Below, in pieces: positions 1 to 51,929 of a DNA stretch of 51,929 bases. Within the stretch, counting starts at the first letter, position 1; each line of letters starts with the position of its first letter. The DNA is from Synergistetes bacterium HGW-Synergistetes-1 (GTDB lineage: Bacteria; Synergistota; Synergistia; Synergistales; Synergistaceae), in contig PGXO01000012.1 in assembly GCA_002839185.1 (NCBI GenBank), forward strand, positions 1-51,929, given 5' to 3'. The position numbers and the translations under genes are program-made. The notes beneath the pieces are model-generated. The model worked only from the letters and a program-made list of their open reading frames with translations, made no database searches and was not told the origin of the DNA.

Positions 1-28
1 CCTGAGCCAGGATCAAACTCTCCGTTTG
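1..28 (-). rRNA. rrs: 16S rRNA gene, 5' end only (runs off the window)
   Basis: Read on the minus strand, the first 21 bases are the universal 16S 5' segment AGAGTTTGATCCTGGCTCAG, the binding site of the standard 27F primer. Only about the first 28 nt of the mature RNA lie inside the window; the gene continues to the left of position 1. The exact mature 5' end is estimated by analogy with E. coli. Confidence 0.93.
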
Positions 29-250
29 ATTCTGGTGTGCTTTCCATATATCAATTCTGTTAGGTCTTGATATACGTCTCAGTGCTGGCTTACTTCTATT
101 TTCTCTTCTCGGCTTTTATCCGCTGATCCATTATTATTTCACAGCGTTTACATGCCACGGATATGATCCGTAAACCTTATCCGTACTTTTGCTTTTCCCT
201 CTATTCAACTGTCATGGTGCGGACTCAGCCGACCTACGCCGGAGAGTGCA
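29..250 (-). other. rRNA operon leader (transcribed spacer upstream of 16S)
   Basis: This ~220-nt stretch lies between the likely transcription start (about 250) and the 16S 5' end and shows no open frame worth calling. It contains a nested hairpin at about 146-176: an outer GTTTAC/GTAAAC pairing around an inner ACGGAT/ATCCGT stem. Leaders of bacterial rRNA operons usually carry antitermination and RNase III processing elements; this hairpin may be one, but I could not recognise a boxA sequence. Confidence 0.5.
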
Positions 251-256
251 AGAGGT

Positions 257-285
257 ATTCTATAGATGATTGTCATTACTGTCAA
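257..285 (-). promoter_or_regulatory. Likely rRNA operon promoter
   Basis: On the minus strand there is a perfect TTGACA -35 (280-285), a 17-nt spacer and a TAGAAT -10 (257-262). The DNA upstream of the -35 (286-400) is very AT-rich and could serve as an UP element. Position and orientation fit the 16S gene at the left edge. Confidence 0.75.
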
Positions 286-399
286 CAAATACAATAGGGC
301 TTTTATGTTACCTAACGTAGACCAAAAGTATATAAAGCCATACATATAATTATTTATATTATTTATTGTTGTGTTTAGCCCTTACATATCTTTCAATTA

Positions 400-448
400 A
401 ATATAAATCTGGGTGTTCAGCTCTCGCCGAAACACCCAGATTTATATT
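400..448 (-). terminator. 18-bp palindrome downstream of recA
   Basis: A perfect 18-bp inverted repeat (400-417 and 431-448) with a 13-nt loop. The inner part is GC-containing (GGGTGTT/AACACCC) and both outer ends are A/T-rich, so the RNA hairpin would end in a U-rich tail on either strand. It lies 65 bp past the recA stop and just upstream of the rRNA promoter, as expected for the terminator of the recA operon and an insulator for the rRNA promoter. Confidence 0.7.
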
Positions 449-512
449 GTTAGATTATTTTTCAGTGAATGTACTTAGTAGTCAATAGCAGAGTTAATAT
501 CGATACTTTCGT

Positions 513-1649
513 TTATTCGTCCTCTGTAATATCGAGCTTCAATACGCCTTCTTCGAGGAGTGCTTCCACAGAGTCTTCGATACTTCCCGGAACTGCGTCT
601 TCATCTTCTGCGACAGGTTCAGCCAGCAGGCCAAGACCCTCCGCAACCTTATGCAGGACATCCTTTGTTATTTCTTCCATTAGTTCTGGATGCTCATCAA
701 GGTATGATGCGACCCCCTCTTTGCCCTGTCCGAGAGTTTCACCTTTGTAGGCAAGCCATGAACCTTTTCTTTTGACCACTTCCCTGTCGATAGCCATGTC
801 AAGTACCGACATCGCCTTGGGAACTCCTTTGCCGTATATGAGGGTAGTGTGAGCTGTACGGAATGGAGGAGCCTGTTTGTTTTTGACGACCTTGATCCAA
901 AGTTCATGGCCTATGACAGTTTCTCCCTGGGTGACCTGCTTGCCCCTTTTTACCTCTATCCTTACCGAGCTATAGAACTTGAGTGCCCTTCCGCCTGTTG
1001 TAGTTTCTGTAGGGCCTGCTCCATAGCCTGTGCTTATCTGAGCACGCAGCTGATTTATAAATATAACGGTCGTGTTGCTTTTTGAAATTGCCGCGGTAAG
1101 GCGCCTTAGTGCATATGACATGAGCCTTGCATGAAGGCCCATCTGGTTGCTGCCCTCTCCCATTTTTCCGTCGATCTCGGCCTGTGGGGTCAAAGCTGCC
1201 ACAGAGTCTATGACTACAACGTCAAACGCACCGCTTCTGACAAGGGTGTCAAGTATGTAGAAAGCCTGCTCGCCGCTGTCCGGCTGAGACATGTAGAGGT
1301 TTGCGGTATCAACTCCGAGAGAGGATGCAAGACGGGGGTCAAGTGCATGTTCAGCATCAATAAAGGCCGCAAGTCCGCCCGTTTTCTGCGCCTCCGCAAG
1401 GATGTGAAGAGCGATCGTCGTTTTACCGCCGCCCTCTGGGCCGAATATCTCAACAACACGCCCGCGAGGGATACCGCCGATGCCAAGAGCAACATCAAGA
1501 GGAAGGATCCCGCTCGGGATCACTTCTGCAACTCGTTGAACTTCATCGCCCAACCTCATTATCGCTCCGTCGCCGAACTTGCTTCTTATTTCGATCAACG
1601 CCTGCTCGAGTATGTCTTCTCTGGTTACCGAATCTTTCTTTTTGGCCAT
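513..1649 (-). CDS. recA: Recombinase RecA
   Basis: 378 aa, RecA DNA-dependent ATPase for homologous recombination and SOS induction. The core is present: a short N-terminal domain, Walker A at residues 70-78 (GPEGGGKTT), the FIDAEHALD stretch at 97-105, Walker B (VVVIDSVAAL) near 144-153, loop L1 and loop L2 ending in ETTTGG (215-220), and an acidic C-terminal tail. Two details differ from textbook RecA: Walker A has GG where most RecAs have SS, and L2 is about two residues longer than in E. coli. The ATG has a good GGGGAGG ribosome site. It is the last gene of the operon starting at 5551, separated from thpR by 61 bp. That gap holds a possible own promoter with a TATAAT -10 near 1696-1701. 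Confidence 0.98.
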   Translation of the reverse strand: MAKKKDSVTREDILEQALIEIRSKFGDGAIMRLGDEVQRVAEVIPSGILPLDVALGIGGIPRGRVVEIFGPEGGGKTTIALHILAEAQKTGGLAAFIDAEHALDPRLASSLGVDTANLYMSQPDSGEQAFYILDTLVRSGAFDVVVIDSVAALTPQAEIDGKMGEGSNQMGLHARLMSYALRRLTAAISKSNTTVIFINQLRAQISTGYGAGPTETTTGGRALKFYSSVRIEVKRGKQVTQGETVIGHELWIKVVKNKQAPPFRTAHTTLIYGKGVPKAMSVLDMAIDREVVKRKGSWLAYKGETLGQGKEGVASYLDEHPELMEEITKDVLHKVAEGLGLLAEPVAEDEDAVPGSIEDSVEALLEEGVLKLDITEDE

Positions 1650-1710
1650 TCGATTGCCTCCCCGTATCTATTTGGCGCTATTTGATTACAAATACATTAT
1701 ATACAGTATG

Positions 1711-2262
1711 TCATATTTTGAAAAGACCCAGCGGCGTATACCTCGGTCCCATTGGAGAAAGCTCACTTCTCATAAGAATTATCTCTCTGACTGTCCATGG
1801 CTCAGTAACCAGTGCCTCGCTCTCCATTGAGGATAAGATCTTTTCGGGAAGAGGGAGGTTGGAATTCCTGCGGCCGACCGTTATGTGAGGCGTGTATTTT
1901 TTGTTTTCCTTCGGTATAGATGCTTTCAGGGCAGCTTTTTCAACTTCGTTCCTTATTGCCTGAAGATGTTCTGTGTCTTCCCTGATACCTGCCCAGGCTA
2001 CTCTCGGCCTGACCAGGTCCGGAAATCCCCCGATCCCTTCAATATTAATTTCGAATGGACCTGTTGGCCTGATGTTTTTTAAATTCTCCAAAAGCATGTC
2101 AACTGTCTCGGATGGCCTTTCACCGCAGAATTTAAGAGTTATGTGCATAGTTTCAGGGTACGCCCACCTGAACTCGTGCGATTCACGTCTTCTCGCAGAA
2201 AGCCAGTCTGATAGTACCTTTAACTGGGGTTTAGGAATAGTTATACAGACAAAAGTCCTCAG
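1711..2262 (-). CDS. thpR: RNA 2',3'-cyclic phosphodiesterase (2H family), likely CTG start
   Basis: 2H phosphoesterase of the ThpR/LigT type, which opens 2',3'-cyclic phosphates at RNA ends. The two family HxT motifs are visible: HITLKF and HITVGRR. The only ATG in frame (2148) would begin directly at the first catalytic motif and give 145 aa, losing the normal N-terminal strand. The frame stays open upstream to a stop at 2287-2289 and encodes a typical ThpR N-terminus (LRTFVCITIP...) followed by about 25 residues up to the HITL motif. There is no ATG, GTG or TTG there; the best start is a CTG at 2262-2260 with GGGAG about 5 nt upstream, giving 183 aa, the usual family length. A base error is the alternative. 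The gene lies 37 bp after pncC in the recA operon. Confidence 0.82.
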   Translation of the reverse strand: MRTFVCITIPKPQLKVLSDWLSARRRESHEFRWAYPETMHITLKFCGERPSETVDMLLENLKNIRPTGPFEINIEGIGGFPDLVRPRVAWAGIREDTEHLQAIRNEVEKAALKASIPKENKKYTPHITVGRRNSNLPLPEKILSSMESEALVTEPWTVREIILMRSELSPMGPRYTPLGLFKI

Positions 2263-2299
2263 GAGAACTCCCGAAAAAGATGGTATTCACCCTACCATG

Positions 2300-2782
2300 T
2301 CACTGCACCCTTTCCAATAGGGCTGTAAGGGCTGTTTCTACTGCAGAATTCCGTATGAGCGCCCTTTCCCCGCTGAATTGTTTTTTAAATGTATATGTGG
2401 CTTCGTTATAAGATATCCCGAACCAGACTGTTCCTACAGGTTTTTCTTTGCTTCCTCCGTCAGGTCCTGCGATCCCTGTTACACTAAGAGCTATTTCAGA
2501 CTTGAATATCTTCCTTGCTCCTTCAGCCATTTTTTCTGCACACTGGGAGCTCACCGCACCATGATCATTTATTATCCCGGGATCGACCCCAAGGATATCG
2601 ATCTTTGCTTCGTTGCTGTACGTTACAGCTGAACCAAGAAAGACCTTCGAGGCTCCGGGAACATCAGTTACCGATCCGGCTATCATTCCGCCTGTGCATG
2701 ACTCAGCAAGTGAGATGGTCATATTGCGCGAAGCTGCTTCTTCTATCAGTCTTTCTGCAAGAAGGCCTGTATCCATTGTCAT
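2300..2782 (-). CDS. pncC: Nicotinamide-nucleotide amidohydrolase (stand-alone CinA C-terminal domain)
   Basis: 160 aa, the length of a single CinA C-terminal domain without the N-terminal CinA half. This family deamidates nicotinamide mononucleotide to nicotinate mononucleotide, recycling NAD made available by DNA ligase and other NAD consumers. Family motifs are present: AESCTGG (catalytic Ser region, about 26-32), the VTYSNEAK stretch, and GIAGPDGG. Its ATG overlaps the pgpA stop as ATGA, so translation is probably coupled. The pncC-recA pairing is common in bacteria. Confidence 0.92.
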   Translation of the reverse strand: MTMDTGLLAERLIEEAASRNMTISLAESCTGGMIAGSVTDVPGASKVFLGSAVTYSNEAKIDILGVDPGIINDHGAVSSQCAEKMAEGARKIFKSEIALSVTGIAGPDGGSKEKPVGTVWFGISYNEATYTFKKQFSGERALIRNSAVETALTALLERVQ

Positions 2783-3267
2783 CTCCCGACAAAACCAAGG
2801 ATCGTTTCCATCCCGCCCTTAAAGAAGATCCATGTCAATCCCCTGAGAAGCAGGTTGGCGATCACGCCCCCTAAGATATCATCTGCCATTATGCCTACCC
2901 CGCCGGGCAGCCTTTCCATCTCCCTTACAGGAAATGGTTTTGTTATGTCGATTATCCTGAAGAGAAAAAGTCCGACGATAGCGTACGTAGGCTCAAAACC
3001 CCAGCATGCTGTCCAGCATCCTACGACTTCATCGATCACAACTTCCGGCGGATCCTCCCTTTTAACAGCTTTCTCATATTTATCAGCAGCTATCGTTCCT
3101 ATAACAGCTACGGCTGCGATCACCCAAAGAGGCAGTCCGCCAAAAGCTATCCATATTAAACACGCTGCCATGGATCCCAGTGTTCCCGGCATCTTGCTGA
3201 ACCTGCCAAGAGTACCCAGGGTTGATATCATCCCATACCAGGTTTTCATTTCAGGAATAAGTACCAT
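2779..3267 (-). CDS. pgpA: Phosphatidylglycerophosphatase A
   Basis: 162 aa integral membrane phosphatase that removes the phosphate of phosphatidylglycerophosphate to make phosphatidylglycerol. Signature segments of the PgpA family are all present: GRFSKMPGTLGS near the N-terminus, the acidic DPPEVVIDEVVG motif in the middle, FRIIDITKPFPV, and GGVGIMADDILGG. Several hydrophobic membrane segments lie between them. The start overlaps the rimO stop by one base (TAATG), and the end overlaps pncC. A later ATG at residue 7 is also possible. Confidence 0.93.
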   Translation of the reverse strand: MVLIPEMKTWYGMISTLGTLGRFSKMPGTLGSMAACLIWIAFGGLPLWVIAAVAVIGTIAADKYEKAVKREDPPEVVIDEVVGCWTACWGFEPTYAIVGLFLFRIIDITKPFPVREMERLPGGVGIMADDILGGVIANLLLRGLTWIFFKGGMETILGFVGR

Positions 3268-4559
3268 TATCTCAACTCTTCTCCAACCATATCGTGAGGC
3301 ATTGCCTCCGTCATTATTACTTTAACAATTTCGCCCGCTTTGACCTTTTCACTGATGTTCCTTATTTCTATCAGGCCGTCCACTTCTGGTGCTTCCCGGA
3401 AACTTCTTCCCTCGGCAAAAGAGGCTTCCCTGTCTATCCTCTCGATAAGAACATCCATTACTCTGCCTTCAAAGAGCAACTGCCTTTCCATAGAGATCTC
3501 TTCCTGCAGGGCCATCAGTTTATTGAGACGTTTTTGCTTTACGGGCTCTGGGACCTGATGATCCATCTTTTCTGCCTCTGTGCCCTCTTCAGGAAAAAAG
3601 GCAAATGCTCCCATCCTGTCAAAGCGTGTTTTAGAGACGAAATCCAGCAGATTATCAAAATGAGCCTTTTTCTCTCCGGGAAAGCCTACCATACATGTTG
3701 TGCGAAGGGCGAAATCTTCGTTTATGCTTCTTGCAGCTGAAAATATCGACCCAAGCTCATCCGGCGATATTTTCCTGTTCATTGCAGAGAGGATATTTGG
3801 ATCAGCGTGCTGTATCGGTATGTCAAGGTATGGAAGGACCTGTTTCCCGGAAGCGACCCTCTCAAGGAGCTTCTTCGTGATCCGGCTTGGGTGAAGGTAG
3901 AGGAGCCTGATCCATATGTTTTTCGGCAGTGCGCTTTCCAGCTCATCAATGAGATCGATGAGAGAATCTTTCCCATATAAGTCGGTACCGTAGACCGTCA
4001 GATCCTGGCCCACCACGCACAGCTCCACGGCTCCCTCTTTCACAAGCTGATCGGCCTCACTGATAAGGGTCTCCATGGAAAGGCTTCTAAGTCCACCCCT
4101 GATACCCGGTATCGCGCAGTATGTGCATTTATTGTCACAGCCCTCGCTTATTTTCAGATATCTAGTAAATTTAGAAGACGATGGGAGGGAAGTTCTGCAC
4201 CTGCTATTCACGGGGACTCCTCCCATGTTCTTTATAACGGAAGACCAATCCTCGCTCCTTGCCCAGAAATCAACGGATGGCATCTCTTTGATCAGATCAT
4301 CTGAATATCTGTTTACAAGGCATCCAACGACACCTATCTTTTTTAATTTTCCCTCGTTTTTAAGCTGTTCCAGATCCAAGATCGCCGCGATGCTCTCTTC
4401 GGATGCGGGCTGTATAAATCCGCATGTGTTTACTATCCCGACATCAGCAGACTCAACATCATCGACCAATATATGACCGGCACGCTGGAGTTCTCCTGCC
4501 AGACACTCACTGTCGACCCTATTTTTTGCACATCCGAGACTCAGGCAATATACCTTCAT
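3267..4559 (-). CDS. rimO: Ribosomal protein S12 methylthiotransferase RimO
   Basis: 430 aa radical-SAM enzyme that adds a methylthio group to a conserved aspartate of ribosomal protein S12. The N-terminal UPF0004 domain supplies three cluster cysteines (Cys10, Cys46, Cys80), and the radical-SAM CxxxCxxC motif is CDNKCTYC at 141-148. A C-terminal TRAM-like domain follows (about 365-430). The motifs SLGCAKNRVDSE and QHADPNILSAMNR point to RimO rather than MiaB. The start overlaps the preceding asparaginase-like gene by 4 bp. Confidence 0.95.
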   Translation of the reverse strand: MKVYCLSLGCAKNRVDSECLAGELQRAGHILVDDVESADVGIVNTCGFIQPASEESIAAILDLEQLKNEGKLKKIGVVGCLVNRYSDDLIKEMPSVDFWARSEDWSSVIKNMGGVPVNSRCRTSLPSSSKFTRYLKISEGCDNKCTYCAIPGIRGGLRSLSMETLISEADQLVKEGAVELCVVGQDLTVYGTDLYGKDSLIDLIDELESALPKNIWIRLLYLHPSRITKKLLERVASGKQVLPYLDIPIQHADPNILSAMNRKISPDELGSIFSAARSINEDFALRTTCMVGFPGEKKAHFDNLLDFVSKTRFDRMGAFAFFPEEGTEAEKMDHQVPEPVKQKRLNKLMALQEEISMERQLLFEGRVMDVLIERIDREASFAEGRSFREAPEVDGLIEIRNISEKVKAGEIVKVIMTEAMPHDMVGEELR

Positions 4560-5551
4560 TTATAAAGAAGCTTTGAATCTTCGCTGACAGCCTGATTTAA
4601 CATATATAGGCTGAGCCCCTGTTCGGTGAGTCCCGCTGCTAATCCAAGCGCCATTTTTATTCTCGCCTGGTAAGGATTCAGCTTTCCACCGGACATTACG
4701 CCCATCTCGAGCAGTTTCATAAAGCATCCTTCAAAATAGTTAGCTTTGGCAACGTGTCCTTGAAAACATCTTGAAACCACTGCTACGGGTATTCTTTTTC
4801 TGAGTATGTTCCTGATATGAGGGACCCATGAAGGAGGGACGTTCCCCGTACCAAACCCTGCAAGGACCAGGCCCTGGATCTCTTTATTCGAAGCCAGGGA
4901 GGATATTATCCTTTCCCCGCCTCCCAGTGATGCATATACAAGCTCAACTGCTGCAGGAGTTTCAGGCTTTCTTGCAAGAAAACCCGGTCTTCTTACACTG
5001 CGGATGAACTTGACCTCATCATTCAGCATTTTCCCGAGGGAACCTTTTTCCGGTGACTGAAATATGTTCTCAGGACTCGTAGGATCCACCATGACCACTT
5101 CCGAGGCTGCAAAGAGTTCACCGCTTGAACAGACCAGAACTCCTTTGTCCCTTGCCTGTTCAGAAAGGGCTGCATTAACAGAGCACCTGAGATTCATCAG
5201 TCCCTCTTTAAGACCTGCTCGCCCCTGTACCATCAGGTTGGCAAATATTACAGGCTGCGGATGCTGCCAGAGAAGGTCTGTAAGATATGCCATCTCCTCC
5301 ATTACTCCGCTTCCCGAGATCACAATTATGCCTGTATAGCCGTCTGAGACCAGCGTTTCAAACATATTCTCCATTTCTGCTGTCAACTTCATGGAGTAAT
5401 GGTTGCTGGGCTGGCAGCTCCACTCGATCAGCTGGCAGCAATCTACTATGTCCTCCGGCAGATAATTTAAAAGCGAGCACGGATCAGCGTTTTCTTCATC
5501 TCCTGAAAAATTGCCGGCGATCACCAAAGCAAGCTTTGTCTTGGATTCCAA
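4556..5551 (-). CDS. Asparaginase-fold protein lacking the catalytic residues
   Basis: 331 aa with the overall layout of bacterial L-asparaginases, including the late GLVLAGFGTGNVPP segment that matches the family's GLV..G.GAGNVP. The catalytic signatures are degenerate. The first nucleophile loop (TGGTI in active enzymes) reads AGNFSG at 12-17. The second motif (HGTDTMEE) reads SGSGVMEE at 79-86, so the Thr-Asp pair is gone. The Lys motif is replaced by VMVDPTS. The surrounding helix (MEEMAYLTDLLW) is well kept, so this is a maintained protein, not a decayed gene. It may be a binding or scaffold protein, or have another activity. The start is TTG with GGAGG 9 nt upstream. It heads the operon that ends with recA. 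Confidence 0.8.
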   Translation of the reverse strand: MESKTKLALVIAGNFSGDEENADPCSLLNYLPEDIVDCCQLIEWSCQPSNHYSMKLTAEMENMFETLVSDGYTGIIVISGSGVMEEMAYLTDLLWQHPQPVIFANLMVQGRAGLKEGLMNLRCSVNAALSEQARDKGVLVCSSGELFAASEVVMVDPTSPENIFQSPEKGSLGKMLNDEVKFIRSVRRPGFLARKPETPAAVELVYASLGGGERIISSLASNKEIQGLVLAGFGTGNVPPSWVPHIRNILRKRIPVAVVSRCFQGHVAKANYFEGCFMKLLEMGVMSGGKLNPYQARIKMALGLAAGLTEQGLSLYMLNQAVSEDSKLLYK

Positions 5552-5574
5552 ATCGATTCCTCCATCCTAAATGC

Positions 5575-5598
5575 TGAGAGCATACTACCATGCTCTCA
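5575..5598 (-). promoter_or_regulatory. Perfect hairpin at the 5' end of the recA-operon transcript
   Basis: A 9-bp perfect stem (TGAGAGCAT/ATGCTCTCA) with a 6-nt loop. Given the promoter just upstream, it would form the very first ~24 nt of the mRNA, and it lies about 25 nt before the first start codon. It could be a 5' stabilising stem or, as DNA, a repressor site. Confidence 0.5.
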
Positions 5599-5604
5599 AC
5601 GTGC

Positions 5605-5633
5605 ATTTTATCTCAAAGTCAGGCACGTTACAA
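5605..5633 (-). promoter_or_regulatory. Promoter of the asparaginase-like/rimO/pgpA/pncC/thpR/recA operon
   Basis: On the minus strand: TTGTAA (-35, 5628-5633), 17-nt spacer, TAAAAT (-10, 5605-5610). It sits 55 bp upstream of the first gene. Confidence 0.6.
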
Positions 5634-5800
5634 ACGAAATTATATTCCTCCCGGCTGCGATAAGTTACCGGAGCCTCGTGAGAATAAAATTTCTGTAGAC
5701 TTTTGGTCTTTTTCAGTTTATCTTACTATGGGTGCGGGTATGCATGCGCATCATTATAATTTATCAAGAACATGCCGCTTACTATAAAGAGGAGTCCGGC

Positions 5801-5827
5801 ATGGATATGATCAACTGGAGGAAATGA
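5801..5827 (+). CDS. Eight-codon ORF overlapping the dedA ribosome site (possible upstream peptide)
   Basis: ATG at 5801, stop TGA at 5825-5827, encoding MDMINWRK. It has its own GAGGAG ribosome site at about 5789. Its last codons form the AGGAGG-like site of dedA, and the stop lies 3 nt before the dedA TTG start. This arrangement would couple the two translations. It could equally be chance. Confidence 0.25.
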   Translation: MDMINWRK

Positions 5828-5830
5828 GAT

Positions 5831-6472
5831 TTGGAAGCTTTATCAGGACTGTCAGCGATGTTTTCTTCACTTGTCAACTGGCTGGTTGAAGTTATTGGAC
5901 ACATGGGTTACCCGGGGATCATCGGACTTATGTTTCTTGAATCTTCTTTTTTTCCATTCCCAAGTGAGGTCGTAGTACCTCCGGCAGGTTATCTTGCGTG
6001 GAAAGGCGAGATGAACCTTTTGCTCGTTATTCTTTCCGGCATCGCGGGAAGTATCCTTGGAGGCATCTTCAATTACTGGATAGCAGTAAAGTGGGGAAGA
6101 CCGATCTTTGAGAAGTATGGGAAATACTTTTTTGTAACACATGAATCACTTGACAAAGCAGAGATCTTTTTCGCAAAACATGGACACATAAGCACATTTA
6201 CAGGCAGACTGATCCCTGTCATAAGACAGTATATATCGCTTCCCGCAGGGCTCGCGAGAATGCCTATGGGACAGTTTTGTCTTTATACAGCACTGGGTTC
6301 AGGGATATGGGTGGTAATACTGGCACTCACCGGCTACTTCCTGGGAAGCAATCAGGAGCTGATCCACCAGGAGATCAAGAAAATTTCTATTTTACTGATA
6401 ATAGCATGTGTAATTTTGACAACGGTCTACATCTGGAGATACAGAAAAAAAGAACAGGCTAAGAAAGACTGA
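5831..6472 (+). CDS. DedA family membrane protein
   Basis: 213 aa polytopic protein of the DedA/SNARE-associated family, thought to act in lipid carrier recycling and membrane homeostasis. Family hallmarks: the re-entrant segment with FLESSFFPFPSEVVVPPAG (about 36-54) and the G.F.GRLIPVIRQYISLPAG motif (about 122-141) containing the conserved arginines. About five hydrophobic segments and a basic cytoplasmic tail (RYRKKEQAKKD) are visible. The start is TTG with GGAGG upstream. A TATAAT at 5755-5760 may be the -10 of its promoter. It is followed after 35 bp by the CorA-like gene. Confidence 0.9.
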   Translation: MEALSGLSAMFSSLVNWLVEVIGHMGYPGIIGLMFLESSFFPFPSEVVVPPAGYLAWKGEMNLLLVILSGIAGSILGGIFNYWIAVKWGRPIFEKYGKYFFVTHESLDKAEIFFAKHGHISTFTGRLIPVIRQYISLPAGLARMPMGQFCLYTALGSGIWVVILALTGYFLGSNQELIHQEIKKISILLIIACVILTTVYIWRYRKKEQAKKD

Positions 6473-6507
6473 TAATAGTAGCTGCTCCTCAAGAGGAGGG
6501 TCATACT

Positions 6508-7419
6508 TTGTATTATTCGATAGGCAAAAAGCTTATGAAGATAGCAGAGGGGAGCGATGTTCCCCAGCCATTTATCGCTGTGGTGCGGTCTGATGAATTA
6601 AACGAGAAGGATCTGCCGCCGGGGTTCAATGACTCAAGTATGCCGCGCTATCCAAAACCTCGCTTCTGCAAAGCGGAAGTCCACGAGGACATGCTTTCGG
6701 GAACTCTCTCTGTTCCTGAAAACAAAATGCTTGGGAAACATTCCGGATTTTCATATTACATAAGGAGCAACGGAGTAGTATTTGGAGACGATTCAGGGTT
6801 AGTTTCGTCCATCCTCGAAAAGATCGAGAAGACTTCAACATGGCGTGAGCCTTCTATCGGCCACTTTTTCTACGCTTTTATGGAGACGCTAGTTGAAGAT
6901 GACCTCAGATACATTGAAAGTATAGAGGACCGGCTCGCAAAGCTCGAGGCATCCGTACTATCGGACAAACTTGAAGGCTTCATGTACAGCATCGTGGGGA
7001 TAAGAAAAGAGATCCTGGCCCGTTCGCATTATTACTCACAGCTCTCCGATGTTGCACTGGAGCTTCTTGAGAATGATAATGAGATATTTGATGATCCTTC
7101 TCTGAGACTGCTGAAACATTTTTCTGACAGGGCCCACAGGCTGCGCCAGGAAACTCAGATGCTGCGCGAATATTCCCTCCAGATAAGCGACGCCTACCAG
7201 ACGCAGATCGACATCCGTCAGAATGTTGTTATGAAAGTGCTGACAGTAGTAACTGCAATATTCCTTCCCCTAACGCTCATTGCCGGCTGGTACGGAATGA
7301 ATTTTGACTATATGCCTGAACTTCGTTGGGATTACGGATACCTTTATGTATTCATCTTAAGTATCATGGTCGTCATAGGATGCCTTTGGATCTTTAAAAG
7401 AAAGAAATTTCTTAAGTGA
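6508..7419 (+). CDS. CorA-like divalent cation transporter
   Basis: 303 aa with the CorA plan: an alpha/beta cytoplasmic domain, long helices (about 120-240), and two C-terminal membrane helices. The pore signature GMN occurs as WYGMNF at about 261-266, right after the first membrane helix, followed by an ELRWDYG loop and the second helix ending in a Lys/Arg-rich tail. Transport of Mg2+ or another divalent ion through a pentameric inner-membrane channel is the expected role. The TTG start has a strong AGGAGGG 7 nt upstream. Confidence 0.9.
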   Translation: MYYSIGKKLMKIAEGSDVPQPFIAVVRSDELNEKDLPPGFNDSSMPRYPKPRFCKAEVHEDMLSGTLSVPENKMLGKHSGFSYYIRSNGVVFGDDSGLVSSILEKIEKTSTWREPSIGHFFYAFMETLVEDDLRYIESIEDRLAKLEASVLSDKLEGFMYSIVGIRKEILARSHYYSQLSDVALELLENDNEIFDDPSLRLLKHFSDRAHRLRQETQMLREYSLQISDAYQTQIDIRQNVVMKVLTVVTAIFLPLTLIAGWYGMNFDYMPELRWDYGYLYVFILSIMVVIGCLWIFKRKKFLK

Positions 7420-7503
7420 GCAAACCCTCATCAAAGAGACATCCGAAAAGGGCATAATACCCTTAGAGCAGCATCCGGACAGTCTTATGAAAGAGGTGAC
7501 TGA

Positions 7504-8631
7504 ATGAAGAAAATCTTATTTTCGATCATCCTTTTTACATTTATGGCACTGGCAGTATTTCAGCCGTTGGTAAGGATATGCGCCGAAGCTGCAGCAAGTT
7601 CCTCAACTGCAGTGAAAACGACAAAGGGGGGTGGTAGGATGACGTTCGCTTTTAAAGATGAGACTTACATCAGTGAAAAAGGAACTGCGGTGATCTATCT
7701 CGCCGGAGGGTGCTTCTGGGGACTTGAAAAAATGATGCAGTCGATCCCTGGAGTCGTAAGGGCAACAAGCGGATACGCCAACGGCGACGCCTCTATAAAG
7801 CCCGAATACAGAGAAGTATGTTCAGGGAGGACAGGTTATCGCGAAACTGTGCGTGTCGAATACAAAGAAGATAAGATCAGCCTTGACGCCATACTCTTTG
7901 CCTTCTTCGGGGCAATAGATCCGACAGTTAAAAACAGGCAGGGCAATGATATAGGAAGCCAGTACCAGAGCGGGATCTATTTTACAGATGAAAATTCCGC
8001 AAAGGCAGTCGAACACGTAGTAAAGGTCGAAAAGATGCGCCATAAAAACTTCGCAGTTGAGATAAAACCGCTGGAGTCATTTTATGATGCGGAAGAGTAC
8101 CACCAGGATTACCTTGACAAAAATCCTGGAGGATACTGCCATATCACTCCCGCTGAGATGAAAATTGTTGAAGATATGACAGTCGACCCTGCCAAATACA
8201 GAAGGCCAGAAGATGAAGAAATAAAAAAGAGGCTTTCGAAAGAGGCCTATATGGTAGCAGTTGAGTCCGGCACGGAACCATCCTTCAACAACGAGTTCTG
8301 GGACCACAAAGAAAAGGGTATCTACGTAGATGCAGTAACCGGCGAGCCGCTATTTTCTTCAAAAGACAAGTTTGAAAGTCCGTGCGGCTGGCCTGCATTT
8401 TCAAAGCCCATCGACCCCAACACAATAGTCTATTTGAACGATAATTCTTTCGGGATGAGAAGGACAGAGGTAAGGAGCAGAGCAGGAAACTCGCATCTGG
8501 GGCATGTCTTCCACGGAGACCCTCACTCCCCAAACGGCACCCGTTTCTGCATAAACAGCCTTTCCCTCAGGTTCATCCCATTTAGCGAGATGGAGAAAAG
8601 GGGTTACGGCTACCTGACCCAGTACGTTTAG
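7504..8631 (+). CDS. msrAB: Exported bifunctional methionine sulfoxide reductase MsrA-MsrB
   Basis: 375 aa fusion. Residues 1-31 form a Sec signal peptide (KK, a hydrophobic core, then a CAEA-A type cleavage region), so the enzyme acts outside the cytoplasm on oxidised exported proteins. The MsrA domain follows (about 60-210) with catalytic Cys70 in GGCFWG. The MsrB domain (about 235-370) has CGWPAF (Cys294) and the catalytic RFCINSLSLRF (Cys349). The MsrB part lacks the zinc CxxC pairs, as in the MsrB domains of many fusions. Reductant is probably a membrane thiol relay, but none is encoded nearby. A bidirectional terminator follows. Confidence 0.95.
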   Translation: MKKILFSIILFTFMALAVFQPLVRICAEAAASSSTAVKTTKGGGRMTFAFKDETYISEKGTAVIYLAGGCFWGLEKMMQSIPGVVRATSGYANGDASIKPEYREVCSGRTGYRETVRVEYKEDKISLDAILFAFFGAIDPTVKNRQGNDIGSQYQSGIYFTDENSAKAVEHVVKVEKMRHKNFAVEIKPLESFYDAEEYHQDYLDKNPGGYCHITPAEMKIVEDMTVDPAKYRRPEDEEIKKRLSKEAYMVAVESGTEPSFNNEFWDHKEKGIYVDAVTGEPLFSSKDKFESPCGWPAFSKPIDPNTIVYLNDNSFGMRRTEVRSRAGNSHLGHVFHGDPHSPNGTRFCINSLSLRFIPFSEMEKRGYGYLTQYV

Positions 8632-8658
8632 TGATATCACCGTTTATTAACGACCTAA

Positions 8659-8698
8659 AAAAAAGAGTCCCGGAAAGATAACTCCGTGACTCTTTTTT
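8659..8698. terminator. Bidirectional terminator between msrAB and the DUF815 gene
   Basis: AAAAAAGAGTC (8659-8669) pairs with GACTCTTTTTT (8688-8698), with additional inner CCGGA/TCCG pairing. A-tract and T-tract on the two sides make it work for both converging transcripts. Confidence 0.85.
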
Positions 8699-8733
8699 GA
8701 TTTTAATAAAAGCTCTTTCGCTCAGGCAACAAA

Positions 8734-10020
8734 CTATTCTTTTCTTCCAGCCATGAACTCTACGAACTGCCTTGCCGCCCTGCCTGAAAAACCTCCATGT
8801 TTGAGTTCCCACTGGACGGCTCCCAGTACCAGTTCCTCTTCTGAAGCATCTACCTCATATTCTTTTGCCAGGATCCTTACAATATTGAGATACTCTTCCT
8901 GCTCCGGTGAGAAATATCTGATCATGAGGCCAAACCTGTCGACCAGGGACATCCGCTCCTGGATCGTCTCGGATTCGTGCATGTCCTCATACTTGTCTTC
9001 CCTGTCAGCCCAGGTCTCTTTCATCAGGTGGCGTCTGTTGGATGTAGCATATATGAGGATGTTGTCAGGTCTTTTTTCAAGGCCTCCCTCTATGAAAGCC
9101 TTGAGGAACTTGTACTCGACCTCGAAATGCTCAAAAGAGAGATCATCCATAAAAATAACAAACTTGTAGTTTCTGTTTTTTATGAGATCTACGATAGTCT
9201 CAAGGTCTTCGATCTGGTGTTTGTACACCTCGACCATCCTGAGTCCTTTCGGGGCAAACTCATTCAGAAGCGCTTTGACGGTGGAAGATTTTCCTGTGCC
9301 GCTCTCCCCGTAAAGCAGGACATTGTTTGCAGGCCTGCCTTCAAGGAATGCTGCTGTATTATCGACAACTATCTTTTTCTGCTCTTCATACCCGACAAGC
9401 CCTTCGAGAGATATTTCTTCAGTGTGTGTTACAGGGATCAATTCCCCTCTTTTGCCGTCCCACCTGAAAGCCTTGTTGAGGGCAAACTGTCCTGAGCCGT
9501 GTTTATAATGGAACTCCAAAATCTTTTTGTAAAAATCATCTGTATCCGCAGACTTCCTGAGTGCATCGGCAAATTCGCGGACAATATGTCCGGATGACCT
9601 GTCAAGCGCACCGTTTTCCAGCTTAAGCGGCTTATAATCCCCGTACCTTCCAAAAGCGGAAACTTCGAGGTCTTCATCAATGAGGTTCAGATCGAAATTA
9701 AAATAGAAACGGATAGTCTCAATATCCTCTTTTACGAGCCTGGAGAGAGTTCCGGAGAGCTCTTTCCTGCGTTCCTGAGCAAGCGAGAAAGTGGTCTCGA
9801 ACTTTGCAAAAAGCATGGTTATCCATGACTGCCAGATATTGCCGTTTATTCCCATCATCTCAGCAGCCTCTGCCATGCGGCATACAGATTCACAGTACCA
9901 GGAGATAGTCTCTTGCTTGTAACTTTCGTCGATCTGACCGGCACTTTTGATCAGTCCGGATATGCATGCAAAGACCTCGTCTTTTTCAAGTTCCCTGAGG
10001 GCCATAAGTTCCTGTTTCAT
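8734..10020 (-). CDS. DUF815 family AAA ATPase
   Basis: 428 aa. The C-terminal half is a AAA ATPase of the DUF815 family: P-loop GESGTGKS at 238-245, Walker B VIFMDDL near 284-290, a sensor-like ATSNRRHL, and an arginine-rich EDKYEDMHESETIQERMSL region. The N-terminal ~190 residues are helical and of unknown role. The molecular function of the family is not established. The ATG follows the typA stop with no gap (TAA-ATG), so the two are probably translated together. Confidence 0.88.
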   Translation of the reverse strand: MKQELMALRELEKDEVFACISGLIKSAGQIDESYKQETISWYCESVCRMAEAAEMMGINGNIWQSWITMLFAKFETTFSLAQERRKELSGTLSRLVKEDIETIRFYFNFDLNLIDEDLEVSAFGRYGDYKPLKLENGALDRSSGHIVREFADALRKSADTDDFYKKILEFHYKHGSGQFALNKAFRWDGKRGELIPVTHTEEISLEGLVGYEEQKKIVVDNTAAFLEGRPANNVLLYGESGTGKSSTVKALLNEFAPKGLRMVEVYKHQIEDLETIVDLIKNRNYKFVIFMDDLSFEHFEVEYKFLKAFIEGGLEKRPDNILIYATSNRRHLMKETWADREDKYEDMHESETIQERMSLVDRFGLMIRYFSPEQEEYLNIVRILAKEYEVDASEEELVLGAVQWELKHGGFSGRAARQFVEFMAGRKE

Positions 10021-11916
10021 TTACTCTTCCTCGTCAGATTCCACCACTCCGGCTCTAGCTCTTGCTTTTTTTCGTTCATCCGAGTTGAGGATCATCTTAC
10101 GGATCCTCACGTTGAGGGGCGTAACTTCGACAAGCTCGTCATCGCTTATCCATTCAAGCGCTGTATCTATTGTCATTATTCTCGGGACATCAAGGACCGT
10201 TATCATATCTTTCGTAGCTGATCTGTGGTTGGTCTGCTGTTTTCTCTTACTTGGGTTGCAGGGCATGTCCTTGTTTCTCGAGCTCTCTCCTACGACCTGT
10301 CCGTTATAAACAGGCTCTCCGGGCTTAACGAAAAGCGTTCCGCGTTCCTGCAGATTATCGAGGGCGTAGCTCGTAGTCGTCCCGCTGTCCATGCTCACAA
10401 GGGAGCCTCTGCTTCTTGATGCTATGTCTCCTACCCATTCGCCGTAACCAACGAATCTTGAAGCCAGTATCCCGAGGCCTCTTGTATCTGTAAGAAACTC
10501 TCCTCTGTAGCCTATAAGACCTCTTGTCGGTATCCGGAAAGAAAGCCGGAGCACTCCGGTGCCGCCGTTTTCCATGTTCTTCAGCTCACCTTTGCGCTGA
10601 GCCAGTTTCTGTATCACGACGCCCTGATATTCCTCCGGAACGTCTACGATGACTTCCTCCATTGGTTCCAGCATTTTGCCTCTGGCATCGTGCTGGACTA
10701 TGACTTCAGGTCTTGATACACATATTTCAGAACCTTCCCTGCGCATCTCCTCGATCAGAATGCCAAGATGAAGTTCACCTCTGCCTGAGACCTTAACTCC
10801 ATCGGGACGGCCGATATCATCCATGCGGAGCGCAGGATCTGTTTTTGTCTCACGTTCAATTCTGGCCTTTAGCTGCCTCAGGGTTATAGCGTTTCCGTCC
10901 TGACCGGCAAATGGGCTCGTGTTGACAAGGAAGAACATTGAAACTGTAGGTTCTTCAATATCCAGCGGGTGCATCACATGTCCGGAAAGTTCAGGCGAGT
11001 TGATCGTGTCACCGAGGTCTATATTCTCCGGTCCTGTAAACCAAACAATATCCCCGGCTCCGACAGCATCAACTTCTGTCCTGATAAGGCCGTTGGTCAC
11101 ATAAAGGTGGGTACAGGATGAAGTATCAGTAGAAACTATCTCCCAATCGGTTTGATCGTAATCTTTCCATCTTGTATGTGTCCTGACAATTTTGTCTCCC
11201 CTATGCAGAGTGCCCTGAAGGATCCTTCCGCACCCTATCCTTCCAAGATATTCGCTCCATGAAAGAGTGCATATTTGCATGAGGAAGGGCTTGTCCATCT
11301 CAGCCTGGGGCGCTGGGACTTTATCTATTATTGTTCTGAAAAGGTCGTCCATTCCAGCCTTGGTGTTATCTTCCCTTTTGTCGAGATCGTCAACGAACCA
11401 GCTCTGAAGACCTGAGCCATAGAGGACCGCAAAATCGCACTGTTCCTCCGTTGCTCCAAGTTCTATAAAAAGATCGAAAGTTTTATCAAGAGCGCCGTTT
11501 GGATCTGCATTCGGTCTGTCTACCTTATTTACGATCACGATGGGATTTAGTCCCAGTCTGAGAGCTCTCATGAGAACATATCTTGTTTGGGGCATCGGTC
11601 CCTCGTTCGCGTCCACAAGGAGGAGAACAGAATCTACCATTGAAAGGACTCTTTCAACCTCCCCAGAAAAATCCGCATGCCCGGGAGTATCAACAATGTT
11701 TATCTTGTAGCCGCCCCATTCGACTGTGCAGTGCTTGGCCTTTATAGTTATGCCCCGCTCGCGCTCAAGCGTTCCCGCATCCATGACACGTTCTTCCACT
11801 ACCTGATTATCCCTGAAAAGCCTCGCCGATTTAAATATACCGTCGATAAGGGTGGTCTTGCCATGGTCGATATGGGCTATAATGGCTATGTTTCTGATCT
11901 TTGATGAGTCCTGCAT
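10021..11916 (-). CDS. typA: Ribosome-associated GTPase TypA/BipA
   Basis: Translational GTPase related to EF-G, used in ribosome assembly and stress adaptation. G motifs: [10 protein letters not shown] (G1), ERERGITI (G2), DTPGHADF (G3), NKVDRPNA (G4). Domains II, III, V and the C-terminal TypA domain follow. The longest frame opens at 11970, but no ribosome site precedes that codon. I chose the ATG at 11916 (protein MQDSSKIRN..., 631 aa), which has AAGGGA about 9 nt upstream and matches the family's usual N-terminus. The gene is transcribed from a strong promoter at 12003-12032. Confidence 0.95.
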
Positions 11917-12002
11917 TGTTTTTGTTCCCTTCATCTGCAGATTACCGCTAAACGGCACAGATATTTTCAAAATTTAGATATATCGATATTTGACAAACGA
12001 GA

Positions 12003-12032
12003 ATTATATCATTATATACGTATTCAAGTCAA
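12003..12032 (-). promoter_or_regulatory. Promoter of typA
   Basis: TTGACT (12027-12032), 18-nt spacer, TATAAT (12003-12008) on the minus strand, about 90 bp before the typA start. Confidence 0.7.
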
Positions 12033-12058
12033 AAAATATAGCCGCCATAAAGGCGGCC
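12031..12058 (-). terminator. Terminator of the YheO-like regulator gene
   Basis: GCCGCC/GGCGGC stem (12041-12046 and 12052-12057), loop of 5, followed on the minus strand by TATA and a T6 tract (12031-12036). It overlaps the -35 of the typA promoter. Confidence 0.7.
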
Positions 12059-12083
12059 AAAACAGAATATATCGTTTTATTTA

Positions 12084-12737
12084 TCAGTCCTGGCCGTCCC
12101 TTACCGACCTTAGATCAGCATAAAGGGTGTATCGGCTTCTTCCCATCTCCTTGGCAAGGCTTTCGATAGATCCCTTAAGTTTGAAAAAACCAAGACTGTC
12201 CATAAATTTAATACACTGTTTTCTCTCTTCGCTGTTTAAAAAATTCAGCGGTTTGCCAAATTTCTTTCTGGCTTTTTCGATAAGGGATTCATGGCCTTTG
12301 ATCCCGCTGAACTTTTCTGTTTTAACACTTTCAAAAGAGAGCGGGATCGTCCTCATCATAAAATCGCCCATGTCTTTCAGAATGCTCGCCTTTGTCATGT
12401 CAAAATTAATGCAGAGAAAGCCAACCAGTTTATCCTCTTCATCTTTTATGAGTGCCACGCCTGAACGCATAGGTCTCCCATTCCCCGCTTCGGATGGGTA
12501 GTTGGCGATATAGTCAACCTCAATGGATCTGGGGTCTGACATAAGGAATTTTCCGAAGTCCGTCATAGGTGCGTTTACATCCCTGCCGGTAAGGTTGCCG
12601 TTTACAAGGGCAACTATGGATGTGTCGCCGTCAGAAACATCATGAAGAACTATTTCATAGTCACTTCCCAGCATTTTACCGAGAAGCTCCACGACAGGTA
12701 TGAAGGGAAGAAGGACAGGATGGACTTTTTTTAACAT
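12084..12737 (-). CDS. YheO/DauR-like transcriptional regulator (PAS + HTH)
   Basis: 217 aa with an N-terminal YheO-type PAS-like domain (about 8-115, with the family's ..LGSDYEIVLHD and ..GFLCINFD segments) and a C-terminal helix-turn-helix (about 185-212: SIESLAKEMGRSRYTLYADL). Members such as DauR of Pseudomonas control D-amino-acid catabolism. It lies 67 bp downstream of the ornithine-cyclodeaminase-like gene, with an 11-bp terminator hairpin ending only 13 bp before its start. It is therefore probably expressed by read-through of that gene, or from a promoter I cannot see. A role in controlling that enzyme is an inference. Confidence 0.85.
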   Translation of the reverse strand: MLKKVHPVLLPFIPVVELLGKMLGSDYEIVLHDVSDGDTSIVALVNGNLTGRDVNAPMTDFGKFLMSDPRSIEVDYIANYPSEAGNGRPMRSGVALIKDEEDKLVGFLCINFDMTKASILKDMGDFMMRTIPLSFESVKTEKFSGIKGHESLIEKARKKFGKPLNFLNSEERKQCIKFMDSLGFFKLKGSIESLAKEMGRSRYTLYADLRSVRDGQD

Positions 12738-12750
12738 ATACTCGCCTCAC

Positions 12751-12791
12751 AAAAAACTGACGGGAGAACATCATTGATCATCTCCCGTCAG
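12751..12791 (-). terminator. Terminator/attenuator between the ornithine-cyclodeaminase-like gene and the regulator
   Basis: An 11-bp perfect stem CTGACGGGAGA/TCTCCCGTCAG (12757-12767 and 12781-12791) with a 13-nt loop and a T6 run on the minus strand (12751-12756). It ends just before the ribosome site of the regulator gene, so it may set a low level of read-through. Confidence 0.8.
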
Positions 12792-12804
12792 CAAAAGTTT
12801 ATTG

Positions 12805-13797
12805 CTAGAGTTTGATAACAGTACCTACTCCTGCTTCAGATGCCTTTTTAACGACCTCTGCTGCAGCTACTATATCAAGTGTTGCAAAACCGACCGTCTT
12901 CATGATCGTGATTTCGTCTTTGGAGCGGCGGCCCTCGGCTTTGCCCAGGATCAGTTCGCCAAGCTCTCCGGCGATCGAATCAGAAGAGAAGAGACCTTCT
13001 TTCATGGGAATGATAAAATCTCCCGCTTCCGAAAGGACTGCTTCACGGTTATCTACAAAGATCCTGCCGGCACGGCGGATAAGCTCTGCAGGCAGCTCCC
13101 TCTTGTCTGGGGTGTACGAGCCAACTCCGTTTATATGGCATCCGGGCTTGATGTCCTCATTGGAGAAGACCGGGGTTGCTGACGTAGTGACTGTTGTTAT
13201 GATGTCTGCATCGGTTACAGCTGCCTTCGAAGAAGCCGCTTCGACAAGCTTAACCCCAAAACGGTCTGCAAGCGGCTGGTTCTTTTCAACGAAGGCCGCA
13301 GCACGTCCGGGAAGCGCATCAAATATCCTTATCTCCTCAAGTTCCCTGACTGTCATAAGTGCCTCCAGCTGGGCAGGTCCCTGGCCGCCTGTTCCAAAAA
13401 GGGCCGCGATCCTGCTGTTCGGGTTAGAGAGGAGTTCTGTTGCTGCGCCTGAGATCGCCGCTGTTCTGATCTGAGTGAGTGTTGTGCCTTCAATTATTGC
13501 GGTAACGAGTCCTGTTGTGCCGTCTATAAGCGCTACTGTAGCCGGAACGACGGGGATACCCTTTTCAGCGTTTGCAGGGAAATAGGATACCAGCTTCACC
13601 CCTGCCATATTGAGTTCTCCCCCTACATAAGCAGGCATGAACATACACTGCCCGGCCTTTGATTCTGTCTCGAGGTTTATGCGGAGGGGAACAATAGCCT
13701 TACCCTTCGTATGGAGGACAAAGGCCCTTTTATCTGCCTCTATCGCATCTCTCATAGTAAACACAGAAAGAATATCTTCTCTCGATAAAAGTAACAT
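12805..13797 (-). CDS. Ornithine cyclodeaminase / mu-crystallin family protein
   Basis: About 330 aa NAD(P)-dependent enzyme of the OCD/mu-crystallin/alanine dehydrogenase superfamily. Visible features: the substrate-lysine region near GVKLVSYFP, the IRTAAISGAATELL helix with conserved arginine, the Rossmann GTGGQG around residue 133, and ..NGVGSYTPDKRELP. Sequence alone does not separate ornithine cyclodeaminase, alanine dehydrogenase, ketimine reductase or a related activity. The frame can start at a GTG (13806), but that lies inside the AAGGAG site; the ATG at 13797 (MLLLSRED) has correct spacing. The neighbouring regulator suggests inducible amino-acid use. Confidence 0.88.
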   Translation of the reverse strand: MLLLSREDILSVFTMRDAIEADKRAFVLHTKGKAIVPLRINLETESKAGQCMFMPAYVGGELNMAGVKLVSYFPANAEKGIPVVPATVALIDGTTGLVTAIIEGTTLTQIRTAAISGAATELLSNPNSRIAALFGTGGQGPAQLEALMTVRELEEIRIFDALPGRAAAFVEKNQPLADRFGVKLVEAASSKAAVTDADIITTVTTSATPVFSNEDIKPGCHINGVGSYTPDKRELPAELIRRAGRIFVDNREAVLSEAGDFIIPMKEGLFSSDSIAGELGELILGKAEGRRSKDEITIMKTVGFATLDIVAAAEVVKKASEAGVGTVIKL

Positions 13798-13824
13798 CTG
13801 TGGCACTCCTTTCTTGGTCGCTTC

Positions 13825-13868
13825 AGTCTTTTCAAATTCTTTGGATATTATACTTCATTGAAAAGACT
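13825..13868 (-). promoter_or_regulatory. Inverted repeat bracketing the -10 of the ornithine-cyclodeaminase-like gene
   Basis: Perfect 9-bp inverted repeat AGTCTTTTC (13825-13833) / GAAAAGACT (13860-13868). Between the arms lies a TATAAT -10 on the minus strand (13847-13852); no good -35 is visible. Arms spaced 35 bp start-to-start around a promoter suggest a two-site operator, possibly for the YheO-like regulator, or an mRNA leader stem. Confidence 0.45.
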
Positions 13869-13898
13869 ATTGGTTTGTAGCTAACTGACGATCATATT

Positions 13899-14762
13899 TT
13901 ATTTTTTTGTGAACGCAGCGCGCAGCAGATCAAGGCCTGCTATCAGGATGACCGCTGCAACTACCCACTGGAGCATGCTGGTATCAAGACTCTTGACGAT
14001 AAATACCGCAGCGAGGACTCCGAGTATGCCGAAGATACTGCTGAAGAGAGTTATCTTTCTGGCATACTGACCGAGACGTACGAATTCCATACCGCCGACC
14101 GGAACAGAGAATGTGCATGCGCCCATCATTACAGGGAAAGCAATAGCCGGGTTGAGTCCAAGTGCGTAAACTGTCGCCATCGTAGGAGCGTAAGAACCGA
14201 CTCCGACGTTGTTAAGTGCACCGTAGACCAACAGAAGCACCATGCCGAGTGCAAGTTTCCCGCCGGTCAGGCCTGTAGCCTCACCGCCCGAGGGCAACAG
14301 TCCGAACTTGCCTGCAACCACGAAGAATGACGCGAGCACAAGTCCGACTCCCATGAACATCCTTATGTGTTTTACCGGCATCTTTACAACAAAACGCGGA
14401 CCAAAATAAGCGCCTATCATCTGTGAGACTATCAGGAGCACAAGGGTCATCTGATCAACGTCAATTGATGATATGTAAGCAAGGGCCATGACAGCTACCG
14501 GTATTGCGCACTGTGTATTGAGCGTTCCTGGAAGCTTTGCGTCATCAACAAGCTTTCTTGCACGGTAAAGGACAGTTGAAAGCGCGAAATCGGAAATACC
14601 GAAAGTCGAAAAGAAGAAACAGACTGCTCCCCAGACTGCAAGGAGTATATTGTTTCCCGGTTCTGCCCATGCTTCCTTTTTGTGTTTCATGAAATCTGTA
14701 AAGAATCGGAATGCGAAAAGCCCATTGACCAGAACTATTAACAACAGCAGAATTTTGACCAT
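13899..14762 (-). CDS. TauE/SafE family membrane permease
   Basis: 287 aa, eight or nine hydrophobic segments, of the TauE/SafE (sulfite exporter-like) family. Features include the LPGTLNTQCAIPVAVMAL segment in the first half and the NNVGVGSYAPTMATVYALG motif in the second, the two related half-repeats typical of the family. Members export sulfite, sulfoacetate or organic acids; the substrate here is unknown. It has its own promoter (14806-14835) with a CRP-like palindrome over the start site. Confidence 0.85.
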   Translation of the reverse strand: MVKILLLLIVLVNGLFAFRFFTDFMKHKKEAWAEPGNNILLAVWGAVCFFFSTFGISDFALSTVLYRARKLVDDAKLPGTLNTQCAIPVAVMALAYISSIDVDQMTLVLLIVSQMIGAYFGPRFVVKMPVKHIRMFMGVGLVLASFFVVAGKFGLLPSGGEATGLTGGKLALGMVLLLVYGALNNVGVGSYAPTMATVYALGLNPAIAFPVMMGACTFSVPVGGMEFVRLGQYARKITLFSSIFGILGVLAAVFIVKSLDTSMLQWVVAAVILIAGLDLLRAAFTKK

Positions 14763-14783
14763 ACTTACCAGCCTCCAATTTAA

Positions 14784-14799
14784 TGTGATTTAATTCACT
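14784..14799. promoter_or_regulatory. CRP/FNR- or Rex-like palindrome at the TauE gene start site
   Basis: TGTGA-TTTAAT-TCACT matches the CRP-family consensus TGTGA-N6-TCACA in 9 of 10 positions, and resembles Rex sites less well. It overlaps the predicted transcription start (about 14799), a position that favours repression. No CRP/FNR or Rex gene is in the window. Confidence 0.45.
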
Positions 14800-14805
14800 T
14801 TGAAA

Positions 14806-14835
14806 ATGATAACATTTCATACACTTTTTTGTCAA
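14806..14835 (-). promoter_or_regulatory. Promoter of the TauE/SafE permease gene
   Basis: Perfect TTGACA (14830-14835), 18-nt spacer, TATCAT (14806-14811) on the minus strand. Translation begins about 37 bp past the likely start site with a TTGGAGG ribosome site. Confidence 0.7.
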
Positions 14836-14864
14836 CTATACAATTTTTTATATTTTATGGCAGA

Positions 14865-14906
14865 GAAATAAAAAATCACCGCCCATATAATGTCAGCGGT
14901 GATTTT
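14865..14906 (-). terminator. Terminator overlapping the 3' end of the 2-hydroxyacid dehydrogenase gene
   Basis: An 11-bp stem AAAATCACCGC/GCGGTGATTTT (14872-14882 and 14896-14906) followed by a T-rich tract on the minus strand. The upstream arm is formed by the last codons of the coding region. Confidence 0.8.
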
Positions 14907-15924
14907 CTTGCACTTGTGAAATGTCTTTGGTTCTTATTCGTTTCAAAACTTCGGGATTCACAAGATTTGGCGGGACTCTTCCCTCAAGAGCTTCGATCAG
15001 GTTCGTAGCGGCAAGCCGCGCCATCCCCTCCCTGGATCTTTGGGTGGCACTCCCTATGTGAGGCATCATCACAACGTTCTCTAGCTTGAGCAGCGGTTCA
15101 TCCATAGGAACAGGCTCTTTCTCATATACATCAAGGCCCGCTCCGCAGATCCAACCCTCCGAGCATGCACGGAAGAGGGCTTTCTGGTTAACGACAGCTC
15201 CCCTGGCAGTGTTTATGAGCACCGCATCTTTTTTCATCATACGAAGCTCTCTTTCTCCTATGAGCCCTGCCGTCTCATTTGTCAGGGCGCAGTTGAGAGA
15301 TACAAAATCGCTTCTTTTAAGGAGATCTTCCAAAGTTACGTATTCAGCACAGAGTTTTTCTTCATATTCCGTTTTGCGTGTCCTGCACGTGTATATGATC
15401 TTCATTCCAAAGGCCAGCGCTCTTTTTGCGACAGCCCGGCCTATTTCCCCGAATCCTACGATCCCAAGAACGGAACATGAAAGGTCTTTACCGACAAACT
15501 GGTTTGGAGACCAATGGGCCCAGCCGCCCTCCCTCATTATCCTCTCGTTCTCCATCGCCTTTCGGGCAGACATAAGCATGAGCATCATCGCCGTGTCAGC
15601 TGTTGCATCCGTAAGCACCCCGGGAGTGTTGGTCACCATTATCCCAAATTCGGTCGCAGCCTTTATGTCAACGTTGTCATATCCGACAGAATAGAGGCTT
15701 GCGATTTTCAGCTTCACTGCCTTTTCAAAAAAATCCCTGTCCATATGAATGCCCATCGTCATTATCAGGCCATCGGCCAGGGGAATATCTCTTAACACGG
15801 TCTCGGGATCCGGCTTGCCGTCGATGCTCCAGAGCTTGTGATCGACCTTCCCTTCCAACAGTGACATTCCGGTATCCTGTATTAGCTGGGTCAGAAATAC
15901 TTTAGGTTTTGACATCAACATCAT
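14893..15924 (-). CDS. D-isomer-specific 2-hydroxyacid dehydrogenase (glyoxylate/hydroxypyruvate reductase-like)
   Basis: About 343 aa NAD(P)-dependent dehydrogenase. The nucleotide-binding GxGxxG is VGFGEIG, and the catalytic triad is visible as INTARG (Arg), VYEKEP (Glu) and MPHIGS (His). This fits D-lactate/glyoxylate/hydroxypyruvate reductase-type enzymes; the substrate cannot be read from sequence. The longest start overlaps the ROK stop as ATGA; the ATG at 15915 (MSKPKVFL) has better ribosome-site spacing and is equally likely. It is the last gene of a five-gene operon starting with ychF. Confidence 0.9.
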   Translation of the reverse strand: MMLMSKPKVFLTQLIQDTGMSLLEGKVDHKLWSIDGKPDPETVLRDIPLADGLIMTMGIHMDRDFFEKAVKLKIASLYSVGYDNVDIKAATEFGIMVTNTPGVLTDATADTAMMLMLMSARKAMENERIMREGGWAHWSPNQFVGKDLSCSVLGIVGFGEIGRAVAKRALAFGMKIIYTCRTRKTEYEEKLCAEYVTLEDLLKRSDFVSLNCALTNETAGLIGERELRMMKKDAVLINTARGAVVNQKALFRACSEGWICGAGLDVYEKEPVPMDEPLLKLENVVMMPHIGSATQRSREGMARLAATNLIEALEGRVPPNLVNPEVLKRIRTKDISQVQENHR

Positions 15925-16841
15925 CTTCTCAGCAAACTTATGGAAGCCGCTCCATAAAGCCCGGCATCTGCTCCGAGCGAAGAGACCTCAATTCTGAGAT
16001 GCTCCCTCATAGGCAGCGGAAGCCATGGAAGTGTCCTAGTTTCCAGTTCTTCTGCGATCCCCTCTGCTTTGCTCATGCCTCCGCTCAGTATGATCTTTTC
16101 GGGATCCAGAACTACGATAAGCGAGGCTATGCCTCTGGCCATCGTTTCAAGCGCGTTTGAGATGAGGTTATCGGCTCTCTTGTCATTCCGCATCTGCCAC
16201 AGTGATCTGAAGTCAGCGGGCAGCCCCTCTTTGGCCGCCTTCTGCTCAATGTGATCTGCCGATGCAATTGTTTCCAGATGTCCTGCACTGCCGCATCCGC
16301 ATCTGATGTCTTTGAGCTCTGATATCGAAATGTGTCCGGCCTCCCCGGCCATCCCATGAGCTCCTGTCACAAGCCTGCCGTTAACAAATATGCCAGAACC
16401 TATGCCGGTGCCGAGCGTGAGCACGATAAAATCCTTACATCCCCTCGCGGCACCGCAAAATGCCTCTCCAACGGCAAAGCAGTTGGCATCGTTTTCCATT
16501 GCAAGCAATGGCGACATTCCCCTCTTTTCAAGGGCTTGCCTAAGGTAGTCGAGGAAAACAATATTCTCAAGTCCGGAAAAATTGGTAAGTTTTGTAATGA
16601 TCCTGCGTGAAGCATCTAAAAACCCCGGTATGCCTACACCGGCAAATGATATGCCCCTGCCCTGCGAGACCTCCGCAATCATATCCGCTATGCAGTTCAC
16701 GACTTCCCCAATGTCCCTGCCTTCGGGAGTATCCCTGTCTACCCTGTTGAGGATACGGACATCTTTACCCTCTGCCTCGACAAGGGCCGCTGATATGGTA
16801 TGTCCTCCTAGATCAACACCTATAGAGAGCAACTTCGTCAA
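15921..16841 (-). CDS. ROK family sugar kinase
   Basis: About 306 aa. ROK fold with the N-terminal phosphate loop (SIGVDLGG), GVGIPGFLD, the NDANCFAVGEAFCGAARG active-site segment with catalytic Asp, LGTGIGSG, and the EAGHISI motif. The zinc motif reads CGCGSAGHLE, with His where most ROK kinases have the third Cys. A glucokinase-like or amino-sugar kinase role is likely. The frame is open upstream, but the first codons overlap the M55 gene; the best start is the TTG at 16841, overlapping the M55 stop as TTGA. Confidence 0.88.
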   Translation of the reverse strand: MTKLLSIGVDLGGHTISAALVEAEGKDVRILNRVDRDTPEGRDIGEVVNCIADMIAEVSQGRGISFAGVGIPGFLDASRRIITKLTNFSGLENIVFLDYLRQALEKRGMSPLLAMENDANCFAVGEAFCGAARGCKDFIVLTLGTGIGSGIFVNGRLVTGAHGMAGEAGHISISELKDIRCGCGSAGHLETIASADHIEQKAAKEGLPADFRSLWQMRNDKRADNLISNALETMARGIASLIVVLDPEKIILSGGMSKAEGIAEELETRTLPWLPLPMREHLRIEVSSLGADAGLYGAASISLLRR

Positions 16842-17668
16842 TACCCCGCGAGCGATGCGCAGTCGATCGAGGAAGAGCACCAGCGCCTTATCTCAAAAAT
16901 ATCCTCTGTGGTAAAGACCATTGTCCTTCCGGATACCCTCTCGCTTCCGGGAACGAGTCCCGCAGCATCTGCCTGCGCTGTTGTATGAAAAGTAAGCTCC
17001 GCTTTATAGGGGGCTTCCATCTTCAGAACAGGGCTTTTACCTTCTGCCGCTGCATCCAGAGCTTTTTTAACAGCTTCCGACAACAGGGCTGCGGTCTCAT
17101 CCGGAGTTTTTGTAAGTGCTGCATTCCTGCCAAGTCCATCTTTAAGGGCGCATGTGACAAGCGTCTCGCCCAGCAGGCTGGATGCCTCAAGACATACTGC
17201 GGTATCACCTGCCACCATGGAAACAGGAACCTCGAGGGCTCCGCAGAAAAGCGCGTTTAGTCCGGTTTCCCCTAGTTTTATGCCGTTGACTTTGAATCCG
17301 TATACGACTTTAGAGCTGTATGTATGGTCAAGTACGGCTTTTTCTGTGCCCGCCATAGCGTGATAACCAATGAAGATGGCAGCGTCGTGACCGGAGACTC
17401 CCTCTACCATGCCCAATATCTTTGGACTTCCGGTAATGAGCGAGACCCCGCGGGGAAACATCGATACGTCAAGGTTTATCATACGGTCATGAGAGTCGTT
17501 CACGGTTACGGACTCAGCTCCCCAGCTTAGGGCCGCATTAACTGCAGCAATGGTGTCATGGAGCTGCATCCTCCGTCCGAATTCGTATCCCAGATTTCCG
17601 TACGCCACCTGTTCTGCAGAGACTACTCCGGTCGAGCCTTCCATATCTGAGCTGATATATACCTTCAA
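16838..17668 (-). CDS. M55 family D-aminopeptidase (DppA-like)
   Basis: About 276 aa, the length of B. subtilis DppA. It shows the metal-binding SSDMEG motif near the N-terminus, NDSHDRMIN, the GYHAMAG stretch, and a DHTYSS segment. Family members release D-amino acids from short D-Ala-containing peptides, for example from peptidoglycan turnover. I set the start at the TTG at 17668 (LKVYISSDMEG) because GGAAGGAG lies about 10 nt upstream and this gives the family's usual N-terminus. The longest frame would extend 30 bases into the preceding gene. Confidence 0.9.
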   Translation of the reverse strand: MKVYISSDMEGSTGVVSAEQVAYGNLGYEFGRRMQLHDTIAAVNAALSWGAESVTVNDSHDRMINLDVSMFPRGVSLITGSPKILGMVEGVSGHDAAIFIGYHAMAGTEKAVLDHTYSSKVVYGFKVNGIKLGETGLNALFCGALEVPVSMVAGDTAVCLEASSLLGETLVTCALKDGLGRNAALTKTPDETAALLSEAVKKALDAAAEGKSPVLKMEAPYKAELTFHTTAQADAAGLVPGSERVSGRTMVFTTEDIFEIRRWCSSSIDCASLAGY

Positions 17669-17669
17669 A

Positions 17670-18689
17670 TCAACATGACTCCTTCCACCGTGAGACAAAA
17701 TCCGGATCCTGCAGCATCAGCCTACCAACACCAACGAGGTCACAGACGCCATCCCTGAGTAATTTCTCTGCCGTCTGCGGATCTTTTATCCCACCCGTGC
17801 ATTCAACCAGCGCTGAGGATCCGACCGAACCCTTGATCCTTTCTGCATAGGGAGCAAAATAGGCGCTGTCTTTCCTGTCTGCCCCGAATCCGCAAAGATT
17901 ACCTGTAATGCTTATCATATCCACACCCAGACCAACAAGTTCTCGGGCAACTGAAACAGTATCGTCTATCGACAGTCCTCGGGGATTTTCACCCGGAAGA
18001 TAATCAGCAACGCCAAGACGAACTGACAGGGGGATATCCTTAAGCGACTGTCTTATGCCATCTGTAATTTCATAGAGCAGTCTCGCTCTTTTTGCATCTG
18101 TCCCCCCATATTCATCGTCCCGCCTGTTAGTAAGGGGGCTAAGGAACTGTCCCAGAAGATATCCGTGGCTTGCATGTATCTGGATACCGTCATAACCTGC
18201 TGTTTTGACCATGCGAATAGCCGCGCTGATAAAATCTTCCGCTGTTTTCTTAATTTCACTTCGCGTCATGATTTCAGGTTTTCGGCCAGGTTTATCCCAG
18301 TGGTCACCTACGGGGATACCGGAGGGTGACTGGGGCCTGTATCCTTCCATATCGAAAACAGCGGGGTCGGCGATCTTTGCACCCGCATGATTTACCTGAA
18401 CCATACAAAGTGCAATGCCTTTTTTAAGCACTTCTGATATTTCCATGTGTTTTTTCGCAACTTCGTCACTGTCAGCAAGAAATTGCGCAGGCCTGGTCCT
18501 TCCGCAGATATTTACTGCATGGTGCTCTGCTATTATGAGTGCAGCCCCTGATGCGGCAAAACGCCCGTATATTTCCAACGATCTTTCAGAAGGAGTACCG
18601 TCCTCTTTGGAACTTAAAGATGCAAGGGGCGCCGAAACTATTCTGTTATTCAGGATGTTGTTTTTCAGCTCTATCGGTTCAAAGATCAT
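17670..18689 (-). CDS. NADH:flavin oxidoreductase (Old Yellow Enzyme family)
   Basis: 339 aa FMN-dependent TIM barrel. Diagnostic segments: LKNNILNNRIVSAPLAS at the start, the catalytic region GIQIHASHGYLLGQFLSPLTNRR, SVRLGVADY, and the C-terminal phosphate-binding CDLVGVGRLMLQDPDF. It lacks the C-terminal FeS/NADH extension of 2,4-dienoyl-CoA reductase, so it is the short single-domain type. It reduces activated double bonds; the physiological substrate is not evident. It follows ychF by 13 bp. Confidence 0.92.
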   Translation of the reverse strand: MIFEPIELKNNILNNRIVSAPLASLSSKEDGTPSERSLEIYGRFAASGAALIIAEHHAVNICGRTRPAQFLADSDEVAKKHMEISEVLKKGIALCMVQVNHAGAKIADPAVFDMEGYRPQSPSGIPVGDHWDKPGRKPEIMTRSEIKKTAEDFISAAIRMVKTAGYDGIQIHASHGYLLGQFLSPLTNRRDDEYGGTDAKRARLLYEITDGIRQSLKDIPLSVRLGVADYLPGENPRGLSIDDTVSVARELVGLGVDMISITGNLCGFGADRKDSAYFAPYAERIKGSVGSSALVECTGGIKDPQTAEKLLRDGVCDLVGVGRLMLQDPDFVSRWKESC

Positions 18690-18702
18690 GTGACCGCCTC
18701 CT

Positions 18703-19797
18703 TTAGACGTTGAATCTTATTTCAATGATATCCCCGTCTTTGACCAGATACTCTTTGCCTTCCAGCCTCAGGCATCCGGCCTTCCTGCATTCATCGAAGG
18801 AGCTCGCATGTTGTTTGTAATCTTCAAAAGCAACGACCTGCGCCCTTATGAATCCTCTTGCAAGATCAGAATGGATAGCGCCGGCTGCATCAACGGCATT
18901 GTCTCCGGCACGCAGGGTCCACGCACGGACTTCATCAGGACCGCAGGTAAAAAAGCTTATCAGACCAAGCACCCTGTAAGCCTCTTCAATGAGCCTTTCC
19001 CTGCCGGGTTCAGTAATATCGAGGCCTTCTGTGAATGCGGCAGCCTCTTCTTCATCAAGCTCGGCTATATCCATTTCAAGGCTTCCATAAAGAGTGCAGA
19101 GCTTTACTCCCTGTTCATCAGCCCTCTTTTTCAGTTCATTCCATTTGGGTATCTTTGTCTCATCTGACTGCGAATCATCGAGGTTAAGCAGGATTATCTC
19201 AGGCTTGGAAGTCACGAATGAGAACCCCCTCAGAAGGCGCCACTCGGCTGGCTTCAGTTCGATGCTCCGCAGCGGTCTCTCTTCCAGAAGGCATTCGAAA
19301 CACTGATCAAGGAGCCTCTTCTCAGTCTCTTCTTCGGGAGTGAGCTTTTTTTTGGACTTCAGCTTTCCAAGCCGGTTTTCGATGACGGCCAGGTCCCGGA
19401 ATATCATCTCATTTTCAATAATGTCCCAGTCACGCAGCGGATCAACGCTGCCCTCGGGGTGTTCTACAGATTTGTTGCTGAAACACCTGATGACCTGAAT
19501 GAGGGCATCAGCATCAGCGACAAAAGAGAGGAAGGAGTTGCCAAGCCCTTCTCCCTTGCCCGCTCCGCGCGAGAGGCCGGCAAGATCTACAAACTCGACC
19601 TGAGCCGGAGTCACTTTTTTGGGTTTGTGCACTTCGACCAGAAAATCAAATCTTTTATCCGGAACTTCGACGACAGCCTTGTTGGGGTCCGTCTTCCCGC
19701 CGGCATAGGGTTTTACCTCCGCGCCGGCCCTCGTTATCACGTTGAATACTGTAGATTTGCCGCTCAGGGGCAGCCCCACTATTCCGCAGTGCAGCAT
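18703..19797 (-). CDS. ychF: Redox-regulated ATPase/GTPase YchF (Obg-like)
   Basis: 364 aa of the universally conserved YchF/OLA1 family, which binds ATP in preference to GTP and associates with ribosomes. G1 is GLPLSGKST (8-16), G3 is DLAGLSRGAGKGEGLG, and G4 is degenerate (NLD rather than NKxD), as expected for an ATP-preferring member. The coiled-coil middle and the C-terminal TGS domain (about 280-362, including DLARGFIRAQVV) are present. The ATG has GGAGTGG upstream. Confidence 0.96.
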   Translation of the reverse strand: MLHCGIVGLPLSGKSTVFNVITRAGAEVKPYAGGKTDPNKAVVEVPDKRFDFLVEVHKPKKVTPAQVEFVDLAGLSRGAGKGEGLGNSFLSFVADADALIQVIRCFSNKSVEHPEGSVDPLRDWDIIENEMIFRDLAVIENRLGKLKSKKKLTPEEETEKRLLDQCFECLLEERPLRSIELKPAEWRLLRGFSFVTSKPEIILLNLDDSQSDETKIPKWNELKKRADEQGVKLCTLYGSLEMDIAELDEEEAAAFTEGLDITEPGRERLIEEAYRVLGLISFFTCGPDEVRAWTLRAGDNAVDAAGAIHSDLARGFIRAQVVAFEDYKQHASSFDECRKAGCLRLEGKEYLVKDGDIIEIRFNV

Positions 19798-20128
19798 TCC
19801 AATACCACTCCATTCTTATTTGTAGCAGTGATTTTTTATCATCTCACAAAAGCCCCGAACTTCAAAGCCTTACACACATCAATTTCAGATGACAGCCATA
19901 TCTCTTCGTCTGCCTGCTTAAGTCTACTACAAACAGCCGCTGATGAGCAATTAAGCCCGGAAAGAGAGAGCACGCTCTTAAATATTCCGTACTATTTATA
20001 TTTGCGGTGATCACTTATTTTTTATTCAGACCTTACTTCAGTAAAGATCACATATTTGGTGATATATCCTCTAAAGCTCTCCTATACCTGAGATATTTGC
20101 ACCTTAAAACAAAAAAGGATATATTGAA
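19798..20128. other. Intergenic region between divergent ychF and feoA, no gene seen
   Basis: About 330 bp containing the ychF upstream region (19798-19900) and AT-rich DNA. I found no convincing open frame, tRNA or terminator. No strong ychF promoter is visible; TTGTGA near 19845-19850 on the minus strand with a poor -10 is the best candidate. Confidence 0.4.
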
Positions 20129-20145
20129 ATTAGGCTATATATTTC

Positions 20146-20174
20146 TTGACAAGGCTATAACGCCGTAGGATAAT
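20146..20174 (+). promoter_or_regulatory. feoAB promoter
   Basis: Perfect TTGACA (20146-20151), 17-nt spacer, GATAAT (20169-20174). The predicted start at about 20181 lies inside the iron-box-like palindrome. Confidence 0.75.
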
Positions 20175-20191
20175 CGGTTAGCCTAAAGTAA
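20173..20191 (+). promoter_or_regulatory. DtxR/IdeR-like iron box over the feoAB start site
   Basis: The 19 bases match the DtxR/IdeR consensus TTAGGTTAGCCTAACCTAA at 15 positions, with an unbroken 11-base core GGTTAGCCTAA. Further half-site-like TTAGGCTA (20130-20137) and AGGCTATA (20152-20159) lie just upstream. The position over the start site predicts repression when iron is sufficient. No DtxR-type gene is in the window. Confidence 0.65.
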
Positions 20192-20224
20192 CTGATAAAA
20201 TCTAACAATGGGGGACTGTACCAT

Positions 20225-20500
20225 ATGAACCTCTTACAGGTAAAAGACGAAGAGAGTGCTGTAATAAAGAGCATACCGCAGGGTGAATCAGGCGAACGCC
20301 TTGAAGCGCTCGGACTGCGAGTGGGCAAAAGGATCCGCAAGGTTTCCGGCATGCCCTTCGGTGGCCCGATAACCCTCCTGCTCGACGGAAGGCACTTCGC
20401 CGTGGCACATGCCATTGCCGGCAAGATCGAAGTTGAAGGCGTAGACTCCCCTCCCCAGCCGGTTGTTGAAAAAAGCCGCCTGTGGCCTAAATTTATATGA
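20225..20500 (+). CDS. feoA: FeoA, ferrous iron transport accessory protein
   Basis: 91 aa SH3-like FeoA. Typical segments: the loop GESGERLEALGLRVGKRIRKV and PFGGPITLLLDGRHFAVAHAIAGKIEV. FeoA supports FeoB at the cytoplasmic side. A short extension after the domain (VDSPPQPVVEKSRLWPKFI) is not part of the core. It has a GGGGGA ribosome site and overlaps feoB as ATGA. Confidence 0.93.
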   Translation: MNLLQVKDEESAVIKSIPQGESGERLEALGLRVGKRIRKVSGMPFGGPITLLLDGRHFAVAHAIAGKIEVEGVDSPPQPVVEKSRLWPKFI

Positions 20501-22284
20501 GCTGCCGCGACTGCAGCCTCTGCAACGTCAGAGGCAATAAATGCCCTTCAATATCTCAGGACTGCGGACGCGTACTTCTTATGGGAAACCCCAACGTTGG
20601 AAAGAGCGTCTTCTTTTCAAGACTTACGGGAACACATGCTCTCTCTTCAAATTACCCAGGCACAACTGTAGGCTTTACTGAGGGAACAATGAGATATGGC
20701 GGCAAAACAGCCAGACTGATCGACGTTCCGGGAGCGTACACACTTGACCCGACCAATGAAGCAGAAGTAATAGCACGCCGCATTTTAAAAGACGGCGCTG
20801 ATGTTGTTATCCTTGTTATCGACGCCACTGCCCTCGAAAGAAACCTCGTCATGGCGATCCAGGTGCTCGAGCGTGGTATCCCCGTTGTCGTCGCACTCAA
20901 CATGGTCGATGAGGCAAGACACAGGGGGATCCTGATAGACATCCCAAAACTTGAAGAAGAGCTGGGCGTCCCGATAGTTCCGACCGTAGCAGTAACCGGC
21001 CAGGGCCTTAGCGAGCTTGTGTCAAAAATGGAAGATGCAAGGGTGAGTCCTTTGCAGCCCATGTCCAAAGAAACGCGCTGGCTCGCCATAGGTGAGATCA
21101 TAACGAAGGTACAGACTGTCACCCACAGGCACCATACGACCATGGACAGGATCGAAGACATCTCCGCACATCCAGTGCTCGGAGGCATAATGGGCTTTCT
21201 TGTCCTCATTATGGGATTTATGGCGATAAGGTTCGTAGGTGAGGGCATAATCACCTATGTGACAGATCCGATTTTTGAGAACCTCTGGATGCCTGTGCTG
21301 CAAAAACTAAACACTATGCTCGGAGAAGGACCGATAAGGAATATCCTTATCGGAACTTTAATAGAGGGCGAAATCAACTTTGAGCAAAGTCTCGGAGTTC
21401 TCTCAACAGGGATCTATGTGGAATTCGGGATGGTACTTCCCTATATAATCGCATTCTACTCAGGCCTCAGTTTCCTTGAGGACTTCGGCTACCTGCCGAG
21501 GCTCGCCGTTGTTTTTGATGCCCTTCTTCACAGGTTCGGAATACATGGCTATGCAATAATCCCCACTCTGCTTGGCTTCGGCTGCAACGTCCCCGGGATC
21601 CTCGGAACACGCGTGCTTGAATCCGAGAGGGAAAGATTTATAGCCGCCACTCTTATATCTGTGGGTATCCCCTGCGTCTCTATCCAGGCAATGCTTTCAG
21701 CAACGCTGGGTGAGTTCGGGATGATATATGTCGCGGCCGTCTACGGGATACTCTTCTGCGTATGGCTCGTACTGGGCAGGATAATGCACCTGACATTGAA
21801 AGGCTACAGTCCCGAACTGATAGTAGAGATCCCGCCCTACAGGATGCCCTCTATGAAAGCCTGGCTGAATAAACTCTGGTTCAGGATCAAGGATTTCCTA
21901 TATGAAGCCACTCCCCTTGTGCTGTTTGGGATATTCCTCGTTAATATACTTGAGACCCTTGGTGTTATGAAAAAGGTCGCGGATGCCCTCTCCCCGATAT
22001 TTGAAGGCTTCCTTGGACTTCCTTCCGCGACAGCGATTCCTATAGTTATGGGTGTATTCAGGAAAGACATCGCCATGGGGCTGCTCATCCCGCTGGATCT
22101 GTCAGCATCGCAGACCCTCATCGCAGTGGTCGTTCTTGCGATGACCTTCCCATGCATAGCTACATTCATTATTCTATGGAAGGAACTGGGAACAAAAAGG
22201 ATGCTGATGAGCTCAGGCATAATGATCACAGCCGCACTGCTGACCGGAGGACTTCTGAATCTCTTCTTTAAAATCATACTATAA
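20497..22284 (+). CDS. feoB: FeoB ferrous iron transporter with N-terminal cysteine cluster
   Basis: 595 aa. The GTPase domain has GNPNVGKS (30-37), the GTT switch, DVPG (G3) and NMVD (G4). The membrane domain carries the two Gate repeats, with GFGCNVPG in the first, and about eight to ten helices. It is shorter than E. coli FeoB (773 aa). Ahead of the GTPase lies an unusual ~25-residue segment with five cysteines (3, 6, 9, 16, 23), including CRDCSLC; this could bind iron or an Fe-S cluster. The start codon is fixed by the 4-bp overlap with feoA. Confidence 0.95.
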   Translation: MSCRDCSLCNVRGNKCPSISQDCGRVLLMGNPNVGKSVFFSRLTGTHALSSNYPGTTVGFTEGTMRYGGKTARLIDVPGAYTLDPTNEAEVIARRILKDGADVVILVIDATALERNLVMAIQVLERGIPVVVALNMVDEARHRGILIDIPKLEEELGVPIVPTVAVTGQGLSELVSKMEDARVSPLQPMSKETRWLAIGEIITKVQTVTHRHHTTMDRIEDISAHPVLGGIMGFLVLIMGFMAIRFVGEGIITYVTDPIFENLWMPVLQKLNTMLGEGPIRNILIGTLIEGEINFEQSLGVLSTGIYVEFGMVLPYIIAFYSGLSFLEDFGYLPRLAVVFDALLHRFGIHGYAIIPTLLGFGCNVPGILGTRVLESERERFIAATLISVGIPCVSIQAMLSATLGEFGMIYVAAVYGILFCVWLVLGRIMHLTLKGYSPELIVEIPPYRMPSMKAWLNKLWFRIKDFLYEATPLVLFGIFLVNILETLGVMKKVADALSPIFEGFLGLPSATAIPIVMGVFRKDIAMGLLIPLDLSASQTLIAVVVLAMTFPCIATFIILWKELGTKRMLMSSGIMITAALLTGGLLNLFFKIIL

Positions 22285-22326
22285 TAATCACATAACTGTT
22301 TTACATAATGGACATGAGGGAGGGAT

Positions 22327-23178
22327 ATGATGAAAAGGGCCATTTCGGCATTGATAATGCTGCTTTTTATCCAGACCGCCCTTTACGCCGTGGAGAAAAA
22401 TATCACCGTTACTGCGCCGGCACAGGCGGAGATCGGCCAGCCATTCCTTGTAAGCGCCAGATCGGAGAACAGTATCGAGAGGGTCACCATATCATGGCAG
22501 GAAAAAGAATGCGTTTTGACAGGGGACAACGGCACCTTCTCTGTGCTTCTTGGGACTGACCTGAAAAATGCAAGAGCCGGAACAAGCGTGCTTAGGTTCA
22601 TCTGCGAAATAAATGGAGAACTTTTGGAAGAAAGCCGTGAGATCCGCCTCATCGCCCATAAATATCCCCGGGAAAACCTCAAAGTCCCGCCTGAAAAACT
22701 TACACCTCCTGCGAACCTGAGAAAGAGGATCAAAAAGGAGGCCGAGCTGGGCAGATCTGCTATACAGACAAACACACCCGGATCGGCGCCGCTGCTTCCT
22801 CTTTTAAGGCCTGTACCGGGCACCTATTCCTCAGTTTATGGGAAGAGCAGGTATTTCAACGGGCAGTTCAAAGGGCGGCACGGAGGCATCGACATGCGGG
22901 CTGCTTTGGGGACGCCTGTCAAAGCTGCAGCGCCCGGCAGAGTCGTTTTGACCGGGGATTTCTGGTTTGCAGGCAAATGCTTATACATAGACCACGGGGC
23001 AGGACTCATGTCTTTTTACTGCCATATGTCAAAGGTCTCCAAATCAAAGGGAGATGAAGTTGAACGCGGAGAAACAATAGGCCTCTCCGGTAAAAGCGGC
23101 AGAGTAACCGGTCCTCACCTGCATTTCAGCGTTTCCTGGCGCGGTGAGTACTTCGACCCGGCTCCCCTCTTTAAATAG
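22327..23178 (+). CDS. Exported M23 (LytM-like) peptidase
   Basis: 283 aa. An N-terminal signal peptide (about 1-21) is followed by a beta-rich region of unknown type (25-112) and a linker. The C-terminal peptidase_M23 domain (about 165-283) has metal ligands in HGGIDM (His185, Asp189) and HLHF (His264, His266). All ligands of a zinc endopeptidase are present, so it probably cleaves peptidoglycan cross-links. It lies 42 bp after feoB with no terminator between. Confidence 0.9.
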   Translation: MMKRAISALIMLLFIQTALYAVEKNITVTAPAQAEIGQPFLVSARSENSIERVTISWQEKECVLTGDNGTFSVLLGTDLKNARAGTSVLRFICEINGELLEESREIRLIAHKYPRENLKVPPEKLTPPANLRKRIKKEAELGRSAIQTNTPGSAPLLPLLRPVPGTYSSVYGKSRYFNGQFKGRHGGIDMRAALGTPVKAAAPGRVVLTGDFWFAGKCLYIDHGAGLMSFYCHMSKVSKSKGDEVERGETIGLSGKSGRVTGPHLHFSVSWRGEYFDPAPLFK

Positions 23179-23188
23179 GTCCATTTCA

Positions 23189-24052
23189 ATGAAAGATAAG
23201 ACAAGAAGCCTCATAGAGATCCACATCGCGGTAGTCCTCTTCGGTCTTTCAGGCCTCTTTGCCAGGTATGTCGGACAGCCTGCCGTTATAATTGCGCTTG
23301 GCAGGGTCTTTTTTGCAAGCATCTCCATGTACCTCTTTTTCAGGTACAGTGGGACGGACATCAGCCTCGGATCAAAAAGGGATTACTTCACTCTGGCCGC
23401 GGCGGGCTTGATGCTGGCAGTCCACTGGACTACTTTCTTCCTTTCCATCCAGGTATCAACAGTGGCAATAGGTGTCCTTACATTTTCTACCTTTCCGCTT
23501 TTTATCACATTTCTTGAGCCGCTGATTTTTGGTGAAAAGATCAAAATTACTGACGTTATCTGCGCCTTCGTTATGTTTGCAGGGGTGATGATAATAGTTC
23601 CGGAATTTCATCTGAGCAATAACATCACACTGGGGATAATATGGGGAATGACATGCAGCCTTACCTACGCAGCGCTCTCATTGATAAACAGGAAATTTGT
23701 AAAAAAATACTCCGGAAGGCTTATCGCCTTTTACGAACAGGGGACTGCCACATTGGTCCTGCTTCCTGCTTTCTTTATATACAGGCCGGTCTTTACAGTG
23801 ACAAGCATATTTCTCCTGGTCCTCCTCGGAGTCCTTTTCACCGCAGCCGCCCATTCGATGTTTATCAACGGGATGAAAAGCATAAGGGCACAGACAGCCG
23901 GGATGATAGCCAGTCTTGAATCTGTTTACGGAATAGCAGCGGCCGCGGTCTTCCTCGGTGAAATACCGTCCTTCAACGAGTTTGCAGGAGGGGCATTGAT
24001 CTTATCTGCCGCCATCTATTCAACACTGAAGGCGTCAAAAGCGGCAGAATGA
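23189..24052 (+). CDS. EamA/DMT superfamily permease
   Basis: About 287 aa with ten hydrophobic segments forming two EamA repeats. The first repeat contains VLFGLSGLFARYVGQPAV and the second GIIWGMTCSLTYAALSLINRKF. These exporters or importers of small metabolites and amino acids cannot be assigned a substrate by sequence. The frame is open back to 23144, inside the M23 gene; I prefer the ATG at 23189 (MKDKTRSL), 10 bp after that gene's stop. The stop codon sits in the loop of the terminator. Confidence 0.88.
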   Translation: MKDKTRSLIEIHIAVVLFGLSGLFARYVGQPAVIIALGRVFFASISMYLFFRYSGTDISLGSKRDYFTLAAAGLMLAVHWTTFFLSIQVSTVAIGVLTFSTFPLFITFLEPLIFGEKIKITDVICAFVMFAGVMIIVPEFHLSNNITLGIIWGMTCSLTYAALSLINRKFVKKYSGRLIAFYEQGTATLVLLPAFFIYRPVFTVTSIFLLVLLGVLFTAAAHSMFINGMKSIRAQTAGMIASLESVYGIAAAAVFLGEIPSFNEFAGGALILSAAIYSTLKASKAAE

Positions 24053-24065
24053 TCTGCCGCTTTTT
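24040..24065 (+). terminator. Terminator after the EamA permease gene
   Basis: AGCGGCAGA/TCTGCCGCT stem (24040-24048 and 24053-24061), loop ATGA, then T5. Confidence 0.85.
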
Positions 24066-24100
24066 CAAATTCAGTTAAACGTAATTTTTAAAAAGTTTTT

Positions 24101-25090
24101 TCATGAGGTCAAGGCTGCGTATAGTTTCTCCGTCCGATCTGTGATCCTTTCGATCGTTGCCCCTTTCCCGAGCGCATACCAGACTGCTCCTCCCATTCCG
24201 ACCCCTTCTTTTACATATCCCTTTTCATAGTCCGCAAGACCCGGGAATTTTGATGCAGAAAAATCAAGGGGAGCCGAGTACCATTCGACGCCAATTTTTT
24301 CTGCATATTCGACAAAACAGCTGGTACTGTCCTGACATACATATTTAGTTGTAGCTACAAGCAAAGGCCTCGTGACCTTCATGTCCCGCAGGAGGGCTGC
24401 AACTGCCATCATCTGTGTGCCTCCAGCCAATATCACTTCTGCATCTTCAGGCAGTGCAGATACAAATGAAGCAACTGCTATCTGCATCGGATCTCCGACT
24501 TCTGCCGCTGCTGCCAGGCCCATGCCTTTCATTCCGCCCACCTTGATCCTCAGCCTTGAGGCGACTGCGTTCCATATTTCTTCCTTTTTAGGTAGCGGGT
24601 TTACCGGCCCTGCCGATGAAACTGTCCCGTTGTATCCAAGAGATCTCAGGAGAAGAAGGGCAGTTGTTGTACCTCCGGGAATGGACTCGGCAAGCACAAA
24701 CTTCTTTATGCCGGATCCGGTAAGGTCTATTGCCGCCTCTGCGGCTTTTTCAGAGATCATTAAGTAGTCGGGTACTGCAGCCCCAATTCTCGGATCCTTG
24801 CCGGGGAATGCACCGAGATCCTTAAAGGGAGCCACCGGAGCTACAGATGTACCTGCCCTTATGTTCATCACCGGCAGTCCTCCCTCCAGAACTGCTGCTT
24901 TGGTCACAAGAGCCGGAGTCGGATGACCGAACGGATCGATCGGGATGCAGTCGATTACCCTCGGCTTGTCGTAATAAAGCATATCCGCATCTGCCGGAGC
25001 GGTAAAAGGAAGAGCCTCGGCATTGGCTCCCGCTGCAGAAAGTCCGTTCTCCCTGGACAGGTCTGTCTCACTGATAAATAATATAAACAT
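24101..25090 (-). CDS. CobT-like protein (archaeal/cyanobacterial type)
   Basis: 329 aa resembling the TIGR00303 group, annotated as nicotinate-nucleotide:dimethylbenzimidazole phosphoribosyltransferase-like. Segments seen: DPFGHPTPALVTKAA, the GLPVMNIRAGTSV stretch, AESIPGGTTTALLLLRSLGY with its glycine-rich turn, and EVILAGGTQMMAVAALL. This group is found in archaea, cyanobacteria and some anaerobes and probably activates a lower cobamide ligand or a related base. No other cobamide gene lies nearby. It is divergent from the V-ATPase operon. Confidence 0.8.
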   Translation of the reverse strand: MFILFISETDLSRENGLSAAGANAEALPFTAPADADMLYYDKPRVIDCIPIDPFGHPTPALVTKAAVLEGGLPVMNIRAGTSVAPVAPFKDLGAFPGKDPRIGAAVPDYLMISEKAAEAAIDLTGSGIKKFVLAESIPGGTTTALLLLRSLGYNGTVSSAGPVNPLPKKEEIWNAVASRLRIKVGGMKGMGLAAAAEVGDPMQIAVASFVSALPEDAEVILAGGTQMMAVAALLRDMKVTRPLLVATTKYVCQDSTSCFVEYAEKIGVEWYSAPLDFSASKFPGLADYEKGYVKEGVGMGGAVWYALGKGATIERITDRTEKLYAALTS

Positions 25091-25288
25091 GAGCTGAATT
25101 TACCCCCTGTACTAACTCAGAAATAAGAGTTAGAATCGTCTTTGTGGTCTCTGTTATCAGCAGAGCTTGTTGTTTTTTGGGCAGAATTAAGCACCAAGTG
25201 GAATTCTAGCACATTTTGGCTTAACAGACCCCACACTGAGTGTTTTTTGATCATTAACAATGACCCTGACCAGGCAAAGGGGGATCTT

Positions 25289-25906
25289 ATGGCTACTAAA
25301 CTTGCTCCAACCAGGGGAAACCTTGTTAAACTTACACGCTCCATGCAAATGGCACAGTCTGGACATGATCTCCTGGATCAAAAACGACAGGTACTCATGA
25401 TGGAGCTTGTCCGTTTCATAGATTCTGCAAAAACTATCCAGAAGGATGTTGAACGAATTTTCAATGATGCATACGATGCCCTCCAGAAAGCCAACATCTC
25501 TCTTGGAATAGATACTGTTGAAGATATTTCCGAAGCCGTCCCCATTACATCTGATATCACCGTGCGTCTTCGCTCTGTGATGGGGGTCGAGATACCAGAT
25601 GTTGATCCGTTATCAGATAAGACCGTCCCCAGTTATTCTTTTTACGGATCTTCCGGGGCAATGGATGCGGCATATTCAAAATTCCGAAAGGTCATGGTGC
25701 TCCTCGCACAGCTTGCAGAAGTTGAGACAAGCGTTTACAGGCTTGCAGTCCAGATAAGGAAAACACACAGGCGTGTAAATGCTCTTGAAAAGGTTGTTAT
25801 CCCTTCAAACCAGGCCGATATAAGATTTATATCAGACGTCCTGGAGGAGGGTGAGCGCGAAGACTTTACAAGGATGAAAATGGCTCAGAAAAAGACAAAA
25901 AAGTAG
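25289..25906 (+). CDS. atpD: V-type ATPase subunit D
   Basis: 205 aa central-shaft subunit, an antiparallel coiled coil that rotates inside the A3B3 head. Family segments: the N-terminal PTRGNLVKLTRSMQMAQSGHDLLDQKRQVL and the C-terminal IRKTHRRVNALEKVVIP. The frame extends upstream to 25142, but the ATG at 25289 has AAAGGGGGA upstream and gives the standard N-terminus. It is the first gene of a nine-gene operon, whereas D follows B in many A/V-ATPase operons. Confidence 0.94.
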   Translation: MATKLAPTRGNLVKLTRSMQMAQSGHDLLDQKRQVLMMELVRFIDSAKTIQKDVERIFNDAYDALQKANISLGIDTVEDISEAVPITSDITVRLRSVMGVEIPDVDPLSDKTVPSYSFYGSSGAMDAAYSKFRKVMVLLAQLAEVETSVYRLAVQIRKTHRRVNALEKVVIPSNQADIRFISDVLEEGEREDFTRMKMAQKKTKK

Positions 25907-25928
25907 TCAAATTCCGGAGGTAATGACG

Positions 25929-26276
25929 ATGGGTACATTGCAGGAAGTTCTCGCAGTTCTGCTTGGAGCGGAATCAGAGGCAAAACGGATCGTTGAGGAT
26001 TCAAAAAATGAATCAGATGGCTTCCTTCGCACAGCGCAGGAAAAGTTTGCCATGGAACGTGCAAACCAAATGGCTTCGGCAAGGGAGCAGGCAAAAGGCC
26101 TGATGGAAACAGCGCTTAATTCAGCAAGGACAGAGGCTGAACAGATCGCGGTCCTTGGAAAAGAGGAACGGACCCGTATGCAGAAACGCTTCGAAGAGAA
26201 TGTCGACCCTGTTATTGATTCTATGGTCTCTGAAATAGCAGAAAGATACATTTCAAAAACCAAAAGGGGTAATTAA
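25929..26276 (+). CDS. V-type ATPase stalk subunit G/H
   Basis: 115 aa, almost entirely a charged, Ala/Glu-rich coiled coil (for example AESEAKRIVEDSKNES), the signature of the peripheral-stalk G/H subunit that pairs with subunit E. The ATG at 25929 is chosen over 25923 because GGAGG lies 8 nt before it. Confidence 0.8.
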   Translation: MGTLQEVLAVLLGAESEAKRIVEDSKNESDGFLRTAQEKFAMERANQMASAREQAKGLMETALNSARTEAEQIAVLGKEERTRMQKRFEENVDPVIDSMVSEIAERYISKTKRGN

Positions 26277-26278
26277 GG

Positions 26279-27379
26279 TTGCAATCCACTTCAAAGGGGC
26301 AGGCAACAGCCATAGGTGTGAAGTCACACGTACTCTTCAGCAAGCTTCTTACTTCTGAAGAGTACTGGGCGTTGCTGAACCTTAACAGTATCAGTGAGAT
26401 AGCAGATTTTCTTAAACAGACCGAGGGATACAAAGAACACCTTGAAACTCTGCCTCCCGCAAAGGTGCACCGTGTAAATCTTGAGAATGCCGTGAAGTCA
26501 TCGATACTCGCTGAAGCAACTGCATTCTTATTCTACCTTTCGGGACCGAGGCGTCAGTTATTCACAGACTGGCTTGGATGGTATGAGGCAGAGCATCTGA
26601 AAAGCATTTTCAGATGGGTAAGGACAAAGAGGCTTGACCGCGATGAAATGAGAAAACGTCTTTTTGCCGTCCCGGGATCAAAACTCTCCTATGACCTCCT
26701 GCTGAACAGCAGGGACTACAATGATGTCCTTGATGCACTAAAAGATACAAGATATCATAGGGTCCTCACAGAACCGGTCAAACGCCTGATCAACGGTGAG
26801 GAGTCCCTTTTTTCGCTTGAAATTGCGATAGACAACCTTGTAGAAACATCTTTATACAATGACCTTAAAAATCTGCCGGAAAACGAGCAGAAATTACTTG
26901 AGCCATTGTTCGGGACCAGGATAGACCTTCTCAACCTTTATCATTTCCACAGGTGCGTATGGTATTACCAGATGACGCTTGAAGAGACGCTCAGCAGGAT
27001 GCTCCCGGTAAAATACAAGGTGAAGACCCACCATCTCAGGGATATGACAAAGGGGACAAGCTGGGAAGAGAGGATCGACAGGCTGGGGTCGTCTTTCCCT
27101 GTTTATGCTGAAATATTCAGAAATGCCCTTCAACAGGAAGACAAGGAACTGGCGCTTGAGATGTCCATAAAGAGATACAACTATCTCAAGGCCCTGGCTA
27201 TATTCCAGAAGGGATCTCCTGGTTTTCATACAGCTATCAGTTACTTTGTATTAAAATCTCATGAATTGGACGATGTGATCCGTGTGATAGAAGATGTCAG
27301 ATATGATTATGATCGCAGGAATGCGGCCAATTACCTTATAAGGCCGATAATCAGCGGGGGTGAACCCAAATGGCAGTAA
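26279..27379 (+). CDS. V-type ATPase subunit C (d-type)
   Basis: 366 aa, helical, of the V-ATPase C/AC39 family that caps the membrane rotor and links it to the D/F shaft. Recognisable are the repeated YNDVLDAL and FHRCVWYYQM-type helices and the late FVLKSHELDDVIRVIEDVRYDYD segment. The start is TTG, 2 bp after the stalk gene, with AAGGGG upstream. The end overlaps subunit I by 10 bp. Confidence 0.88.
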   Translation: MQSTSKGQATAIGVKSHVLFSKLLTSEEYWALLNLNSISEIADFLKQTEGYKEHLETLPPAKVHRVNLENAVKSSILAEATAFLFYLSGPRRQLFTDWLGWYEAEHLKSIFRWVRTKRLDRDEMRKRLFAVPGSKLSYDLLLNSRDYNDVLDALKDTRYHRVLTEPVKRLINGEESLFSLEIAIDNLVETSLYNDLKNLPENEQKLLEPLFGTRIDLLNLYHFHRCVWYYQMTLEETLSRMLPVKYKVKTHHLRDMTKGTSWEERIDRLGSSFPVYAEIFRNALQQEDKELALEMSIKRYNYLKALAIFQKGSPGFHTAISYFVLKSHELDDVIRVIEDVRYDYDRRNAANYLIRPIISGGEPKWQ

Positions 27380-29337
27380 TGAAGATGGTCGCACTGACCA
27401 TGATAGGTCCTGACTCGGAAATGGAACCTGTCGCCCGTCAGATGGTTTTGACGGGAGGCTTCCAGCCTTTGCCGCTCGACCTCCTGGTAAACGACAGGAA
27501 TCTCCGGTCTAAAGTAACGACTGAAACAGAAAATCCTTACGATGAACTTCTGGCAAAGGTCACAACAGTATGGAAGATCGCGGGTGAAATGATCCCCGAT
27601 CCGTCTCCTGTCACGCTTACTAAAGAGTTTACCCTTACTGCAGCCCGAAGGAAAGTTGAACAGACTTCAAAAAGACTGGAAGTATGGGAAAAGAGAAGGG
27701 TCGTACTTTCAGAAGAGGAAGATCTCTTAACAGCCACCAAACTGTTCGTTGAAGCACTGAAAGGCACTGAATTCGGCCCGGAGGAACTTGCAAGCGGCAC
27801 ATTCCTGATCCCATTTTTTGGCCGGCTCTCGAATGAAAACTATCAGAGGCTGACAGAGAGCAGCGAAGAGTCGCCCATTACGACAAATGAGCTGACAGTG
27901 CTCAACGGCAACACTTGGGTACTTGTATTGACCGTAAAGGGGCATGAAGAATCTACCCGGAAGCTTCTGGAAGCTGTCTACTTCAAGGAATTTTCATTAA
28001 AAGACATCGCATCGCAGTTAAAAGGGGTGGATCCCCTTACTCTTGTAAACAAGAGGATAGCCAACCACCAGAGAGCCATCAAAGGACTCGCCAAGGCTGC
28101 CAAGGACATGCTGAGGGAGCAGCGTTCGGAATATGAACTTCTCTACTCGCAGCTCTACACAATGCAGAGAGTCTATGACGTCTGCAAAGGACGCGGCGAG
28201 GTAAGCGGGATGTTCGTACTTTCAGGATGGATACCGGCTGACACTCTAGCAGTTATCAAAAAAACTGTCGAGGAAGATGCCCCTATGACGACCGTCATGG
28301 TAGAAGAGACAAAGGACATCAGCTATTCAGGCATACGTGTACCGACGCTTCTTCAGAACAACTCTTTTTTCAGGGCTTTCCAGGACATAGTGTCAATGTA
28401 CAGTCTGCCGTCTTACGGAGAGATAGACCCCTCTCCCATAGTAGCCATATCGTTCATCCTCTTTTTTGGTTTCATGTTCGGAGATATTGGACACGGATTA
28501 ATGATATTTCTCGGTTCAATGTTTATGGTCAAACGGGGGATGATGAAACGTTCCTTTGGACAGGTCATGAAATCAGCAGCCGTGAGCTCTATGGTCTTTG
28601 GAGTACTTTACGGGAGCATATTCGGGATGGAAGACATAATTCCCGCACTGTGGCTGTCTCCGATGCACGATACTAACAAACTTCTGATAATCGCCATCTG
28701 TCTTGGAGTATTCATGATAAGCCTCGGGCTCATACTCAACATGATAAAACAGTACAGAGCCAGGGATTTTGGAAGACTGCTCTTCGACGGACAGGGAATG
28801 GCCGGACTCATGCTTTACTGGACAATGGCTGCCCTCGCCGCAATATATATGACGGGCACAAAGATCCCTGAGATCGCAGCTGACATAATGTGGGGCGGGA
28901 TCGGAGTAATGATGCTTCTTATGATATTCAGGGATATCCTGGCAAGATACCTGCTGCATCAGAAGGATGAAAAAGAATCTGTAGTCCTTAATCTTTTTGA
29001 GATAATGCACAACTTGATGTCATTCGTTTCTAACACAGCGTCATTTGTAAGGCTCGCAGCCTTCGCGCTCAACCACGTCGGGCTCTCGATGGCAGTAATA
29101 ATGCTCTCCGAGATGGTACATTCACTCCCCGGCGGGATCGTAATGAAAGGGATAATACTCGTAGTTGGAAATGTCGTAATAGTATGTCTGGAAGGTCTTA
29201 TTGTCTTTATCCAGACGCTAAGGCTCGAATATTACGAGTTCTTCGGTAAATTCTACAAGGGAGGTGGAAGTGAATTCAAACCGGTCGGCTGGAAAAAGGA
29301 CGGTTCCAAGTATGTTGCTCCGGCCGCCCAAAAATAA
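27370..29337 (+). CDS. atpI: V-type ATPase subunit I (a-subunit)
   Basis: 655 aa. A soluble N-terminal half (about 1-340) forms the collar that holds the stalks. The C-terminal half has about seven to eight membrane helices and provides the ion half-channels. Visible family features are the FFGFMFGDIGHG motif near 360-372 and the SFVRLAAFALNHVGLS segment near 555-572 with the essential arginine. It is the stator that couples ion flow to rotation of the K ring. Confidence 0.94.
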   Translation: MAVMKMVALTMIGPDSEMEPVARQMVLTGGFQPLPLDLLVNDRNLRSKVTTETENPYDELLAKVTTVWKIAGEMIPDPSPVTLTKEFTLTAARRKVEQTSKRLEVWEKRRVVLSEEEDLLTATKLFVEALKGTEFGPEELASGTFLIPFFGRLSNENYQRLTESSEESPITTNELTVLNGNTWVLVLTVKGHEESTRKLLEAVYFKEFSLKDIASQLKGVDPLTLVNKRIANHQRAIKGLAKAAKDMLREQRSEYELLYSQLYTMQRVYDVCKGRGEVSGMFVLSGWIPADTLAVIKKTVEEDAPMTTVMVEETKDISYSGIRVPTLLQNNSFFRAFQDIVSMYSLPSYGEIDPSPIVAISFILFFGFMFGDIGHGLMIFLGSMFMVKRGMMKRSFGQVMKSAAVSSMVFGVLYGSIFGMEDIIPALWLSPMHDTNKLLIIAICLGVFMISLGLILNMIKQYRARDFGRLLFDGQGMAGLMLYWTMAALAAIYMTGTKIPEIAADIMWGGIGVMMLLMIFRDILARYLLHQKDEKESVVLNLFEIMHNLMSFVSNTASFVRLAAFALNHVGLSMAVIMLSEMVHSLPGGIVMKGIILVVGNVVIVCLEGLIVFIQTLRLEYYEFFGKFYKGGGSEFKPVGWKKDGSKYVAPAAQK

Positions 29338-29421
29338 TTACATATATGTAAAAGTTTTCTGACATAATAAAGATCAAACTGATAATTTTTTGTACAATTA
29401 ATGTGAAGGAGTGGGTTTTTG

Positions 29422-29838
29422 ATGTTTGGACTTGCAATGTGCTGCGGCACTGTCGCAACAATGATAGGTCTGGGGTATTTAATGCAGCGCAGAGGCTATA
29501 AGGGAGGCCGAGCCTTTTACCTTTCAGGTTTGGGGGTATCATCGCTCCTCGTATTTACAGGGGCAGCGCTCTCTCTAACGATGCACCCCGCATTCGCTGA
29601 GGCCACTGCAGCACCTCTGGGGACAGGCGCCGGAATGGGCTTTATTGCCGCTGCTGTCTCAACAGGACTCGCCTGCCTGGGAGCCGGACTTGCAGTTGCA
29701 AGCGTTGGATCCGCGGCCCTCGGTCTGGTAGGAGAAAAACCCGAGATGCTGGGAACAACCCTCATTTATCTTGGCCTTTCAGAAGGTATCGCTATATACG
29801 GCGTTATCGTTTCACTTCTGATACTAGGACGGATCTAA
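29422..29838 (+). CDS. atpK: V-type ATPase proteolipid subunit K
   Basis: About 138 aa with four hydrophobic helices, that is two hairpins. The last helix carries the ion-binding glutamate (GLSEGIAIYGVIVSLL), while the second helix has no carboxylate, so there is one site per two hairpins, as in V-type rings. The GAGLAVASVGSAALGLVGEKPEM loop is family-typical. Whether it binds Na+ or H+ cannot be settled by eye. A TTG at 29419 and the ATG at 29422 are both possible starts. Confidence 0.92.
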   Translation: MFGLAMCCGTVATMIGLGYLMQRRGYKGGRAFYLSGLGVSSLLVFTGAALSLTMHPAFAEATAAPLGTGAGMGFIAAAVSTGLACLGAGLAVASVGSAALGLVGEKPEMLGTTLIYLGLSEGIAIYGVIVSLLILGRI

Positions 29839-29854
29839 GGACAGAAACAATATC

Positions 29855-30163
29855 ATGAAAGCTTTTCTTGTGAGCGACAACCATGATTCCCTGGTAGGCA
29901 TGAGACTTGCCGGTATTCAAGGCTGCCTCGTTCACACCGCCGATGAAACTTTTGCGGCAATAGACAGAGCGCTAAAGATGCCTGACCTGGCCATTCTCGC
30001 AATTACAGAGAAGGCTGCGGAAATGGCTCCGGATGTTATTCAGCAGCTGCGAGAGCGCGGGGAACTGCCTCTTCTGGTTGAGATACCTGACAGATTCGGT
30101 ACTAAACGGGGACCGGATTTTCTGACCCGATACGTACAGGAAGCCATTGGGGTGAAAATGTAA
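29855..30163 (+). CDS. atpF: V-type ATPase subunit F
   Basis: 102 aa shaft subunit with a Rossmann-like N-terminal part (MKAFLVSDNHDSLVGMRLAGI) and the late LLVEIPDRFG motif typical of subunit F. It binds subunit D at the base of the A3B3 head. The stop overlaps the subunit E start by one base. Confidence 0.92.
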   Translation: MKAFLVSDNHDSLVGMRLAGIQGCLVHTADETFAAIDRALKMPDLAILAITEKAAEMAPDVIQQLRERGELPLLVEIPDRFGTKRGPDFLTRYVQEAIGVKM

Positions 30164-30777
30164 TGAAAGAAGTATCCAGTGAAAAGATAGGGACATTAAG
30201 AGACATAATCCTTGACAGAGCTGATTCCAGAAAGAAAGATCTGGTAGCAGGGGCAAGACAGGAATCCGAAGAATGGCTGCTCAGGGAGACAGAAAAACTT
30301 CAGCGTGAAACCAACCTTATCCTTCAGGATGCAAGAAAAAGAGCTGAGGATATCAGACGCAGGCAAATCTTATCTGCAGAGAGAGAAAAATCCACAGAAA
30401 CACTGAGACTGCAGAACAGGATACTATCTGAAGCGCTTGGAAGGCTTCAGGACAAACTTGTGCATATCAGGGAACGTGAGGACTATTTTGAAATCCTTGC
30501 AGGGATGTGCATCGATGCAATAAATTCCCTAAGGGAGACGAATGGACTAAAACTCAGGCTTTCAGCAGTTGACGCGGGCCTGGCTGACTCAGTGATATCA
30601 AAAGTACAAGAACTTATGCCGGAAGCTGGAATTACTTTTGATCCTGAGACGGCTCCCATACTCGGCGGATGCTGGGTATCTACAAATGACAACCGCAGGC
30701 AGGTCAACTCTGACTGGCAAAGCCTTACGCAGGAAATGGCCGATACTCTGGCTGAACGGCTCCTGCCGCTGCTTTAG
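30163..30777 (+). CDS. atpE: V-type ATPase stalk subunit E
   Basis: 204 aa. The first ~110 residues form a long charged coiled coil, and the rest a globular alpha/beta domain ending with GGCWVSTNDNRRQVNSDWQ, the usual E-subunit C-terminal pattern. Pairs with the G/H subunit as peripheral stalk. Confidence 0.88.
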   Translation: MKEVSSEKIGTLRDIILDRADSRKKDLVAGARQESEEWLLRETEKLQRETNLILQDARKRAEDIRRRQILSAEREKSTETLRLQNRILSEALGRLQDKLVHIREREDYFEILAGMCIDAINSLRETNGLKLRLSAVDAGLADSVISKVQELMPEAGITFDPETAPILGGCWVSTNDNRRQVNSDWQSLTQEMADTLAERLLPLL

Positions 30778-30789
30778 GAGGAATGGAAC

Positions 30790-32595
30790 TTGGAGGCTAA
30801 GACAATCATCGCCCCAAATAATAAGGAAGGTACAGTTACCTTCGTCAACGGTCCTGTCATAAAGGCCTCTAATATGCGTAATTTTGCAATGCGTGAAGTT
30901 GTTAATGTCGGCCCCAAAAAGCTTATGGGTGAAATAATAAGCATGGACGGCGATAATGCAACTATCCAGGTCTATGAGGACACTGACGGGCTCAGTATCT
31001 ATGAAACCGTCACCGGCACGGGTGAATCCCTCTCGATCGAGGTGGGTCCCGGACTGATTGGCAGCTTCTTCGATGGGATAGGAAGGCCTCTGGATGCCCT
31101 TCTTGAATCTGAGGGAATGTATATTTCTCCGGGCACTTCGGTCAATATGCTGAACCGTGACAAGATCTGGGAGGTGACCCCTGTTGCCAAGCCAGGCGAA
31201 CTCGTAACAGGAGGAACGGTAATTGCCACAGTACAGGAGACACCTCTACTGCTTCACAAAATAATGGCTCCTCCTGACACTGAGGGCGAACTTACCTGGG
31301 TGATCTCAAAAGGCCCTCACAAAGGCGGCGAAATGGTCGCAAAGATCAAAGACGCGTTTGGGCGTGAAGTATCCATACCTATGATCCAGAGATGGCCGGT
31401 AAGGACTCCCAGGCTATACAGGGAACGCCTGCTTCCGAACGAGCCCTTCGTGACCGGGCAGAGAGTCATCGACGGACTCTTCCCGATAGCAAAAGGTGGT
31501 ACGGCATGCATCCCAGGAGGTTTTGGGACAGGAAAGACCGTTACCCAGCATCAGCTTGCAAAATGGGGAGATGCTCAGGTAGTTATTTACATAGGCTGCG
31601 GAGAGAGAGGGAACGAAATGACAGACGTTCTTGAACAGTTCCCTGTACTCGAAGATCCCAGATCGGGAAGACCTCTTATGGAACGAACCATCCTGATCGC
31701 CAATACATCAAACATGCCTGTTGCGGCCCGCGAAGCGTCAATTTATACTGGGATCACGATCGCCGAATATTTCCGTGACATGGGATATGACGTTGCTATA
31801 ATGGCAGACTCAACTTCAAGATGGGCCGAAGCCCTTCGCGAACTTTCGGGCCGCCTTGAAGAAATACCTGCCGAAGAAGGGTTCCCTGCCTATCTGCCGA
31901 GCAGGCTGGCTGAATTCTATGAAAGAGCCGGACGTGTAGTGACATTAGGCGGAGAAAACGGCAGCATTACTGTAATAGGAGCCGTTTCACCTCCGGGAGG
32001 AGACTTTACAGAGCCTGTTACGAGGCACACCAAACGCTTTATCAGATGCTTCTGGGGACTGGACAAAAACCTCGCAAATGCCAGACATTATCCTGCCATT
32101 TCCTGGATAGACTCTTACAGTGAATATGCAGAAGAGGTAAACGGATGGTTTTGCTCGAACGTAGATCCCCGATGGGGAGATCTCAGAGACGAGGTCCGTC
32201 AGATACTTGCTGAGGATAACAAGGTACAGCAGGTCATAAAGCTGGTCGGAGAGGATGTACTTCCCGACGATCAGAGACTTGTCGCATTTACAGCCTTTTT
32301 GATCAAGAACGGATATCTGCAGCAAAATTCCTTCGGTTCAGACTCCTATTCTCCTCCGTCAAAGGGGTTTGAGATACTTGAAGTAATAATGGATTTCTAC
32401 CAGAAAGCTCTCGGACTGGTCCGCAAGGGCATTCCGATATCCCTTATTAAAGAAGACGAATCAGTCGACTCGATCACACACCTCCGTGAACTCTCACCCG
32501 ATGACAAAAATGGCTTTGCTCTGGTGAGAAAGAGGATAAACGCTCACCTCGACAGGGTTGCAGCTGAAAGAACAAGAAAGCTTGGAGGTGAGTAG
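30790..32595 (+). CDS. atpA: V-type ATPase catalytic subunit A
   Basis: 601 aa catalytic subunit. P-loop GGFGTGKT at 243-250 and the long 'non-homologous' insert (about 110-190) distinguish it from F-type beta. GCGERGNEM and the MADSTSRWAEALRE segment complete the active site. The start is TTG with GGAGG 8 nt upstream. A five-codon ATG frame at 30783 (MELGG) overlaps this start, a possible coupling device or chance. Confidence 0.96.
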   Translation: MEAKTIIAPNNKEGTVTFVNGPVIKASNMRNFAMREVVNVGPKKLMGEIISMDGDNATIQVYEDTDGLSIYETVTGTGESLSIEVGPGLIGSFFDGIGRPLDALLESEGMYISPGTSVNMLNRDKIWEVTPVAKPGELVTGGTVIATVQETPLLLHKIMAPPDTEGELTWVISKGPHKGGEMVAKIKDAFGREVSIPMIQRWPVRTPRLYRERLLPNEPFVTGQRVIDGLFPIAKGGTACIPGGFGTGKTVTQHQLAKWGDAQVVIYIGCGERGNEMTDVLEQFPVLEDPRSGRPLMERTILIANTSNMPVAAREASIYTGITIAEYFRDMGYDVAIMADSTSRWAEALRELSGRLEEIPAEEGFPAYLPSRLAEFYERAGRVVTLGGENGSITVIGAVSPPGGDFTEPVTRHTKRFIRCFWGLDKNLANARHYPAISWIDSYSEYAEEVNGWFCSNVDPRWGDLRDEVRQILAEDNKVQQVIKLVGEDVLPDDQRLVAFTAFLIKNGYLQQNSFGSDSYSPPSKGFEILEVIMDFYQKALGLVRKGIPISLIKEDESVDSITHLRELSPDDKNGFALVRKRINAHLDRVAAERTRKLGGE

Positions 32596-32598
32596 CCG

Positions 32599-33978
32599 GT
32601 GGCAAACGCTGAATATATCGGAGTAAAAGATATTGAAGGCCCTTTTGTTCTTGTTGAGAACGTAAGCGGTGTAGGTTACGGCGAGCTTGTTGAAATACGT
32701 GACAGCAAAGGGCGTCTCCGCCATGGACAGGTAAAGTCCCTGAGCGAAAAAGCCACACTGGTGCAGGTATTCACCGGAACTGAAGACCTCATTCCAAATA
32801 CGACCAAACTGCGTTTCCTCGGAAAGCCTCTTGAGATCAGGCTCTCAAAAAATATGCTTGGACGTACCTTTAACGGTCTTGGGGAACCGAGAGACGGCTG
32901 CGGAGAGACATACGGCGGAAAAAGGGTCAATATCAACGGACTCCCCCTTAATCCAATGGCGCGCCAGTATCCTAAGGACTTTATCAACACAGGGATATCT
33001 GCGATAGACACCCTGACGACGCTTATAAGGGGACAAAAGCTCCCTATCTTCTCAGGAAACGGACTGCCGCACAATCAGCTGGCAGTACAGATAGCAACTC
33101 AGGCAAAGATCATGGGATCCGACGATTTCGCCGTTGTCTTTGCAGGAATAGGCATCAAGCATGATGACGCGGCTTATTTTACCCAGGAACTATCCAACAG
33201 GGGGCACAGCAATAACATAGTAACATTCCTGAACCTTGCCGACGATCCGGTCATCGAGCGTATCGCGACTCCAAGGATGGCGCTGTCGACAGCGGAATAT
33301 CTTGCTTATGAACTTGGACTGCACGTACTTGTCATCATAACTGACATGACAAGCTACTGCGAAGCCCTGAGAGAAATAGGCGTCGCAGCCGGTGAAGTCC
33401 CCAGCCGTAAAGGATACCCTGCCTACCTCTACAGCGACCTCGCATCTCTTTATGAGAGGGCCGGAGTCGTAAGGGGCGTCAGCGGAAGCGTTACACAGAT
33501 CCCGATACTTACAATGCCCAACGACGATATCACCCACCCTATACCTGACCTGACAGGATTCATAACAGAAGGACAGATAGTTCTGTCAAGAGACCTGGAC
33601 TCAAGAAACATCTATCCTCCGATAGACATCCTGACGAGTCTTTCGAGGCTTATGAAAGACGGTATAGGCAAAGGATACACAAGGGAAGACCACCCCAGCG
33701 TTTCAAGCCAGCTTTTCGCTTCCTACAGCAGGGTCCAGGAAGTACGATCCCTTGCAGGAGTCGTTGGCGAGGACGAGCTTTCCAAAAATGACAAAATGTC
33801 ATTGGAATTTGGAAAACTATTCGAGGAAAAATTCCTTAAGCAGGGAAAAGAAGAGGAACGTGAGATAGGGTACTCACTTGATATGGCCTGGGAAATACTC
33901 AGCAATCTGCCTAGAAGCGAGCTCACAAGAGTCTCACTAACGGATATCCAGGAACACATCAGAAAATACACTGATTGA
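32599..33978 (+). CDS. atpB: V-type ATPase regulatory subunit B
   Basis: 459 aa non-catalytic nucleotide-binding subunit. The P-loop is replaced by [12 protein letters not shown], as expected for subunit B. Further hallmarks: the [12 protein letters not shown] segment and [21 protein letters not shown]. The start is GTG, 3 bp after the subunit A stop, with GGAGGTGAG upstream. It is the last gene of the operon. Confidence 0.96.
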
Positions 33979-34002
33979 CCTTTGCATCAGCAATAATCAG
34001 CT

Positions 34003-34038
34003 AAAAAGCGAAGCCCGGAAGTTAACCTCCGGGCTTCG
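34003..34038. terminator. Bidirectional terminator between V-ATPase operon and MOSC gene
   Basis: CGAAGCCCGGA/TCCGGGCTTCG stem (34009-34019 and 34028-34038), loop of 8. On the minus strand it is followed by CTTTTTAG; on the plus strand the T-tract is short. Confidence 0.8.
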
Positions 34039-34073
34039 GCCTTTCAGACTGTTTATCCAGGACGAAAAGAAAC

Positions 34074-34523
34074 TTAAATTTGACTCTCTATCTGAGCTTT
34101 GTCGCCTTTTTTCACTTTTCCTCCTGAAACAACTACGCAAAAAAGACCCTCTGAAGGCAGCAGGCTGATTCCAAATGTTCTGCTCACGATGCTTGGATGA
34201 TCCTCCTTGCCTACCTGTGTGACCTCTATAACTGCATCTTCCCCTAGCTTTATCCTGCTTCCGGGTGAAAGAGAAGAGAGATCCAGCCCCTCGATCAAAA
34301 CATTCTCCGCAAAATCACCGGGTCCCATGTTAAGGCCCTTTTGCCTGTTTACTTTTTCAAGGCTTTCATAACTGAGACATGTGACCTGACGTCCCCAGTC
34401 TCCGGCATGTCCGTCGTTTTCGATCCCCTTACCGGCAATAAAGAGCGCTTCCGGTACTTCTTTTTTAAGCTGTCCTCTTTGAGGACTGACAGATATTGAG
34501 TAGACCTTTCCATTTTTTTCCAT
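34074..34523 (-). CDS. MOSC domain protein
   Basis: About 149 aa, a single MOSC domain as in MoaB-associated and YiiM-like proteins that handle molybdenum cofactor sulfur or N-hydroxylated compounds. Segments seen: GIENDGHAGDWGRQVTCLS and GPGDFAENVLIEGLDLSSLSPGSRIKLGEDAVIEVT. A conserved Cys usual in sulfurase-type members is not obvious outside VTCLS. The ATG at 34523 with AAGGAAG upstream is preferred to 34544. Confidence 0.85.
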   Translation of the reverse strand: MEKNGKVYSISVSPQRGQLKKEVPEALFIAGKGIENDGHAGDWGRQVTCLSYESLEKVNRQKGLNMGPGDFAENVLIEGLDLSSLSPGSRIKLGEDAVIEVTQVGKEDHPSIVSRTFGISLLPSEGLFCVVVSGGKVKKGDKAQIESQI

Positions 34524-34601
34524 GTTAACTTCCTTCCTGCCCATCCATAAATGGAAAATTTATTTTTCTTGCAGATTATAATTCAGGGTTTAGCAGTCAG
34601 T

Positions 34602-35033
34602 CTATAGCTGCGAGGTGCAGTGGGGGCACCTTGTTGCATTGTCATCGATCTCCGAGAAACAGAAGGGGCATTTACGCTTGGGAGCCGGTGCAGGGGCAGG
34701 TTTTGACATTCTGTTTGCAAAGCGTATGACCCAGAATATCGCCCATGCCTGAATAAGGAAATTAATGATCGTGTTGATAAAAAGGCCATAGCTTATTACA
34801 GGCAGACCGGCTTCTGTCGCTTCAGCAAGCGTCGCAGCAGGAGTCCCTGAAAGATTTATGAACAGATTGGAAAAATCTACACCGCCCAGCGCAAGTCCTA
34901 TCGGCGGCATGAGGATATCGGTTACCAGAGAAGCGATCACCTTACCAAAGGCCGCACCTATTATCACACCTACTGCCATGTCCAAAACATTACCTCGCAT
35001 TGCAAAGTTCTTAAAATCCTGCATTACTGACAT
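34602..35033 (-). CDS. mscL: Large-conductance mechanosensitive channel MscL with C-terminal zinc ribbon
   Basis: 143 aa. Standard MscL part: the N-terminal amphipathic helix MQDFKNFAMRGNVLDMAVGVIIGAAFGKVIASLV, a periplasmic loop and TM2 (about 75-100). Instead of the usual short cytoplasmic helix bundle, a Pro/Ala linker (PAPAPAPKRK) leads to a zinc ribbon with CPFC and CPHC pairs at the very end. The channel opens on hypo-osmotic shock; the ribbon could set pentamer assembly or respond to metal or redox. Confidence 0.94.
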   Translation of the reverse strand: MSVMQDFKNFAMRGNVLDMAVGVIIGAAFGKVIASLVTDILMPPIGLALGGVDFSNLFINLSGTPAATLAEATEAGLPVISYGLFINTIINFLIQAWAIFWVIRFANRMSKPAPAPAPKRKCPFCFSEIDDNATRCPHCTSQL

Positions 35034-35152
35034 GAGAACACCTCCGCGTCATTAATGATTAGATTATAAGTTAAAATTGTAAATATTATAATATCAAAAA
35101 GAAAAAAATAAACTAAAAAATCACAGTTAGCGGGTGAAAAACATTCTTAACA

Positions 35153-35941
35153 TCACTTTACAAGCTTGTCAAAGCTTGGGATCGAATTGATCAGTTTTAC
35201 AGTATAAGGATCATCAGGAGCATTCAGCACCTTTTCAGACGGCCCTTCCTCGCAGAGACTGCCCTCTTTCATAACCATTATCCTCTCTGCCGCATTTCCG
35301 GCAAGTAAAAGGTCATGAGTGACAAATATCATCGCAGTCCCTGACGCTGCGTATTTTTCCAGTACTTCGACAACCTCACCGCGCGTTGAAGCATCCTGCA
35401 TCGAAGTTGGCTCATCGCATAACAATATCTTCGGAGAGAGCATGAGAGCCCTGGCGATCTGCACTCTCTGCCTTTGTCCGCCGGAAAGGGAAACAGCACG
35501 TGATCTCAGTATCCTCTCTCCTCTCAGGCCAAGCTCTGCAAGCAGGGCCTCTGCCCTCTGCCTTATCTTTTCTTTGCTGATATCAAGTCCCGCAATAACT
35601 GCCGGTTCGCACACTGCATCCAGTGCCGAAAGTCCGGGAGGAATAGCACCGTATGGATCCTGCTGAACATACCCACATTTTTGCCTGGCCTTTGCCAGTT
35701 CGTCTGCACCAAGCAAGGAGAGATCCTTACCGAAAAGAGCAACTCGGCCTTTCTCCGGTTTTACAAGTCCGACAAGGGCACGCAGCAGAGTGGTCTTGCC
35801 GCTTCCGGACCCTCCAACAACCGCAAGTCTCTCCCCGGGCGCCAGTGAGAGGGATATATCACTGACAGCTTTGTGGACGGAGCCCTTTTTGGACCTGAAA
35901 CTTACTGTCAGTTCCACTGCTTCAATAATTTTATTATCCAT
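35153..35941 (-). CDS. Peptide/nickel-type ABC transporter ATP-binding protein (second)
   Basis: 262 aa ABC ATPase: Walker A GGSGSGKTT, Q-loop GYVQQDPYGAI, signature LSGGQRQRVQ, Walker B ILLCDEPTS, H-loop VTHD. It is the DppF/OppF-like partner and ends the five-gene importer operon. Its start overlaps the stop of the other ATPase gene. Confidence 0.92.
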   Translation of the reverse strand: MDNKIIEAVELTVSFRSKKGSVHKAVSDISLSLAPGERLAVVGGSGSGKTTLLRALVGLVKPEKGRVALFGKDLSLLGADELAKARQKCGYVQQDPYGAIPPGLSALDAVCEPAVIAGLDISKEKIRQRAEALLAELGLRGERILRSRAVSLSGGQRQRVQIARALMLSPKILLCDEPTSMQDASTRGEVVEVLEKYAASGTAMIFVTHDLLLAGNAAERIMVMKEGSLCEEGPSEKVLNAPDDPYTVKLINSIPSFDKLVK

Positions 35942-36719
35942 TCTTTTTATTCCTCTGCCAGAACATTTCCCTGATCAGATCTTTAGTATGGGGATGCCGG
36001 GGATAATTCACCAATTCATGTGGTGTGCCCGACTCTGCGATCATCCCATCCTTCATAACAACAAGCCTGTCACAGACCATCGCAGCCAGCGGCAGGTCAT
36101 GGGTGACAAGAATTATCGACAGGTCTTTGCTTTTTCTAAGCCCGGAAAGCAGTTCAAGTATTTCGGCCTGCACTATCACATCCAGCGCAGTAGTAGGCTC
36201 GTCAGCAAGAAGAAGTGCGGGAGAGCACGCAAGAGCAAGAGCGATCGCCGCGCGCTGTTTCTGGCCTCCCGAAAGCTCGTGGGGATACCTTTCTTTGATG
36301 CCTGCATCAAGCCCGACATCTTCCAGAAGACGGACCACCTCTTTTTCTGCATCTTCGCCGAATATGCCTAAGTGTACGTTAAGCACTTCCTCAATATGCC
36401 TTTTGATCTTCATTACCGGCGTAAACGAATTCTGGGCTCCCTGAGGTACCAGCGATATCTCTTTCCATCGCAAATTTCTCATCTCACTCTCCGACATCCT
36501 TAGGATATCGGCCCCCTTGTATAGGATCTCACCTGTGACTTCCGTACGTGGAGGCAGAAGTCCCAGAAGGGCAGTCATCAGTGTGCTCTTGCCACTGCCC
36601 GACTCTCCCACAAGACCCGTGAAGCTGCCTTTTTCGATGCTGAGGGAAATACCGTTAACTGCAGCTGTCACTCTGTCCATAGAGTTGTATCTTACTGTGA
36701 GATCTTTTATGTCAAGCAT
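35934..36719 (-). CDS. Peptide/nickel-type ABC transporter ATP-binding protein (first)
   Basis: About 261 aa DppD/OppD-like ATPase: Walker A GESGSGKST, Q-loop SLVPQGAQNSF, signature LSGGQKQRAA, Walker B LLLADEPTTALD. The C-terminus is shorter than in OppD, without the usual Cys-rich Fe-S-like extension. The ATG at 36719 overlaps the end of the permease gene by 8 bp and has GGGAGCGG upstream; a TTG at 36734 is possible. Confidence 0.92.
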   Translation of the reverse strand: MLDIKDLTVRYNSMDRVTAAVNGISLSIEKGSFTGLVGESGSGKSTLMTALLGLLPPRTEVTGEILYKGADILRMSESEMRNLRWKEISLVPQGAQNSFTPVMKIKRHIEEVLNVHLGIFGEDAEKEVVRLLEDVGLDAGIKERYPHELSGGQKQRAAIALALACSPALLLADEPTTALDVIVQAEILELLSGLRKSKDLSIILVTHDLPLAAMVCDRLVVMKDGMIAESGTPHELVNYPRHPHTKDLIREMFWQRNKKNG

Positions 36720-37893
36720 TTTTACCGCTCCCAAGTCTTGGGTCTATCTTCTCCTCAAGATATCGCCCAATGTCCATGAAAATCAAACACAAAGCCACTA
36801 TACCGAGACCCGGGGGTATAAGCAGCCACCATGCGCCTTCCGTGAAAGCTCCAAAGGAATGCGCCTCATGCAGCATCCGTCCCCATGATATGAGCCTCGA
36901 ATCCGAGAGTCCCAGAAAAGCCAGCCCTGCCTCGGCCAGTATCGCACCCGGGACTCCCAGCGCAATATTTGCAAGGAGTATCGGTGCCGCCTCAGGGACA
37001 AGGTGGCGCCGGAGAATGTATCCACGTTTTGCCCCCAGGACCCTCAGTCCCTCCACCCAGGGACTTTCTCTCACGGTGAGCACAAGCGCCCTGACCGAAC
37101 GCGCCGTTCCCATCCATGAAAATATGGAAAGTATGAGTACCAGCTGCCACAGGCCTTTTCCCCACAGCCCTGCCAGGACCATCATTATTGGCAGGGTCGG
37201 TATCGAGAGCAATACATCTACGATCCTCATCACAAGAGCGTCGAACCATCCTCCGATGTATCCTGTTGCAAGACCCAGTCCAAGCCCCAGCAGGCTTGCA
37301 ATGAGCGTTGCGCTTATGCCAACGATCAGGGAGGTACGGATGCCGAAAATAAGGAGCGTCAGAACGTCACGGCCTCTCTGGTCTGTACCCAGCAAGCCCT
37401 CCCTGCCTCCGGAAAGTGAGAGCGAAAGTTCTGTTTCTTCGGCACCATCTATGCGTATAGTGTATCTTCCCTTCGAAGGAAAAAGATGTTCTACGCTTTT
37501 TCCTATAAGCGGAAGTCCGAGCTTCTGCTTGAAGATCATGTCCCTGCCGTCCATATTTATCCAGTAGACATCGCTTCCTCTGAGAATATCCAGTACCTTT
37601 TCTCCATGAGGTGTGGACCATATTATCCTTACTTCTTTTACAGGATCGGCTGTTATCCTCCCATTGAGTGCAAAAATTTCAGGAGGCAATTTGTCCCAGT
37701 TGATATCAACAGCTTTGTTTCCCACCGTATATTCCGAAGAGAGGGGAAGTTTCGCATTCCACCATACGGGTCTCGCAAATGGTGCCCCGGTCACATCGGA
37801 CGGATGCCCCGTTATAAGCATCGGACCAAGGAAGCCTGTCAGGAATATGCAGATGAGCAGGATGACGCTCTTCCGTTTCAGGATGTCCGTCAT
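36712..37893 (-). CDS. ABC transporter permease (OppC/NikC-like) with large extracytoplasmic insertion
   Basis: 393 aa, about 90 longer than typical DppC/NikC. TM1 (about 9-27) is followed by roughly 140 residues of predicted extracytoplasmic sequence before the conserved GTDQRGRDVL (169-178) and the remaining five helices. The cytoplasmic EAA loop region (RVLGAKRGYILRRHLVPEAAP) is intact. The insert contains beta-like repeats (IIWSTPHGEKVLD; YTIRIDGAEETELSL) and might contact the permuted binding protein encoded upstream. Confidence 0.9.
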   Translation of the reverse strand: MTDILKRKSVILLICIFLTGFLGPMLITGHPSDVTGAPFARPVWWNAKLPLSSEYTVGNKAVDINWDKLPPEIFALNGRITADPVKEVRIIWSTPHGEKVLDILRGSDVYWINMDGRDMIFKQKLGLPLIGKSVEHLFPSKGRYTIRIDGAEETELSLSLSGGREGLLGTDQRGRDVLTLLIFGIRTSLIVGISATLIASLLGLGLGLATGYIGGWFDALVMRIVDVLLSIPTLPIMMVLAGLWGKGLWQLVLILSIFSWMGTARSVRALVLTVRESPWVEGLRVLGAKRGYILRRHLVPEAAPILLANIALGVPGAILAEAGLAFLGLSDSRLISWGRMLHEAHSFGAFTEGAWWLLIPPGLGIVALCLIFMDIGRYLEEKIDPRLGSGKNA

Positions 37894-38867
37894 TGATCCC
37901 TGCCTCCTACGCGCACCCTCGGATCGACCAGGCCGTATACAACATCCGCGAGCAGGTTTGATATTACCGTTATCAGGGCCAGCATGTAGAATGCAGCACC
38001 TGCGGAAGGATAATCATGGCCTGAGACTGCTTCAAGCAGGAATGTCCCTACCCCGTGCAGTGAAAAGACCGATTCTGTGATCACAGCACCTGATACAAGT
38101 CCGGGTACTGACATGAGCAGGATAGTAAGTATCGGCGGAAGTATCGTCCGGAAGGCATGTCCGTAGACCACTCGGTTTTCCGAAAGCCCCCTTGCCCTCG
38201 CCATCAGGACAAAGTCTTCCCCCAGTGCCTTCACCATCAGGTTGCGAACATACAGTGCCCACCCGCCGAATCCCATAAGTGTGAGGGAGAGGACAGGCAA
38301 TGCCATGTGCCAAAGATAGTCCAGTGTGATCGAAACGGCTCCGGTCGGCTGAGGGATCGAGACACTTCCTCTCAGCGGGAATATCGGGAATGTCCGTGCA
38401 AGAAGCATGATAAGGACAAGCTGCACAAAGAATCCGGGAAATGACGCTGTGACTGCGCCTGCCCTTAAAACTATCCGCTCAGCGAGTTTTCCTCTGTTCA
38501 ATGCGGCCTTGATCCCAAGCCATATACCTAAAACCGAGGATAGGAACATTGAAGTCGCCATGAGGAACAATGTTCCGGGCAAACGGGAGATAAGTTCGTC
38601 CCATACCGGTTTCCTGCTGAGGAAAGAGAGTCCGAAGCTGAATGTGAGCATCTGCTTGATGTAAATAAAAAACTGTTCCGGAAGCGGCTTGTCCAGGCCG
38701 TATAGTTCCCTCAGCCTGTCCTTTGCCTCAGGAGAAAAATTGGGGTCGATGATAGTGCTTACCGCGTCACCGGGCATTATCCTGAAGAGGATGAAGTTCA
38801 GTACCAATACAGCGGCCAAGACCCCTATCGATGATAATAACCTGCCCCAGAACCATCTGTTCTTCAT
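37890..38867 (-). CDS. ABC transporter permease (OppB/NikB-like)
   Basis: 325 aa with six membrane helices. TM1 with the N-terminal FILFRIMPGDAVS motif, the RELYGLDKPLPEQF loop common to OppB-type proteins, and the EAA loop ARGLSENRVVYGHAFRTILPPIL are present. Overlaps 4 bp with both neighbours. Confidence 0.93.
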   Translation of the reverse strand: MKNRWFWGRLLSSIGVLAAVLVLNFILFRIMPGDAVSTIIDPNFSPEAKDRLRELYGLDKPLPEQFFIYIKQMLTFSFGLSFLSRKPVWDELISRLPGTLFLMATSMFLSSVLGIWLGIKAALNRGKLAERIVLRAGAVTASFPGFFVQLVLIMLLARTFPIFPLRGSVSIPQPTGAVSITLDYLWHMALPVLSLTLMGFGGWALYVRNLMVKALGEDFVLMARARGLSENRVVYGHAFRTILPPILTILLMSVPGLVSGAVITESVFSLHGVGTFLLEAVSGHDYPSAGAAFYMLALITVISNLLADVVYGLVDPRVRVGGRDQ

Positions 38868-40567
38868 TCGGTCCTCACATTTTTCTTTTCGAGCATACGA
38901 TAGTGATTATTTCTTTTCATCATTACAAACTCACCCGGCCTGTATTCATCAAGCATGAACGGGCCGGCACCCACAAGACCATAGGGACCGAACTTGCCTT
39001 TTGGGTCTATCGGGTTCCAGTTCTGCCAGTCGTTTACCTTTTGCAGCACCTTTGCCGGCATGCACGGAAGTCCCCCGATGTTGTCGAGGTACCAGTAACT
39101 CGTTCCATCCATGTCCACAGTAAGCTGGGTGCTGTCTGTCACCCTCACGGAACTGATGTTTTTGACAGAGTCAAAAAATCTGGGGATACTGTTTTTTTTG
39201 AGAAAATCTAAGGTAGCTTTTACATCTCCTGCAGTGAGAGGGCTTCCGTCACTCCATTTGAGGCCTTTTCGGAGCCTGAAAGTCAGCCTTGTATGTTCCT
39301 TCCCGTCATTTGTTACAGTTTCAACAGACCAGGACTCCGCGAGTGAAGGCATATCGTCAAGCGTGAAAGGATCCGTGCCGATCAGGCTTTCGTATATAAG
39401 GCCGAGGATCTGCCAGGAATATGCGCTGCTTGCCACAAAAGGATTCAGGTTCCGCGGCTCTTCAGCAAGGACCATATTGAGTGGCCGCTCTTTACCGTCC
39501 GCAGGCTCCGCCATGATGAGCGTCCACATATTATCCGCCGTCATTTTTTCGTTGGAAAAAACATTTTTCCATTTTTTTGAGACCGCTGAAACAGAAAATC
39601 TGCTGTAAACAGGGATGGAGGGCATAAGTTCAGCCAGAAGCAGTTGTGATTTTTTCGACGCAGTTTCTGCATCTGCTCTGTTTTTTGCGTATCTCAGCCT
39701 CAAAAGGACATCGTCAAGGGCCGGGTCATGGGTCGACGTCATGTTGTAGCCGCCGGGCATGTCCATTGAGCTGTGATAGAAGGAGTAGAGAGAATCAGGG
39801 TTCTTCCCCATGCTCCATGCGATGACGCCAAGGGAATATTCTTTTCTGTCAAGTTTACCTATCATTGCAGAGAAATCCATCGGCTCGACATCAACAGGAA
39901 AACCGACTGACCTCAGAGAATCAGCTATCTGTTCTGCAAGCTCCGCTGTTGTAGGCGCTACCCGTGCAAGGGGCGTCAGAAGCTTCATTTTACCCACAGG
40001 AGTTCCGTCAGGATATATCAGGCCGCCTGTAATGCTCCATTTGTATCCTTTTGCGCTGAGACGTTTTTTTGCAGATGCCTTGTCATAAATGTTCTTTGTG
40101 CTTTCCGGCAGGGACCATGGTGATACCGGAGGCAGCCAGCTGTTTATCGGTTCGCAGTATCCGGAGTATATGGTACGCACCATATTGTTCCTGTCTATTG
40201 CTTCTGCCGCGGCATGCCTTACTTCAGGGTCATCCCATGGTCTGCTCTTATTGTTGAGCAGCAGGAAAAATGCGTGGAATCCCCTGGCAAGCGACATTGA
40301 AAGCCCCGGATCCCTGCTGAGCCTGTCAATATCTGAAGGTCGGCTGATGTCACTTACAATATCAAGTTCTCCTTTTTCAGCAGCCAGGACCTGGGAGTCG
40401 GCATTTGTGATAATTACCATGCACAGTTTTTCTATCCGCGGACCGTATACCTTCTCCGGATCAAACCTTTCACCTGCTGAGGCAGTAGTTGAATTCAGAA
40501 CTGTGATCAAAAAGAAACAGGGAAGGATACAGAACAGCCTGGTGAAACTTTTTTGCATTTGGCTCAT
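38864..40567 (-). CDS. Family-5 solute-binding protein with circularly permuted halves
   Basis: 567 aa, exported (signal peptide about 1-32). It is clearly related to DppA/OppA-type binding proteins (SBP_bac_5), but the order is swapped. Residues 41-350 correspond to the second half of normal family members: the LAAEKGELDIV strand, WDDPEVRHAAAEAIDRNNMV, PVSPW, and the final WTL of canonical proteins. Residues 361-567 correspond to the normal first half: PLNMVLAEEPRNLNPF, IYESLIG, PSLAESWSVE, LRKGLKWSDGSPLTAGDV, GAGPFMLDEYRPGEFVMMKRNNHY. A short linker (351-360) joins the old C-terminus to the old N-terminus, and the new ends fall between the old halves. Length and operon context are normal, so this appears to be a working protein. 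Its start overlaps the LacI-like gene by 4 bp. Confidence 0.88.
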   Translation of the reverse strand: MSQMQKSFTRLFCILPCFFLITVLNSTTASAGERFDPEKVYGPRIEKLCMVIITNADSQVLAAEKGELDIVSDISRPSDIDRLSRDPGLSMSLARGFHAFFLLLNNKSRPWDDPEVRHAAAEAIDRNNMVRTIYSGYCEPINSWLPPVSPWSLPESTKNIYDKASAKKRLSAKGYKWSITGGLIYPDGTPVGKMKLLTPLARVAPTTAELAEQIADSLRSVGFPVDVEPMDFSAMIGKLDRKEYSLGVIAWSMGKNPDSLYSFYHSSMDMPGGYNMTSTHDPALDDVLLRLRYAKNRADAETASKKSQLLLAELMPSIPVYSRFSVSAVSKKWKNVFSNEKMTADNMWTLIMAEPADGKERPLNMVLAEEPRNLNPFVASSAYSWQILGLIYESLIGTDPFTLDDMPSLAESWSVETVTNDGKEHTRLTFRLRKGLKWSDGSPLTAGDVKATLDFLKKNSIPRFFDSVKNISSVRVTDSTQLTVDMDGTSYWYLDNIGGLPCMPAKVLQKVNDWQNWNPIDPKGKFGPYGLVGAGPFMLDEYRPGEFVMMKRNNHYRMLEKKNVRTE

Positions 40568-41151
40568 AAGCTCTCCCCGCTGTAAGTGCTTTTTATGACT
40601 ATTTCTTTAGACGGCACCGGTTTGCCTGTAATTATGTTAAGGATAAGCCTTCCCGCAAGCACTCCCGTCTCAAAGGTTGGGACATCAAATTCCCTCTCCC
40701 ATATTACAGGATACGACCCGGGATAACGAAAACCGATCGTGACGACCGGAGCGGCAGACTCCCCGGGAAAGTTTTCAGGATCGATCCAGATGATGCCCTC
40801 AACGCTCCTGTCAATGAGTTTGCCATATTCCCTTGCTGCCCTGAGCGGACTTCCCTCCGTGCGCTTCAATATGATCTCATATTCAGAGTTCGAGATAGTC
40901 CTGTCGAGCCCTGATATAAAATTCGGAAACCAGTCGGGTGTGAAATCACGGACTACTAAGCCGATCAGTCCGCTCCTGTTGGTAGAAAGGTTGCGGGCGT
41001 TTTTATCAAGGCGGTAATTGAGCGCCCTTACAGCATCCATCACCTTTACTCTGGTCTTTTCAGAGATCCTGTGGTCCCCTTTAAGAACACGGCTTATTGT
41101 TGCCTTGTCTACGCCTGCTTCAAGAGCGACATCCTGCATCGTGACCTTCAT
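40564..41151 (-). CDS. Miniature LacI-family regulator
   Basis: 195 aa, against about 330-340 in the family. The DNA-binding headpiece is complete (2-58: VTMQDVALEAGVDKATISRVL, then the hinge RNLSTNRS), followed by the N-terminal effector subdomain (61-145: GLIGLVV... to APVVTIGFRYPG). The sequence then jumps directly to the family's C-terminal end (about 160-195: ETGVLAGRLILNIITGKPVP... ES). About 130 residues, most of the C-terminal subdomain, are missing without any frameshift. It is the first gene of the importer operon and overlaps the binding-protein gene (ATGA). A LacI-type operator lies 15 bp upstream. Confidence 0.88.
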   Translation of the reverse strand: MKVTMQDVALEAGVDKATISRVLKGDHRISEKTRVKVMDAVRALNYRLDKNARNLSTNRSGLIGLVVRDFTPDWFPNFISGLDRTISNSEYEIILKRTEGSPLRAAREYGKLIDRSVEGIIWIDPENFPGESAAPVVTIGFRYPGSYPVIWEREFDVPTFETGVLAGRLILNIITGKPVPSKEIVIKSTYSGESL

Positions 41152-41166
41152 CTGAACACCTCATAA

Positions 41167-41180
41167 TGCAACCGTTTGTA
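41167..41180. promoter_or_regulatory. LacI-family operator upstream of the mini-LacI/importer operon
   Basis: TGCAACCGTTTGTA agrees with the general LacI-family consensus TGNAANCGNTTNCA at 9 of 10 fixed positions, with the central CG. It lies immediately downstream of the predicted start site (about 41185), a repressing position. Confidence 0.65.
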
Positions 41181-41191
41181 TTGCTTCCCAT

Positions 41192-41220
41192 ATTATAACC
41201 AGTCAAACAAGGGGGAGCAA
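41192..41220 (-). promoter_or_regulatory. Promoter of the mini-LacI/ABC importer operon
   Basis: TTGCTC (41215-41220), 17-nt spacer, perfect TATAAT (41192-41197) on the minus strand. Confidence 0.65.
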
Positions 41221-41254
41221 CAGCGGACTCCTCTCATGTCCACAGGAAATACTG

Positions 41255-41279
41255 AGGCCCACCCTGCAAAGGTGAGCCT
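41255..41279 (-). terminator. Weak terminator after the 2-oxoacid oxidoreductase operon
   Basis: Stem AGGC-C-CACC / GGTG-A-GCCT (41255-41263 and 41271-41279) with one mismatch; no clear T-tract follows on the minus strand. Confidence 0.4.
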
Positions 41280-41331
41280 TCGGAATAACTTTTGTGCAGT
41301 CTTAAAAGCTGTCATGCCTAAAGGAAATGCG

Positions 41332-42264
41332 TTAACCTGCGCACTTTTTCAGAAGCCTCTCCCATTCCCTGTCGACATCAGCCTGGCCCTGTGCAACAAG
41401 GTCCATCCTCTCCCTGTCCTTTTTGAAAAGGTGGGAGTAACGTCCCTGCGCCCTGAGGAAATCTTCCAGAGGGACCGGGGTTTTGGGTTTATATGAGAGG
41501 ACGTGTTTTCCTTCTATCACTTCATATACGGGCCAGAAACGGCTGTCAGCAGCTAGCTTACAGACTTTCATCTGGTCCCCGGAATCAATTTTCCAGAAGA
41601 GCGGACAGGGGACAAGTACATTTACAAATGCCGGACCCGGCGTCTCGACAGCCCTTTTGACCTTGGCGATAAGGTCCATCGGGTCATGGAGCGTTGTCTG
41701 GGCAACATATGGAATATCATGCGCGGCGACTATCTCCGTAAGGTTTTTGGCCCTCTGGAGTTTTCCGGGTATCACGCTTCCTGCAGGCGATGTCGTTGCA
41801 TTCGCGCTGATGGGTGTGGCACTGCTTCTCTGTGCGCCGGTATTCATGTAGCCCTGGTTGTTATAGCAGATATATGTAAAATCATGCCCTCTTTCAAGTG
41901 CTCCGGAAAGAGACTGGAGCCCTATGTCATAGGTACCTCCGTCGCCGCCAAACGCAACAAACTTTATCTTCTCCCTGACAAGACCTTTTCTGCTCAAAAC
42001 CCTGTGGGCAGCCTCGACTCCTGATACTCCCGCACCGGCGTTTTCAAATGCCACATGCATGAATGGGACTCTCCATGCACTGTAAGGGTAAACCGTAGTT
42101 GAGACTTCAAGGCACCCCGTAGCACCTACGACTACGACCGGGTCTTCGACAGCCATCAATGCCTGTCTCACCGCCGTAGGCGCCCCGCATCCGGGACACA
42201 TCCTGTGTCCTTCCGTAAGTGGATTCTGTTTTTTTGTCAGTTCTTTAAGGTTAATTCCCGCCAT
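41332..42264 (-). CDS. 2-oxoacid:ferredoxin oxidoreductase, beta subunit
   Basis: About 310 aa thiamine-diphosphate-binding subunit of the pyruvate/2-oxoisovalerate:ferredoxin oxidoreductase family. Cluster cysteines occur in HRMCPGCGAP and GATGCLEVS, and the TPP-binding motif is FGGDGGTYDIGLQSLSGALERGHDFTYICYNN. The C-terminal DRERMDLVAQGQADVDREW is typical. The ATG at 42264 (MAGINLKEL) with AAGGA upstream is chosen; it overlaps the alpha gene end. Substrate class (pyruvate, 2-oxobutyrate or branched-chain) cannot be read directly; the operon's isoleucine-type attenuator points to an isoleucine-precursor 2-oxoacid. Confidence 0.93.
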   Translation of the reverse strand: MAGINLKELTKKQNPLTEGHRMCPGCGAPTAVRQALMAVEDPVVVVGATGCLEVSTTVYPYSAWRVPFMHVAFENAGAGVSGVEAAHRVLSRKGLVREKIKFVAFGGDGGTYDIGLQSLSGALERGHDFTYICYNNQGYMNTGAQRSSATPISANATTSPAGSVIPGKLQRAKNLTEIVAAHDIPYVAQTTLHDPMDLIAKVKRAVETPGPAFVNVLVPCPLFWKIDSGDQMKVCKLAADSRFWPVYEVIEGKHVLSYKPKTPVPLEDFLRAQGRYSHLFKKDRERMDLVAQGQADVDREWERLLKKCAG

Positions 42265-43447
42265 TTTCTTCATCCTTTTCAAGCAGACCTATATACCTTG
42301 CAGTATCGCTGTAGTCATTTTCCATAAGCCCTGAAAAAACTTTTTCGGCATCTCTGGGGTAGAGATCCCTGCCTCCAAGTCCGAACAGGTACTCCTGCAG
42401 CGGCACCTTTTCACTGAGTCCGTACAGTGCGGACTTTACCTCTGCGGCCAGCGGGGCAGTTCCTCCGATGCTCGCACTCCTGTCCAGGACAGCAACGCCT
42501 TTTTTGCCCTTCGCAAGTTTTTTAAGGTCTTCTGCGGGGAAGGGCCGGAAAAATCTTACCCTGAGACATCCCGCCTTTACTCCCCTTTCACGCATTTCAT
42601 CAACTACATCTTTTACAACTCCTGTTGCCGAGGACATGATCACGATAAGGTATTCAGCATCTTCAGCGCGGTAGGCATCAAGCGCCGGGTATTCTCTTCC
42701 TGTGTACTCAGCAAGCTCTTTAGTAAGTTCTTTGTAGACCCTCGGGACGTTGTTCATACCCTCTATCTGCGTTCTTTTTATTTCAAAATAATATTCCGAC
42801 ATTGTGAATGAGCCGTAGGAGACCGGGCTGTCTACATCAAGAAGCGGGTATTTCGCTTTCCTCTCACCCACAAACTTTTTGACCGTCTCATCTGAAAGAA
42901 GTTCTACCGGCTCATAGCAGTGACTCGTAATAAAGCCATCCTGACATACAAATACAGGCGTCAGCACATCCTCATGTTCCGCCAGCCTGACGGCAAGAAG
43001 AACAGAATCGTAAACTTCCTGAGCATCTTCGCAGTATATCTGTATCCATCCCGAATCGCGCTCCGGCATGCTGTCTGAATGGTCGCAGTGGATATTTACG
43101 GGCGCGCCAAGGCTCCTGTTTACAAGACCGAATATTATCGGCGCACGGAATGAGGCCGCTATAGGGAATATCTCGTGCATCAGCGCCACGCCGTTCGCGC
43201 TTGACGCTGTCATCACCCTCGCACCTGATACAGATGCCCCTACACATGCTGTGATCGCTGAATGTTCGCTTTCCACAGCGACATACTCCGAATCTACCAT
43301 TCCGTTTGCCACAAACTCCGCAAACTTTACAGGGATCTCCGTTGAGGGAGTGATAGGATATGCGGCCACCACATCGGGGTTGACCTGCCTCATAGCTTCA
43401 GCGAAGGCAAGGTTGCCGGAAGTCATTTCTTTTCTCTTATTTAACAT
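42251..43447 (-). CDS. 2-oxoacid:ferredoxin oxidoreductase, alpha subunit
   Basis: About 398 aa. N-terminal pyrimidine-binding domain with VAAYPITPSTEIP and VESEHSAITACVGASVSGARVMTASSANG, then the C-terminal domain (VLDRSASIGGTAPLAAEVKSALY) common to POR/VOR alpha chains. The DPEV/NIHCDHSDSMPERDSGWIQ region lines the active site. The ATG at 43447 has GGAGAG at good spacing. It overlaps the delta gene stop. Confidence 0.93.
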   Translation of the reverse strand: MLNKRKEMTSGNLAFAEAMRQVNPDVVAAYPITPSTEIPVKFAEFVANGMVDSEYVAVESEHSAITACVGASVSGARVMTASSANGVALMHEIFPIAASFRAPIIFGLVNRSLGAPVNIHCDHSDSMPERDSGWIQIYCEDAQEVYDSVLLAVRLAEHEDVLTPVFVCQDGFITSHCYEPVELLSDETVKKFVGERKAKYPLLDVDSPVSYGSFTMSEYYFEIKRTQIEGMNNVPRVYKELTKELAEYTGREYPALDAYRAEDAEYLIVIMSSATGVVKDVVDEMRERGVKAGCLRVRFFRPFPAEDLKKLAKGKKGVAVLDRSASIGGTAPLAAEVKSALYGLSEKVPLQEYLFGLGGRDLYPRDAEKVFSGLMENDYSDTARYIGLLEKDEENGGN

Positions 43448-43781
43448 GGTCTGCAACTCTCCCCGGATCTTCTCCGTGCTCTCTGTTTTCGTTGTTAAAA
43501 TCTGCTTCCTGGTGCATGGATATCGCGTTTACAGGACAAACCTGCGCACATACACCACATCCCTTGCAAAAGAACATATTGATTCCGCATACACGTCCCT
43601 CTTCATTGGTCTTTATGGAAGAATCCGGGCACTGCAGCCAGCATTTCAGGCAGGATATGCACTTGTTTTGATCAAGCACCGGACGCATGCTCCTCCAAAG
43701 ACCCGTTTCGACATCAAGAGCCGACGCTCCCCATGCAATCGTCGCGGGAGGAACATCCTGCCAGCATTTGGGTTTGCTCAT
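43437..43781 (-). CDS. 2-oxoacid:ferredoxin oxidoreductase, delta subunit (2[4Fe-4S] ferredoxin-like)
   Basis: 114 aa with two [4Fe-4S] motifs, CISCLKCWLQCP and CKGCGVCAQVCP, preceded by a ~35-residue N-terminal extension (GASALDVETGLWRSMRPVLD). It relays electrons from the TPP centre to external ferredoxin. Overlaps the gamma gene as ATGA. Confidence 0.95.
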   Translation of the reverse strand: MSKPKCWQDVPPATIAWGASALDVETGLWRSMRPVLDQNKCISCLKCWLQCPDSSIKTNEEGRVCGINMFFCKGCGVCAQVCPVNAISMHQEADFNNENREHGEDPGRVADHVK

Positions 43782-44362
43782 GCCAATACAGCCTCCTCAC
43801 GGCCGCGAAGGATAGCCCTCCGGTTTGCTTCGAGGACCGGTGCCGAAAGCTGCTTCATTTTCTTTGTAAAGTGATCGGCAAACGTTTCAACCGAGACGTC
43901 TGTGAACAGGTGTGAAAGCGCTCCGAGCAAGGGGGCGTTTGGCCTGTTCTGTCCGAGTTCCTCGAGTGTGATCTTAGTTGCGTCAACTACAAGGACTCTG
44001 GCATCCGCTGAAAGGTTCATCCTGCTGCGGAGCGCCAGGGCGTCCTCCGGTGTGTTGACAACATAAACAGCATCGGACATGCAGCCTTCGCATGGATTTG
44101 AACTGACTACCATGGTCGGGTCAACTATTACAACTATGTTTGGATTTTCTACGCTGCAGCGGCGGCGGATAGGAGTATCCGATACCCTGTTGTAAGCTCT
44201 CATCGGAGCGCCCTGACGTTCTGCACCGTACTCGGGAAATGCCTGGACATGCTTGCCCTCTTCAAAAAGGACCTCGGCAAGTATCGCTGATGCGCTCTTT
44301 GCGCCCTGCCCGCCGCGTCCGTGCCATCTTACTTCAAGTGTCCTCTTATTTCCGTTATCCAT
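43778..44362 (-). CDS. 2-oxoacid:ferredoxin oxidoreductase, gamma subunit
   Basis: About 194 aa, first structural gene of the gamma-delta-alpha-beta operon. Family segments: VRWHGRGGQGAKSASAILAEVLFEEGKHVQAFPEYGAERQGAPMRAYNR and the later RPNAPLLGAL. The ATG at 44362 (MDNGNKRTLEV) has GGAGG 8 nt upstream; a longer frame to 44392 has no ribosome site. The gene begins 61 bp after the leader terminator, so it is expressed only if that terminator is passed. Confidence 0.94.
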   Translation of the reverse strand: MDNGNKRTLEVRWHGRGGQGAKSASAILAEVLFEEGKHVQAFPEYGAERQGAPMRAYNRVSDTPIRRRCSVENPNIVVIVDPTMVVSSNPCEGCMSDAVYVVNTPEDALALRSRMNLSADARVLVVDATKITLEELGQNRPNAPLLGALSHLFTDVSVETFADHFTKKMKQLSAPVLEANRRAILRGREEAVLA

Positions 44363-44422
44363 AATTATTCCTCCATCCATTCTATGTTTCAAAATTTACA
44401 GACCGTAAATCCTGTCGGAAGA

Positions 44423-44458
44423 TAAAAAAATGGAGCCCTTCAAAATGAAGGGCTCCAT
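44423..44458 (-). terminator. Attenuator terminator in the leader of the 2-oxoacid oxidoreductase operon
   Basis: A 13-bp perfect stem (44430-44442 and 44446-44458), loop of 3, followed on the minus strand by T7. Its upstream arm contains GGAGCC (44451-44456), which can instead pair with GGCTCC at 44503-44508 inside the leader-peptide gene, as in an antiterminator. Between these lies another 7-bp hairpin spanning the leader stop codon (about 44476-44492). Confidence 0.88.
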
Positions 44459-44480
44459 CCGTTCGCTCGGTAATACAGCG

Positions 44481-44561
44481 CTAAGCGCCGTTCCTGCGAG
44501 GAGGAGCCGCGTTAATAATTATAATAATGATGTTCTGGTCCATCATACTTTTATACGACAT
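44481..44561 (-). CDS. Isoleucine-rich leader peptide (attenuation control)
   Basis: 26 codons, ATG at 44561, TAG at 44483-44481, with GGGAGGAA as ribosome site 5 nt upstream. It begins MSYKSMMDQN, then six consecutive isoleucine codons (ATC ATT ATT ATA ATT ATT), then NAAPPRRNGA. Six codons for one amino acid, a good promoter just upstream and a strong terminator just downstream are the hallmarks of amino-acid attenuation, as in his, trp and ilv leaders. Starvation for Ile-tRNA would stall the ribosome on the run and free the GGCTCC antiterminator segment. Too short for most gene finders. Confidence 0.88.
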   Translation of the reverse strand: MSYKSMMDQNIIIIIINAAPPRRNGA

Positions 44562-44594
44562 CAAACTTCCTCCCTTTCCCGCAGATTGGTGAGC

Positions 44595-44623
44595 ATATTA
44601 ACATCATTTCAAAAACGTGTCAA
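44595..44623 (-). promoter_or_regulatory. Promoter of the leader/2-oxoacid oxidoreductase operon
   Basis: Perfect TTGACA (44618-44623), 17-nt spacer, TAATAT (44595-44600) on the minus strand. The predicted start lies near 44588, about 27 nt before the leader-peptide ATG. Confidence 0.85.
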
Positions 44624-44639
44624 ACATTTTCTTTAACTT

Positions 44640-44800
44640 TTTCTTATCCTGCATCTAAAAAGTAAGTATTTTGGGCAATTTGATACTGAAACCCGTCCGG
44701 CAAATACTTTACTGCAGCAATATCCGTCATTTTCAAGTTTCCGTTTTCTGCTGCAAACTTGAACAAAGGTGTATTTTTAATTCAGATTAGATTATTATGC
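44640..44800. other. Divergent promoter region, no gene seen
   Basis: AT-rich DNA between the two back-to-back promoters. The only structure I see is a 7-bp inverted repeat CAAGTTT/AAACTTG around 44743-44771. Confidence 0.4.
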
Positions 44801-44802
44801 TC

Positions 44803-44830
44803 TTGACAATTTTTAAACATCATTCATAAT
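44803..44830 (+). promoter_or_regulatory. Promoter of the DEAD-box-type helicase gene
   Basis: Perfect TTGACA (44803-44808), 16-nt spacer, CATAAT (44825-44830). It gives an untranslated leader of about 245 nt before the helicase start. Confidence 0.7.
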
Positions 44831-44856
44831 GATTTGCCTGTAGAAAGATTCTACAT

Positions 44857-45018
44857 ATGGGGCAACAAAATGGGAGGCCCTTAGGGATTCTCATTTTTTT
44901 TGCCATTATCACAAGGCTTAAAAAAGCCAATTGCCGTTGCACGAAAACCTTTCCGCTATCGCGGCCTGTTCCGCTGGGGAGTTTTATGATTGCCTTACCT
45001 GAGTTGTGCCACACGTAG
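44857..45018 (+). CDS. Possible 53-codon leader ORF upstream of the helicase gene
   Basis: ATG at 44857 to TAG at 45016-45018, inside the long helicase leader. The protein begins MGQQNGRPLGILIFFAII and has a short hydrophobic stretch then Cys/Lys/Pro-rich sequence. The ribosome site is poor (AGAAAG). I do not recognise it, and a frame this length can arise by chance; the region may instead function as structured RNA. Confidence 0.2.
   Translation: MGQQNGRPLGILIFFAIITRLKKANCRCTKTFPLSRPVPLGSFMIALPELCHT
44866..44899 (+). promoter_or_regulatory. Terminator-like hairpin in the helicase 5' leader
   Basis: AAAATG-G-GAG pairs with CTC-CATTTT-type sequence around a CCC-TTA-GGG inner hairpin and is followed by T8. 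A terminator between promoter and gene suggests conditional read-through. A second perfect hairpin (GCATCTTT/AAAGATGC, 45045-45062) lies just before the GGGAGG ribosome site. Confidence 0.45.
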
Positions 45019-45082
45019 GGATTTCATGCAATGGCGCAACAGAGCATCTTTTTAAAGATGCAAAACGGGAGGTAATTATATA

Positions 45083-46897
45083 ATGACACAGGAAACAAAA
45101 AAATTCGCAGATTTTAATCTGCGGCCGGAGCTTTTGCGTGCGTTGGAGCGAAAGGGCTTCGAAACACCAATGCCGGTACAGGTATGCGTTCTCGAAGACG
45201 AAACGCTCATCGAAAGCGATATTATAGTCCAGGCAAAAACAGGATCAGGCAAAACACTTGCTTTCGCCCTTCCTCTTATCAACGCTTTGGACTTCAAAAC
45301 CAGGGAACCGCAGATAATAGTTCTTTCACCTACCCGCGAGCTTGCACAGCAGACCGCGCGTGAATTTGCATGGCTGGGTTCTGAAAGCGGCGTGAGAGTG
45401 GCAACACTCGTAGGCGGACTTGATATGGAACGCCAGATCAGATCGCTCCGGGATGGCGCAAATGTTGTTGTTGGAACACCTGGAAGGATACTCGACCATG
45501 TACGCAGGGGAACTTTCAAAACTTCTTCTATCCACAGTATAGTATTGGACGAGGGAGACCATATGCTTGACATGGGCTTTCATGATGAAATGGAAGCTAT
45601 CCTACAGTCTATGGACAACGTAGAAAGGACCTGGCTTTTCTCAGCCACGATCCCTCCTGAGGTCATGAGCCTTGCAAGACAGTACCTGAATGCGCCCAAA
45701 AAGATATCTCTTGTATCGGACATAACTTCACATGAAGATATAACTCAGAAAGCTTACATAATTCCTTCCCGCAGAAGGTTTGAGGGACTGACAAACGTTC
45801 TCATATGGGAAGCGCCTAGCAGAGCTCTTATATTCTGCGGTACCAGGGCGGAGACCCAGGACATATCGGATAAGCTCTGTGATATCGGCTTCAAGGCCAC
45901 CGCGATACATGGCGACATGAGCCAGAGGGAAAGAAATACAGCTCTCGGAGCACTTCGCGGAGGACGTGTAGGTATCCTTGTCGCAACAGACGTTGCAGCA
46001 AGAGGCCTCGACATCGATGCCGTCAGCCACGTTATCCAGTTCGGACTGCCTCAGAACCTTGAATCCTTTGTCCACAGGAGCGGAAGAACCGGTCGCGCCG
46101 GACACGAGGGAAGCAACATGCTCCTTCTGACAGCCCGTGAAGCAAAGCAGTTCAAGTTCATGGCTTCAAACGCCGGATCAAAAATGAAAATGGAGTGGAT
46201 ACCTACTCCGGATGCCCTTGAGATCGAAGGACAGGCCAGGATCCGTTTTGAGAAGACACTTATCGAACATGCCCTCGGATCTGATGAATTTCAGTCCTGG
46301 GCGGAGAACCTTCTTACACGTGACGAAGCATTGATGCTTGTATCAGGATTGCTTGCAAAAGCATACGGAGACCAGCCTTCAGGATATTCAATAAAGGCTG
46401 ATGTCGAAGCTGAACTGAACAGGGAAAAATCAAGAAATGACAAAGGCCGCCAGGGACCGGTTCCCTCGGGAAAAAGACCTTCAGAAGGAAGAAAAGAGAG
46501 TTCTGCAAGACCCAATATGGGCGGAGGACTCATCGTTCAATTCTCTGAAGGAAAGTCAGACGGCTGGGAAGTGGGAGCACTTCTTGGACTGATGTGCAGG
46601 TGCATCGGTGTCGGAAGAGAAGATGTAGGAAACATCAAGCTTCGCGACAACAGCGCTTCTATTGAGCTTTCTGAAAGAGGAGCAGTCCTTTTTGAATCCA
46701 GAAAGGACCGCCTCGAAAAAGAAGGGCTCAACGTCACTTCTGCCAGGAAGATAGAATCACGCCCCCATGACTACCATGATCAGAGAGACGGAGGCAAGCC
46801 GAGATCCGAGAGCAGAGGTCCTCATCGCGACCGCAAACCGTCAGGAACAAGAGAAAGAGATTCCGATCGTCCGAAAAGGCGCCGGATAACAAAATAG
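45083..46897 (+). CDS. DEAD-box family RNA helicase with DEGD motif II and DbpA-like C-terminal domain
   Basis: 604 aa. Motifs: AKTGSGKT (I, 51-58), PTRELAQQ (Ia), TPGR (Ib), DEGD in place of DEAD (II, 156-159), SAT (III), HRSGRTGR (VI). A linker of low complexity follows (about 455-485), then a DbpA-type RNA-binding domain (about 488-555: GLMCRCIGVGREDVGNIKLRDNSASIELSERGA) and a basic, Arg/Asp/Ser-rich tail (560-604). Helicases of this architecture (DeaD/CsdA-like) unwind RNA during cold shock, ribosome assembly and mRNA decay. The long untranslated leader fits such genes, whose own mRNA leaders are often regulatory. Confidence 0.94.
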   Translation: MTQETKKFADFNLRPELLRALERKGFETPMPVQVCVLEDETLIESDIIVQAKTGSGKTLAFALPLINALDFKTREPQIIVLSPTRELAQQTAREFAWLGSESGVRVATLVGGLDMERQIRSLRDGANVVVGTPGRILDHVRRGTFKTSSIHSIVLDEGDHMLDMGFHDEMEAILQSMDNVERTWLFSATIPPEVMSLARQYLNAPKKISLVSDITSHEDITQKAYIIPSRRRFEGLTNVLIWEAPSRALIFCGTRAETQDISDKLCDIGFKATAIHGDMSQRERNTALGALRGGRVGILVATDVAARGLDIDAVSHVIQFGLPQNLESFVHRSGRTGRAGHEGSNMLLLTAREAKQFKFMASNAGSKMKMEWIPTPDALEIEGQARIRFEKTLIEHALGSDEFQSWAENLLTRDEALMLVSGLLAKAYGDQPSGYSIKADVEAELNREKSRNDKGRQGPVPSGKRPSEGRKESSARPNMGGGLIVQFSEGKSDGWEVGALLGLMCRCIGVGREDVGNIKLRDNSASIELSERGAVLFESRKDRLEKEGLNVTSARKIESRPHDYHDQRDGGKPRSESRGPHRDRKPSGTRERDSDRPKRRRITK

Positions 46898-46927
46898 CAG
46901 GTCATTAACTGCAACAGATATCCAGCT

Positions 46928-46975
46928 GCCCGCTAAAAACTCATCTTTGAGTTTTTAGCGGGCGCTATTTTTTTT
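46928..46975 (+). terminator. Strong terminator after the helicase gene
   Basis: A 16-bp perfect stem (46928-46943 and 46948-46963), loop TCTT, then T8 after GCTA. Confidence 0.92.
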
Positions 46976-47046
46976 ATTGTGATATACTTTCACATCATCA
47001 CTTAAACTCAAAAAAACTTTTTTTTGACGATAGAGGAGGCATAGCA

Positions 47047-48069
47047 ATGATACACAACTTAGCATTGGCAGGCTGCGGAAACGTAGGCACTGCGCTTCTC
47101 GAGATACTTAACGAAAAGCGTGCCGAGCTATCCGAGAAGCACGGCTTTAATTTCAGGGTGACACTTATAACAGATCTTATGAAAGGTACAGCTCTGGATC
47201 CTGAGGGGCTTGATCTTGAAAAAGTATTAAAAAACCTTAAAGAGGGCAATAGCCTTGACTCTTTCCCAAAAACTCAGGGCGCTTTCGGAGTACTTCTTGA
47301 GAAATCCCGCGCTACCATGATGGCAGAAGCCACCCCGACAAACCTCAAAACAGGCGAGCCCGGCCTTACTCACATCAGGGCAGCGCTGTCCAGAGGCATA
47401 CATGTTACGACAACAAATAAGGGGCCTGTTTCTGTTGCTTTTGATGAACTCAGCACACTGGCAAAGAGCTGCGGCGCAAAATTCAGGTATGAAGGAGTCG
47501 TAATGAGCGGCACACCATTGCTGCAGATGCTCCGATACGGAATGGCAGGATGCAGCATCCTGAAACTGGAAGGCATTCTGAACGGCACAACTAACTTTAT
47601 TCTTACAAAAATGAAGGACAATGGATATTCCTATGCAGAAGCTCTTGAAGAAGCTACATCCCTAGGTTACGCAGAGGCTGACCCTTCCGGGGACGTTGAA
47701 GGATGGGACGCGGCAGGAAAAGTCTCTATCCTTGCAAAGATCATATTCGGAAAAAATATCTCTGTTTCAGAAATTGACCGCCAGGGCATAACCTGTATAA
47801 CTCCGGAAAAGATAAAAGAGGCCAATGAAAATGGATATGCAGTCAAGCTCATCGCAGGACTGAGCATGCTTAACGGGATACCTTACGCGTACGTTACGCC
47901 CAAAGAGATACCCCTCACGCACCCTCTTGCTTCAATAAAGGGGGCAACCAATGCTGTTTCGATAATAACTGACAACCTCGGAGAGGTCACTCTTATAGGT
48001 CCCGGCGCCGGAAGACGTGAGACAGGCCAGGCCCTTTTAGTCGACCTGATAGCAATGTGCAAGGACTGA
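47047..48069 (+). CDS. hom: Homoserine dehydrogenase (without ACT domain)
   Basis: 340 aa NAD(P)-dependent enzyme that reduces aspartate semialdehyde to homoserine, on the route to threonine, methionine and isoleucine. Rossmann motif LAGCGNVGTALLEIL at the N-terminus, TTNKGPVS, GILNGTTNFILT, and the diagnostic GYAEADPSGDVEGWDAAGK. The ~90-residue ACT domain that gives threonine feedback in many bacteria is absent, so feedback control must differ. It has a GAGGAGG ribosome site and stands alone between two terminators. Confidence 0.95.
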   Translation: MIHNLALAGCGNVGTALLEILNEKRAELSEKHGFNFRVTLITDLMKGTALDPEGLDLEKVLKNLKEGNSLDSFPKTQGAFGVLLEKSRATMMAEATPTNLKTGEPGLTHIRAALSRGIHVTTTNKGPVSVAFDELSTLAKSCGAKFRYEGVVMSGTPLLQMLRYGMAGCSILKLEGILNGTTNFILTKMKDNGYSYAEALEEATSLGYAEADPSGDVEGWDAAGKVSILAKIIFGKNISVSEIDRQGITCITPEKIKEANENGYAVKLIAGLSMLNGIPYAYVTPKEIPLTHPLASIKGATNAVSIITDNLGEVTLIGPGAGRRETGQALLVDLIAMCKD

Positions 48070-48100
48070 GCAGGGCAGAGAATTTACTTAGTTGAATACT

Positions 48101-48141
48101 AAAAAGAGAGGGCCCCTTATCAGCAGGGACCCTCTCTTTTT
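48101..48141. terminator. Bidirectional terminator between hom and the AGCS symporter gene
   Basis: A 12-bp perfect outer stem AAAAAGAGAGGG/CCCTCTCTTTTT (48101-48112 and 48130-48141) with inner CCC/GGG pairing; A- and T-tracts on both sides. Confidence 0.88.
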
Positions 48142-48170
48142 AGATCAGATCATGGATCGAATGCTGATAC

Positions 48171-49547
48171 CTATTTCCTAAGTTCTCCCGACTTGACCTT
48201 TGCATCAAAATCGGCAGTAAGACGCCTCATTTCCTTCGTCAGCAGAAGGAGTCCAATAAGGTTGGGGATGGCCATAAGGCCGTTCAGCGTATCGGAGAGG
48301 TCCCAAAGGTTTGTAAGTATCCCTGCTCCACCCCATCCGCCAAGTACTACGAGCACTATCCAGACTATTTTAAATGGCTTGATCATTCCGGGGCCGCATA
48401 GATAGACAAGGGCAGTCTCTCCGTACCAGTACCAGCCAAGGATCGTTGAGAAGGCAAATAGGGAAAGTCCAAGCGAAAGTATCATTGTTCCAGCCCCTCC
48501 AAGTGTCATCGAGAAAGCCGAGAGCGAAAGCTGTGCTCCCGTGAGCTCAGGCTGGCTGGTCAGAACGCCTGTCGTGAGTATCGCTGTAGCGGTAAGAGTA
48601 CAGATAACTATAGTATCCATGAAAACTTCAAAAATTCCGTACAGCCCCTGGCGTACAGGATGGTCGACCCTGGCTGTACAGTGGACCATAGGAGCGGAAC
48701 CAAGACCAGCTTCGTTGGAGAAAACGCCGCGTGCTATACCGCGGGTTATAGCTGTCTTGACCGCCCAGCCTGCAAGAGCACCCGGCAGTGCCATAGGATC
48801 TCCGAAGGCTCCTTCAAATGCCATTGATATCGCTCCGGGTACTGCGTCAAGGTGATTGAAGATAACTGCAAAAGCTCCTATTATGTAGAAGATCGCCATG
48901 AAGGGAACGAGGTATACTGTTACTGTTGCAATACTTGTAAGTCCGCCCCATATAACGAGACCTGTCAAGACGGCAAGCGCTACCGCAGTGTATATGTGCG
49001 GAACGCCGAACCCAAGGAAAATACCCTCGGCAGTTGAGTTTGCCTGTACCATGTTTCCTATGCCGAAAGAGGCCAGGAATGCAAAAAGGGCAAAGATCAC
49101 AGCCAGCCATTTCATCCCAAGTCCTTTCTCAAGGATATACATGGTGCCGCCCCTGTACTGTCCCAGTTCATCCTTTTCACGGAACCGGACAGCAAGAGTA
49201 ACTTCACAGAATTTCGTCGTCATGCCGAAGATCGCAGAGATCAGCATCCAGACAAGTGCGCCAGGGCCTCCGAGGTGAAGGGCTGTCGCGACACCGGCGA
49301 TGTTGCCTGTTCCGACTGTCGCAGCAAGGGCTGTTGCCATAGCTGCGAAGGAGGATATGCTGCCCTCTTCTGCACTTTTCTCCCTTAATCTTCCAATAAC
49401 TTCCCTAAGCATTGCCCCGAAATAACGTATCTGCGGAAAACCAAGGATGAAAGTAAACCACACACCTGTACCCACAAGCAGGGTAAGCATCCATGGGCCC
49501 CAGACGATCCCATTAATAATACCGTTGAGTTTCCATATCGCTTCCAC
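48171..49547 (-). CDS. Sodium:alanine/glycine symporter (AGCS family)
   Basis: About 458 aa with 10-11 membrane helices. AGCS signature segments: GTGNIAGVATALHLGGPGALVWM, the AVRFREKDELGQYRGGTMYIL loop, and FSNEAGLGSAPMVHCTARVDHPVRQGLYGIFEVFMDT. It imports alanine or glycine with Na+, fitting an amino-acid-fermenting lifestyle and a possibly Na+-linked V-ATPase (inference). The frame extends to 49583, but the GTG at 49547 with AAGGAGGAG upstream is the better start. Confidence 0.93.
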   Translation of the reverse strand: MEAIWKLNGIINGIVWGPWMLTLLVGTGVWFTFILGFPQIRYFGAMLREVIGRLREKSAEEGSISSFAAMATALAATVGTGNIAGVATALHLGGPGALVWMLISAIFGMTTKFCEVTLAVRFREKDELGQYRGGTMYILEKGLGMKWLAVIFALFAFLASFGIGNMVQANSTAEGIFLGFGVPHIYTAVALAVLTGLVIWGGLTSIATVTVYLVPFMAIFYIIGAFAVIFNHLDAVPGAISMAFEGAFGDPMALPGALAGWAVKTAITRGIARGVFSNEAGLGSAPMVHCTARVDHPVRQGLYGIFEVFMDTIVICTLTATAILTTGVLTSQPELTGAQLSLSAFSMTLGGAGTMILSLGLSLFAFSTILGWYWYGETALVYLCGPGMIKPFKIVWIVLVVLGGWGGAGILTNLWDLSDTLNGLMAIPNLIGLLLLTKEMRRLTADFDAKVKSGELRK

Positions 49548-49639
49548 GAAAAACTCCTCCTTATAATTTAAATAATAAAGCAAAAAAACAGGGGAAATAC
49601 CCCATACTCCTTTGACAGATTATCACGCTGCATTAAATT

Positions 49640-49668
49640 TGTCTACGATTTTTTATAATTTAAGTCAA
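49640..49668 (-). promoter_or_regulatory. Promoter of the AGCS symporter gene
   Basis: TTGACT (49663-49668), 17-nt spacer, TAGACA (49640-49645) on the minus strand, about 95 bp upstream of the start codon. Confidence 0.5.
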
Positions 49669-50040
49669 TTGTTAAGCTGATACCAAAGTCATAAATTAAA
49701 GAACGCCGCCATTCAAAGTTTAAACCCGTTCTAAACTAACTGGCTATTAAACAATTTCCCCCTGCAAGTCACCTCCTCGTTACAATCATTTTAATTGTCA
49801 GGTATAAATGAGGTCTATTAACAACCTGAATATTCTAAATTTTACAAATAAAATGGCGGTAAGACAAGATAGTGAATTTTAACTTTAATGTAATAAATTC
49901 ACGGCTTTATTTCAAACATTATTTCAAACGCTTATTGATTTATCCGCTTTGCTGATATAAAATTTGAAAGCTGAAAATCTACATGCAGACCAAATTGATA
50001 ACTAAAATTATTGCAAACAAATAATTTATTACAGCAAGGC
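49669..50040. other. AT-rich intergenic region, no gene seen
   Basis: About 370 bp, strongly A/T-rich, between the divergent symporter and GGDEF genes. A TTGATT (49935-49940) with TATAAA 15 nt further on is a weak candidate promoter for the GGDEF gene. I see no RNA gene or repeat. Confidence 0.4.
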
Positions 50041-50051
50041 GGGAAAACCTG

Positions 50052-51236
50052 TTGAAAAAGCTGCTAAAAGGAAAAGTCCACACTTTTGCTGCAGTGCTTC
50101 TGGTGATCGGTGCAATATTTTCTGTCCCGGCTTTTTTTTTGTATCAAAATGTCGAAAAGATAGTACTCAAAGAAACAAACAAAAAGGCAGGAACTGTCGC
50201 AGTTTCAATATCAAAATTTATTGAACAGGATATAGATGAATATGAAAAGCTTTCCGACGCCGTCGCCAAAAACTTACCTGGCAATTACAACATGGATTAC
50301 TACAAAAAAATGTCCGGACTCCTCAGAGATATCAAAAAAGAGCCGGAGGCAAAATTCATCTACACGGAAAGATTGATCTCTGAGGATAAAATAGCGTATG
50401 TGCTTGACGCAGAAGACCCATCAAGTGAGCACTACTGCCCTTTGGGAACAAAGGACAACATGTCGGACCTGGAAAAGAAAAGTTTAAAAAAAGAAGAAGG
50501 CTCTGTCTCGGGCTCAGTTGAGTATGAGAGATGGGGTAAACTGATATCTGCTTTTGCTCCTATAAAAAACAAAACGACAGGTGAAACGGTCGGGCTGGTG
50601 GGGGTAGATTTTTCGCCGCTATATGTCGATAGGGCCATGACAGGGATCAGGGCTCTGATAATCGCTGGTCTTCTTGGAGCTATACTGCTTGCCGGTATTG
50701 CTGTCAATGTGCTGCTTGCAATAAGGCAAAAAAGTATCAACACAGACTATATGACCAAGCTGTATAACAAGTGTTATTTCGACACTTGCATCAAAACAGC
50801 TGTCAAGGAAGCATCAAAATGCGGAAGATCTTTTTCTCTGATGGTAATAGATATCGATGACTTCAAGGATATCAACGACCGTTTCGGACATTTGACAGGA
50901 GATGAGGTCCTTAAAGAGATAGCTGCATCGATCAAAAAGTGTATAAGGGATGATGACCTCTGTTTCCGCTATGGAGGAGACGAATTTGTCATAATCCTGC
51001 CTAATACGACAAAAGAACAGGCAGGAGTCATTGGGGAAAGGATACAGTCAACGCTTCTTTCCAATGACCTTGGAAGTGAAGGGCTGTCAGATATCAGGAT
51101 ATCACTGAGCATCGGCATCGCCCAGTGGGAACCCGGCGTAAGCGCCTCCGACCTGACAGAATGGGCAGACAAAGCAATGTATTCCTCCAAGAACAAAGGA
51201 AAAAACCAGATGACGCTCTCGTGCAGCGAGAAGTAG
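50052..51236 (+). CDS. Membrane-bound diguanylate cyclase (Cache-like sensor + GGDEF)
   Basis: 394 aa. TM1 (about 13-32), an extracytoplasmic sensor (about 35-195) of Cache type with a late GETVGLVGVDFSPLYV segment, TM2 (about 198-225), and a C-terminal GGDEF domain. The active site GGDEF is intact at 308-312. A product-inhibition I-site RxxD (Arg299-Asp302) lies five residues before it. It should make cyclic di-GMP in response to a small extracellular ligand. The start is TTG with AAGGCGGG upstream. It is the only cyclic di-GMP gene in the window. Confidence 0.94.
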   Translation: MKKLLKGKVHTFAAVLLVIGAIFSVPAFFLYQNVEKIVLKETNKKAGTVAVSISKFIEQDIDEYEKLSDAVAKNLPGNYNMDYYKKMSGLLRDIKKEPEAKFIYTERLISEDKIAYVLDAEDPSSEHYCPLGTKDNMSDLEKKSLKKEEGSVSGSVEYERWGKLISAFAPIKNKTTGETVGLVGVDFSPLYVDRAMTGIRALIIAGLLGAILLAGIAVNVLLAIRQKSINTDYMTKLYNKCYFDTCIKTAVKEASKCGRSFSLMVIDIDDFKDINDRFGHLTGDEVLKEIAASIKKCIRDDDLCFRYGGDEFVIILPNTTKEQAGVIGERIQSTLLSNDLGSEGLSDIRISLSIGIAQWEPGVSASDLTEWADKAMYSSKNKGKNQMTLSCSEK

Positions 51237-51243
51237 CTCGAGA

Positions 51244-51450
51244 GGCAGTGACATGGAACATGCCACGTGAAACTGCCGGAAGATCACCGGCGTAAAACAA
51301 TTGTGAAACGGTCGAGAGAAACCTCACGGGAGTCAGTTGCAAATCGATTGGAAATCAATTGGGAATCGGTCGTTGGGACGGACGGAACGTGAGACAAGGC
51401 CGGACGTGGATCCCCGCATCTCAAAACGCATTCGAAATGTTTTGAGCACT
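51244..51450. other. Unassigned non-coding region with hairpins and short tandem units
   Basis: Immediately after the GGDEF gene. Inverted repeats: GGCAGT/ACTGCC (51244-51249, 51272-51277), GCCGG/CCGGC (51275-51279, 51287-51291) and CTCAAAAC/GTTTTGAG (51420-51427, 51439-51446). Three imperfect tandem units (AAATCGATTGG, AAATCAATTGG, GAATCGGTCGTTGG) occupy 51341-51376. No T-tract follows any stem. It could be a structured RNA or the edge of a mobile element; I recognise neither. Confidence 0.4.
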
Positions 51451-51492
51451 AAGGTTAATTTTACAAGTTTTACTAATCGGAAAACAGTGCTC
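51444..51492. repeat. 7-bp inverted repeat
   Basis: GAGCACT (51444-51450) and AGTGCTC (51486-51492), overlapping the end of the previous hairpin, so the two structures would be mutually exclusive in RNA. Confidence 0.5.
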
Positions 51493-51504
51493 CCCCAACA
51501 AGTG

Positions 51505-51568
51505 CATACCGGGAAGACGGAAGGGGCAGAGGACCTGGATCCCGTCTCGACCCCATACCGGGAAGACG
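51505..51568. repeat. 15-bp perfect direct repeat, 49-bp spacing
   Basis: CATACCGGGAAGACG occurs at 51505-51519 and 51554-51568. The DNA between contains a GGGGCAGAGG / CCCGTCTCGACCCC segment. Function unknown. Confidence 0.7.
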
Positions 51569-51576
51569 ATAAAAAG

Positions 51577-51702
51577 CTAGTATCTCAAGTTCTTAAGATC
51601 ATTTGGCCATTGTTTTACTGCTCCTACAACTGCTTCCCAACCGCTTCCCGCGACCGTTCCTATCGCAGCTTCCCGCGGTATCTTCATGCCGCACTTCGCC
51701 AT
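51577..51702 (-). CDS. Possible 41-codon ORF, unknown
   Basis: On the minus strand an ATG at 51702 opens a 41-aa frame starting MAKCGMKIPREAAIGTVAGS and ending in KNLRY. It contains GxxxG-like spacing (GTVAGSGWEAVVG), but no ribosome site is seen. In-frame sequence continues about 18 codons upstream without a stop or another ATG. It may be chance. Confidence 0.15.
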   Translation of the reverse strand: MAKCGMKIPREAAIGTVAGSGWEAVVGAVKQWPNDLKNLRY

Positions 51703-51858
51703 CGTACTTAATACGTCGAAGGAAGGCTCCACAAGTGTTGCTAAGTTAGCGCCGCGCTTTTAAGGTCTTTACGATAGTCCCATATCGCAATTGGGGCAGA
51801 TCGTGGATGATGACGACGCAACATGTGATGCTTCGAACCGAGACCAGCTATCAAAAGT

Positions 51859-51896
51859 CAATAGGTAATTAGAAAATAATTAAAAAGCAATAGGTA
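51859..51896. repeat. Short direct repeat, 29-bp spacing
   Basis: CAATAGGTA at 51859-51867 and 51888-51896, each preceded by an A-rich stretch. Between them is AT-rich DNA. The region runs off the right edge of the window. Confidence 0.5.
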
Positions 51897-51929
51897 TCAT
51901 GACAAGTAAATATAAGTGGCAACAACAGA

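Follow-up and report, generated by a model that had tools for sequence, protein, structure and literature searches.

A conserved isoleucine leader ahead of a 2-oxoacid:ferredoxin oxidoreductase operon in Synergistaceae: a putative attenuator of a candidate 2-oxobutyrate synthase

A leader with a run of isoleucine codons precedes a four-gene operon for a 2-oxoacid:ferredoxin oxidoreductase in Synergistaceae, and the interpretation preferred here, on balance and in the absence of expression or enzyme data, is that an Ile-specific attenuator controls a reductive four-subunit enzyme of isoleucine biosynthesis, most likely a 2-oxobutyrate synthase feeding IlvBNCD. That the leader is an Ile-responsive attenuator is hardly in doubt, the direction of the response being inferred from anatomy without expression data; that the oxidoreductase works in Ile biosynthesis is probable, its reductive direction being inferred without enzyme data; and propionyl-CoA is somewhat favoured as the substrate, likewise by inference. 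The leader, its terminator, the antiterminator complementarity, their conservation and the identity of the target genes rest on sequence comparison, and at that level they are established. The window, by which the whole analysed stretch of 51,929 nucleotides is meant, comes from a 2.17-Mb Synergistaceae genome (G000), to which the catalogue entries Synergistaceae bacterium UBA6101, UBA1037 and UBA1358 are closely related.

In the window, a translatable leader ORF with its own ribosome site lies behind a promoter and ahead of the operon, with an intrinsic terminator between the leader and the first gene (Table 1). An earlier note on this DNA had described the promoter, the ribosome site, the ORF with its Ile codons between Asn codons, the terminator with its T run and a duplicated GGCTCC segment, and each of these was found where that note had placed it. 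TTTGACA and the -10 element are kept at the same place in relatives. The GGCTCC within the ORF is complementary to the GGAGCC of the terminator 5′ arm and a second GGCTCC lies in the 3′ arm; the proposal that the first copy competes for the 5′ arm held as regards this pairing and understated its extent, the predicted antiterminator being larger than six pairs and adding a second helix and the stop-codon hairpin. The TCCT of segment 2 also pairs with AGGA as a small hairpin. The exact leader arrangement occurs once in the whole genome, and no Rfam family matched in the window at gathering thresholds.

Table 1. Features of the leader, the oxidoreductase operon and the ilv-leu attenuator. Positions are those of the window unless a contig is named; alpha and beta coordinates are those of the ORFs as listed, the true starts being probably internal.
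Feature	Position	Strand	Details
Sigma-70-type promoter TTGACA-17-TAATAT	44595..44623	minus	-35 TTGACA 44623-44618, 17-nt spacer, -10 TAATAT 44600-44595, extended -10 TG
Leader ribosome binding site GGGAGGA	44568..44574	minus	predicted also to pair with segment 2
Leader peptide ORF MSYKSMMDQNIIIIIINAAPPRRNGA, 26 codons + stop	44481..44561	minus	ATG 44561, TAG 44483-44481
Control codons, six consecutive Ile (ATC ATT ATT ATA ATT ATT)	44514..44531	minus	Asn codon on each side
Antiterminator 5′ strand (segment 2) GGCTCC-TC-CTCGC	44496..44508	minus	GGCTCC at 44508-44503, CTCGC at 44500-44496
Hairpin CGGCGC-TTA-GCGCTG holding leader stop codon	44476..44490	minus	conserved in nearly all members, with G-C/G-U changes
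Antiterminator 3′ strand (segment 3)	44451..44466	minus	GCGA(A) 44466-44462 and GGAGCC 44456-44451
Intrinsic terminator	44424..44458	minus	13-bp stem 44458-44430, TTT loop, T7 44430-44424
Gamma subunit	43778..44362	minus	TIGR02175 PorC_KorC 174 bits, cut-off 81.1
Delta subunit, 2x[4Fe-4S] ferredoxin	43437..43781	minus	TIGR02179 PorD_KorD 93.9 bits, cut-off 60.05
Alpha subunit, nearest PorA type	42251..43456	minus	NF040682 481 bits, cut-off 550 (below); best solved relative 9bt4_B
Beta subunit, thiamine diphosphate binding, nearest PorB type	41332..42282	minus	NF008819 331.5 bits, cut-off 405 (below); best solved relative 9bt4_C
ilv-leu attenuator	G000:C2 (L065), about 11137-11315, upstream of ilvN	minus	GC-rich terminator with T run

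Where the available DNA reaches far enough upstream, which is so for 27 family sequences, the leader was present every time; the gamma subunit itself was found in 31 of 61 related genomes. Family leaders share a plan in which the N-terminus varies and is followed by a run of five or six Ile codons, the ending (N/S)AAP(P/S)R(R/G)(I/N)G(V/A) and then the terminator, only the C-terminal part and the Ile run of the peptide being conserved. Isoleucine occupied 151 of the 152 run codons (the remaining one being Met) with varied third bases (T 79, A 54, C 18), which indicates selection on the amino acid and not on the DNA. In nearly all members the run lies 23 nt from GGCTCC and 48 nt from the stop codon; in two members with a shorter run the distances are 20 and 45 nt. 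Loss of the run beside a conserved terminator and promoter, the outcome that the earlier note would have taken as refutation, was checked and did not appear, the run being kept through synonymous codons across the family and the N-terminus being free. Upstream of the orthologues in families f7, f8 and f10, which are more distant (58–62% identity), no leader was present.

Folding of the 172-nt leader, one of the checks suggested at the outset, gave −68 kcal/mol vs −43.3 ± 4.0 kcal/mol for shuffles (z = −6.1), a structure far more stable than shuffled sequence. Every family member was predicted to form an antiterminator (−26 to −34 kcal/mol for the segment from GGCTCC to GGAGCC), built of an outer helix GGCTCC:GG(A/G)GCC, an inner helix CTCGC:GCGAG and a central hairpin with the leader stop codon. 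Most antiterminator pairs are invariant and covariation was found mainly in the small hairpin, in the terminator, where several pairs changed on both sides among members, and in one inner-helix pair; as the outer helix is nearly invariant, covariation says little about it. Specifically, the segment 2 hairpin TCCY/RGGA showed T-A in 18, C-G in 13 and T-G in 3 sequences (counted as sequences, not as independent events) with none broken, which was reached by 0 of 2000 shuffles. The inner pair B5, for which a reading by eye was used and the automated counts for B4 and B5 were left out, changed from C-G to T-A in L014, L015, L023 and L025 and was broken in L053; further exceptions seen by eye were a mismatch in the inner helix of L054 and one at the outermost pair of that helix in the source genome's own genus.

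Modelling of the ribosome as a mask on truncated RNA gave mean antiterminator probabilities of 0.95 when the A site held Ile codon 3, 0.45 when it held codon 5, 0.54 with the ribosome at the stop codon and 0.81 for naked RNA. The difference between a stall at early Ile codons and a ribosome at the stop codon went in the expected direction on average and in many members, with exceptions, and the naked leader also favoured the antiterminator until the terminator was complete. In silico and at equilibrium, the terminator of the full-length RNA beat the antiterminator nearly always. Since the switch appears only on truncated RNA, and there in part, energetics alone are no proof of switching, and the case for the predicted switch rests on anatomy and comparison instead. 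Only the modest in-silico switching speaks for the view that there is no attenuator at all, merely a conserved small protein followed by the unrelated terminator of a neighbouring gene. This is very hard to reconcile with a peptide whose N-terminus is unconserved and whose Ile run is kept by synonymous codons, with the fixed spacing of run, GGCTCC and stop codon, and with the covarying pairs and an antiterminator in every member.

Under the attenuator model, a ribosome short of Ile-tRNA would stall early in the Ile run, some 23 nt upstream of GGCTCC; segment 2 would then be available for pairing with segment 3, and RNA polymerase would read through. With Ile-tRNA charged, the ribosome would reach the stop codon in the central hairpin, cover segment 2 and break the inner antiterminator helix, whereupon the terminator would form. 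Leader-peptide attenuation has long been known, and the leader resembles the E. coli trp, his, ilvGMEDA and leu and the Corynebacterium ilvBNC attenuators in having a short leader that is translated and holds a run of the regulating amino acid's codons, a segment able to pair with either neighbour and a terminator ahead of the structural genes. Unlike these, the Synergistaceae leader has a ferredoxin-dependent 2-oxoacid oxidoreductase as target, a run of Ile alone and a compact antiterminator around a hairpin holding the stop codon. The attenuator itself is thus of a known kind, and its ferredoxin oxidoreductase target is new as far as the open-licence literature shows: in that literature no Ile leader on a ferredoxin oxidoreductase was found, in line with the earlier note, and no paper joining leader attenuation and 2-oxobutyrate:ferredoxin oxidoreductase.

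The four genes of the operon (minus strand, 44362 to 41332) specify a 2-oxoacid:ferredoxin oxidoreductase, in the order gamma, delta, alpha and beta subunit, and the enzyme's membership of the PorC_KorC/PorD_KorD four-subunit type follows from gamma and delta scoring over curated subfamily cut-offs and from the adjacency of all four genes; no further gene was conserved within the operon among relatives. The enzyme resembles the four-subunit pyruvate:ferredoxin oxidoreductase (PorGDAB; PDB 9bt4) in subunit make-up, in keeping the YPITP and NR motifs of alpha and in having it as best solved match. It differs in its Ile leader, in falling below the pyruvate synthase equivalog cut-offs for alpha, gamma and beta (PorA_Arch 481/550, PorC_Meth_Thtga 178/270 and PRK11865 PorB 331.5/405) and in the motif after NR, which in the orthologues checked, with or without the leader, reads NIHCDHSD (or NINCDHSD) vs NIWNDHQD of 9bt4. 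This motif is a candidate specificity position that may matter for the substrate, an effect without experimental support. Elsewhere in the window (38864-40567, minus strand), a peptide-ABC-transporter substrate-binding protein conserved in congeners appears to be rearranged, its C-terminal half matching the N-terminal part of the profile and its N-terminal half the C-terminal part; the preceding gene is for a LacI-family regulator, only 195 aa long.

Sequence seldom reveals in which direction, or on which substrate, a ferredoxin oxidoreductase works, and these enzymes are reversible; in the present case the regulatory RNA yields a testable prediction of both. A covariance model of the leader (R1), run over 183 genomes of the order, gave strong matches in 28 family genomes, with the gamma subunit downstream in 27 of the 27 family loci fetched, and outside the family in f6 (G041, G058) and f5 (G040 twice, G049, G057, G067). 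The f5 and f6 leaders end in ...AIIIITSAAPPRRTGA or ...QAIIIIANAAPPRGNGA, with three Ile codons kept in G049 and G057, and a pyridoxal-phosphate enzyme follows 45–66 nt downstream, its nearest relatives being of the serine dehydratase/threonine deaminase kind (PDB 2rkb, 4h27). The exception is the second G040 copy, which reads AMIII and has a membrane-protein gene downstream instead of the dehydratase. The gamma subunit had no match at E <= 1e-20 in the f5 and f6 genomes of the 61-genome set (G067 being outside the set). To judge from these gene neighbourhoods, a single type of Ile leader stands before two enzymes that are unrelated, each in principle able to give 2-oxobutyrate. In the second G040 copy (L161, G040:C70:97398-97506), GAG replaces the TAG stop and the ORF runs on, and the small membrane protein downstream is by eye AzlC-like, a branched-chain amino acid exporter.

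The oxidoreductase operon is regarded as biosynthetic because of its on-when-Ile-is-short logic and because of the dehydratase parallel. The reductive, Ile-supplying role inferred in the earlier note gains independent support from the occurrence of the same leader before a Ser/Thr-dehydratase-type gene in two other families and from a separate Leu/Val leader on ilv-leu. Alternatively, isoleucine could serve as a general signal of amino-acid supply, the oxidoreductase being a catabolic or energy enzyme (e.g. for pyruvate oxidation) turned on when peptides run out. Synergistaceae are amino-acid fermenters, the closest match among solved structures is a pyruvate:ferredoxin oxidoreductase, and the dehydratase behind the same leader is nearest to the SDS type of serine dehydratase/threonine deaminase, known from catabolism. 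This alternative is nevertheless improbable, as a one-piece pyruvate oxidoreductase is already present in most relatives, four congeners included, and leaders of the clade correspond to what the downstream genes make or import (Leu/Val before ilv-leu, Met before metN). The one-piece enzyme was not found in G000, probably owing to a contig end; the gene that adjoins it in the congener G001 sits at base 63 of contig C11.

The ilv-leu operon of the source genome contains all genes in the order ilvN-ilvC-leuA-leuC-leuD-leuB-ilvB-ilvD, behind a Leu- and Val-rich leader MRIDSLIRDIFSLVLVLVLLISSGSPEVADA (ending ...FSLVLVLVLLISSGSPEVADA) with its own terminator; with this separate leader, Val/Leu supply and the Ile-specific step are regulated apart. 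Methylmalonyl-CoA mutase, a source of propionyl-CoA, was found in the source genome and most relatives. Citramalate synthase was not found over its cut-off in any of 61 genomes, and the citramalate route was discarded, the only close homologue in G000 being a true 2-isopropylmalate synthase. No IlvA over cut-off was found in the source genome's own genus; two short Thr-dehydratase-like proteins of the source genome, which reach none of the cut-offs, may deaminate threonine, and one of them sits in an apparent amino-acid catabolic cluster. Of the genera with the oxidoreductase, about half (G010, G014, G018, G019, G021, G022, G025-G027, G032, G035, G036) also encode a long IlvA-type protein, one example of which was classified by family model (G014, TIGR02079 623 bits, cut-off 440.55), so the oxidoreductase is not the sole source of 2-oxobutyrate there. 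Strict mutual exclusion of IlvA and oxidoreductase was therefore rejected, and an Ile leader ahead of the long IlvA was looked for upstream in relatives and not found.

The chief weakness of the proposal lies in these genera, where the oxidoreductase would be an extra source of 2-oxobutyrate or would serve 2-methylbutyryl-CoA. In the latter case the attenuator would be the same, the enzyme would reductively carboxylate 2-methylbutyryl-CoA to 3-methyl-2-oxopentanoate and Ile would be rebuilt from an environmental branched acid. This would explain why IlvA is kept in about half of the genera, and the clade seems to use acid-to-CoA routes, Phe/Tyr leaders standing before arylacetate-CoA-ligase-like genes. 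It remains an unlikely substrate, given that the proteins are nearest to pyruvate-type enzymes and not to VOR, that a separate VorB-type alpha subunit over its cut-off is encoded in the genome, that the operon is without an acyl-CoA ligase, and that a branched-acid enzyme would, by inference, be expected for Val and Leu too, a leader reading Ile only being at odds with this. What favours propionyl-CoA is the likeness of the proteins to pyruvate enzymes, an intact IlvBNCD able to complete the pathway, the restriction of the leader to Ile, the presence of methylmalonyl-CoA mutase and a VOR encoded elsewhere; the reaction would be propionyl-CoA + CO2 + reduced ferredoxin -> 2-oxobutyrate + CoA, with the product passing to IlvBNCD. 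Between the two substrates that had been suggested beforehand, the evidence leans to propionyl-CoA over 2-methylbutyryl-CoA and does not settle the choice.

Several anaerobes have been reported to form 2-oxobutyrate from propionate by means of a ferredoxin enzyme (Buchanan 1969; Monticello 1984; Eikmanns 1983, as cited in PMC7476758), and the same 2020 paper considers that some earlier 2-oxobutyrate synthase cases could be a side activity of pyruvate formate-lyase (PMC7476758). The enzyme proposed here is like 2-oxobutyrate synthase (2-ketobutyrate:ferredoxin oxidoreductase, EC 1.2.7.2) in its proposed reaction and role, from propionate to Ile. Unlike the earlier reports, it has a defined gene set with Ile-specific regulation, its activity being inferred from regulation and genome context. 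Candidate genes are thereby named for an activity whose attribution a 2020 paper called into question (PMC7476758) and whose genes had not been settled in the open-licence literature. The proposal also suggests that fermenters best known for amino-acid breakdown may fix CO2 to make amino acids, and the leader model is usable for annotating Synergistota genes.

Weaker R1 matches were other leaders of the same build, with Phe, Tyr, Met or Leu/Val/Ile codons. The Leu/Val/Ile leaders lie before ilv or leu genes and Phe runs lie before phenylacetate-CoA-ligase-like genes in G045, G054, G040 and G181, a classification that is below the PaaK cut-off. The Phe-rich leaders suggest that Phe is made from phenylacetate, and the Phe and Tyr leaders before ligase-like genes hint at attenuated arylacetate-to-Phe/Tyr routes in a wider "reverse" amino-acid programme. 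It has about an even chance of being true that Synergistota place attenuators on reverse routes (acyl-CoA reductive carboxylation), with Ile on a dedicated 2-oxobutyrate synthase and Phe/Tyr on arylacetate-CoA ligases starting Phe/Tyr synthesis, one Ile leader type acting on two non-homologous enzymes that yield the same precursor. If so, the leader's amino acid would read out the biosynthetic direction and product of enzymes usually annotated as catabolic.

Individual loci among these related leaders varied in the genes downstream. L174, L185, L172 and L164 (families f10 and f5) are Phe-rich, e.g. SFFFFFTGAGPVRRTGAS, directly ahead of phenylacetate-CoA-ligase-like genes. The source genome itself carries, at G000:C8:26260-26397 on the minus strand (L189), a leader MTHINYSITSCGNVTQFSFIGAGPLHGICARAA (...QFSFIGAGPLHGICARAA) and terminator followed by two such ligase-like genes, with a counterpart leader in the congener G001 (L192). 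Tyr-rich leaders, VAVYSYYYPHTDPPRGIGA and VAVYSYAHTDPPRGIGV, were found at L165 (G020:C18) and L187 (G016:C97) before paralogous ligase-like genes, perhaps for 4-hydroxyphenylacetate. Met-rich leaders, NSMMMCMCGGPPG and SMMMCMTCGSSPG, occur at L181 (G074:C1:433752), where a metN-type ABC transporter follows, and at L186 (G137:C26). In family f3, related leaders or terminators (L166, L170, L182) lie ahead of a gene for a YkvI-like membrane protein.
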